A DNA stretch of 39,063 bases. It comes from Pyrodictiaceae archaeon. Lineage in GTDB: Archaea; Thermoproteota; Thermoprotei_A; Sulfolobales; WAQK01. The notes under the pieces are model-generated. The model was not told where the DNA came from. It made no database searches and saw only the letters and a list, made by a program, of their open reading frames with translations. Location of the stretch: the NCBI GenBank assembly GCA_015520265.1, contig WAQK01000024.1:1-39063 (forward strand). Direction: 5' to 3'. Positions 1-39,063 of the stretch are shown one piece after another (positions within the stretch are counted from its first letter, which is position 1; each line of letters starts with the position of its first letter). The translations under genes and the position numbers were made by a program.

Positions 1-752
1 ACGTGGAACATCGGAACTATGTGCATGAACACGCTGGTGTAGTTTATCCTGAACTCGTCAGGGATGAAGGCCGAAATGTGGAGCGCTGTCGAAACCGTGT
101 GGAGCACTATTTGCCTGTGTGTATGGTAGGTTCCCTTAGGGAGCCCTGTGGTGCCGGACGTATAGCACATCGCTGCCACGGTTTCCTCGTGGACCTCCTC
201 GAACTTGTACCCGCCCTTACCGTAGTCCCTCAGCAGCGCCTCATAGTCGTACACGTCCTTGTCAGCTATCTTAGATGGAAGCTCCAGGCTCTCGTCCTCT
301 CTGAGCACAATGATCTTCTCCACGGTCTTAAGCTCGGGGGCCAGTTTCTGGATCAGCGGCAGGAAGTCCTGGTGAGTTATCAGCACCTTATCCTCGGCGT
401 GGTTCATAATGTAAGCTATCTCCATGGGAGCTAGCCTGATGTTGACCGTATGGAGCACAGCGCCCATCATCGGTATAGCTAGGTATGCCTCGAAGTGCCA
501 GTGTGTGTTCCAGTCCAGCGTGGCGACTCTGTCGCCCATGGCGAACCGGCCGCTAGCCCCCTTGACGCCTAGGGCTGAGAGGGCGGCCGCCAGCCTCTCG
601 ACACGATTCCTGAGCTCCCTGTACGTGTAGGTGACCTTGTCCTTGTAATGTATGGTCTGCTCAGGCGCCATGTAGAGGGCGTGGCTCAGGAACTTGTCTA
701 TGGTCAACTGGTAGTCAGGGCCTTCTCCAAGATAGAGTAGTTCTCGGGACAC
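1..752 (-). CDS. AMP-dependent acyl-CoA synthetase, N-terminal part (cut by window edge)
   Basis: This is an ANL-superfamily acyl-CoA synthetase. It would activate a fatty or other carboxylic acid to acyl-AMP and then acyl-CoA in the cytoplasm. About 250 residues are visible and the C-terminal part lies off the left edge. The P-loop-like adenylation motif YTSGTTGLPKG is at residues 197-207, followed by YHTHR, and a VPMFHV stretch typical of the next core motif sits at the cut. The start is GTG at 752-750, with a GGTGAG ribosome site six bases upstream. The chain substrate cannot be read from this part, though medium/long-chain ligases are the closest in layout. A copper ATPase and then an enoyl-CoA hydratase lie upstream on the same strand, so a fatty-acid role is plausible. 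The family is sure, the substrate is inference. Confidence 0.88.
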   Translation of the reverse strand, partial: MSRELLYLGEGPDYQLTIDKFLSHALYMAPEQTIHYKDKVTYTYRELRNRVERLAAALSALGVKGASGRFAMGDRVATLDWNTHWHFEAYLAIPMMGAVLHTVNIRLAPMEIAYIMNHAEDKVLITHQDFLPLIQKLAPELKTVEKIIVLREDESLELPSKIADKDVYDYEALLRDYGKGGYKFEEVHEETVAAMCYTSGTTGLPKGTYHTHRQIVLHTVSTALHISAFIPDEFRINYTSVFMHIVPMFH

Positions 753-800
753 GGTTAACTCACCTAACAACTTCTAAAGTAAATAGTGTATGGATCCAGC

Positions 801-808
801 TTAAATAA
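801..808 (-). promoter_or_regulatory. TATA box of the acyl-CoA synthetase gene
   Basis: On the minus strand this reads TTATTTAA. It lies about 50 bases upstream of the GTG start at 752, which places a start of transcription near 776. The inverted repeat at 831-855 lies directly upstream of it. Confidence 0.5.
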
Positions 809-830
809 GTACCCATTATTTTAGCTTATG

Positions 831-855
831 TTAGTTAAAAACAAAAATTAACTAA
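831..855. promoter_or_regulatory. Inverted repeat TTAGTTAA-N9-TTAACTAA, candidate operator
   Basis: Two perfect 8-base arms (831-838 and 848-855) flank a 9-base A-rich spacer. The repeat lies between the end of the copper ATPase gene and the TATA box of the acyl-CoA synthetase gene. It could be a regulator site for the latter, or, on the minus strand, a weak hairpin inside the T-rich terminator of the ATPase gene. Palindromes with the same GTTAA core occur before the enoyl-CoA hydratase gene (3810-3833). Confidence 0.4.
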
Positions 856-859
856 AAAA
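836..859 (-). terminator. T-rich terminator after the copper ATPase gene
   Basis: Reading the minus strand after the stop at 873 there are three T-runs (859-854, 847-843, 841-836 broken by single bases). Oligo-T tracts are the usual termination signal in archaea. The next gene has its own TATA box, so the two are probably separate transcripts. Confidence 0.5.
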
Positions 860-872
860 GTAGTCGGTTCGG

Positions 873-2915
873 CTAGAGTTTGAGCAGTCTAGCGTTAATG
901 GCTACTATAACTGTGCTGAGCGACATAAGGGCGGCGCCCACGGCTGGTGTTAACAGGATACCGACACTGTAGAGCACGCCCGCTGCCAGGGGCAGTGCAA
1001 ATGCGTTGTAGCCGGTCGCCCACAGCAGGTTCTCCATCATCTTCCTATAGGTCTTCCTGGCAAGCCTTATGACTGCAGCCACGTCGCGAGGATCGTTGCG
1101 CACCAGTACTATGTCGGCTGACTCTATAGCGACATCCGTCCCTGCACCTATCGCTATACCAACGTCGGCCTGGACCAGTGCGGGTGCATCATTGATGCCG
1201 TCGCCCACCATAGCGACCCTGAGGCCCCTTTCCTGGAGCCTCTTTATCACCTCAGCCTTCTCGTGGGGCAGCACCTCGGCGTAGTACTCGTCGAGCCCTA
1301 GCTCCTCGCTAACCCACCGGGCGACGCTCTTATTGTCGCCCGTAAGCATTATGCATTTCACGCCCATCTCCTTCAGCATCCTAACAGCCTCTCTAGACTC
1401 GTCCCTAATCATGTCGGCCAGCGCTATGGCACCGAGGGGCTTGCCGTCTTCGAGGACGAACACCACGGTCTTCCCCTGCTCCAGCAGATGCTTGGCCTTC
1501 TCCAAGTACTCGGCCATCCCATTCTCCTCCAGGTAGCCTGGGCTGACCACGCGGACCAGTCTGCCGTTAACCTTGCCCTCGACGCCTCTGCCGGGCAACG
1601 CCTTGAAGTCCTCCACGTCTTCGAGTCCGAGTCCTCGCTTTTCAGCAGCTCTCACTATCCCCTGCGCTATGGGGTGCTCCGACTTCGCCTCCAGCGAGGC
1701 GGCCAGTTTGAGGATTTGCTCCTTGTCGTGCGCGCCCATGACGACTATGTCCGTGACCCCGAACTCGCCCTTGGTCAATGTACCCGTCTTGTCGAAAACT
1801 ACGGCCTGCAGTTCTCTCGCCCGTTCGAAGGCGTCCCTCTGCCTTATGAGGAACCCATTCCTAGCGGCAAGTGACGTGGATACAGCTACGACGAGCGGGA
1901 CTGCGAGGCCTAATGCGTGGGGACAAGCTATCACCATAACGGTTACAGCCCTCTCCAGCGCGAAGGCCACGTCGCCTTTTAGGAGCTGCCATGCTAGGAA
2001 CGTTAGGGCCCCGCCTGAGAGCGCGATGACCGTTAGCAGAAAGGCTGCCCGGTTGGCTAGGTCCTGGGTCCTGGACCTGGATTCCTGCGCCTTCTTGACG
2101 AGTTCTATTACCTGGGATAGATATGTGTCGGCGCCAGTCCTGGTGACCTCTACGACCAGCGAGCCCTCACCGTTGATGGCGCCCGCTATCACGTTGTCCC
2201 CCGGCTTCTTCTCGACAGGTTTGGACTCGCCGGTAAGCATGGCCTCGTTAACGCTGCTTCGCCCCTCAACAACGAGTCCATCGACCGGTATCTTTTCGCC
2301 CGGCTTTACCAGGACCCTGTCTCCTGGTTTCAGCTCTTCTACCGGTACATCGATGACTGAGCCGTTCTTCAGCAGATGCGCGGTTGAGGGGAGGAGCTTG
2401 ACCATTTCCTCCAGCGCCCTGGAGGCGCCTAACACTGATTTCATCTCGATCCAGTGGCCTAGAAGCATGATGTCTATAAGGGTAGCCAGTTCCCAGAAGA
2501 ACGGCTTGCCGGGAAACCCGAAGACTATCAAGCCGCTGTACAGGTAGGCTGTTGATATCGCCACTCCTATCAGCACCTTCATGCCCGGCATTCTCCTCCG
2601 TAGCTCCTCCACCAGGCCTAGGAGGAAAGGCCAGCCGCCGTACAGATACACTGCTGTTGAGAGGGCGAAGAGCACATAGAGCTGGCCGGGGAACTCTAGT
2701 TTGAATCCTAGAAACTCCTGAATGCTTGGTGAAAGGATCAGTATGGGTACTGTGAGTATAGCTGAAAACACGAACCTTCTCTTATACTCCTCCACCATGG
2801 CCTGGTGGTCGTGATGTTTGTGCTCCTTCACGGGTTCAGATCGTCTACCTGCATGTTCGTGCTTGCCATGGACTCCGTGGTCGTGATGCCTATGGTTATT
2901 CTTCGCGTTGTTCAA
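873..2915 (-). CDS. copB: Copper-transporting P-type ATPase, CopB (P1B-3) class
   Basis: This is a heavy-metal pump of the cell membrane that exports copper ions at the cost of ATP. All P-type marks are present in the 680 residues: TGES 228-231, DKTGTLT with the phosphorylated Asp at 375, SEHP 412-415, TGDN 525-528 and GDGINDAP 571-578. The ion-site motif is CPH at 331-333. The last helices carry N-x6-Y-N-x4-P at 629-642 and MSLST at 664-668, which together define the P1B-3 (CopB) class rather than the Cu+ CPC class. There is no CxxC metal-binding domain; the first 40 residues instead hold many His, a usual CopB feature. The start is TTG at 2915 with GGAGAG just upstream. Members of this class have been linked to Cu2+ or Cu+ export; which one applies here cannot be told. 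Confidence 0.93.
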
Positions 2916-2949
2916 GGCGACTCTCCACGAAAACTAGAATAGTACTACA

Positions 2950-2961
2950 TTAATAAATTAA
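2950..2961 (-). promoter_or_regulatory. Promoter of copB, AT-rich palindrome
   Basis: The sequence TTAATAAATTAA is a palindrome apart from its central two bases. On the minus strand it contains TTTATTAA, a good TATA box about 35-40 bases upstream of the copB start. The flank GTTAAT is shared with the palindromes before the enoyl-CoA hydratase gene. Confidence 0.4.
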
Positions 2962-3003
2962 CATGCGTAATAGCACGCCTAACTGCTGCCAGGTAGTCAT
3001 GTG

Positions 3004-3759
3004 TCACACTTTCTTCCTCGACAGGAACAGGTGCATGGCGGTCCTTGCTGCATCCGATACTACGAGCCTGGAGAGCTGGTCCAGTATCTGGGTCATTTCC
3101 CTCTGCAGGCTCCTCCACATATGCTCCTTCACAGCCTTCACGCTTTGGCTAGGCACTCCTCTGAGCATCTCAGCAGTTTTTCTCACGGCATCCTCCAGCT
3201 GGTCGCGAGGGACTACCATGTCAATTATCCCAAGATGTTGTGCCTGAGTTGCCGTGATCTTCTCGCAAGTTATGGCTAGGCGTTTGGCCTGCTTGTATCC
3301 GAGGATCCTGGCGCCCAGTGTTGTTAGTATTGGGGGGATGAGTGCCAGGCGTGCTTCTGGGTAGCTGATCCAGGCGTCCTCGGCAGCGATCACCACGTCG
3401 GCTAGGAGCAGTAGCTCGGCCCCTCCTCCAACAGCTAGCCTATCTACGACCATGATTACAGGCTTAGGGCACCGTGCTATTGTCTCTATGGCTCTCCCGG
3501 CATCCTCGAAGAAGCTCCGGGCATCCTCTAGATCCTCGAACATGTGCATTTCCCGTATGTCGTCGCCGGAGCTGAATACACCGCCCCTACCCCTCAGGAT
3601 CACAACGGATACGTCCTTGTCGCTGCAAGCCGTGCTAAATTCCTGTGCCAGAAGCCTCCACAGCTCCCGGTTGAACGCGTTGAGCACACGCGGCCTGTTG
3701 AACCACAAGGTAACGATGTCGTTCTTCCTCTCGGCTATGAGGGGCTTCTCCTGGGACAA
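3004..3759 (-). CDS. Enoyl-CoA hydratase/isomerase family protein
   Basis: This crotonase-fold enzyme has 251 residues, the normal length. It would hydrate a trans-2-enoyl-CoA in beta-oxidation or a related acyl-CoA route. The oxyanion-hole segments GVFSSGDDIREM (60-71) and GGGAELLLLAD (111-121) are present. Both catalytic glutamates of classical hydratases are in place: Glu115 in GGGAE and Glu135 in YPEARLAL. This favours hydratase over the isomerase or hydrolase branches, but the substrate is not readable. The start is TTG at 3759 with GAGGGGT upstream. A TATA-like TTAAGTAC sits at 3794-3800. The acyl-CoA synthetase two genes downstream suggests a fatty-acid degradation group, interrupted by copB. 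Confidence 0.85.
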   Translation of the reverse strand: MSQEKPLIAERKNDIVTLWFNRPRVLNAFNRELWRLLAQEFSTACSDKDVSVVILRGRGGVFSSGDDIREMHMFEDLEDARSFFEDAGRAIETIARCPKPVIMVVDRLAVGGGAELLLLADVVIAAEDAWISYPEARLALIPPILTTLGARILGYKQAKRLAITCEKITATQAQHLGIIDMVVPRDQLEDAVRKTAEMLRGVPSQSVKAVKEHMWRSLQREMTQILDQLSRLVVSDAARTAMHLFLSRKKV

Positions 3760-3809
3760 GAACGCTGCACCCCTCTAATTATTAGTGGTGCAGTACTTAA
3801 GACATACCA

Positions 3810-3833
3810 TGGTTTAACCACGTTAATTTAACG
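3810..3833. promoter_or_regulatory. Two abutting perfect palindromes in a divergent promoter, candidate operator
   Basis: TGGTTTAACCA at 3810-3820 is followed without a gap by CGTTAATTTAACG at 3821-3833. Each is a perfect palindrome around a single central T. They lie between the TATA box of the enoyl-CoA hydratase gene (3794-3800) and the AT-rich promoter region of the rightward membrane-protein gene (about 3842-3851). This is where a dimeric repressor would control both genes. Confidence 0.55.
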
Positions 3834-3885
3834 GCGTTAATCTTAATAATCCTGGCCCAAAGGAAGACGCAGGGGCGAGGCAAGC

Positions 3886-4479
3886 GTGACCCGTAGCCAG
3901 TATCTGAGGCTTGGAACACTTCTCAGCCTCATGGCCGCCGCAATCATAGAGGCCATACTGCTACTCCTGCTGCTGGGCGCCAGCCCGTACTCGCTGTTCA
4001 GCCCTCCTGCAGTCTACCTAATGGGGCTCCTTCTGGTGATAGGCGTCGCAGTGTACAGGGCCTATCTTAACGGCACCATCCATGCAAGAACCTACATGGG
4101 GAGTGTGTCCCCCCTGGCATTGCTGGTGGCCTCCACAGCCATAATGGCTGGCTGGTATGGGTATTCTTGGGCGGTGGTTCTGGTGTCTGCAGCGTACTTC
4201 GTGGAGGAGGTCGTGGGTCTTAAGCTTATGAGGGACTTCGAGGAGTATGATGTTGAGGGCGCTAGGCTCTTTGCAGCGGGCATGACGCTCTTCGTCTTCA
4301 CGCTCCCCCTTGTAGTCATTACCAGCTACATAGCTATACTTACCCTGTTGGGCAATACGGTGAAAGCCCTGGGTCTCGCCAAGGTGTTAGAGTCAACGTC
4401 TACGGCCTTTAGAACTGGAGAGAGGCTAGAAGTGGGACAAGGAAGGGCACCGTTAATGTTAGAAGAAGGCCGTGGATAA
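3886..4479 (+). CDS. Unknown integral membrane protein
   Basis: The 197-residue protein is not one I recognise. About five hydrophobic segments can be seen, near residues 10-32, 40-58, 72-90, 92-108 and 128-155, joined by short loops. A hydrophilic tail of roughly 30 residues ends it. An acidic stretch, DFEEYDVEGAR, lies at about 117-127 before the last helix. The start is GTG at 3886. Its last 71 bases overlap the tail of the convergent LysO-like gene. It is divergent from the enoyl-CoA hydratase gene, with two palindromes between them, so shared regulation is possible. No function is proposed. Confidence 0.7.
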   Translation: MTRSQYLRLGTLLSLMAAAIIEAILLLLLLGASPYSLFSPPAVYLMGLLLVIGVAVYRAYLNGTIHARTYMGSVSPLALLVASTAIMAGWYGYSWAVVLVSAAYFVEEVVGLKLMRDFEEYDVEGARLFAAGMTLFVFTLPLVVITSYIAILTLLGNTVKALGLAKVLESTSTAFRTGERLEVGQGRAPLMLEEGRG

Positions 4480-5014
4480 AGGCAGCTAGCGCCAGGTCGA
4501 CGCCGCCGAACCTGGCCACCACGGGGAGGGTTGAGTCCATTGTGGTGGCACCCCCTATACTTATGGCCTCAAACCCGATCCTCCTGGAAAAAACCGGATA
4601 TGAAATCAGCATGAATATTTCCCGGAGAAGGTTGGATGTGAAACCCACGAAGCCGTAGTAGGGGTCGATTATGGCTAGGTAGGGTCCGGTGAAGGAGTAC
4701 CAGCCCGAGCCAGCCGCTATGGCGAGAGATATGCCCACAGGTATTCTGAGAAAATGGGCGAGCAGGGCTCCGCTAGTCAGTGCGCCAGCGATGGTCGCGG
4801 TCACCAGTATCAAGGGTCTATGTATCTTGGCCAGGGAGCCCCTCAGCCTCTCATAGTCCACACCCATGGATACGCCGACCAGGAATATGAGGAGCGCCAG
4901 GGTCCATGTTATGGCTGGCTCCAGTGCCTCGTAGCTGGCTCCCGCCAGGGCGCCGTAGCCTAGGCCAGTGGCGAACACTATTAGGGACACTAGCGCTTGC
5001 CTCTTATGGTCCAT
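4409..5014 (-). CDS. LysO-type exporter, C-terminal (larger) half as a separate protein
   Basis: The 201-residue membrane protein matches the second part of the LysO (DUF340, lysine exporter) family. It has several hydrophobic helices, the segment SGWYSFTGPYLAI (about 103-115), and two membrane acidic residues in the right setting: Glu in LLREIFMLISYP and Asp in GGATTMDSTLPVV. These correspond to the two acidic residues shown to matter in the bacterial lysine exporter. The gene begins with ATG at 5014, inside the 3' end of the 103-residue gene that supplies the first helices (25-base overlap), so the two are translated together. Lysine or a related amino acid is the likely cargo by family. 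Its 3' end overlaps the convergent gene by 71 bases. Confidence 0.75.
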   Translation of the reverse strand: MDHKRQALVSLIVFATGLGYGALAGASYEALEPAITWTLALLIFLVGVSMGVDYERLRGSLAKIHRPLILVTATIAGALTSGALLAHFLRIPVGISLAIAAGSGWYSFTGPYLAIIDPYYGFVGFTSNLLREIFMLISYPVFSRRIGFEAISIGGATTMDSTLPVVARFGGVDLALAAFIHGLLLTLTVPFLVPLLASLQF

Positions 5015-5292
5015 TGCCCCGCCACCCTGGAGAATATGAATGCGAACCCGGCGCCAGCCAGTCCTGGCAGAAGCATGTAGGACAACACGTGGACGGCTAG
5101 CCAGGGATCCCCTTTAGACGCCAGATCGACAAGCGTCCTGCCAGAGCTAGCCCCCACCAGGAAAACCAGTGCGTAGACAACATACATGAGGGCTTCATCG
5201 GTGACACGCTTAACCTGCCTCCCGACACGCGTCCGGGAGGAAGTGAGGCCCAGCGCGAGGCCGAGGAGGAGCGCAGCGTAGATGATATTCAT
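4990..5292 (-). CDS. LysO-type exporter, N-terminal half as a separate protein
   Basis: The small membrane protein has about 100 residues and three hydrophobic stretches. It contains a VGRQVKRVTDEALMYVVYAL segment and then LVFLVGASSGR, which resemble the first third of LysO-family exporters. It overlaps the larger half by 25 bases in another frame, and the two probably form one transporter. I take ATG at 5292 as the start; an upstream in-frame GTG at 5301 would add three residues. In single-chain LysO proteins these parts are fused, so here the gene is split or was never joined. A frameshift artefact is less likely, because each half has its own start and the overlap is of the usual coupled kind. 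Confidence 0.7.
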   Translation of the reverse strand: MNIIYAALLLGLALGLTSSRTRVGRQVKRVTDEALMYVVYALVFLVGASSGRTLVDLASKGDPWLAVHVLSYMLLPGLAGAGFAFIFSRVAGQWTIRGKR

Positions 5293-5428
5293 CTGGCGCA
5301 CCGGAGTACGAGAAGCCGCTCCACCTCAAAAAATCTACCCTCACCGCCGAATCCTTAAGTGCCGGTACAGAGTGACTCGATCATGGTGTCCCTCCATGAC
5401 CGAATGTACCAAGAACATAGGCGGGACC

Positions 5429-5926
5429 ATGGTCAAGGCTGTTAAGGGCGACATAACCAAGACGCAGGCTGACGCACTCGTGAACCCGGCCAACAGCCTC
5501 CTAGTGATGGGAGGAGGCGTCGCAGGCGCCCTTAAGCGTGCAGGGGGAGAGGAGATCGAGCGGGAAGCCGTGAGACAGGCCCCGGTTCCCGTAGGCCAGG
5601 CTGTGGCGACTACGGCGGGCAGGCTTCCAGCCAGATACGTTATCCACGCACCCACCATGGAGCGCCCAGCCATGAGGACAACAGCGGAGAAGGTGTTCAA
5701 GGCCACGGCAGCAGCCCTCAGAGTGGCCGAGGATCTGGGCGTAGACACTGTCGCGTTCCCAGGAATGGGCACAGGCGTCGGCGGCGTACCCCCTCTAGAG
5801 GCCGCGAAGGCCATGATGGATGCAATAAAGAGGCACTTAGAGGGAGGATCCGTGCTCAAACAGATTATCCTAGTAGCCTACACGGGCGACCTGCTCGAAG
5901 CCTTCTGCCAGGCACTCGGCGAGTAG
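5429..5926 (+). CDS. Macrodomain (ADP-ribose-binding) protein
   Basis: This single-domain macro protein has 165 residues from ATG 5429. It would bind ADP-ribose or hydrolyse ADP-ribose derivatives such as ADP-ribose 1''-phosphate or O-acetyl-ADP-ribose. The signature residues are visible: KGDITKTQADALVNPANS at the start, the glycine loop VMGGGVAGALKRAGG, and AFPGMGTGVGGVPP in the second half. An in-frame ATG at 5396 would add 11 residues and lies nearer the TATA-like CTTAAGT at 5353-5359; the shorter start fits the family better. It is divergent from the LysO-like pair and followed by a tRNA gene on the other strand. The substrate is unknown. Confidence 0.87.
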   Translation: MVKAVKGDITKTQADALVNPANSLLVMGGGVAGALKRAGGEEIEREAVRQAPVPVGQAVATTAGRLPARYVIHAPTMERPAMRTTAEKVFKATAAALRVAEDLGVDTVAFPGMGTGVGGVPPLEAAKAMMDAIKRHLEGGSVLKQIILVAYTGDLLEAFCQALGE

Positions 5927-5955
5927 CGGTAAGCATGGACAAGCTGGGGAGAAGC

Positions 5956-6033
5956 TGGCGGGCCCGCGGGGATTTGAACCCCGGACCACCGGCTCCGCAG
6001 GCCGGCGTCCTATCCTGGCTAGACGACGGGCCC
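5956..6033 (-). tRNA. tRNA-Arg (anticodon GCG)
   Basis: The gene folds as a complete cloverleaf without intron. The acceptor stem is GGGCCCG/CGGGCCC, the anticodon stem CCGGC/GCCGG holds the loop CTGCGGA, and the T arm is CGGGG-TTCAAAT-CCCCG. The discriminator base is G and CCA is encoded in the gene (5958-5956). The anticodon GCG reads CGC and CGU arginine codons. A minus-strand TATA element, ATTTAAAC, lies around 6059-6067. Confidence 0.96.
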
Positions 6034-6162
6034 TCCGGGTTGATTAGAGTGGTGTAGGGTGTTTAAATCTTTGGCCGGGTCTCCGGCGCTGTTCTTTATC
6101 TGGTTAAGGCTATGAATGGTTTTTACTCCTCCCCGACATAAGCATGTAGATGTGGGGGCGCT

Positions 6163-9100
6163 TTGGCGAAGAGGCAGGCGACGCTGCTGGAGTTCATGTC
6201 GAAGCCGCGGAGCAAGGGTGGCTCGAAGCCAGCCAAGGCTAGGCGCCCCTCGAGGGTGGAGAGGAGGCTGGTCGAGCCCCGGATAGGGGGCTTTACCCTC
6301 GCGTCCAACGGGGACGATGTTGACGAGACGCCGCCCGCGTATCTCATGGCCGTCTACTATGACGGCGAGGCTGGGTGTGCGGTGGCGGCCCTCTACGACG
6401 ACTCGGAGAATAAGGTGTACCTGTGGCGCGACAAGACGGGCCATAAGTCCTACTTCCTCACCGACCTCACGGTGAGGGAGGTCTCGAGGATAGCCGCTAT
6501 AGTTAAGCACCCCTCATTCGAGAGGCTCGAGACGGTTAAGAAGTACGACCTCCTCATGGGCGAGGAGAGGGAGTTCACCAAGATCGTCGTCAAGGACCCC
6601 CAGGCCGTGGCCGAGCTGAGGGACAAAGTCCCTAAGGCCTGGGAGGCCAGGATCAAGTACCACAACAACTACATCTACGACCTGGGCCTGATACCCGGCA
6701 TGAAGTATGTGGCGACGAAGACTGGCCTGGTGTCCAAGAAGCCCGAGCTGACGGAGGAGCAGCGCCGCCAGATCCTGGAGCTCTTCAAGGATGAGGACGA
6801 GGAGACTCAGAAGCTGGCACTGGAGTGGATGCCCCTCTTCGAGGAGCCGCCCCCCAGGATGCCCAGGCTGGCCATAGACATAGAGGTCTACACGCCCTTC
6901 AGGGGCAGGGTGCCTGACCCCGACACGGCGTCCTACCCCGTCATAAGTGCGGCCCTCTACTCCAACGACGGGTACAAGAGGGTCCTCGTCCTGGCCAGGG
7001 ACATGGTGTGGGGCGAGCCCGGTGACAACTACCCGGTGGACGCAGACATAGAGGTGTTCGACGACGAGAAGGCCCTCATCATGGAGATCTTCCGGGTCAT
7101 GGAGAAGTACCCTCTGATCCTCACGTTCAACGGCGACAACTTCGACCTAAACTACCTGTACACCAGGGCCCTCAAGCTGGGCATACCCAGGGAGTACATA
7201 CCCATAAGGTGGGTCCAGGACTACGCGACTCTGAGAAAGGGCTTCCACATAGATCTGTACAAGTTCTTCCAGATAAGGGCCCTCCAGGCCTACGCGTTCG
7301 GCGGCAAGTATAAGCAGTTCACCCTCGACGCCATAGCCAGCGCCCTGCTGGGCGTCGGTAAGGTGGAGGTTGAGGGCAGTATATCCGACCTAACCGTCTC
7401 CGACCTGGTCTCCTACAACTACCGTGACGCCAAGATCACGCTGGAGCTGACCACCTTTAACGGGGAGCTGGTCTGGAAGCTCATAGTGCTGCTCATGAGA
7501 ATCTCGAAGCTCGGCATTGAGGACGTGACCAGGAGCCAGGTCTCGGCCTGGATCAGGAACCTCTTCTACTGGGAGCATAGGAGGAGGGGCTACCTGATAC
7601 CCCTCCGCGAGGACATCAAGCTCCTTAAAGGGGCCACCAAGTCGGCGGCGATAATCAAGGGCAAAAAGTACGCCGGGGCAGTGGTCCTCGACCCGCCCGA
7701 AGGCGTGTTCTTCGACGTGGTGGTCCTGGACTTCGCCAGCCTGTATCCCAGTATCATCAAGACCTGGAACCTCAGCTACGAGACCATAAACCCGGAGAGG
7801 TGCCGCGAGGACAAGCTGGTAGAGATACCCGAGGTAGGCCACAAGGTCTGCATGGACAGGCCCGGGATAACGGCCCAGATGACCGGCCTGCTCAGGGACT
7901 TCAGAGTCAAAATATACAAGAAGAAGGCCAAGGACCCAAACATAAAGGGCGAGGAGAAGAGCTGGTACCAGGTAGTAGAAAAGGCCATGAAGGTATACAT
8001 AAACGCCAGCTACGGGGTCTTCGGGGCCGAGAACTTCCCCCTCTACGCGCCGCCGCTGGCCGAGAGCGTAACCGCGATGGGCAGACACGTAATCCGCAGC
8101 ACAGTGGAGAAGAGCCGGGAGCTGGGCCTCATAGTGCTCTACGGCGACAGTGTCACTAAAGATGCACAGGTATGGGTCCGAGATGGCAATACTGAACGGA
8201 GGGTTAGGATAGAGGAACTTTTCCATCGTATAGATTTCAAAGTCGACGGTAAGGAATACTACTATCCAGAGAACCTGTATACGCTGACTGTGGATAGGGA
8301 GGGAAGGCCCGTCTATAGAAGAATAAAGTATGTCATGAGGCATAGAGTGTCCAAAAGAATATACCGAGTATGGGTATCCAAGGAACTATACATAGATGTA
8401 ACGGAGGACCATAGCATAATGACATACAAGGGAGAAAATGAGAAATGCACAGATTTTCTACACTGCCTTGCAGAGGCCAAGCCAGCTGAGCTGAGAGAAT
8501 CGATGTATTTAGTTTGTCTGGAGACACACGGGGATGGCCGAAGAACAGTTCTCAGGAATCCTCTGAAGGTCGAGGAAATAAGGTATGATGATTACGTGTA
8601 TGATTTGGAAGTAGAGGACACACATATGTTCTTCGCTAATGAAATATTAGTGCATAACACTGACTCTCTGTTCCTCTGGCACCCCGACAAGGAGCGGCTC
8701 ATGAAGCTCAGGGACTGGGTGCTGGAGAAGTTCGGTCTCGAACTAGACCTGGACAAGGTGTACCGGTACGTAGCCTTCTCAGGGAGGAAGAAGAACTATG
8801 TCGGCATATATCCGGATGGCAGTGTCGAGGTTAAGGGGATGATGGGGAAGAAGAGGAACACGCCCCAGTTCCTGAAGCAAGCCTTCCAGGAAGTCCTGGA
8901 CGAGCTGAGCTCCGTCCACACCCCCGAGGACTTCGCCAAGGTTAAAGACAACATCAAGAACAGGCTGAGGGACATACTTAACAGGCTGAGAAAGAAAGGC
9001 TACACACTGGACCAGCTCACCTTCCACGTAGCTTTATCAAAGCCTATCAGGGCATACAACAAGAACCTGCCCCAGCACGTCAAGGCGGCGCTATACCTTG

Positions 9101-9333
9101 TGAAACACGGTATAGAAATCATGCCGGGTGACACCATAGTATACGTCAAGGTGACCGGGAGAGACGGGGCCAAACCCATACAGCTCGCGAAGCTGGCGGA
9201 GATAGACGTGAAAAAGTACGAGGAGCACGTGAAGTCAACCTTCGAGCAAATACTCGCCGCAATAGGGCTCACCTGGGACGAGGTTGAGGGTGCCCGAACC
9301 CTGGACCTCCTGGGCCTAGGCTTCGGCGGCTAG
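6163..9333 (+). CDS. polB: B-family replicative DNA polymerase (PolB1-like) with an intein
   Basis: The 1056-residue precursor becomes an 886-residue polymerase after removal of the intein at 663-832. The proofreading domain has Exo I (DIE 239-241), Exo II (FNGDNFDLNYL from 322) and Exo III (YNYRDAKIT 418-426). The polymerase domain has motif A (DFASLYPSII from 523), motif B (VYINASYGVFG) and motif C, YGDTDS, restored only after splicing. Length and layout point to the crenarchaeal PolB1 type. Near the N-terminus, QATLLEFM (residues 5-12) resembles a PCNA-binding PIP box. The start is TTG at 6163 after a GGGGGCG stretch. It is transcribed alone; upstream lies tRNA-Arg on the other strand. Confidence 0.95.
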   Translation: MAKRQATLLEFMSKPRSKGGSKPAKARRPSRVERRLVEPRIGGFTLASNGDDVDETPPAYLMAVYYDGEAGCAVAALYDDSENKVYLWRDKTGHKSYFLTDLTVREVSRIAAIVKHPSFERLETVKKYDLLMGEEREFTKIVVKDPQAVAELRDKVPKAWEARIKYHNNYIYDLGLIPGMKYVATKTGLVSKKPELTEEQRRQILELFKDEDEETQKLALEWMPLFEEPPPRMPRLAIDIEVYTPFRGRVPDPDTASYPVISAALYSNDGYKRVLVLARDMVWGEPGDNYPVDADIEVFDDEKALIMEIFRVMEKYPLILTFNGDNFDLNYLYTRALKLGIPREYIPIRWVQDYATLRKGFHIDLYKFFQIRALQAYAFGGKYKQFTLDAIASALLGVGKVEVEGSISDLTVSDLVSYNYRDAKITLELTTFNGELVWKLIVLLMRISKLGIEDVTRSQVSAWIRNLFYWEHRRRGYLIPLREDIKLLKGATKSAAIIKGKKYAGAVVLDPPEGVFFDVVVLDFASLYPSIIKTWNLSYETINPERCREDKLVEIPEVGHKVCMDRPGITAQMTGLLRDFRVKIYKKKAKDPNIKGEEKSWYQVVEKAMKVYINASYGVFGAENFPLYAPPLAESVTAMGRHVIRSTVEKSRELGLIVLYGDSVTKDAQVWVRDGNTERRVRIEELFHRIDFKVDGKEYYYPENLYTLTVDREGRPVYRRIKYVMRHRVSKRIYRVWVSKELYIDVTEDHSIMTYKGENEKCTDFLHCLAEAKPAELRESMYLVCLETHGDGRRTVLRNPLKVEEIRYDDYVYDLEVEDTHMFFANEILVHNTDSLFLWHPDKERLMKLRDWVLEKFGLELDLDKVYRYVAFSGRKKNYVGIYPDGSVEVKGMMGKKRNTPQFLKQAFQEVLDELSSVHTPEDFAKVKDNIKNRLRDILNRLRKKGYTLDQLTFHVALSKPIRAYNKNLPQHVKAALYLVKHGIEIMPGDTIVYVKVTGRDGAKPIQLAKLAEIDVKKYEEHVKSTFEQILAAIGLTWDEVEGARTLDLLGLGFGG
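8149..8658 (+). mobile_element. Mini-intein inside DNA polymerase motif C (170 residues)
   Basis: The host sequence VLYGD is interrupted before TDSLFLW. The insert starts with Ser and ends with HN, and the next host residue is Thr: all residues needed for protein splicing. Block A begins SVTKDAQVWV. Block B is DVTEDHSIMT with its Thr and His. The C-terminal blocks are YDLEVEDTHMFFANEILVHN. At 170 residues there is no room for a homing endonuclease and no LAGLIDADG motif is seen. The DNA is plainly poorer in G+C than its host: I count 23 of 60 at 8221-8280 against 41 of 60 at 8041-8100, which suggests foreign origin. The same site (pol-c) holds inteins in Thermococcales polymerases. Confidence 0.94.
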
Positions 9334-9340
9334 AAGAACC

Positions 9341-9745
9341 CTAACCTTCGCCCCGGGTGGTTTCAGCCGCGAACTCCTTTACCTCGTTCTCCACACTCTC
9401 GTCAACATATATTGTAACAAGGTAGATTTTCTTGTCTCGGTAGCTGTCCCCCTGCCACTCGTTAGAGAAACTCACCATGTAGACAGGTATGTCGAAGGAG
9501 GCGACGCCCTGGCCCCTCCTGAGGCCGTATTTAGAGTACCTCTCGAACTGCTCCTTGGTGAGCGGAAGTTTGACGCTAACCTCGTATTTGTCCTTAACTA
9601 TCACATAGTCAGATGCCGCGGGATCCCATTCCTCCAGGGCCTGTCTAGCTATCTCTCTGACCACCTGGAGAATGTCGCCCTCTACTACCTGCGACTCCTT
9701 TATTTCGCCGTGCTCGGCCCTGACGACGAGCACCTTGTCGACCAT
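9341..9745 (-). CDS. Small conserved crenarchaeal protein, DUF2286-like
   Basis: This 134-residue soluble protein contains the stretch KVLVVRAEHGEIKESQVVEG followed by DYVIVKDKYEVSVKLPL. I associate these with a crenarchaeal family of unknown function (DUF2286), from memory only. A longer in-frame reading reaches 9916, but ATG at 9745 has a clean GAGGAGA ribosome site five to six bases upstream. A TATA element (TATAATAA, minus strand, 9780-9787) would start transcription around 9757, so I use 9745. It is convergent with polB, eight bases from its stop. No catalytic motif is apparent and no function is proposed. Confidence 0.65.
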   Translation of the reverse strand: MVDKVLVVRAEHGEIKESQVVEGDILQVVREIARQALEEWDPAASDYVIVKDKYEVSVKLPLTKEQFERYSKYGLRRGQGVASFDIPVYMVSFSNEWQGDSYRDKKIYLVTIYVDESVENEVKEFAAETTRGEG

Positions 9746-9960
9746 CAGGCTCTCCTCGGCCCAAAGAGGATAGACCATGCTTATTATACCTTTATCCCAG
9801 CTGACAGGGAACGGTTTATTCGTCCCCAGCAACGTAACTCTAGCGGGGCCATGACGAGGAATCCGGGATCCGACGACTAAAACGTGGGGTGAAGGCACGC
9901 ATCCCGAGCCCCGCAACGTTATTAACCCGTCCCCACTGTAGGGCGCTCAGAGGATGAGTC

Positions 9961-10272
9961 ATGGCTAAGCCCAAGAAGCTAATACTCGTAACAGCTGAAC
10001 ACCACCCCTTGCATAAGGCCTGGACCAGACTGGTAGAGGAGCTCTCCTCCGAGCTGGGCCTCGACGTGGAGGTGAAGCTGGAGGACTATGTGTTCCTCAC
10101 AAAGTATGGAGAAACCGATGATCTCGGCATGACGTGGCTACCCCAGCTCCTCGTAGAGCTGGAAGACGGCTCAATAAGGCCTCTGCTGTCCGAAATGCCT
10201 CTCAACGACGCCTACAAAGCAGATCCCGAAAAGGCCAAAGAGGTCATCAAGGAGAGGCTCAAACAACTCTAA
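9961..10272 (+). CDS. Small conserved protein, possibly thioredoxin-fold, unknown function
   Basis: The 103-residue soluble protein starts at ATG 9961 with GAGGATGAG upstream. The order of segments is strand (KLILVTA), helix (HKAWTRLVEELSSELG), strand (LDVEVKLEDY), then TWLPQLLVELEDGSIRPLLSEMPLN and a C-terminal helix. The Pro after TWL and the following two strands recall a thioredoxin-like fold, but there is no CxxC pair, so redox activity is not supported. The neighbour downstream is an aKMT-like methyltransferase 53 bases away on the same strand. I cannot assign a role. Confidence 0.6.
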   Translation: MAKPKKLILVTAEHHPLHKAWTRLVEELSSELGLDVEVKLEDYVFLTKYGETDDLGMTWLPQLLVELEDGSIRPLLSEMPLNDAYKADPEKAKEVIKERLKQL

Positions 10273-10325
10273 CACGCTAGTTTTTTCAACCACCCAGGCG
10301 ATCAAGCTTACCAGGCGAAGCCCCC

Positions 10326-10811
10326 GTGTCGACCTACAGCTACAGGCCCTTCGTACCCTTCGTTCCCACACCCATGCCAGTAGCCAGGAAAATGCTGGAG
10401 CTAGCCAGGGTGGGGCCCGAAGACGTGGTCTACGATCTTGGCGCAGGAGACGGGAGACTAGTAATAATGGCTGTGAAGGAATTCAACGCCAAGAAGGCGG
10501 TGGGCGTTGAGTTACGCCACGACCTCGTGGAGGAGGCCCGTGAGAGGATAAAAGAGGCGGGCCTGGAGGGCAGGGCCATTATGTTGGAAGAGGACATGTT
10601 TGAGGTAGATCTAGGCGAGGCCACAGTAGTCACACTATTTCTCCTCACCAGCGTAAATGAAAGGCTCAAGCCCAAGCTAGAAAAAGAGCTCAGGCCCGGA
10701 GCCAGGGTTGTCTCCCACGAGTTCCAGATCCCCGGCTGGAAGCCACGCATCGTTGCAACGGTGTATGAAAGACACCTCTCACACACGATATACTTCTACA
10801 TCAAAGAATGA
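10326..10811 (+). CDS. Protein lysine methyltransferase, aKMT-like
   Basis: This small class I SAM-dependent methyltransferase (161 residues) closely follows the crenarchaeal aKMT family, whose studied members methylate surface lysines of many cellular proteins. The N-terminus YRPFVPFVPTPMPVARKML has the family's repeated aromatic-Pro pattern. SAM binding is by YDLGAGDGRLVI (about 36-47) and VGVELR. The active-site region is TVVTLFLLTSVNERLKPKLE, and SHEFQIPGW follows near the end. The start is GTG at 10326. It needs no further target-recognition domain, in keeping with a broad-specificity enzyme. Assignment to aKMT rests on remembered sequence similarity. Confidence 0.8.
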   Translation: MSTYSYRPFVPFVPTPMPVARKMLELARVGPEDVVYDLGAGDGRLVIMAVKEFNAKKAVGVELRHDLVEEARERIKEAGLEGRAIMLEEDMFEVDLGEATVVTLFLLTSVNERLKPKLEKELRPGARVVSHEFQIPGWKPRIVATVYERHLSHTIYFYIKE

Positions 10812-10920
10812 AACCCCTAGCTAGGGAGCAGTCAGGTAAAAAGATTAAAAACAGCGTTCCCGATACACCAAACCAGTAGTGTATGCTAATACGAATTGGA
10901 GGTGGTGAGCGACGGTAAAG

Positions 10921-11424
10921 ATGCCCCTCGACTACGTCTGCGTTAAGAGCGGCGTCCTCTGCCCCCGCTGCCAGGGCCTCGTTGACTCCGGCAAAGTCGA
11001 CCGGGAAGAAGTCGACGTTATGAAGGCTCTGGTGGAACTCGAGGAGACGAGCTCTGAGTTCAAGTGGCTTAAAAACGTCAATTACGTCAAGTCCTACATA
11101 GCTGAGAGCCTCGCCATCGTTGTACTGGAGGCCAGCGGCGTGAGCCCTCCACAGGTCTCCAGGCTGTCCAGAGCGCTTAGCGACAAGCTGGGCCTGCGGG
11201 TGAAGGTGGCTACGAGTGCCAGCGACCCCAAGATGCTGGCAGGCCAGCTCCTATATCCGGCTAGGATACTGGGTATAAACACGTTGTGGCTTCCGGACGG
11301 CACCACCAGGTATAACATAAGGATAAGGAAAAGGGACACAAGGTACCTACCAGCCCCCCAGGAGACGGTGGAGAAGCTTTTATCCAAAATCCTCAAGATG
11401 CCCGTGAAGCTGAAGTTGGAGTAG
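10921..11424 (+). CDS. NusA-like KH-domain protein with N-terminal zinc site
   Basis: The 167-residue protein has a short N-terminal Cys cluster, C7, C14 and C17 (CVKSGVLCPRC), then a helical linker and KH-type RNA-binding segments. It belongs with archaeal NusA-like proteins that start with a similar CxKxxxLCxxC motif. A role in RNA binding, transcription elongation or rRNA synthesis is family inference. ATG 10921 is the only in-frame start close to the GGAGGTGGTGA ribosome site, though the spacing is on the long side. It stands alone between the aKMT-like gene and the convergent truD gene. Confidence 0.65.
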   Translation: MPLDYVCVKSGVLCPRCQGLVDSGKVDREEVDVMKALVELEETSSEFKWLKNVNYVKSYIAESLAIVVLEASGVSPPQVSRLSRALSDKLGLRVKVATSASDPKMLAGQLLYPARILGINTLWLPDGTTRYNIRIRKRDTRYLPAPQETVEKLLSKILKMPVKLKLE

Positions 11425-11433
11425 CAGACGCTA

Positions 11434-12672
11434 CTAATAGTTGGCTTCCAGAGGGTCGCCCTTAACGACTTCTCGCAGAGCTACACTTGCATACATGCCC
11501 GGAGCCAGCTTGAAGGAAATCCAGCTCTCCTCGTCGCCGACGCGGAACCTATATCCCTCTAAGACACAGCACACGGGCCTGAGGTGAGCTTTTCCCCTAA
11601 CCTTTAGCTCAGGGATCCTAAAATCTGCGGGTGATACGCCCTCCTCCTCCAGAAGGCTCCACACGATCTCGCCTATACTGGTTTTCCGGGGCAAGAACGA
11701 ATCCAGCCCTGCGCCGGGAACCGGGATGCCGTGGGGACAGCACCCGGGCCTTATAGGTAGAAGTACCTCGCCGTCTACGGGCCTCTTGAGATCCCTCTCC
11801 ACCTCCAGTATGCGTCTACTCAGCGCCATGTTGAACAGGTAGGACTGGTAGGCAGAGACATATAGTTCTAGAAGGCTCCTAGGCAGGGAACGTAGGGCCT
11901 CCAGCGGGCTGGCTCCGCCCAGCAAGCGCCTAGTCAGAATCCTTTCATACTTCAGCGCTCTGGGATACATGGCCAAGGCTTCCTCTAGCCTGCCCTCGTC
12001 GAACGCCCTCCTAGCCTCCTGGGCCTCAGGGGACTCGAAGGGATAGGGGTGCCCTGCGATTTCAGCCACCGCCTTGTCCCACTCACGTCTAACTAAGTAG
12101 TGGCCAACTATGTGCGTGTTAGGGCGGCGCGTGCCGAATCTCTGGTGACCGTAGAAGCCGGGTATCACTCCAAGCTCTCCCAGCGCGTACAGGGCTCCTC
12201 TAACCTTTTCCGGCTCCTCGGAGCGGTGTCGTAGCACAATCTTAAACTGGTTCCCCGCGAGTAGCCCCCGCTTCACAGGCTTATCGCTATAACCTACCAG
12301 CCTTAGTGAAACCCTCCCAGACGACAGGCTGGCTGGAGGCCCGTCAAGGAGTCCTGCGGGCACACTTATATACTGCCTGGTCAGGGCGTTCCTATCCTTC
12401 ATGCCTGCGTACCCCACGGTTCTCCAGTCCACCCTAAGGAGCCTGGCAGCGATCCTGACGGCCTCAAAAGTATCCACGCCCCGCTTCTCGAGGACGAATA
12501 TAGCGTAGCGCCCACGTTCTCCCAGCACGACCTCTGGGTGCAAAATCTCCTCCACAATGAAGTCCTCGAACCGCTCCCTGAGCTTAGCACGAATAGGCGG
12601 TGAACATGTCAGATACACGAGTATTCCAATACTCTTCTCAAGGTCCGGGGGCTCGACCGTACACCGGGTCAA
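11434..12672 (-). CDS. truD: tRNA pseudouridine synthase TruD
   Basis: The enzyme isomerises uridine 13 in the D arm of tRNA to pseudouridine. The 412 residues carry the TruD signature: RFEDFIVEEI near residue 34, and the catalytic loop GYAGMKDRNALTRQ at 87-100 with the nucleophile Asp93. NQFKIVLR and the TruD-specific insertion domain follow. The start is TTG at 12672, whose first bases overlap the stop of pth2 (TTGA), so the two are translated in a coupled way. A tRNA modification gene beside peptidyl-tRNA hydrolase makes a small translation operon. Confidence 0.94.
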   Translation of the reverse strand: MTRCTVEPPDLEKSIGILVYLTCSPPIRAKLRERFEDFIVEEILHPEVVLGERGRYAIFVLEKRGVDTFEAVRIAARLLRVDWRTVGYAGMKDRNALTRQYISVPAGLLDGPPASLSSGRVSLRLVGYSDKPVKRGLLAGNQFKIVLRHRSEEPEKVRGALYALGELGVIPGFYGHQRFGTRRPNTHIVGHYLVRREWDKAVAEIAGHPYPFESPEAQEARRAFDEGRLEEALAMYPRALKYERILTRRLLGGASPLEALRSLPRSLLELYVSAYQSYLFNMALSRRILEVERDLKRPVDGEVLLPIRPGCCPHGIPVPGAGLDSFLPRKTSIGEIVWSLLEEEGVSPADFRIPELKVRGKAHLRPVCCVLEGYRFRVGDEESWISFKLAPGMYASVALREVVKGDPLEANY

Positions 12673-13037
12673 ACGAGTTTCAGCCTCCCTGTAACCCTGT
12701 CGACCAGCTCCTCGGGGCCAGGCCCCACTGCAATGGCCGTAAGCGTGCCTGGCGGGAGCTCTGTGAGGCCTGCGTCCCTGACTAGGGATACAGGCAAGCC
12801 CAGCTTAACGGCTTCCCTATACTTGTCCAGGAGCTCCTTCTCGGACTCTACCCTGACGGCCACTTTTTTCTGCCCCTCCTTGAGCCACGCATCTAGCCAT
12901 CTCTTCCACTCGGGCCTCTTCTCGGCCTCCAGCACCGCTATCACGGATGCGTGGGCGGCTTGCACTACCATCTTACCACAGCTCATGGCCAGATCATTCC
13001 GTACCACTATAACCTGCTTATAGCTGAACCTGGCCAC
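12669..13037 (-). CDS. pth2: Peptidyl-tRNA hydrolase, Pth2 type
   Basis: This enzyme frees tRNA from peptidyl-tRNA dropped by the ribosome; archaea use the Pth2 form. The protein (122 residues) has [26 protein letters not shown], with the Lys, Gln and His of the family's active-site helix, and ends with [19 protein letters not shown] choose GTG at 13037, which has GGGGGTG just upstream and lies shortly after the expected start of transcription. A reading from ATG 13058 would begin before the likely transcript start. It overlaps truD by four bases. Confidence 0.93.
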
Positions 13038-13067
13038 CAGGCACCCCCGACAAACCATGGGCGGGGA

Positions 13068-13080
13068 ACTTTTATATTGC
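13068..13080. promoter_or_regulatory. Shared bidirectional TATA element (pth2 / Zn-ribbon gene)
   Basis: TTTTATATTG on the plus strand reads CAATATAAAA on the minus strand. It is the only AT-rich block between the divergent genes and is placed properly for both starts (GTG 13037 leftward and GTG 13116 rightward), so one element may serve both. Confidence 0.6.
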
Positions 13081-13115
13081 TCCCCCGCCCACAGGGCTCA
13101 AGGCAGGTGAGGGAC

Positions 13116-13319
13116 GTGTCTCAGCAGACTGAGATCAGCGTCTATGATACGACGGCGACGCCGGTGTGTAGCAGCTGCAACAGACTAATCCACCCTAGAG
13201 AGAAAGCCGTCAGTTTCTACTGCCCCAACTGCGGTGTAGTGTTGATCTGGCGGTGCCAGAGATGCAGGAAGCTGTCAGTAAAGTATAAGTGCCCCAACTG
13301 CGGTTTCGAGGGGCCCTGA
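13116..13319 (+). CDS. Zn-ribbon RNA-binding protein with a role in translation (COG2888 type)
   Basis: The 67-residue protein consists of two Cys4 zinc sites: CSSCNRLI... with CPNCG, then CQRC... with CPNCGFEGP at the end. Small archaeal proteins of this kind are annotated as RNA-binding and are typically next to the elongation factor 1-beta gene, as here (13 bases apart). The start is GTG at 13116 behind AGGTGAGG. The exact role is not known. Confidence 0.8.
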
Positions 13320-13332
13320 GAGGTGTGTTTGG

Positions 13333-13608
13333 ATGGCCAAGGTGCTCGTAATAGTCAAGGTATATCCCAGCGACATAGATGTGGACCTAGACAAACTGAC
13401 GGAGGCCATTAGGAGCAGGCTCCCCGAGGGCTACGAGCTGGCGGGAAGCCAGACAGAGCCCATAGCATTCGGCCTCAAGGCCCTTAGGCTCCAGATAGTG
13501 ATGCCCGAGGAGACCGAGGGAGGCACTTCCAGGATCGAGGAGATCCTGGGTGGTGTGGAGGGGGTCCAGGAGTTCGAGGTCGAGGCGGTCCATAGGTTGA
13601 GCTTCTAG
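13333..13608 (+). CDS. ef1b: Elongation factor 1-beta (aEF1B)
   Basis: This is the nucleotide exchange factor that recharges aEF1A with GTP during translation elongation. The 91 residues correspond to the single archaeal EF1B guanine-exchange domain. The start is MAKVLVIVKVYPSD, the middle is EPIAFGLKALRLQIVMPEE, and the end is GVEGVQEFEVEAVHRL. The start is ATG at 13333, 13 bases after the Zn-ribbon gene, so the two are one operon. Confidence 0.94.
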   Translation: MAKVLVIVKVYPSDIDVDLDKLTEAIRSRLPEGYELAGSQTEPIAFGLKALRLQIVMPEETEGGTSRIEEILGGVEGVQEFEVEAVHRLSF

Positions 13609-13635
13609 CGGCGGGCCGCGTGGCCCCGAATTTAG

Positions 13636-15936
<2,301 letters not shown>

Positions 15937-15988
15937 TCTTACGTTTAACCTTCCCAAACACATGGTGCTAGGAGCCGAGGTGTAACCG

Positions 15989-16216
15989 TTGGTTGAGACG
16001 TGGAGATCGAGGACAATATACAACATGATAATAGATGCCCTCCAGAGGAGGGGTGGGACGGCCAAAGACAGGGATATCTACGAGTTGCTCAGATCCGAGT
16101 ACGATGTTTCCTACATGGAATTCCTGAAGGCCTTGATGGTGCTGGAGCTAAGGGGCTTCGTCAAGGTCTCCCTGATGAAGGGCGACATAAGGTGGATCGA
16201 ACTGCTGGCCAAGTAG
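15989..16216 (+). CDS. Small winged-helix protein, unknown role
   Basis: The 75-residue protein fits a single winged helix: helix 1 TIYNMIIDALQRRG, helix 2 AKDRDIYELLRSEY, recognition-like helix SYMEFLKALMVLELRG, then a beta wing FVKVSLMKGDIRWIEL. The start is TTG at 15989 with GAGGTG seven bases upstream. It lies between cdc48 (52 bases) and fen1 (58 bases) on the same strand. It could be a DNA-binding regulator, but wings of this kind also serve in protein contacts. I do not know a functional name. Confidence 0.7.
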   Translation: MVETWRSRTIYNMIIDALQRRGGTAKDRDIYELLRSEYDVSYMEFLKALMVLELRGFVKVSLMKGDIRWIELLAK

Positions 16217-16274
16217 CCCCCTCAACGATACCCGTATATCCCCGCGAATCGTTACCCGGATAACTGGATGAGGC

Positions 16275-17321
16275 ATGGGTGTTAATCTAAAGGAGCTCAT
16301 ACCGCCCAAGGCCAGGAGAGAAGTCGAACTAAGGGAGCTCAAGGGTAAGGTCATCGCGCTGGACGCCTACAACGCCCTTTACCAGTTCCTCGCCTCCATA
16401 AGGCAGCCTGACGGAACCCCCCTCATGGACAGTAGGGGGAGGGTTACCAGTCACCTTAGCGGGCTTTTCTACAGGACAATAAACCTGGTGGAGAACGGGA
16501 TAAAGCCTGTCTACATCTTCGACGGCAAGCCGCCGGAACTCAAGGAGGAAGAGGTTAGGCGCAGAATGGAGGCTAGGGAGAAGGCGGAGAAGCTCTACCA
16601 AGAGGCGCTCAAGGCGGGTAGGCTCGAGGAAGCCAGACGCTACGCCCAGATGGCGTCCAGGCTAACCAGGGACATGGTGGAGGATGCCAAGAGGCTCCTA
16701 AACGCCATGGGGATACCCTGGGTGCAGGCGCCAGCTGAGGGCGAGGCCCAGGCCGCACATCTAGTCAAGAAGGGCGACGCGTGGGCCGTGGGGAGCCAGG
16801 ACTATGACTCCCTTCTCTTCGGCTCGCCTAGGCTTGTCAGAAACTTGTCAATCACGGGTAAGAGGAAGCTTCCACGCAGGAACGTTGAGATCGAGGTGAA
16901 GCCAGAGATAATAGAGCTTGACAAGCTCCTCTCAAGCCTAGGATTGACCCGCGAGCAGCTGGTGGTGATCGCCATGTTGATAGGCACCGACTATAACCCG
17001 GGCGGCGTCAAGGGCTTCGGCCCCAAGAAGGCGCTATCCTTCGTTAAGGATAAGGATCCGGCCGTGGCTTTGAAGATGCTGCCGCGTCACCAGTTCCCCG
17101 TGGAGCCTGAAGAGATCTACAAGTACTTCCTCGAACCACAGGTAACCGACGACTACAAAGTGGAGTGGAGGGAGCCCGACGGGGAAGCCATACACGAGAT
17201 ACTGGTCTCCGAACACGACTTCTCGGAACAGAGGGTCAAAAACGCCGTGGAGAGGCTAAAGACGGCCTATAGGAAGCACATCAAGACCAAGCAGTTAGGC
17301 CTAGACATGTGGTTCGGCTAG
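16275..17321 (+). CDS. fen: Flap endonuclease FEN-1
   Basis: This structure-specific nuclease removes 5' flaps during Okazaki-fragment processing and base-excision repair. The 348 residues have the full set of metal ligands: Asp30 (VIALDAYN), Asp83 ([11 protein letters not shown]), Glu155 and Glu157 (AEGEAQA), Asp176 and Asp178 (SQDYDSLL), and the IGTDYN segment. A helix-hairpin-helix follows at [10 protein letters not shown]. The C-terminus carries a textbook PCNA-binding box, QLGLDMWF (340-347). The start is ATG at 16275. A replication function fits with polB in the same region. Confidence 0.96.
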
Positions 17322-18004
17322 AACTGTCTCCACCCATACTTCCCGACTAGGGGTACGAAAACGCAGGGTGTGCCTTCCCTAGTATGAATGGATCCGTCCC
17401 TAGACTTATGTACTATCAGTAGCCTCTGGAAGAACCTACCGCCTACAGGGATCACCATGATTCCTCCAGGCTTCAGCTGATCCAGGAGGGGTGCCGGAAT
17501 CTCCGGCGCAGCTGCGGTGACTATGATCCTGTCGTAGGGTGCAGCATCAGGATAGCCCAGGCTGCCGTCGCCCACGATCACGGTTACCCTGCCGCTGTAG
17601 CCGGCCTCTTCGAGGCTCTTCCTGGCCTTCTCCGCCAACTCAGGTATCCTTTCAATAGTGTAGACGTGGCCCCTTTTCTCAGAGTCCTCGGGGGCGACGA
17701 TTTCAGCTATCACGGCAGCCTGGTATCCGGAGCCCGTCCCGACCTCGAGGACCTTGTGTCCCTCCTCCAGCCTCAGTGCTTCGGTCATAAGTGCAACCAT
17801 ATGGGGTGCGCTTATCGTCTGTCCGAATCCTATTGGGAGCGGCGTGTCCTCGTAGGCGTATCTTCGGTGGCTCTGGGGCACGAAGACCTCGCGGGGAACC
17901 CTGAGCATGGCTCTCCTAACCTTCTCTGACCGTATTATGCCCTCCTCCACCAGCCTCTCCACAAGCCTTGCCCTAAGCGACTCATAGTGTCTCTTCTCTC
18001 CCAT
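17318..18004 (-). CDS. pcm: Protein-L-isoaspartate O-methyltransferase
   Basis: Pcm methylates isoaspartyl residues formed by ageing of proteins so that they can revert to aspartate, a damage that is severe at high temperature. It has the N-terminal helical part [11 protein letters not shown], the family loop [19 protein letters not shown], the SAM motif [18 protein letters not shown], and the C-terminal [12 protein letters not shown]. Three ATG codons at 18022, 18013 and 18004 are possible starts; I use the last, which has GGATG upstream and gives 228 residues. The tail overlaps the stop of fen1 by four bases (convergent). Confidence 0.92.
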
Positions 18005-18038
18005 CGGCTGCATCCAACACATAATATCGGTGCCCGGG

Positions 18039-18048
18039 GATAAAAGTA
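18039..18048. promoter_or_regulatory. Shared TATA element between pcm and the DUF371 gene
   Basis: GATAAAAGTA on the plus strand reads TACTTTTATC on the minus strand. It sits about 20-26 bases from the rightward starts (18059/18065) and 26-40 from the leftward ATG codons, so both messages would be nearly leaderless. Confidence 0.5.
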
Positions 18049-18058
18049 CCTGCAGGGG

Positions 18059-18523
18059 ATGCCTGTGTCGGCAGCCTACGAGTATGCGGTCGAAGTAGTT
18101 AGGGCCCGTGGACACCCCAACGTTAGAGCTTTGCACCGCACAACATTCGAGGTGACACGAGATAGTCACCTAACACCACGGGGAGACTGTATAATAGGTG
18201 TATCCGCCGACAAGGCACCCACGGACTTCTCGGCCGAGTTTAGGAGAATAGCTTCCAGCGACGACTCCTATATAATAGTCCTCCTCCACGCCAATGGGGT
18301 GTCAGACGTGGCGGTCGGCAGGGGTTCCAGCAGACTCGAGCTTAGCGACTCTAGGAGGATGGTCTTCAGGAGAAGCAGCTATGTGGAGCCCGGCACAGTA
18401 GCTGTAGGAATGGATAAGGCTGCTAAGGACCTGGATCGCCGCCTAGTCAGGAAGCTTAAGAACCCGGAGACGACGCTCATTGTCTACCTCGTGGCCCTGA
18501 GAACCTCCAGGTCTACAGCGTAG
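18059..18523 (+). CDS. DUF371 family protein
   Basis: The 154-residue protein has the marks of the archaeal DUF371 family: ARGHPNVRALHRTTFEVTRD followed by HLTPRGDCIIGVSADKA, then VGMDKAAKDLDRRLVRKLK in the last third. The family is widely conserved in archaea but has no established function. The start may be ATG 18059 or GTG 18065; the second has GGGGAT upstream and suits the TATA position. Its last 40 bases overlap the convergent Trm5-like gene. Confidence 0.82.
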   Translation: MPVSAAYEYAVEVVRARGHPNVRALHRTTFEVTRDSHLTPRGDCIIGVSADKAPTDFSAEFRRIASSDDSYIIVLLHANGVSDVAVGRGSSRLELSDSRRMVFRRSSYVEPGTVAVGMDKAAKDLDRRLVRKLKNPETTLIVYLVALRTSRSTA

Positions 18524-19527
18524 ATGTACCGATACGGTGAGTAGTCTAAGACTCGCCGAACCCCTAAAACGTCTGTCCGGCAGCCAGCCGTTGAGAGAGC
18601 ATCCCTTGCCCTGCTGGCTGCCTCCTCCTCCGAGCCTGAGATAAGGTAGTAGTGGACTGCTCCGCCCTCCTCCGCTAGGGAGCATAGAGGCCTTGAAAAC
18701 TCGTGTATATGGAGCGGGTTGTTGGCGATTATTCTCGTGAAGCTTCTCCTCAACAGGGCCTCGGCGAGACCTGCGTCGCACTGGATTGGGTGCACCTCCC
18801 CGCGGAGCCTATTCATCCCAGCGCTCTTCCTCAACGCTTCGATGGCGTAGGGATTAATATCTGTAGCAACCACCATAGCTTCTCTAAGCCTGGCTATATG
18901 GAGGGAGAATCCGCCGAATCCGCTGAACATGTCGAGCACCCGTTCCCCCTTCCTGACCATCTCTGCCACCCTCCTATGCTCCTCGGCTAGGCTGGGGTTC
19001 ACATACATCCTTGCAACGTCCACCCAGAACCTTATGCCATGCTCCTTGTAGATGGTCCATGTGCGTTTCTCTCCATGAAGATGTATCAGTTTCTGTACCC
19101 GGAACCCGCCTATCGTGGACACCTTGGCGTAGACTGCCCGCACACCGGGATGTATCGCAGCGATTGCCTCGCCAATCAGCTTTCCATACCGCTCCACCTG
19201 GTCGGGCCTCAGAGAGACCAAAACTATGTCTCCAACCATGCTGTAGGAGTAGACAGCATCAACAGGCCCGCCCAGCCTCTCCTCAAGAAACTCCCTCACA
19301 CTGGAAGGCTTCCTCCTCCTCTCCTCAAAGAACGCGACACAAGGCTCCCCACCCAGGGCCTTCGCTTCGTCCCGGCTTAGCGGTCGGGTAAGAGGAAATA
19401 ATATGTGGTCATCCTCTCGACGCACCCGGTAACCCGTGTCCAGCAGTCCCTGGGCTGCCAGCCTTCTTCTAGCATACTCTCCGAGCCTCTTTGGCACCCT
19501 TATGCAAGGCCTCTCACCAACCACCAA
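18484..19527 (-). CDS. Trm5/Taw2-like tRNA methyltransferase, position 37
   Basis: This class I SAM enzyme belongs to the Trm5/Taw2 group, which makes m1G37 or transfers the aminocarboxypropyl group in wyosine synthesis. The first 65 residues look like the D1 tRNA-binding domain (CIRVPKRLGEYARRRL). VNPSLAEEHRRVAEMV (176-191) holds the expected Glu, and DMFSGFGGFSLHIA (199-212) is the SAM motif. The usual Asn-Leu-Pro active-site motif reads NNPLH at 269-273. The pattern fits Trm5b better than Taw2, but the changed motif leaves this open. The start is TTG at 19527, and TTAAAC about 25 bases upstream suggests a leaderless message. It is divergent from nadK. Confidence 0.8.
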   Translation of the reverse strand: MVVGERPCIRVPKRLGEYARRRLAAQGLLDTGYRVRREDDHILFPLTRPLSRDEAKALGGEPCVAFFEERRRKPSSVREFLEERLGGPVDAVYSYSMVGDIVLVSLRPDQVERYGKLIGEAIAAIHPGVRAVYAKVSTIGGFRVQKLIHLHGEKRTWTIYKEHGIRFWVDVARMYVNPSLAEEHRRVAEMVRKGERVLDMFSGFGGFSLHIARLREAMVVATDINPYAIEALRKSAGMNRLRGEVHPIQCDAGLAEALLRRSFTRIIANNPLHIHEFSRPLCSLAEEGGAVHYYLISGSEEEAASRARDALSTAGCRTDVLGVRRVLDYSPYRYIYAVDLEVLRATR

Positions 19528-19591
19528 GCATTCCCTATTCTAACTAAGTTTAATACAGTCAATATAGGGATATTCTCATGGCTACCAGGCC

Positions 19592-20434
19592 TTGAAGGTG
19601 GGCGTTGTCGTCAAGAAAGGCAGCATGCAGGCGCACGAGATAGGCTTGAAGCTCCGGGATGTAGGTGATAGGCTGGGTCTAGAGGTCTGCTTCGAGGACA
19701 CGGGGGTGGATAAGAAGATTGTTGGGAATGTTTGCACGTTCTCCGCTTCCAGCCACGAACTCCCGGAAAGGGTTGTGGTTATAGGAGGCGATGGTACACT
19801 TCTAAGGTTCCTGCACAATATCCCTCACGACGTTAAGCCGCCCCTCCTCATGACTATAAGGGCTGGTAGGAGGGGCTTCTTCTTCGACGTCGAGCCGTAC
19901 GAGGCTGAGGAGCGGTTCGTTGATTTCCTGCGGGGGCGCTACACTGTCTTCGAGTACGAGAGGCTCGTAGCCTCACTTAACGGCACCACCACGAATCCGG
20001 CCCTCAACGAGGTTGCGGTCCTCTCCTACGAGGGCAAGGTCACCAGGCTCACCGTGAGTAGGGACGAGGAAAAAATCTATAGCCTCGACGGCGATGGCGT
20101 CATAGTCGCCACCACGGCTGGCTCGACGGCCTACGCACTCTCGGCCGGAGGCCCCATACTGGACCCCGAGCTCCAGGCAATCGTGGTCGCTCCCCTCAAC
20201 CCCATACAGCTACACCTGAGACCAGTGGTTCTTAACGTGAACTCGGAGGTCAGCGTGGAGGTTAGAAGCGGCAGCTCGGAAGCCAAGCTTGTCGTCGACG
20301 GCAACGTACTTGGCTCCTTGAGCCCCGGCGTGGAGCTCAGGATAAAAAGGGCCTTCAGCCCCGTGAGAATAGCCAGGTTCGGGGTAGAGGAGTTCTATGA
20401 ACGGCTCTTCACCAGGATCCTCCAGTACTGGTAA
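19592..20434 (+). CDS. nadK: NAD kinase
   Basis: The enzyme phosphorylates NAD to NADP using ATP or polyphosphate. The 280 residues contain GGDGT at 65-69 with the catalytic Asp, the Asn-Glu pair at 139-140, and the glycine-rich loop GSTAYALSAGGPI from 177. The start is TTG at 19592. Between it and the divergent Trm5-like gene lies a short AT-rich zone (about 19545-19575) that could serve both. Its 3' end overlaps nob1 by 38 bases if the upstream nob1 start is used. Confidence 0.93.
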   Translation: MKVGVVVKKGSMQAHEIGLKLRDVGDRLGLEVCFEDTGVDKKIVGNVCTFSASSHELPERVVVIGGDGTLLRFLHNIPHDVKPPLLMTIRAGRRGFFFDVEPYEAEERFVDFLRGRYTVFEYERLVASLNGTTTNPALNEVAVLSYEGKVTRLTVSRDEEKIYSLDGDGVIVATTAGSTAYALSAGGPILDPELQAIVVAPLNPIQLHLRPVVLNVNSEVSVEVRSGSSEAKLVVDGNVLGSLSPGVELRIKRAFSPVRIARFGVEEFYERLFTRILQYW

Positions 20435-20927
20435 GAGGGCCTATGTGCTGGACGCTGCCGGCATCTTCGCTGGACTACCCCTTCAGGCCTCCGGGCCCTT
20501 CTACACCACGCCAAGAGTGGTTGGCGAGGTTAGAGATGAAAATAGCAGGAGGGTTCTGGAGAACTCGTTAAGCCTGGGAAGGCTGATCGTGCAAAGCCCG
20601 TCTCCCAGGTTTATAGACGAGGCCCGCCGCATAGCCTCGGAGGTGGGAGTAGAGATCTCCCTTTCACCCACAGATGTCGAGGTGCTTGCATTGGCCCTGG
20701 AGCTGGCTGATTCAGGACTTGAGGTGACGGTTGTTACCGACGATTACATGTTACAGAACGTCTCTGCCCATGCTGGCCTCGAATATATTTCTGTTAAAAC
20801 TCGAGGGATAAGAAGTACGAGGAGATACGAGATCTACTGTCCAGCCTGCGGGTACCGTCCGCGGGGCGGGGCCCCGAGGGTCTGTCCCAGGTGTGGTCAT
20901 AGCCTGTCCCGAAGGCTCAAGGCTTGA
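20397..20927 (+). CDS. nob1: rRNA maturation endonuclease Nob1
   Basis: Nob1 is the PIN-domain nuclease that makes the mature 3' end of 16S rRNA. The PIN acidic residues are Asp19 (YVLDAAGIF), Glu44 (VVGEVRDE), Asp93 (SPTDVEVLALA) and Asp115-116 (VTDDYMLQN). A zinc ribbon ends the protein with Cys148, 151, 163 and 166 (YCPACGY, VCPRCGH). The start is uncertain: ATG 20397 overlaps nadK by 38 bases, while GTG 20445 has AGAGGG upstream but would trim the first strand of the PIN fold. Convergent with the NSUN6-like gene by 11 overlapping bases. Confidence 0.92.
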   Translation: MNGSSPGSSSTGKRAYVLDAAGIFAGLPLQASGPFYTTPRVVGEVRDENSRRVLENSLSLGRLIVQSPSPRFIDEARRIASEVGVEISLSPTDVEVLALALELADSGLEVTVVTDDYMLQNVSAHAGLEYISVKTRGIRSTRRYEIYCPACGYRPRGGAPRVCPRCGHSLSRRLKA

Positions 20928-22059
20928 CCAGGAGCGCTATGAAGTATCCTGGTCCGGGGTGCATGTGTGGGTGGAACCTTATCATAGCGTCCCGCCAAGG
21001 GTGTTCCACCCCAGGGCTCCCCAGCCGGACAGGGGGCTCCACCAATCTGAGCCCGAGGGACTCAGCGAAGGCTATGTTCTCCTCATTCTCCTCCAGTGTT
21101 ACCGTGCAGGTGGAGTAGACTAAGAGGCCGCCGGGCTTAAGTATCCTGGCTGCTACCCTGATGAACTGCCTCTGGTACGCCGCGCTGTTGATCACGTCCC
21201 TGTACGTCTTCCTGTCCCAGAGTTTGGGTCTGACGCCCAGCGAGGTACAGGGAGGATCCAGGATCACTCTGTCTGCCCTCAGACCTGGGTAGTCCAGGTC
21301 CAGGTATCTGGAGTCCGCCCTACGGACCTCTATCCTGGCTCCTAGCCTGCTGGCCTCCATTTTCAGCATTTCTACTTTGCGCTTCGAATGATCGAAGGCT
21401 AGGATGCGGGCCTTGTTGCCTGTAAGCTGTGCCGCATGCGTGGCTTTACCGCCGGGCGCGGCACACATGTCCACTATGGTCTCGCCGGGCCTGGGCCCCA
21501 GCACCTTAGTGGTGAGCATTGCTGGCAGGCTCTGCTCGTAGAAGAGGCCCTCCCTGTACTCGGGCAGCTCCCTAGTCTGCGGCACTCTGTAGAGGGGCTC
21601 CACCACTCTGACCGCTAAGCCTCTCCGGGCCCTCTCCATCTCGTCCCAGTCCATCACGGCTTCGCCATAGCCTACAGGCCTTCCCGCCTCATCGACAACT
21701 GTAACTAGGCTTCCCCTTTTCACATCTCTATCAGCCCTAACCACGCCAGGCGCGTAGAGATTTGCACCCAGCATCACAGATTCCGCGGCTCTCTTGTCAG
21801 CAACCACTACCTTGTCGGAGACAGGAATATTGCGCGGCCCCTCTACGGGGAAGTATAAGGCTTCCTCCAACGCCTCGTCCGCTCTGACCTCCAGCCCCCT
21901 AGACCTAAGCTTGTCGAGGAGCTCGCCTGGCTGTATCTTCAACGTGTTGACCCTGATATAATACCTGGGCCCAGGCTCCCCGACCGCTCTAAGGAAGTCC
22001 TGGAGCTGGCGCCCATAGATCCTCTCCAGCGAGGACAGCAGCTGGTCGTCGTACCTCAT
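20917..22059 (-). CDS. RNA cytosine-5 methyltransferase, NSUN6-like with PUA domain
   Basis: The 380-residue protein has an N-terminal helical part, a PUA domain (about 75-155: VVVADKRAAESVMLGANLYAPG...RGSLVTVV), then a NOL1/NOP2/Sun catalytic domain. Catalytic cysteines are Cys271 in DPPCTSLG and Cys318 in YSTCTVTLEENE. The SAM motif is VDMCAAPGGKATH. The PUA placed before the methyltransferase is the arrangement of NSUN6, whose archaeal relative modifies C72 of the tRNA acceptor stem; other tRNA or rRNA targets are possible. ATG 22059 is preferred over GTG 22068 since AAGGTG then serves as ribosome site and a TATA (TTAAAC) sits 26 bases further up. Confidence 0.87.
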   Translation of the reverse strand: MRYDDQLLSSLERIYGRQLQDFLRAVGEPGPRYYIRVNTLKIQPGELLDKLRSRGLEVRADEALEEALYFPVEGPRNIPVSDKVVVADKRAAESVMLGANLYAPGVVRADRDVKRGSLVTVVDEAGRPVGYGEAVMDWDEMERARRGLAVRVVEPLYRVPQTRELPEYREGLFYEQSLPAMLTTKVLGPRPGETIVDMCAAPGGKATHAAQLTGNKARILAFDHSKRKVEMLKMEASRLGARIEVRRADSRYLDLDYPGLRADRVILDPPCTSLGVRPKLWDRKTYRDVINSAAYQRQFIRVAARILKPGGLLVYSTCTVTLEENEENIAFAESLGLRLVEPPVRLGSPGVEHPWRDAMIRFHPHMHPGPGYFIALLVKP

Positions 22060-22083
22060 TCCATGCACCTTGCTACCCCCACC

Positions 22084-22092
22084 AGTTTAATA
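22084..22092. promoter_or_regulatory. TATA element between the NSUN6-like and creatininase-family genes
   Basis: AGTTTAATA on the plus strand and TATTAAACT on the minus strand. It is well placed for the leftward ATG at 22059. For the rightward gene (GTG 22132) either this or the GTATAAG at 22104-22110 could act. Confidence 0.45.
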
Positions 22093-22131
22093 CCTGGACA
22101 CCGGTATAAGTTAGGCACTGGTGGAGGCTTC

Positions 22132-22863
22132 GTGGCAAGCCGGCTCTGGGAAGCTACAGGCGGCGATATTGATAGGTTGGACCTCTCGATAATGTTTCTG
22201 CCCGTTGGCGCAGTGGAGCGGCACGGCAAGCACCTCCCCCTAGGCACCGACACGTTCACCGCGCTCTACGTGGCTGAAAGGGTGGCTGAAAAGGTTGGAG
22301 GAGTGGTTCTGCCGCCCGTCTGGTATGGGGTCTGCATGGGGATGAGGGAGCATAGGGGGACCTTCGACATAGGCCAGGTCTCCCTGGCACACTACGTTAG
22401 GGACGTGCTGGTTGAGGCATGGCGCAACGGCGCCAAGCTGGTGATCGTGGTTAACGGCCATGGCGGCAACACACAGGCCCTCCACTACGCGGCCAAGGAG
22501 GCGGCGCTTTCCACAGATCTAGCGGTAGTTGTCGTAGACTGGTGGCGTGACCTGGCGGGAGAGCTGAGGACCCAGCTGTTCGAGAAGCCCGGCCACGCTG
22601 GCGAGGACGAGACCAGCGCTATGCTGGCTATCAGGGAGGACCTGGTCGACATGGCGTCGGCCGAGAGCTATGAGGCTCCGCGCCCTCCCCTCAGAGTCTA
22701 CTCCAAGAAGCTGGACACCGACCTTTACAGGTATGCGCTCACCGGCGACGCTTCCAGAGCCTCCAAGGAGAAGGGCGAAGAATGGCTCAACGCGATCGTA
22801 GAGGAGCTAGCATCCAAGCTTAAACAGGTAGCCGAAACCCTGGGCATATTCCTTCACAAGTAG
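22132..22863 (+). CDS. Creatininase-family metal-dependent amidohydrolase (ArfB/creatinine amidohydrolase type)
   Basis: The 243-residue enzyme has all metal ligands of the creatininase fold: Glu29, His31 and Asp40 in GAVERHGKHLPLGTD, His110 in NGHGGN, and the acidic pair in AGEDETSAM (about 158-160). In archaea the best-studied relative is ArfB, the formamide hydrolase of riboflavin and F420 biosynthesis, but the family also includes other amidases and peptide-processing enzymes. The substrate here is therefore open. The start is GTG at 22132 with GGTGGAGG six bases upstream; a longer reading to 22063 would include promoter sequence. Confidence 0.82.
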   Translation: MASRLWEATGGDIDRLDLSIMFLPVGAVERHGKHLPLGTDTFTALYVAERVAEKVGGVVLPPVWYGVCMGMREHRGTFDIGQVSLAHYVRDVLVEAWRNGAKLVIVVNGHGGNTQALHYAAKEAALSTDLAVVVVDWWRDLAGELRTQLFEKPGHAGEDETSAMLAIREDLVDMASAESYEAPRPPLRVYSKKLDTDLYRYALTGDASRASKEKGEEWLNAIVEELASKLKQVAETLGIFLHK

Positions 22864-22882
22864 TGCCTGCCCCCGAAAAGAG

Positions 22883-22970
22883 TGGTGCGGGGGGTGGGAT
22901 TTGAACCCACGCAGGCCTACGCCAGCGGATCTTAAGTCCGCCCCCTTAGTCCAGGCTCGGGCACCCCCGC
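22883..22970 (-). tRNA. tRNA-Leu (anticodon TAA)
   Basis: This class II tRNA has a long variable arm (TGGCGTAGGCCTGC). The acceptor stem is GCGGGGG/CCCCCGC, the anticodon stem is GCGGA/TCCGC with loop CTTAAGA, and the T arm is GTGGG-TTCAAAT-CCCAC. The discriminator is A and CCA is encoded. There is no intron. A TATA-like CTTTAAG on the minus strand lies around 23004-23010. Confidence 0.96.
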
Positions 22971-23053
22971 GCGACTCCAAGAATTCGTAGTGGCGTCGGC
23001 GGGCTTAAAGTTTTAGATGTGGGGGTGCGTAGCCCTGCGATGAGGTGTAGGAG

Positions 23054-23069
23054 CCCTCCCGAGGGAGGG
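23054..23069. repeat. Short perfect inverted repeat between two tRNA genes
   Basis: CCCTCCC and GGGAGGG are separated by two bases, a stable 6-7 bp hairpin. It lies directly after the 3' end of the minus-strand tRNA-Arg gene and may mark the end of that transcript or be a processing signal. There is no T-run beside it. Confidence 0.45.
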
Positions 23070-23071
23070 TG

Positions 23072-23207
23072 TGGCGGGCCCGGGGGGATTTGAACCCCCG
23101 ACCACCGGCTTCCCCGGATGGGGCCTTCAGCGGTCCTTTAGGAGGCCGGCGCCTAACCGGCGGGGCGGCGTGCGCCCAGCCTTCTGTCCTGGCTGAGCTA
23201 CGGGCCC
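23072..23207 (-). tRNA. tRNA-Arg (anticodon CCT) with two introns
   Basis: The acceptor stem is GGGCCCG/CGGGCCC, the T arm GGGGG-TTCAAAT-CCCCC, the discriminator G, and CCA is encoded. A normal cloverleaf is only obtained by removing two inserts. Intron 1 is about 30 nt (23182-23153) in the 3' strand of the D stem, between CAGA and GCGCC. Intron 2 is about 28 nt (23138-23111) at the canonical place after base 37. Removing both gives a 78-nt molecule with D stem GCTC/GAGC and anticodon loop CTCCTAA, the same length as the GCG tRNA-Arg. Exact splice points may shift by a base or two. A TATA element, CCTTATATAA, is at 23234-23243. Confidence 0.92.
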
Positions 23208-23233
23208 TCAGCCAGTTATCCCTTCCCCAACAT

Positions 23234-23243
23234 ACGTTATATA
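23234..23243. promoter_or_regulatory. Shared TATA element (tRNA-Arg leftward, DUF1648 gene rightward)
   Basis: TTATATAAGG is nearly palindromic. It lies 27-36 bases from the 5' end of the minus-strand tRNA-Arg and 35-44 bases from the TTG start of the plus-strand membrane-protein gene, suiting both. Confidence 0.6.
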
Positions 23244-23277
23244 AGGTTATCTCCATCACAATGGACGGGGCTGGGTT

Positions 23278-24129
23278 TTGGGCTGGAAATATGGTCTGAC
23301 CATGGTTCTCCTCCTAGCCGCGAGCTTGGCTCCACTCTACTTCATTGTCCCCTCTAAGAGTTGTTATCCTGGTTGGCTTTTCGTCCTAGGCTACCTAGTA
23401 GCCTTGCCAGGGACTGTGCTGGTTGTCCACTATATGTATAGTAGGATGCGTAGGATCGTGGTAGAGCTTGGGGGCAGTGAAATAATCGTTAGATATGGGC
23501 TGGGCGAACTCCGCATACCGGGCGAAGCAGTGAGCGATGTGTCGTTTGAGCCTCGGGTCAAGCTTTACTTAAGATTAGGAGGTATGAGTCTGCCCGGCCT
23601 TCACATAGGCTTATACTCCTCCAGCCTTGGGAGGGTCTGGGCATTCCTCAACAGACTTGACCAGGTCGTAAGGATCGATCTCCACGATGGGCGGAGAATC
23701 CTGGTGTCGCCTGAGGCGCCCTTAGCCTTGGTTGAAAGAATAAGGAACATGGTTAGTAGAAATCTGCGTGTACATCCACAGGTAAACGGCGGTGTGGTGA
23801 CACGGTCCGGGGACGCCAGGGTTCTCGCAGTCAGTCTAGCCCTGGTGCTCCTTGTCACGGCATACTCGCTAGGAGTGGTTTATCCCTCTATGCCCGATAG
23901 GGTTCCAGTGCATTTCTCCACCAACATGCAGCCTGACAGGTGGGGTTCAAAGACCACGTATCTCGCCATCCACATTATAAGTGTTGTATTTGCGGTTTTC
24001 ATGGCAATTATAGTCCTCATCATTGGGAGGACATCGCCGGGCCTGGGCTATATACCCGCCCCGGCGATGGTCGGCTTCTCGCTGATGATGCTGGGAGCTA
24101 TGGAGATGGCCCTATGCTTCACGGGTTAG
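23278..24129 (+). CDS. Membrane protein with PH-like domain and C-terminal DUF1648
   Basis: The 283-residue protein starts with two hydrophobic helices (about 7-24 and 30-52). A soluble part of mixed strands follows (55-160; ELGGSEIIVRYGLGELRIPGEAV and VRIDLHDGRRILVSPEAP) and resembles membrane-linked bacterial PH domains. The C-terminal part has three more helices, and the DUF1648 signature YPSMPDRVPVHFSTNMQPDRWGSK is split over two stretches near 205-230. DUF1648 occurs in SdpI-like immunity and other membrane proteins. No function can be given. The start is TTG 23278. It lies between two minus-strand tRNA genes. Confidence 0.72.
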   Translation: MGWKYGLTMVLLLAASLAPLYFIVPSKSCYPGWLFVLGYLVALPGTVLVVHYMYSRMRRIVVELGGSEIIVRYGLGELRIPGEAVSDVSFEPRVKLYLRLGGMSLPGLHIGLYSSSLGRVWAFLNRLDQVVRIDLHDGRRILVSPEAPLALVERIRNMVSRNLRVHPQVNGGVVTRSGDARVLAVSLALVLLVTAYSLGVVYPSMPDRVPVHFSTNMQPDRWGSKTTYLAIHIISVVFAVFMAIIVLIIGRTSPGLGYIPAPAMVGFSLMMLGAMEMALCFTG

Positions 24130-24148
24130 CTGGGGTGAGAATAAGGGC

Positions 24149-24255
24149 TGGCGCCGCGGCCGGGATTTGAACCCGGGTCACGGGCTTTCCGCGCCCCAGC
24201 CCTGGTTGGGAGGCTTGACAGGCCCGCATACTGGGCCGGGCTATACTACCGCGGC
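24149..24255 (-). tRNA. tRNA-Asp (anticodon GTC) with one intron
   Basis: The acceptor stem is GCCGCGG/CCGCGGC, the anticodon stem CGGGC/GCCCG has loop CTGTCAA, the T arm is CCGGG-TTCAAAT-CCCGG, the discriminator is G and CCA is encoded. An intron of about 29 nt (24215-24187) interrupts the gene after base 37. The spliced tRNA is 78 nt including CCA. The TATA box TTTATAAAA (minus strand, 24283-24291) overlaps the stop codon of iorB. Confidence 0.95.
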
Positions 24256-24282
24256 ACCGGGTACTAGGTTGAAAGAAGGGTG

Positions 24283-24291
24283 TTTTATAAA
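24283..24291 (-). promoter_or_regulatory. TATA box of tRNA-Asp, embedded in the end of iorB
   Basis: The minus strand reads TTTATAAAA. It is centred 32 bases before the tRNA-Asp 5' end and includes the TAA stop of iorB (24287-24285). Confidence 0.65.
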
Positions 24292-24908
24292 TTATTTTTC
24301 GCCCGCCCTGGCTCCCGGACGAGGTTCTCTGCTCCGTTGAATCCGAGCCGCAGCGCTTGAATAGCCTGGCTACTCCTCCCGCCGAGCACTGCCCTTACAG
24401 CGTCCTCCAACAGCTCCAGGCTTAGCGGCAACAATTGTAGACTAGCCGAAGCACCCAGGAGGATCATGTTGGCCTGAATACCCGTGCCGAAACGTCTGCG
24501 CGACGCCTCGAAGGGCCTGATCAGTAGGACTTTGCCCGCCCTTCTCTGTAGTTCTCCGACGATCCATTCGAGGCTAGGATACTTCTCCAGGCCCACCTGG
24601 GTTGTCTGTGTATCGACGGGTTCGGCCGAGGTCAGCACGGTGGTTCTACGGTCTGCCAGGGCCGCAGCCCTCAGGGCCTCGAGAGGCTCAAGGCCCAGTA
24701 TCAGATCCGCTGGCTCCAGGGGGAGGGGCGAGTACACCGCGTCGCCGAACCTTACGTAGCTCTGCACGCTGCCGAACCTCTGGCTCATGCCGAGGGTTTC
24801 GCCCACAACTACCTTGTAGTCAGCCTCAGCAGCCGCTCTGGCAATAATGCGTGAGAGTGTGAGGCCGCCCTGACCCCCGACGGAAGACACTACTACCGTG
24901 AACCTCAA
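24285..24908 (-). CDS. iorB: Indolepyruvate ferredoxin oxidoreductase, beta subunit
   Basis: IorB is the smaller subunit of the enzyme that oxidatively decarboxylates aryl-pyruvates from aromatic amino acids to aryl-acetyl-CoA, passing electrons to ferredoxin. The 207 residues begin MRFTVVVSSVGGQGGLTLSR and contain VGETLGMSQRFGSVQSYVRFG, the hallmark of the gamma-type domain of 2-oxoacid oxidoreductases. The start is TTG at 24908, overlapping the iorA stop (TTGA). Such coupling favours equal synthesis of both subunits. Its stop lies within the TATA box of the next gene, tRNA-Asp. Confidence 0.93.
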   Translation of the reverse strand: MRFTVVVSSVGGQGGLTLSRIIARAAAEADYKVVVGETLGMSQRFGSVQSYVRFGDAVYSPLPLEPADLILGLEPLEALRAAALADRRTTVLTSAEPVDTQTTQVGLEKYPSLEWIVGELQRRAGKVLLIRPFEASRRRFGTGIQANMILLGASASLQLLPLSLELLEDAVRAVLGGRSSQAIQALRLGFNGAENLVREPGRAKNNL

Positions 24909-26758
24909 GCCCCATCACCGCCCACTATCGCGTTGTATGGGCACACATGCACGCAGAGGCCGCAACCTGTACACTGCTCGGGATCTATCCTGACCTTGCC
25001 GCCCCCGCTTATAAGGGCGAGACAGCCTAGGCTCCTTATACAGGCCATGCATCCCGTGCACTTCTCCTCAACCACGACGAGGGGCGCCCCCGCCAGCCCG
25101 ACCCTCCTGGCAACGATTGCGCACGGCGCTTTGAACACCACAATCCTCAGACCGCCTGCCCTAAGAGCCCTCCTTACAGCCTCGACCCCGCCCTCAACGT
25201 CGAAGGCGTCTACCACTTCAACTCTTCCGGGTGCAACTGCCTCCAGTATCCTCTCCAGCGATACAGGCCTCATCCTCCTCCCACTAGGCGACACTGCGTG
25301 AGCGGGTGTGGGCTGGTGCCCCGTCATGGCTACGACCTCGTTGTCAAGCACAGCCACCAGTATGTCGGCATCCTTGTTGTAGGCATCTATGAGTGCTGGC
25401 AGACCTGTGTGGAACATTGTTGAGTCGCCTATGACGGCCACCACCGGGCCCTCGTGGCCCGCCAGTTTGAGGCCCAGAGCCTGTGCTATGCTGGACCCCA
25501 TGGCGTGCTCCGTCCATATGGCCGATAGTGGCGGGTTGAGGGCCAGTGCGTAGCAGCCTATGTCTCCTATAACGGGGACCCTGCCCGGACTGAGCCCTTC
25601 GAGGCCTAGTGCCCGCCTAATTATGTGGAACGATGACCTATGCGGGCATCCGGGGCATAGCGGGGGCGGGCGCCTCGGCAGACCGCCCGGCGACAAGGGC
25701 TCCGCCAGACTAGGCGCATCCACGCCTAGTTTGGCCAGAGCCTTGGCTAGGTGGTGAGGCCAGATCTCGCCCACCAGTGGCAGCAGGTCCTTGCCGTGCA
25801 CCTCTACGCGTAGATCCTCTTTCCAGAGGGCCAGCTTAACCCTTTCCTCGATGTATGGGTCGCTCTCCTCCACCACAAGGATCTTGTCGACGCGGGAGGC
25901 GAAGTCCAGGATCTTTTCCTCCGGGAAGGGGTTCAGCATGTCTAGCCTCAAGACGCTTACCTTGAGGCCATGGGCCTCGGCCAGCTCCTTGACGTATAGA
26001 TAGGGCGCGCCCGAAACCACGACGCCGACGGCGCCGTCGCCCTCGCTGCCCACGAGGCGCTCCACGAACCTCGGCTTCAGCGCCTTTCCAAGGGCCTCCA
26101 GGAGCCACCTATGCCGGGCCCTGTTCCACTCCATGGAAGCCCTCACGAACCTCTCGGGCTCCCTCCTGAACTCGCCCCTCTTCTCGACGGTTCTTAGAGG
26201 TCCCAGTTCCACCATGCCCAGGCTGTGGTTTATCCTTGTGGTGGTCCTGTATATCACCGGCAGACCTGTCTCCTCGCTGAGCTCGTAGAGCAGGGGCACG
26301 TGGTCCTTAGCGTCTTGCAAAGTGGATGCGGTGGCTACTGGCAGGTGGGATAGCTGTGCAAGCCACCTGCTATCCTGCTCAGTCTGAGTCGTATGGGGCC
26401 CAGGATCGTCGGCCACCAGCACAACCATGCCAGCATTAACCCCGCTATAGGCGGCCGACACCAGAGGGTCGGAAGCTACCAGGATGCCGGGTGCCTTCAT
26501 GGTTGCAAGGCTCCTTAAGCCTCCCCACGCTGCGCCTAGAGCAGTTTCGAGCGCCACCTTCTCGTTCACGCTCCACTCAGCGTAGATGCCTGTGTGCCCC
26601 GACGCCTCTATGAGGGCCTCAAGAACCTCGCTGGAGGGGGTCCCAGGGTATCCTGTCGCGACCCCTACACCGGCTTCCAGTGCGCCCCGAGCTATGGCCT
26701 CATTACCCATCATGACAAGCCTCTCGCCCTGCCTACCGAGAACATTGTAGCGTGGCAT
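24905..26758 (-). CDS. iorA: Indolepyruvate ferredoxin oxidoreductase, alpha subunit
   Basis: This is the catalytic subunit, about 617 residues. The N-terminal pyrimidine-binding part has GNEAIARGALEAGVGVATGYPGTPSSEV. The thiamine-diphosphate domain has CPGCPHRSSF, then VIGDSTMFHTGLPALIDA and MTGHQPTP, which are specific to IorA. The end carries two [4Fe-4S] binding sets, CTGCMACIRSLGC and CTGCGLCVHVCPYNAIVG. The first lacks the proline that often follows its last Cys. I use ATG 26758; a reading from TTG 26806 adds 16 residues not needed by the family. It is divergent from the aIF5A gene. The operon supports amino-acid fermentation or respiration on peptides. Confidence 0.94.
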   Translation of the reverse strand: MPRYNVLGRQGERLVMMGNEAIARGALEAGVGVATGYPGTPSSEVLEALIEASGHTGIYAEWSVNEKVALETALGAAWGGLRSLATMKAPGILVASDPLVSAAYSGVNAGMVVLVADDPGPHTTQTEQDSRWLAQLSHLPVATASTLQDAKDHVPLLYELSEETGLPVIYRTTTRINHSLGMVELGPLRTVEKRGEFRREPERFVRASMEWNRARHRWLLEALGKALKPRFVERLVGSEGDGAVGVVVSGAPYLYVKELAEAHGLKVSVLRLDMLNPFPEEKILDFASRVDKILVVEESDPYIEERVKLALWKEDLRVEVHGKDLLPLVGEIWPHHLAKALAKLGVDAPSLAEPLSPGGLPRRPPPLCPGCPHRSSFHIIRRALGLEGLSPGRVPVIGDIGCYALALNPPLSAIWTEHAMGSSIAQALGLKLAGHEGPVVAVIGDSTMFHTGLPALIDAYNKDADILVAVLDNEVVAMTGHQPTPAHAVSPSGRRMRPVSLERILEAVAPGRVEVVDAFDVEGGVEAVRRALRAGGLRIVVFKAPCAIVARRVGLAGAPLVVVEEKCTGCMACIRSLGCLALISGGGKVRIDPEQCTGCGLCVHVCPYNAIVGGDGA

Positions 26759-26862
26759 GGTGTCTCGTCCAGCATTTCTTGGCCCGGCGTAATTAACGTG
26801 ATGCAACGTGTGAGGGAATCTATTAAAGGGCTCTCCAGTGTATATGCTCCTGGCTGATTACC

Positions 26863-27258
26863 ATGAGCAAGACGTTTGGAACGCTGGGCGACCTGAAGAA
26901 GGGCAACTATGTGATCATAGGTGGCGAGCCCTGCAGGGTCGTGGAGATCACCAAGGCCAAAACAGGCAAGCACGGCAGCGCCAAGGCCCACGTGGTGGCC
27001 ATAGGGTTGTTCACTGGCAACAAGAGGACCCTGGTGGGGCCGGTCAGCCAGAAGGTGGAGATCCCAATAATAGACAAGCGGGTCGGCCAGGTAATAGCGG
27101 ATATGGGCTCCTCCCTGCAGATAATGGACATGGAGACCTTCGAGACCTTCGAGATAGAGAAGCCCGAAGACCAGGATCTGGCCGCCAAGCTGAAGCCCGG
27201 CGTCGAGGTCGAGTACTGGGAGGTCATGGGCAAGCGCATGATAATGAGGATAAGGTAA
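26863..27258 (+). CDS. eif5a: Translation initiation factor 5A (hypusine protein)
   Basis: aIF5A helps the ribosome pass difficult peptide bonds. The 131 residues show the loop KTGKHGSAK, whose Lys36 is the site of deoxyhypusine or hypusine, then the SH3-like and OB-fold parts. The start is ATG 26863, and a TATA-like TATTAAAG lies about 40 bases upstream (near 26821-26828). SRP54 starts seven bases after its stop, so they form an operon. The modifying enzyme is not in this window. Confidence 0.96.
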
Positions 27259-27265
27259 ACCAGGG

Positions 27266-28612
27266 ATGCCAGGTCTGGACAGTATAAAGGAAGCTGTACG
27301 CAAGTTCCTGCGCTCCACGTCGACCTATGAGAAGGCGGTAAACGAGTTCATAAGGGACCTTCAGAGGGCCCTGCTCTCCGCCGACGTAAACGTGAGGCTA
27401 GTGTTCCAGCTAACTAAGAGTATCAGGGAGAGGGCCCTCAAGGAGAAACCCCCGCCAGGGGCCTCCCGGAGGGAGTGGTTCATAAAGATAGTTTACGAGG
27501 AGCTGGCCAAGATCTTCGGCGGCGACAGGGTCCCCGAAACCGAGCCCCCCTACAAGCCCTACATAGTGATGCTCGTGGGCGTCCAGGGGAGCGGCAAGAC
27601 AACTACAGCGGCCAAGCTGGCCTACTATTATAAGAAGAAGGGGTACCGTGTGGGCCTGGTTGCTGCTGACACCTATAGGCCTGGAGCCTACGACCAGCTC
27701 CGCCAGCTGGCCGAGAAGGTGGGCGCATCGTTCTACGGGGAGCCGGGGAGCAAGGATCCAGTAGCCATAGCTCGGCGCGGCGTCGAGGAGCTGAAGGGTA
27801 GGAGCGACATAATAATCATCGACACGGCTGGCCGTCACGGCTACGGCAGCGAGGCAGCACTACTAGAGGAGATGAAGCAGATATCAGACGCGGTGAAGCC
27901 CGACGAGGTGGTACTGGTCATGGACGCTGCCATGGGCCAGAAGGCCTACGATCTGGCGAAAAGGTTCCACGAGGCCACGCCAATAGGCTCCATAATTGTT
28001 ACAAAGCTGGACGGCACTGCCAAGGGTGGAGGCGCTCTCAGCGCCGTCGCAGCCACCGGGGCTACCCTCAAGTTCGTCGGAACCGGCGAGAAGATCGAGG
28101 AGATCGAGCCCTTCAGGCCCAGGAGCTTCGTGGGCCGCCTCCTAGGAATGGGTGACATAGAGGCGCTGCTTGAGAGAATGAAGAGCCTGGAGGAGACGGC
28201 TGAGCTCCAGAAAACAGTGGAGGATATGCTCAGCGGGCGGATGAACATGAGGACCATATACCATCAGATAAAGCAGATCCGGCGCCTCGGGCCCCTCAGA
28301 AAAGTCCTCCAAATGATACCGGGCTTTAGCCTGGCCCTGCCCGACGAGGACAGGCTGGGGATGACCGAGAAGAAGATGGAGCGCTGGCTAGCCATAATCA
28401 ACTCCATGACCTACGAGGAGCTCGACAAGCCGGAGATCATCGATAAGAGGAGGATAAGGAGGATAGCCATAGGCTCCGGCACGACGCCCGAGGAGGTCAA
28501 GGAACTCCTAGACTACTATAAGCAGATAAAACGTGCTATGAAGCAGCTCAAACGCAAGAAGGGCCTCCTGGCCAAGCTCCAGAGACAGCTGGAAGCTGGC
28601 GGCCTCGGCTAG
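27266..28612 (+). CDS. srp54: Signal recognition particle protein SRP54
   Basis: This is the GTPase that binds signal peptides on the ribosome and delivers them to the membrane. The 448 residues have an N domain, then the GTPase with GVQGSGKTTTAAKL (about 105-118), DTAGRHG and TKLDGTAKGGG. The methionine-rich M domain (MLSGRMNMRTIYHQI, QMIPGFSLALP) binds 7S RNA and signal peptides. The start is ATG 27266, and the ribosome site overlaps the end of aIF5A. The 180 bases after it hold hairpins and no gene until tRNA-Val. Confidence 0.96.
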   Translation: MPGLDSIKEAVRKFLRSTSTYEKAVNEFIRDLQRALLSADVNVRLVFQLTKSIRERALKEKPPPGASRREWFIKIVYEELAKIFGGDRVPETEPPYKPYIVMLVGVQGSGKTTTAAKLAYYYKKKGYRVGLVAADTYRPGAYDQLRQLAEKVGASFYGEPGSKDPVAIARRGVEELKGRSDIIIIDTAGRHGYGSEAALLEEMKQISDAVKPDEVVLVMDAAMGQKAYDLAKRFHEATPIGSIIVTKLDGTAKGGGALSAVAATGATLKFVGTGEKIEEIEPFRPRSFVGRLLGMGDIEALLERMKSLEETAELQKTVEDMLSGRMNMRTIYHQIKQIRRLGPLRKVLQMIPGFSLALPDEDRLGMTEKKMERWLAIINSMTYEELDKPEIIDKRRIRRIAIGSGTTPEEVKELLDYYKQIKRAMKQLKRKKGLLAKLQRQLEAGGLG

Positions 28613-28645
28613 GCCTGAGGGTCGGATAGGAGAATGCTCTTCAAC

Positions 28646-28693
28646 CCGCCGCTCGGCGGTCCGGAGACCGTCGTGTCCTCATCCCTCGGACAC
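28646..28693. ncRNA. Run of three hairpins in the gap after SRP54, possible structured RNA
   Basis: CCGCCG/CGGCGG (28646-28659), CGGCGGTC-CGGA-GACCGTCG (28654-28673, one G-U pair) and GTGTCC/GGACAC (28673-28693, 9-base loop) lie side by side. The first two share bases and cannot form together. There is no T-run, no clear C/D box and no reading frame. It could be a small RNA of unknown type, an end-of-message structure for SRP54, or a regulatory element. The strand is not decided. Confidence 0.35.
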
Positions 28694-28740
28694 CTATTGG
28701 TTACCGCATGGTTTAACGCTATCGCCCGGCACACCACTAA

Positions 28741-28750
28741 TTTTTATAAT
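28741..28750 (+). promoter_or_regulatory. TATA box of tRNA-Val
   Basis: TTTTTATAAT lies 44-53 bases before the mature 5' end, implying a 5' leader of some 20 nt. The tRNA-His promoter has the same spacing. Confidence 0.6.
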
Positions 28751-28793
28751 CCTCATGGCCCAAACCCTAAAACCGGAGAGCCAGGCTGTTGAA

Positions 28794-28892
28794 GGGCCCG
28801 TCGTCTAGCCTGGTTAGGACGCCGCCCTGACACCGCGTGTGGGCGGCAGGTGACGGCGGAGGTCCGGGGTTCAAATCCCCGCGGGCCCACCA
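28794..28892 (+). tRNA. tRNA-Val (anticodon GAC) with one intron
   Basis: The acceptor stem is GGGCCCG/CGGGCCC, the D arm GTCTAGCCTGGTTAGGAC, the anticodon stem CCGCC/GGCGG with loop CTGACAC, and the T arm CGGGG-TTCAAAT-CCCCG. The discriminator is A and CCA is encoded. An intron of about 21 nt (28833-28853) follows base 37; its ends are ambiguous by one base. The mature tRNA is 78 nt with CCA. Confidence 0.95.
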
Positions 28893-28948
28893 CACCCTTC
28901 TCGGTTTCCTTAAAAACCACGGTTCCTACTGCTCGGAACGGTGCTATC

Positions 28949-30082
28949 ATGGCTGGGATCCCTAGGAGGGGCGAGGACTGGCTCAGTATACTCAGGAGGC
29001 TCCACGGCGTCCTAAAGAGGGTGCCAGACCACTATACAGGAGGTATCCTTGGCTCCATGACGACGCCCCCCCACCCGCTGGGCTCGCTTGTCTTCCAGCT
29101 CTTTCATCTATACAACATCAATGACCTGGAGCTCTTCGCGGAGCTCCGAGGACTCGAGGAGGAGGCGGTGTCCATGATGGGGGAGATCATGGGGTGTGAG
29201 GGCTGTACGGGCATGGTGACCAGTGGGGGTAGCGAGGCAAACCTGGCAGCCCTCTACTTGGCAAGGGAGCACGGATATGACACCGTTTACGTTGCGCCCA
29301 CGGCTCACGACTCGGTGTTTAAGGCTGCTAGGCTCCTAAGGATGAAGCTGGTGGAGGTGGGGCTCGACGGCGAGTACAGGATGTCGGCCAGGATCCTCGA
29401 GGAGAAGATGGAGGCTAACGGGCCCGGCATAGTCGTGGTCACCCTAGGAACCACGGGCCTCGGGCTCCTAGATCCCGTGGAGAAAATAGCTTCCATAGCC
29501 TCCAGTCAAGGCGGAGTAGTCCATGTCGACGCAGCTCTAGGGGGGTTTGTTGCGCCCTTCCTATACCCCGAGAGGAGGCTAGGCTTCCAAAACCCTGCCG
29601 TCGTGAGCGTAACAATGGATCCCCACAAGCTGGGCCTGGCACCCATACCTGCTGGGGGACTCGTAGTTAGAAGCGAGGAGTGGTTCTCGCCGCTGGTTTT
29701 TAAGTCCAGCTACATGCCAGCTGGCATACAGATAGGGCTCCTTGGCACAAGGACTGCGGCATCGGCGGTAGCGACGTGGGCCGTTATGAGGCACGTGGGT
29801 ATGGAAGGGTACCGGCGACAGGCCCGCCGCCTCATGGGTCTAGCGAGGCGGTTCATAAGGCTCGCCGAGTCCAGGGGGCTGAAAGTGGCGGCAGAGCCGG
29901 AGGTGCCTGTTGTATGCCTGGAAACAGGGGATGCCGATGAGGTGTTGAAGAGGCTCGCCTCTAGGGGGCTTCTACTGTACAGGTGTGGCGTGGTTGAGGG
30001 GGTCAGAGTGGTCGTGATGCCGCACGTCACGTATGGGCACTTAAAGAGGGTAGTTGAGGTGCTTACACGGCTTCAAGGCTAG
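28949..30082 (+). CDS. mfnA: PLP-dependent decarboxylase, MfnA-like (L-aspartate/L-tyrosine)
   Basis: This fold-type I PLP enzyme of the glutamate decarboxylase group has 377 residues. TSGGSEANLAALYLA (91-105), the PLP ring contact HVDAALGG (192-199, Asp194) and MDPHKLGLAPIPAGG with Lys227 for the Schiff base are all present. Archaeal relatives decarboxylate tyrosine in methanogens, or aspartate to beta-alanine for coenzyme A; the latter is more likely in an organism without methanofuran. The start is ATG 28949. A TATA-like CTTAAAAAC lies near 28909-28917, just past the tRNA-Val gene. Its stop overlaps that of the hemerythrin-like gene (four bases). Confidence 0.86.
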   Translation: MAGIPRRGEDWLSILRRLHGVLKRVPDHYTGGILGSMTTPPHPLGSLVFQLFHLYNINDLELFAELRGLEEEAVSMMGEIMGCEGCTGMVTSGGSEANLAALYLAREHGYDTVYVAPTAHDSVFKAARLLRMKLVEVGLDGEYRMSARILEEKMEANGPGIVVVTLGTTGLGLLDPVEKIASIASSQGGVVHVDAALGGFVAPFLYPERRLGFQNPAVVSVTMDPHKLGLAPIPAGGLVVRSEEWFSPLVFKSSYMPAGIQIGLLGTRTAASAVATWAVMRHVGMEGYRRQARRLMGLARRFIRLAESRGLKVAAEPEVPVVCLETGDADEVLKRLASRGLLLYRCGVVEGVRVVVMPHVTYGHLKRVVEVLTRLQG

Positions 30083-30483
30083 GCAAGGCTGGCAGCCATT
30101 TCTTCTAGGAGGGGTATTAGGCGGCGATTCTCCTTGGCTAGGTGCTTCTGTTTTAGGAGCAGCAGCTCCTCCAACAGATGCCCTCTACGCTTCGGGTCTT
30201 TCTCTCCCTTCAGGAGGCTCAGCAATTCATTCGTCCTCCTATGCTCCATCCTCAGCTCCTCTACAAGGTCGTGCCCTTCTAGCAGTGGGAACACTTCTTC
30301 CTCTTCAAACTGTACATGCCTCTCCCAGTAGTCTTGCAGGTTCTCCAGCGCTACGGCTATGCTTCCGCCTAGGCTTGCAGCACGCTTCTCGTGCAACAAT
30401 TTCAGGTACCTAACTATAGCTGCCTCTATGAACCGATGCTCGTCGCGCAACCTCTCCACAAGGCTAAATATGTTGGCCTCCAT
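30079..30483 (-). CDS. Hemerythrin-like HHE-domain protein
   Basis: The 134-residue all-helical protein has the diiron ligands of the HHE family in order: His16 (DEHRFIE), His56 and Glu60 (RHVQFEEEEVFP), His81 (MEHRRTNELL) and His114 with Glu118 (KHLAKENRRLIP). Such proteins bind oxygen or NO, or sense redox state or iron; which applies is unknown. The start is ATG 30483. The TATA TTTTATAT (minus strand, about 30517-30524) gives it its own promoter, downstream of the TatA-like gene on the same strand. Confidence 0.86.
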   Translation of the reverse strand: MEANIFSLVERLRDEHRFIEAAIVRYLKLLHEKRAASLGGSIAVALENLQDYWERHVQFEEEEVFPLLEGHDLVEELRMEHRRTNELLSLLKGEKDPKRRGHLLEELLLLKQKHLAKENRRLIPLLEEMAASLA

Positions 30484-30558
30484 CGGAGGTTCCTTATAGT
30501 TGGTTCACGCGGTTCAGATATAAAACCTAAGGTTCGGGATATGTACCATAATGTATAT

Positions 30559-30777
30559 CTAGGCCCGTTTTTCGGCCTCCTCATCCTCTGACAGTTTCTC
30601 CAGCAAGGTTTGGAGGGGGTCATCCGCCCTTCTAGGCGGGGTCAGCGGGGCTTCCATGGCTCTTCTGAACTCCCGGTAGGCGGCGCCGAGGGTCCGGGCC
30701 AGCTTCACGAGATCCTTGGGTCTCACGAATAGTATGAGGAACGTGAATATGATCAGCAGCTCGCCAGCCTCAAGCAT
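30559..30777 (-). CDS. tatA: TatA-like protein, twin-arginine translocation
   Basis: The 72-residue protein has one N-terminal transmembrane helix (LLIIFTFLILFV), a hinge with Arg-Pro, then the amphipathic helix PKDLVKLARTLGAAYREFRRAME. A charged tail follows. This is the build of TatA/TatB pore proteins that move folded, often cofactor-bearing proteins across the membrane. TatC is not in the window. ATG 30777 is preferred: GGGTGGCGG precedes it and CCTTAAGG about 30 bases upstream may be the TATA box. GTG 30786 would add three residues. Confidence 0.75.
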   Translation of the reverse strand: MLEAGELLIIFTFLILFVRPKDLVKLARTLGAAYREFRRAMEAPLTPPRRADDPLQTLLEKLSEDEEAEKRA

Positions 30778-30840
30778 CTCCGCCACCCCCCGGCACAGCG
30801 GGCCTTAAGGTGCGGGCCTTTTCGCCATCCACCCGGAGGC

Positions 30841-30865
30841 CCCGGGCGTCCGTATTCGCCCCGGG
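30841..30865. repeat. GC-rich hairpin in the gap between tatA and tRNA-His
   Basis: CCCGGGCG pairs with CGCCCCGGG (one bulged C) around an 8-base loop. It lies in the 220-base gap that otherwise holds only the tatA promoter and the tRNA-His promoter (AAAATATAAAT at 30943-30953). I see no gene here. Confidence 0.35.
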
Positions 30866-30942
30866 TTCTCTCCCCATCAGCCCTGGTGTAGAGTAGTCCT
30901 GGAGCCCTAATAACGCTTTAACAAAGGCTTGCTGAATGGTAG

Positions 30943-30953
30943 AAAATATAAAT
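30943..30953 (+). promoter_or_regulatory. TATA box of tRNA-His
   Basis: AAAATATAAAT lies about 50 bases before the tRNA-His 5' end, the same spacing as the tRNA-Val promoter. Confidence 0.6.
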
Positions 30954-31001
30954 GCACCCCTATAACCCTAGAGCCTGGGGCCCGGCCGTAGAGGCGTGGG
31001 T

Positions 31002-31101
31002 GCCGCGGTAGCTCAGCCTGGCAGAGCGCGGGGCTGTGGAGCCCCGCAGGGACTGCGCAGACACCCCGAGGCCCCGGGTTCAAATCCCGGCCGCGGCCCC
31101 A
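31002..31101 (+). tRNA. tRNA-His (anticodon GTG) with one intron, G-1 not encoded
   Basis: The acceptor stem is GCCGCGG/CCGCGGC, the D arm GCTCAGCCTGGCAGAGC, the anticodon stem CGGGG/CCCCG with loop CTGTGGA, and the T arm CCGGG-TTCAAAT-CCCGG. The discriminator is C73, diagnostic for histidine, followed by an encoded CCA. An intron of about 23 nt (31040-31062) sits after base 37. The base before position 1 (31001) is T, so the extra G-1 of tRNA-His is not supplied by the gene. Confidence 0.95.
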
Positions 31102-31122
31102 CCACCCAGCGTGGGACCTGCG

Positions 31123-31641
31123 TTGAGGGTTCTTATAGTATTCATGGATGCGGATTCATGGGCCTCTATCCTGGACGATGCCGCCTATATTCTAGCGTCT
31201 GGCCTTTTACTGAGCAATAGTATAAGGCGGGACTCCAGGGTTTGCCTGGTGAGACGGTGGGATAAATATGAATGGCTATGCGTCGAAGGTTCCAGGGTGA
31301 GGAACCTGCGCCCGGATCTCGAGAGCGCGAGAGGCCTTGTACGCGCCTTCCTCAGGGGGCGGGGGAGAGACGCTGCTAGGCTAGGTAGGGGTCTTCCGCC
31401 GCTGCAGGGTAGGGCTTTTGAGGTCAAAGTTGGTCCAAGCGGCCCATCTCCTATCTGTAGTGACCCGTTGTCCGTAGTGTTCAACCATAAGGGCGAGTAT
31501 GGGTCACTTGAGCCCCTATATGTGGCACCACCCCCTAGACTGGCAGCCAGCCTGGTCGCAGCTGTGAACATCTTATTAGACCGGGCTTGTCATGATAGGC
31601 CGGGATGCGCCGGTGGAGGGCCTGCTAGGCAAGGCGGCTGA
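31123..31641 (+). CDS. TrmY-like SPOUT methyltransferase (tRNA pseudouridine-54 N1)
   Basis: The 172-residue protein resembles archaeal TrmY, which methylates pseudouridine 54 to m1-psi. It starts LRVLIVFMDADSW, has AAYILASGLLLSNSIRRDSRVCLV (compare the family's alpha-helix ending in SHGIRRD), LRPDLESARGLVRAFL, and ends with VAAVNILLDRA. The usual VLGDHxGF stretch of the knot is not clear; the place reads VVFNHKGEYGS. It therefore may be a diverged member. The next gene, pus10, makes psi54 and overlaps it by up to 50 bases, which strongly supports the call. The start is taken as TTG 31123, 21 bases after tRNA-His. Confidence 0.6.
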   Translation: MRVLIVFMDADSWASILDDAAYILASGLLLSNSIRRDSRVCLVRRWDKYEWLCVEGSRVRNLRPDLESARGLVRAFLRGRGRDAARLGRGLPPLQGRAFEVKVGPSGPSPICSDPLSVVFNHKGEYGSLEPLYVAPPPRLAASLVAAVNILLDRACHDRPGCAGGGPARQGG

Positions 31642-32899
31642 GATTTTAAGGGAGCAACCGCTGTGCGACCGCTGTCTTGGAAGGATGTTTGCCAGGTTAG
31701 GTGTAGGTCTGGGCAACGATGAGCGGGGCAAGGCCCTGAAGACGCTCCTGGTAATGGAGCTTCACAGAAGAATAAGGTCTGGCGATGTATCCGCCGAGGA
31801 GGAGTTCAAAAGGCTGGCGCCGCGCCTGGGTAGCTACGCTACCCTCCTTTACGAGCAGCTTTTCGGCGAGAAGCCGGGGATGGAGGCCTGCGCCGTGTGC
31901 GGCGGCAGGCTTGGCGAGGTCATCGAGAAGGCGGCGGCCAGAGCCGCGGAGCTTGTTTCCAACTATGGTGCTCAGAGCTTCCTTGTGGGCTGCCGTGTGC
32001 CTGAAAGTGTCGTTGAGGCGGAGGAGAGGATAAAGCTCCGCCACGGCCTCACCTATGCAGAGTCTATAGCGAGTGAGGTTAGACGAGAAGTAGGCAAGAG
32101 GGTTAGGGACCTCACCGGCGTCGAGCCCGATTTCGCGGAGCCTGACATGGTCCTCCTGGTGGACTTCGAGACTGGTTATGTGGATGCACATCCTCTCCCT
32201 CTACTCTTTAAGGGGCGATACTGGAAGCTGGGTAGAAGGATCTCCCAGTCCAAGTGGATCCTGAGGGACAACGTCAAGAAGTACCCCTTCTCCGTAGAGG
32301 AGGCCCTGGAACCAGCCGCCAAGCTTGTCGGAGCCTCCAGAGCAGTACTCCACGCGGCCGGAAGAGAGGACGTGGATGCGAGGATGCTGGGCACGGGGCG
32401 CCCCATGGTGGTTGAACTCAAGTTGCCTCGGAGGCTGGACGTACAGCCGAAACGGCTGGCCGAGGAGATCAATAGTTCCCAGGAGCTGGTGATAGTAGTC
32501 CTCGACGGGCGGGCCAGGAGGCGTGACGTCAGGCTCTACAAGAGCGAGCGGGCCAAGACCAGGAAGGTGTACAGGGCAGTGTTTGTTACAGATGCAGATG
32601 TTAATGACGCCGCTCTCGCAGCGCTGGAGGAGGCCTTCAAGGACGTCAAGGTGAGGCAGCAGACCCCGCGCCGCGTTCTCCATCGACGCCCCGACATCGT
32701 GAGGTACAGGAGCGTGTATGGCGTGAAGGTGAGGCGTCTCGGGCCCGGCATGTTCGAAGCATTGATCAGCGCCGAGGGAGGCCTCTACGTTAAGGAGCTG
32801 ATAAACGGGGATGAGGGTAGGACTGAGCCGAGCTTCTCAAGCGTTCTCGGCACCCAAGCCGAGTGCCTGGAGCTCGACGTGGTCTACGTGGAACTATAG
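31592..32899 (+). CDS. pus10: tRNA pseudouridine synthase Pus10
   Basis: Pus10 makes pseudouridine at positions 54 and 55 of archaeal tRNA. The 435 residues include the N-terminal zinc/THUMP part (Cys25, Cys28, Cys100, Cys103) and the catalytic domain with AGREDVDARMLGTGRPM (about 256-272), where an Asp is the nucleophile. The end has LYVKELINGDEGRTEPS, typical for the family. ATG 31592 overlaps the TrmY-like gene by 50 bases. GTG 31613, with GGGATG upstream, is an alternative start that shortens the overlap to 29. Translation of the pair is probably coupled. Confidence 0.95.
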   Translation: MIGRDAPVEGLLGKAAEILREQPLCDRCLGRMFARLGVGLGNDERGKALKTLLVMELHRRIRSGDVSAEEEFKRLAPRLGSYATLLYEQLFGEKPGMEACAVCGGRLGEVIEKAAARAAELVSNYGAQSFLVGCRVPESVVEAEERIKLRHGLTYAESIASEVRREVGKRVRDLTGVEPDFAEPDMVLLVDFETGYVDAHPLPLLFKGRYWKLGRRISQSKWILRDNVKKYPFSVEEALEPAAKLVGASRAVLHAAGREDVDARMLGTGRPMVVELKLPRRLDVQPKRLAEEINSSQELVIVVLDGRARRRDVRLYKSERAKTRKVYRAVFVTDADVNDAALAALEEAFKDVKVRQQTPRRVLHRRPDIVRYRSVYGVKVRRLGPGMFEALISAEGGLYVKELINGDEGRTEPSFSSVLGTQAECLELDVVYVEL

Positions 32900-32907
32900 T
32901 TTTATAA
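32899..32907 (+). promoter_or_regulatory. TATA box of rpl21e
   Basis: TTTTATAAG begins right at the end of the pus10 stop codon and lies 36-44 bases before the L21e start. The ribosomal protein gene thus has its own promoter. Confidence 0.65.
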
Positions 32908-32942
32908 GAGCCCTCAAAACCGTCTATGGGGGGAACGCCAGC

Positions 32943-33254
32943 ATGGTTAAAGCGCCTAGAGGTTTCCGGCACAGGACCAGAAAGCTCCTGAGGAAGAGGG
33001 TGAGAGAGAAGGGAGCCGTGCCGCCACTGAGCCTTATCCTGCACGAGTACAGGCCCGGCGACAAGGTCCACATAAGGATAAACCCCTCGGTTCACAGTGG
33101 CATGCCCCACAGAAGGTATCACGGTAAAACCGGCACGGTCGTCGGTAAGAGGGGTAAGGCTTACCTAGTGGAGGTATACCTGGGCGATAAGAGGAAGCTA
33201 CTGATAGTGCGTCCTGAGCACCTGCGCCCCGCTGGCCAGAAGGCCCAGTCCTAA
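32943..33254 (+). CDS. rpl21e: 50S ribosomal protein L21e
   Basis: The 103-residue basic ribosomal protein begins MVKAPRGFRHRTRKLLRK. It contains GDKVHIRINPSVHSGMPHRRYHGKTGTVVG, split over adjoining strands of its SH3-like barrel, the family signature. The start is ATG 32943. It heads the archaeal cluster L21e - rpo4 - DUF655 - dim1 - methyltransferase, which is conserved in many archaea. Confidence 0.96.
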   Translation: MVKAPRGFRHRTRKLLRKRVREKGAVPPLSLILHEYRPGDKVHIRINPSVHSGMPHRRYHGKTGTVVGKRGKAYLVEVYLGDKRKLLIVRPEHLRPAGQKAQS

Positions 33255-33325
33255 ATATATAGAAATGAATAATTATCCCACACGCTTAAATAATTGGTAA
33301 AGGGAAGCAGTGGAGGTGCAGCTAT

Positions 33326-33664
33326 TTGCCCGAGGTTCTGGAGAAAACTGACCTAACCATACCTGAAGCGCTCGAGATACTTAGAAAGAGGGCTTCGGAG
33401 GGCGAGCTCTCAGAGCTCCAGACTAGGGCTCTCACATATCTCGAAACTTTCGCTAAATGCAGCGCCGACAACGCCAGAAAACTTGTCCAGGAACTCGAGG
33501 AGAGGGGTGTTGAGAGAGAATACGCGATAATGGTTGTCAACATAGCGCCCCAGACAGTGGACGAGCTCCGCACTATCCTGGCTGGTTCGGGAAAAACATA
33601 CACGCCTGAGGAACTCGAGGAGATCGTTGGGCTGGTCGCCAAGTACTGCGGCTCCCAGGAGTGA
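33326..33664 (+). CDS. rpoF: RNA polymerase subunit Rpo4 (F)
   Basis: The 112-residue homologue of eukaryotic Rpb4 forms the stalk of archaeal RNA polymerase with Rpo7. It has the all-helical pattern with ALTYLETFAKCSADNARKLV, then LEERGVEREYAIMVVNIAPQTVDELRTIL (HRDC-like), and ends EELEEIVGLVAKYC. The start is TTG 33326 with GGAGGTG upstream. A TATA element, CTTAAATAAT, is at about 33285-33294. Rpo7 is elsewhere, as usual. Confidence 0.94.
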   Translation: MPEVLEKTDLTIPEALEILRKRASEGELSELQTRALTYLETFAKCSADNARKLVQELEERGVEREYAIMVVNIAPQTVDELRTILAGSGKTYTPEELEEIVGLVAKYCGSQE

Positions 33665-33703
33665 TGTCCCTCTCACCCAGAATGTTCTGACCTGGTGGTA
33701 GGA

Positions 33704-34360
33704 GTGTATCATCGTCCAAGGGAGAGAGGTGGAAGGGAGCCGCATCCGAAGGAGGAGTACGCTTACATTCTGGACTATCTGCCTAGGGGCAACCCTTTAG
33801 ACAGGCATGAGCCGCATAGAAGCAAGCCGGTGGCCCAGGCGCTGGGCGACAGGTTCTTCACGCTTCTCGAACTCCACCCTAGGCCCTTCATGCCGGTCGA
33901 GATAGGTGAGAGAGTCTATATAGGCAGAGGTCTAAGGGATAAAATAGCGCATGTTTTCGGCAGGATAGACTATGACGACTTAACGTCTGTGGCTAAGGGC
34001 AATCTGCCCTCCACGGTTTCAAGGATCATTCAGGAGAAGGAGAGAGTATTCGTAGAGTTCTTCAACAAGGCTGGTGCGGTGACATTGAAGCTCCACGTTC
34101 TCGAGCTTCTGCCTGGCATAGGCAAGAAGACCCTGAAGGTTCTGCTAGACGAGAGGGAGAGGAAGCCCTTCGAGAACTTCGAGGATATAAAGACCAGGGG
34201 CCGCATAACGGACCCTGTGGCCATCCTCACGGAGAGAATAGTGGCGGAGCTCAGGGGCGAGGAGAAATACTACTTGTTCGTACGCCCCCCGCCTCACAGG
34301 CCGGGCATATACTTCGGCTTCCTCGAGAAGCTGTACGAGCAGTTGGGAGGCTTTGACTAG
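33704..34360 (+). CDS. DUF655 RNA/DNA-binding protein
   Basis: The 218-residue protein of the archaeal DUF655 (COG1491) family has EEYAYILDYLPRGNP near its start, an S1/OB-like part with GERVYIGRGLRDKIAHVFGRI, and a helix-hairpin-helix at LHVLELLPGIGKKTLKVLLDE. It is predicted to bind nucleic acid; its role is not established. It is always found with rpo4 and dim1, as here. I prefer GTG 33704 (GGTGG upstream) to GTG 33695, which has no ribosome site. Confidence 0.88.
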   Translation: MYHRPRERGGREPHPKEEYAYILDYLPRGNPLDRHEPHRSKPVAQALGDRFFTLLELHPRPFMPVEIGERVYIGRGLRDKIAHVFGRIDYDDLTSVAKGNLPSTVSRIIQEKERVFVEFFNKAGAVTLKLHVLELLPGIGKKTLKVLLDERERKPFENFEDIKTRGRITDPVAILTERIVAELRGEEKYYLFVRPPPHRPGIYFGFLEKLYEQLGGFD

Positions 34361-35195
34361 TCCCCCACCCCTTGATTCTAGGAGAAGCCTCCTCCACTGG
34401 ACCCTCAATGTTTTGAGGCTACATGGCATTAGGCCTTCCAGGAGGCTGAGCCAGTCCTTCGTGGTTGAGCCTGGCCTTGTCAAGGAGGTTGTGGGCTGGG
34501 TTGAGGCAACCGCCCCGCGAGCGGTAGTGGAGATTGGGGCTGGGCTCGGCACTCTCACGTACCACTTAGCGCTGAAGGCGCCCAGGGTCTACGCGGTAGA
34601 GGTGGATCCCCGGCTGGCCAGAGTGGTTGAAGAGGTCACTCGGGACCTGGGCAACGTGGAGGTGATAGTGGCTGACGCCTTAGAACACCCGATTGGGCTG
34701 GGGGATGCGGCTGTCTCCAACGCGCCCTACCATATAACTGGGCCTTTGATAGCTAGAGTGCTCAGAGAGAACTCATTCAAGAGGGCGGCACTTCTGCTCC
34801 AGGCTGAGGTAGCTGCCAAGATACTGGCATCGCCAGGCAGCCCCGACTATGGCAGGCTAACGGTATTTGTGAACTATTTGGCCAGACCGGTGCCCGGTGG
34901 AGTGTACCATCCTTCTTGCTTTTATCCTAGGCCCAAGGTGTACTCGAGGCTTGTCTACCTGGAGAGGACGCGAAACTATGACGAGCATGCCTGGGCCTTC
35001 GAAGAGCTGGCCCGCTGCCTCTTCAACCAGATTAATAAGATGGCCCGCAAGATAGCTAGAAGGTGCCTGGAGAAGCTTTCAGATATAGGGGTGGAGGTAA
35101 GCCTGGAATGGCTGGGGACAAGGAGGGTACGGGAGCTGGGCCCAGAGGATGTGGAGAAGCTACTAGAATATCTTGTGGCTCGGAGGAGAGACTAA
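34353..35195 (+). CDS. ksgA: rRNA small-subunit dimethyladenosine transferase Dim1/KsgA
   Basis: The enzyme makes the two dimethyladenosines near the 3' end of 16S rRNA. The 280 residues have LSQSFVVEPGLVKEVV, the SAM motif VVEIGAGLGTLT, AVEVDPRLA, and the active-site motif SNAPYHITGPLI, where most bacteria have NLPY. FYPRPKVYSRLV and a C-terminal helical domain follow. The start is TTG 34353, overlapping the DUF655 stop by eight bases. There is no better start nearby. Confidence 0.94.
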   Translation: MTSPPPLDSRRSLLHWTLNVLRLHGIRPSRRLSQSFVVEPGLVKEVVGWVEATAPRAVVEIGAGLGTLTYHLALKAPRVYAVEVDPRLARVVEEVTRDLGNVEVIVADALEHPIGLGDAAVSNAPYHITGPLIARVLRENSFKRAALLLQAEVAAKILASPGSPDYGRLTVFVNYLARPVPGGVYHPSCFYPRPKVYSRLVYLERTRNYDEHAWAFEELARCLFNQINKMARKIARRCLEKLSDIGVEVSLEWLGTRRVRELGPEDVEKLLEYLVARRRD

Positions 35196-35197
35196 CG

Positions 35198-35788
35198 GTG
35201 CTCGAAGGCGTCTATGCCCCGGCCGAGGACAGCTACCTGCTGCTTGAGGAGGCTTTAAAAAGGGTAAAAACGGGAGAGGGGCTCGTAGTAGAGGTTGGTA
35301 GCGGGACGGGGATCGTAGCCGTAAGCCTGGCTTCCAGCCTCTGCACTGAAGTTGTAGCCATAGACGTGCTACCCCAGGCGGCGCTTAACACACTAATAAA
35401 CGCTGATAGGATGGGAGTGCGCCACCTAGTCCACGTGGTTCAGGGCGACCTTATATCGAGCCTGAGGAGGGGGGCTTGCGGCACGACGCTGTTCAACACC
35501 CCATACCTCCCCGTAGACGAGCGCGAAGAGCCTGCTGGCTGGGCTTGGAGTGGGGGCAGAACCGGCGTGGAAGAGGCCCTGCGTCTCGTAGAACAGGCGG
35601 AGAAAGCGGGTTGTAAGAAGCTTCTCCTAGTCTCCTCGAGCCTAGCTGACCTTGATTCCCTCAGGAAGTGTCTGGAGGAGGCTGGATTCGCGCACCGGGT
35701 GGTCTCCTCCAGGCACTTCTTCTTCGAGGACATAGTATTGTTGGAGGCCGAGAGGCTTGAGGCTCAGGGTGGTCCTAGTAGAGCCTGA
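35198..35788 (+). CDS. HemK/Mtq2-type methyltransferase (release-factor glutamine type)
   Basis: The 196-residue class I methyltransferase resembles Mtq2/N6AMT1, which methylates the GGQ glutamine of the class I release factor. It begins VLEGVYAPAEDSYLLLEEAL, the family start, followed by the SAM motif VEVGSGTGIVAVSLA. The NPPY motif reads NTPYLP here, one residue off. The start is GTG 35198, right after the dim1 stop, with GGAGGAGAG upstream. It closes the conserved L21e-rpo4-DUF655-dim1 group. Confidence 0.83.
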   Translation: MLEGVYAPAEDSYLLLEEALKRVKTGEGLVVEVGSGTGIVAVSLASSLCTEVVAIDVLPQAALNTLINADRMGVRHLVHVVQGDLISSLRRGACGTTLFNTPYLPVDEREEPAGWAWSGGRTGVEEALRLVEQAEKAGCKKLLLVSSSLADLDSLRKCLEEAGFAHRVVSSRHFFFEDIVLLEAERLEAQGGPSRA

Positions 35789-36467
35789 GGGTAAGGTGAA
35801 TGTAGGTTTCGTGGCCAGGACCTGCGTCAACTTCGGCGTGGACGAACTCTACCTTGTCAGCCCTAAAGCCGAGATAGACGAGGAGGCACTCAGATACGCC
35901 GCTAAGGCTAGGGGCTTCCTAGAAGGCGCATCTATAGTGGATAGCCTCGACGAGGCGCTAGAAGGCGTAGACGTCTCCGTCTGCACAACCAGCAGGCATG
36001 GACAGAGGCACGACGTGTTGAGGCACACTATAACGGCTGAGGAGCTTGCAAGGAGGATGCACCGCTGGAGCAGCATGGCAATAGTTTTCGGAAGGGAAAG
36101 CACAGGCCTGACTAGGTCGGAGCTGGCTAAGTGCCACTTGGCGGTTACTATTCCCGCCAGCCCCGAATACCCTGTTCTAAATCTCTCCCACGCGGTCGCA
36201 GTGGTACTCTACGAGCTCTGGAAGGCGCGGAGCGGCGCTACCACTGCCTTCTACGAAGCGGCAGATGCGGAGACGATCGGCTTGGTGGAAAAGTACGTGT
36301 CGAGGCTGGTGCAGCTCTTAGGCATACCGGAGCCCAAGAGGACGCTGGTGCCTCTCTCGGTTCGAAGAATACTGTACCAGGCCGCACCCTCCAAGGCTGA
36401 GGCCCTTAACTTCCTCTACCTGGTGAGGAAGTGCATATCCGGCGTCGAGGGGTGCAGGGAGGAGTGA
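35757..36467 (+). CDS. trmJ: tRNA 2'-O-methyltransferase TrmJ (SpoU/TrmH SPOUT family)
   Basis: The 236-residue SPOUT enzyme has motif 1 LVEPEGKVNVGFVARTCVNFG, motif 2 IVFGRESTGLTRSELAKC and motif 3 PVLNLSHAVAVVLYELWKA. The C-terminal helical tail is that of TrmJ, whose crenarchaeal form 2'-O-methylates C32 in tRNA. The start is TTG 35757, which overlaps the previous gene by 32 bases; GTG 35769 is an alternative. Its stop overlaps the next start (GTGA). Confidence 0.9.
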   Translation: MRLRVVLVEPEGKVNVGFVARTCVNFGVDELYLVSPKAEIDEEALRYAAKARGFLEGASIVDSLDEALEGVDVSVCTTSRHGQRHDVLRHTITAEELARRMHRWSSMAIVFGRESTGLTRSELAKCHLAVTIPASPEYPVLNLSHAVAVVLYELWKARSGATTAFYEAADAETIGLVEKYVSRLVQLLGIPEPKRTLVPLSVRRILYQAAPSKAEALNFLYLVRKCISGVEGCREE

Positions 36468-37528
36468 CTAGGCTCCTATTCACGGTTAATCCCGGGCTGG
36501 AGGATATTTCCGCCGAGGAGATCAGGGCCGAGGTCCCCGAGATACGCCTAGTTGAGGAGAGGGCGCCCCACGGCCGGGTGGTCGTCGAGACAGCCCTACC
36601 TGTAGGTAGGCGGCTCTGGGAGGCCATAGAGAGGCTGCGTAGCGTTCATAGGGTCTCGATCCTCCTGGCCTCGGGCAGGGTCTGCGGGAAACCAGAATGC
36701 CTAGAGGCTGTTGGGAAGGCGGTTGAGCTGAGCGGCGTGGACGCCTATATCACCCCGTTCACCAGCTTTGCTGTGAGGGCTTATCGGCATGGGAGCCACG
36801 AGTATACCAGCATGGATGTGGCCAGGGTGGCTGGCGAGGCCGTGATCAAGGCTGTAACCAGGAAGTGGGGCAGAAGGCCCGAGGTCTCCCTAGACCACCC
36901 CTCAGTGATTGTGGGTGTACACGTGATTGGGGACGAGTTCCACGTGGCGGTTGAGCTGAGCGGCGATATTTCGGGTCACAGGAGGGGCTACAGGATATAC
37001 GACCACCCGGCCGCGCTGAAGCCGACAATAGCCTACGCCATGCTGGTGCTGGGCGGTGCCCGCGACGGCGAGGTGATTCTTGACCCAATGTGTGGAGGCG
37101 GCACTATAGCCATAGAGGCTGGCATGCTGTTCGAGGACGCGGAGATCATATGCATGGACAAGAACCCCCGCCACATTAGGGGGGCTAAACTCAACGCCGC
37201 TGCGGCCAGGCTCGACACCAGGATAAGGTTCCTGGTGGGCGACGCAAGAAGGCTGGAAGAATATGTAAGCCATGTCGACCGGGTGGTCTCCAACCCGCCC
37301 TATGGTATAAGGATGGGTGATCCTCGGTCGGTTCGCAGGCTGTACTCGGATTTCCTAGAGTCACTGTCTAGGATCCTCTCGCCGGGCGGTACGGCTACGC
37401 TGATAACCACCGAACACCGCTACGTCTCGCGCCGCGCCGCCGAGGCAGGCCTCAGCCCCGTGGAGGAGCGGACAGTGGCTCACGGTGACCTGTGGGTGAA
37501 GATACTTGTGCTTAGACGAGAAACTTAA
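36464..37528 (+). CDS. trm14: tRNA m2G6 methyltransferase Trm14-like (THUMP + methyltransferase)
   Basis: The 354-residue enzyme has an N-terminal ferredoxin-like/THUMP region (about 1-165: ending VIVGVHVIGDEFHVAVELSG) and a Rossmann methyltransferase domain with ILDPMCGGGTIAIEAG and the guanine-N2 motif SNPPYGIRMGD. This combination is seen in Trm14 (G6) and in TrmG10 (G10); length and the HRRGYRIYDHPAALKPTIAYAM link favour Trm14. The start is GTG 36464, overlapping the trmJ stop by four bases, with GGGAGGA upstream. trmJ and trm14 are thus translationally coupled. Confidence 0.86.
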   Translation: MTRLLFTVNPGLEDISAEEIRAEVPEIRLVEERAPHGRVVVETALPVGRRLWEAIERLRSVHRVSILLASGRVCGKPECLEAVGKAVELSGVDAYITPFTSFAVRAYRHGSHEYTSMDVARVAGEAVIKAVTRKWGRRPEVSLDHPSVIVGVHVIGDEFHVAVELSGDISGHRRGYRIYDHPAALKPTIAYAMLVLGGARDGEVILDPMCGGGTIAIEAGMLFEDAEIICMDKNPRHIRGAKLNAAAARLDTRIRFLVGDARRLEEYVSHVDRVVSNPPYGIRMGDPRSVRRLYSDFLESLSRILSPGGTATLITTEHRYVSRRAAEAGLSPVEERTVAHGDLWVKILVLRRET

Positions 37529-37566
37529 AAGAGCCGCCCGTCTAGGTGGTGTGGGAGGGAGTAGCG

Positions 37567-38079
37567 ATGCCTCTGAGGCCAGCACGCTGCTATACGCATT
37601 TCTCGGGGCCACCCTACACTAGGAAGGAGTACATACCCGGCGTGCCCCAGCCCAAGATAGTGAAGTTCGAGATGGGCAATCCTAAGGTCGACTACGACAT
37701 AATAGCGGAGCTATACGTTACCGAGCCTGGCCAGATAAGGCACAACGCCCTAGAGGCCGCCAGAGTAATGGTGCACAAATACTTGTCCACCACCATCGGC
37801 GAGGCCAACTACTTCTTCAAGATAAGGGTGTACCCACACCACGTGCTCAGGGAGAACAAGATGATGGCCTTCGCAGGAGCCGACCGTCTCCAGGATGGCA
37901 TGAGGCAAGCCTTTGGCAAGCCTATTGGCACCGCTGCCAGAGTCTATCCGGGCCAGGCCATACTGGAGATCAGAGGCAAGAAGGAGCACCTGGAGCAGAT
38001 AAAGGAGGCTCTGCGGCGCGGAGGCTCTAAGATGCCGCTGCCGACCAGGATAAGGATAAGGGAAGTAGAGAAGCGGTAG
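37567..38079 (+). CDS. rpl10e: 50S ribosomal protein L10e (uL16)
   Basis: The 170-residue ribosomal protein starts [22 protein letters not shown] and has [38 protein letters not shown], split in the loop near the peptidyl transferase centre, which is the L10e signature. The start is ATG 37567 behind GGGAGGGAG. A TATA-like CTTAAAAG lies at about 37523-37530, at the end of trm14, so it has its own promoter. Confidence 0.96.
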
Positions 38080-38095
38080 TCCAGCGGTTCCAGCT

Positions 38096-39063
38096 ATGAC
38101 GGCCAGCATCCATGATTTCTACGAAATAGATCTTGACAGGATATGTTCACAGCTCAGAGACAAGGAGGCCTCTCGGGTTCTCTTAGAACTGCCTGACGGC
38201 CTTAAACACTTCTCCGCGCAACTGGCCAGGGAGATAGCCGAGAAATGTGGATGCCAAGTTTACATCAGGGCGGGCCACGTCTATGGCGCTTGCGACATGG
38301 GGTATAGGGAGGCCGAGCTTGTGGGTGCCACCCACATAATCCATTTAGGCCACACTGAGTATCCACGGTCACTCTACACCCATGTGTCAGGTGCAAGGGT
38401 CAAGGTCATATACGAGCCTGTGAAAAGCAGGCTGACCATATCTCAAGCCATGGTCGGTAGAACCATAGATCTCCTCAAAATTAGGAACGTGAAGAGGGTT
38501 GGCCTACTAGCCACTGTTCAGCACGCCCATCTGCTAGTAGGCCTCGCTCACATGTTGGAGGAGGGCGGAGTAAAGCCCATAATTGGGCGTCCAGCCTTCC
38601 CTGAATCCGTGCCGGGCCAGGTGCTGGGCTGCGAGTACAGCGCCGCACTAGGCTTAGCCGATAGGGTTGATGGCTTCGTCATAGTGAGTGGCGGAGCCTT
38701 TCACAGCATAGGCGTCGTCCTGGCCACAGGTAAGCCCACCATCCAGCTCGACCCCTACAGGAGGGACGCTGTAGATATGACGGCCGAGGCCTATAGGGTC
38801 CTCAGGCAACGGTACGGCGTCATACTGAAGGCTATGGACGCTGAGGGGTGGGCCATAATACTGGGTAGCAAGAGCGGGCAACTTAGGCTCTCCCTGGTCA
38901 AGCAGCTAGAGAGGCTCATAGAGGGGAGAGGGCATCGTTACTACAGGTTCGTGGTGGACCAGCTGGATACCGATGTTCTGAGGAACATAGACAGCACTGA
39001 GATAGATGCCTTCATAATAACGTCCTGCCCCCGGCTCCCTATAGACGATCTCTACGCCTATCA
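38096..39063 (+). CDS. dph2: Diphthamide synthesis enzyme Dph2 (cut by window edge)
   Basis: Dph2 is the radical-SAM-like [4Fe-4S] enzyme that adds the 3-amino-3-carboxypropyl group to a histidine of elongation factor 2. 322 residues are visible. All three cluster cysteines are in sight: Cys66 in YGACDMGYREAEL, Cys179 in VLGCEYSAA, and Cys311 in ITSCPRLPIDD close to the cut. The start is ATG 38096, 16 bases after L10e, so it is probably co-transcribed with it. The C-terminal end lies beyond the window. Confidence 0.94.
   Translation, partial: MTASIHDFYEIDLDRICSQLRDKEASRVLLELPDGLKHFSAQLAREIAEKCGCQVYIRAGHVYGACDMGYREAELVGATHIIHLGHTEYPRSLYTHVSGARVKVIYEPVKSRLTISQAMVGRTIDLLKIRNVKRVGLLATVQHAHLLVGLAHMLEEGGVKPIIGRPAFPESVPGQVLGCEYSAALGLADRVDGFVIVSGGAFHSIGVVLATGKPTIQLDPYRRDAVDMTAEAYRVLRQRYGVILKAMDAEGWAIILGSKSGQLRLSLVKQLERLIEGRGHRYYRFVVDQLDTDVLRNIDSTEIDAFIITSCPRLPIDDLYAY

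Follow-up and report, generated by a model that had tools for sequence, protein, structure and literature searches.

TrmY, the tRNA Psi54 N1-methyltransferase (COG1901/DUF358, PF04013, NF002560), was reportedly assigned in Chatterjee 2012. SPOUT methylases are almost all homodimers whose active site is formed on dimerization from both subunits, and each dimer takes up two cofactors but a single RNA (PMC9508554). A dimer of the SPOUT protein NHR with one dead subunit still methylates, with reduced activity (PMC4409310), and the residues that act in trans in other members lie in the C-terminal helix (TrmD and the ribose methylases) or in the first helices (RsmE) (PMC1829167). TrmY is described as a single dimeric enzyme (PMC5372735, PMC7912444), present in "a few Crenarchaeota" (PMC7912444). 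The two genes characterized here, T1 and T2, share with TrmY their descent, their predicted fold and the Pus10 pathway, whereas they are two unlike genes with complementary halves of its conserved residues. Our analysis suggests that, across two large groups of archaea, TrmY has given up its usual symmetry and is built from two different subunits with a single shared active site.

T2 lies in the window (the whole stretch of DNA analyzed, 39,063 nucleotides long); T1 is the fuller TrmY of the same genome (G000:C97), found by PF04013. The features of the T2 locus are as follows:

31002..31098, + strand: tRNA gene with an intron (RF00005, 51.3 bits; ARAGORN output "tRNA-???")
31123..31641, + strand: T2, TrmY-derived paralogue (TTG start, TGA stop, 172 aa)
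31480..31533, + strand: degenerate knot region of T2 (from predicted structure and alignment)
31592..31641, + strand: overlap of the 3' end of T2 with the 5' end of pus10 (50 bases; 29 with the GTG 31613 start)
31592..32899, + strand: pus10, tRNA pseudouridine 54/55 synthase (435 aa; TIGR01213, PF21238, PF22023)

The downstream gene is unambiguously Pus10: its product matches TIGR01213 over its full length with 398 bits (cut-off 200) and PF21238 with 213.7 bits, PF22023 is likewise over its cut-off, and both the THUMP and the catalytic domains are present. The preliminary description of this DNA had reported that a TrmY-like frame and pus10 overlap by up to 50 bases directly behind a tRNA gene, and this arrangement is confirmed, with an overlap of 50 bases from ATG 31592, or of the shorter length listed above from GTG 31613, which is the sole other nearby in-frame start (upstream, the frame is closed by a stop at 31577), and with 24 bases between the end of the tRNA gene and the start of T2. 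Among 35 T2-pus10 junctions in genomes of the same order, 33 overlap when pus10 is taken to begin at its first possible start, and 24 do so even with the last listed one, so that the overlap is beyond chance. The T-loop of the tRNA gene (TTCAAAT) carries U54 and U55, the Pus10 targets; read by eye, the gene is probably a tRNA-His(GUG), with C73, anticodon GTG and an intron of ∼23 nt. A tRNA gene also precedes T2 in a genome of the same family (G010, L004:1378-1475). Where these two genomes have a tRNA, many other loci of the order have an open reading frame of ∼445–457 aa upstream of T2 or pus10, which we take to be srp54. On the 3' side of pus10 the window contains rpl21e, an Rpb4 gene, a DUF655 gene and a KsgA-type rRNA methylase gene (32943-35195).

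The linkage of T2 to Pus10 extends far beyond the genome of the window. In the same order, 37 of 58 T2 matches (37 of 57 genomes) stand immediately upstream of pus10 in the same orientation, 20 do not adjoin it, and one more is in a genome with no Pus10 match; in family f6, T2 is beside pus10 in 0 of 14 cases. Beyond the order, pus10 is adjoined by 29 of 52 T2 loci (21/27 in the rest of the phylum and 8/25 in Asgard archaea). T1 and T2 are themselves neighbors in at least five genomes: in G085, G067 and G051 they lie head to head, in G375 and G376 tail to tail.

Searched alone, T2 has no Pfam match, PF04013 included, and matches the TrmY model NF002560 over residues 23–78 with an E value of 1.2e-4, its 21.6 bits not reaching the cut-off of 183. 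A profile built from 72 T2 members, searched against the PDB, finds AF_1056 (E 1.8e-22) and MJ1640 (E 8.3e-19), and up to E 1 it finds UPF0217/TrmY chains only; at E values up to 1e-3, NF002560 matches 55 and PF04013 33 of the 72 members. The AlphaFold model of T2 (pLDDT 90.6, pTM 0.85) superimposes on AF_1056 with Z 17.1 (2.6 Å over 157 residues) and on MJ1640 with Z 16.7, and its best 28 Foldseek matches are all SPOUT proteins by title or family. T2 is thus TrmY-derived, with a predicted TrmY fold (the SPOUT alpha/beta knot). The preliminary description had also noted that the VLGDHxGF part of the knot is missing, as the alignment bears out: the knot region is without the LGDHxGF and SLG cofactor motifs, the columns of G162, D163 and G166 are gapped in the window protein, and S184 is replaced by Y133 (residue numbers of the conserved columns are, throughout, those of MJ1640). 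In the model, no helix stands between strands 116–120 and 130–134, where the T1 model has helix 145–153. The window T2 has I16 in the R34 column and D18 in the D36 column, and it keeps S31, R35, G56, D65, G90 and D153, corresponding to S49, R53, G76, D85, G117 and D204; in its model, S31 and R35 follow the first helix and D153 lies in the C-terminal helix.

T1 of the same genome adjoins a prolyl-tRNA synthetase gene and scores 68.3 bits with PF04013 (cut-off 25.5), without reaching the NF002560 cut-off. It keeps R28/D30, G138 and an SLGP motif, as well as R47 and D180 (R53 and D204), and has lost S49, G76 and D85; its model matches AF_1056 with Z 23.8 over 175 residues. PF04013 at E values up to 1e-3 matches 47 of 47 T1 proteins, and no match in the 147 genomes of the order reaches the NF002560 cut-off. 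A minimal T1 is seen in family f10 (L231-L236 and L266-L269), in open frames of 152–174 aa from which most of the TrmY middle is lost; in the alignment of four of them (A4, L266-L269), R14/D16 and G97 are kept and are read as R34/D36 and G162. T2 is an ancient paralogue of T1.

To compare the two proteins column by column, 72 T2, 47 T1 and single TrmYs were aligned, and the Asgard proteins (26 T1 and 27 T2) were then added. "Thermoproteota-like" here denotes the lineage of the window, as judged from gene content, and "Asgard" the phylum of the Lokiarchaeia genome G370 (L044). The T2 set (A1) combines the window protein with 71 of the 78 trimmed T2 sequences, leaving out the window's own copy (L003) and L015, L024, L091, L097, L124 and L191, which are duplicates or have unsure starts; the T1 set (A2) leaves out the near-copies and fragments L048, L053, L067, L168, L170, L171, L172 and L176; and the singles (A3) are 10 of 11. 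The residue table further leaves out the f10 T1 (A4), the T1 loci L237-L250 and L282, and any T2 outside A1. The reference consists of 23 TrmYs taken as single, namely 21 from genomes with one match and 2 PDB chains. It should be noted that the Asgard frames were chosen by the motif around R34/D36 (T1) or S49/R53 (T2), which favors those columns; no listed Asgard locus failed the frame motif, and the columns of D85, G117, D204, G162 and S184 are free of this bias.

Of 25 columns kept in at least 20 of the 23 single TrmYs, ten split into two opposite sets. The first is kept by T1 and largely lost by T2: R34 (73/73 T1, 5/99 T2), D36 (73/73, 5/99), L142 (70/73, 11/99), G162 (72/73, 4/99) and S184 (69/73, 9/99). 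The second is kept by T2 and loosened or lost in T1: S49 (97/99 T2, 5/73 T1), R53 (98/99, 36/73), D85 (84/99, 12/73), G117 (96/99, 35/73) and D204 (98/99, 34/73). Single TrmYs keep both sets, as seen with single exceptions in the ten aligned from the phylum sample. The opposition holds in each phylum counted separately, as the Thermoproteota-like plus Asgard counts show for R34 (T1 47/47+26/26; T2 5/72+0/27), D36 (T1 47/47+26/26; T2 4/72+1/27), G162 (T1 47/47+25/26; T2 2/72+2/27) and S184 (T1 46/47+23/26; T2 3/72+6/27) on the one side, and for S49 (T1 1/47+4/26; T2 72/72+25/27), R53 (T1 25/47+11/26; T2 71/72+27/27), D85 (T1 5/47+7/26; T2 58/72+26/27) and D204 (T1 25/47+9/26; T2 71/72+27/27) on the other. 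The remaining conserved columns are mostly loosened in T1, in T2 or in both, with no clear split; G146, kept by 71/73 T1 and 67/99 T2, is not partitioned. Taken over all conserved columns (23 columns), T1 and T2 show no significant anticorrelation (Spearman -0.19, p 0.37), because many of these have been lost from T1 and T2 alike, and the apparent partition is carried by the ∼10 strongly partitioned columns. In the window's own genome it is incomplete, with R47/D180 present in T1 and D18 in the D36 column of T2.

We also asked how the two genes are distributed among genomes. A first pass over 147 genomes of the order found T2 in 57 and T1 in 54. When the nine seemingly T2-only genomes were searched with a profile of the short f10 T1, all four genomes of family f10 among them, which are 99% complete, yielded a T1 (E of 2.1e-35 or lower), and there was no match in the T2-only genomes G069, G093, G122, G132 and G142 of families f6, f8 and f9; among the six f10 genomes without T2, the same profile gave one match, with E 0.045 and five internal stops. 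In the final count, 52 genomes have both genes, 5 have T2 only, 6 have T1 only and 84 have neither (weak T1 matches in G049, G059 and G145, E 4e-4 to 9e-3, and weak T2 matches in G008, G030 and G037, E 3e-3 to 9e-3, are left out), and all 11 discordant genomes are 61–92% complete. Among the 104 genomes that are at least 90% complete, 38 have both, 2 have T2 only, 1 has T1 only and 63 have neither; of the 41 genomes with either gene, 38 thus carry the pair, and the three with one of the pair only are 90–92% complete. All 104 have a Pus10 match, in 25 cases only below the family cut-off; in the 63 genomes with neither T1 nor T2, Pus10 is over the cut-off in 38 and below it in 25 (21 of which are family f11). 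Families f3, f9 and f10 include some members with both genes and others with neither, as if both genes had been lost (or gained) together. In the phylum sample of 250 genomes, T1 is found in 66 of 68 T2 genomes (16 of the 68 being shared with the order sample), and the other two are 77% and 89% complete; T1 occurs without T2 in G310 (74% complete), and in 23 further genomes one gene is matched by both profiles. Family f6, where T2 never adjoins pus10, still has T1 in 12 of its 14 T2 genomes. The presence of T2 thus tracks T1, not Pus10.

Two features of these genomes may be mentioned separately. In family f11, which by the counts used has neither T1 nor T2, the best Pus10 match is below the cut-off and covers approximately positions 2–185 of the 402 in the model, in an open frame of ∼370 aa (e.g., G031:C1:1082076-1082708); a second Pus10 match per genome was counted, and the C-terminal half may be present in diverged form. 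The genome G025 (87% complete, 5% contamination) has two T2 genes, on C99 and C331, which could reflect contamination or a recent duplication.

The T1/T2 pair is also present in Asgard archaea. A TrmY match is found in 197 of the 227 genomes of this phylum, with at least two matches in 136 of the 197 (a match not always being a separate gene). In the tree built from all columns, the T1 of both phyla group together (support 98), as do the T2 of both phyla (79), and with the 20 partitioned columns removed the two groupings receive 97 and 87, respectively. With the same columns removed, the AU test rejects (p-AU 0.008) a topology that holds the Asgard pair together, as a duplication confined to Asgard would require; this is a quick tree, built from 86 of the 195 rows and having several long branches, and the tested group was named after the first tree had been seen. 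Within the scope of that test (p-AU 0.008, 86/195 rows, several long branches), independent duplications in the two phyla are ruled out, and the simplest reading, which the tree favors, is that of one old duplication, probably before the split of the Thermoproteota-like and Asgard lineages. Both residue sets are kept nearly throughout in ten Asgard genomes that gave one TrmY match (L280, L283-L286 and L289-L293); in L280, L285, L286, L289, L290, L291 and L293, pus10 is in the same stretch as the single TrmY.

Taken together, these patterns make it likely, in our view, that T1 and T2 are obligate partners in a heterodimer whose single composite active site makes m1Psi54, T2 being co-expressed with Pus10. 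An ancestral homodimeric TrmY gene would have been duplicated before the two lineages split, and each copy would then have lost the active-site half supplied by the other. T1 would hold the knotted cofactor (SAM) pocket, formed by the GDH and SLG loops, G162 and S184 included, together with R34/D36, and T2 would bring S49/R53, D85, G117 and D204 to this pocket across the dimer interface. The residues kept by T2 fall near the in-trans sites of other SPOUT enzymes, and we therefore infer that T2 completes the T1 site in a physical heterodimer. Pus10 would make Psi54 and Psi55, the T1-T2 pair would then methylate Psi54 to m1Psi54, and the production of T2 from the pus10 operon would couple the synthase and methylase steps. 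A more elaborate arrangement, in which T2 also docks on Pus10 and Psi54 is handed from synthase to methylase within a three-protein complex that includes the obligate heterodimeric TrmY, is proposed tentatively, and we think it somewhat less probable than its opposite.

The preliminary description had left a choice between a diverged TrmY and a new Pus10 partner, and part of each stands, T2 being TrmY-derived, with the predicted TrmY fold, and Pus10-linked; neither option provided for a protein that tracks T1 and complements it. It had also set against its own reading a canonical trmY elsewhere in the genome combined with the absence of a knot fold in this protein; a fuller trmY does exist (G000:C97, PF04013 68.3 bits), but the other half of this objection fails, the TrmY fold being present in the T2 model. 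Because T2 tracks T1 and the two keep complementary residue halves, T2 appears better explained as the second subunit of a heteromeric TrmY, one that binds no cofactor, than by either of the two options.

The co-occurrence of T1 and T2 would look the same if the two merely shared a pathway, without T2 residues completing catalysis. Such a T2 could keep its fold without the cofactor motifs, and T1 of the window's own genome still has R53 and D204. We nonetheless regard this reading as unlikely, since it leaves unexplained the loss of S49 from T1 (kept in 5/73), the loosening of D85, G117 and D204, the retention of these residues in T2 and the recurrence of the pattern in two phyla. It is less likely still that T2 is a new Pus10 partner, an accessory subunit of the synthase with no role in methylation. 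Its place beside pus10 in 37 of 57 genomes of the order and at 29 of 52 loci beyond, often with overlapping frames, is what such a partner would lead one to expect, but 38 genomes of the order with a completeness of 90% or more carry Pus10 above the cut-off and neither T1 nor T2 (25 more have a weaker Pus10 match), and 12 of 14 T2 genomes of family f6 have T1 with none beside pus10. T2 as a Pus10 partner only is thus disfavored, as T2 follows T1 rather than Pus10.

That T2 is a diverged but self-sufficient TrmY homodimer, the first option of the preliminary description, is very improbable. The TrmY fold, the homology to TrmY and the position beside pus10 all accord with it, but among 99 T2 proteins G162 is kept in 4, S184 in 9, R34 in 5 and D36 in 5, the knot helix is absent from the model, and the genome has a fuller TrmY; a plain TrmY is ruled out by the lack of cofactor motifs together with the presence of another TrmY gene. 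A decaying pseudogene or chance open reading frame, which the weak single-sequence matches might bring to mind, is scarcely credible for a protein that keeps S49 in 72/72 and D204 in 71/72 relatives, is retained in two phyla and is modeled with a pLDDT of 90.6.

If the heterodimeric reading of T1 and T2 is true, evolution has separated the cofactor half of TrmY from the other half; the pair would then reveal directly the chain from which each residue acts, and would be a very old and clean example of a duplicated gene whose copies underwent complementary losses. Annotation would gain as well: PF04013 misses many T2, and the NF002560 cut-off is reached by none in the 147 genomes of the order. 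The low detection of T2 (33 of 72 by PF04013) and the unmet NF002560 cut-off may partly explain why TrmY was reported from so few Crenarchaeota.

Among the pairs of unlike subunits that invite comparison, mt-LAF5/mt-LAF6 belong to the TrmH/SpoU side, Trm6/Trm61 have another methylase fold and ADAT2/ADAT3 are a deaminase, neither of the latter two pairs being knotted. The Trypanosoma mt-LAF5/mt-LAF6 heterodimer, which acts in mitoribosome assembly, also consists of two unlike SPOUT subunits; it is part of a eukaryotic mitoribosome assembly intermediate, unlike the putative archaeal tRNA enzyme T1/T2 (PMC12123411). Yeast Ygr283c/Ymr310c (COG2106) have been suggested to form a SPOUT heterodimer; they are of another family, from one organism, and, in the accessible part of that report, unlike T1 and T2, no complementary residue loss is in evidence (PMC1829167). 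A second, complementary TrmY gene was not found described in the accessible portions of the open-licence literature searched. Trm6/Trm61 and ADAT2/ADAT3 are tRNA-modifying pairs of a catalytic and a structural or RNA-binding paralogue that arose after duplication, as T1 and T2 would be, which differ from them in being archaeal rather than eukaryotic (PMC6382703).
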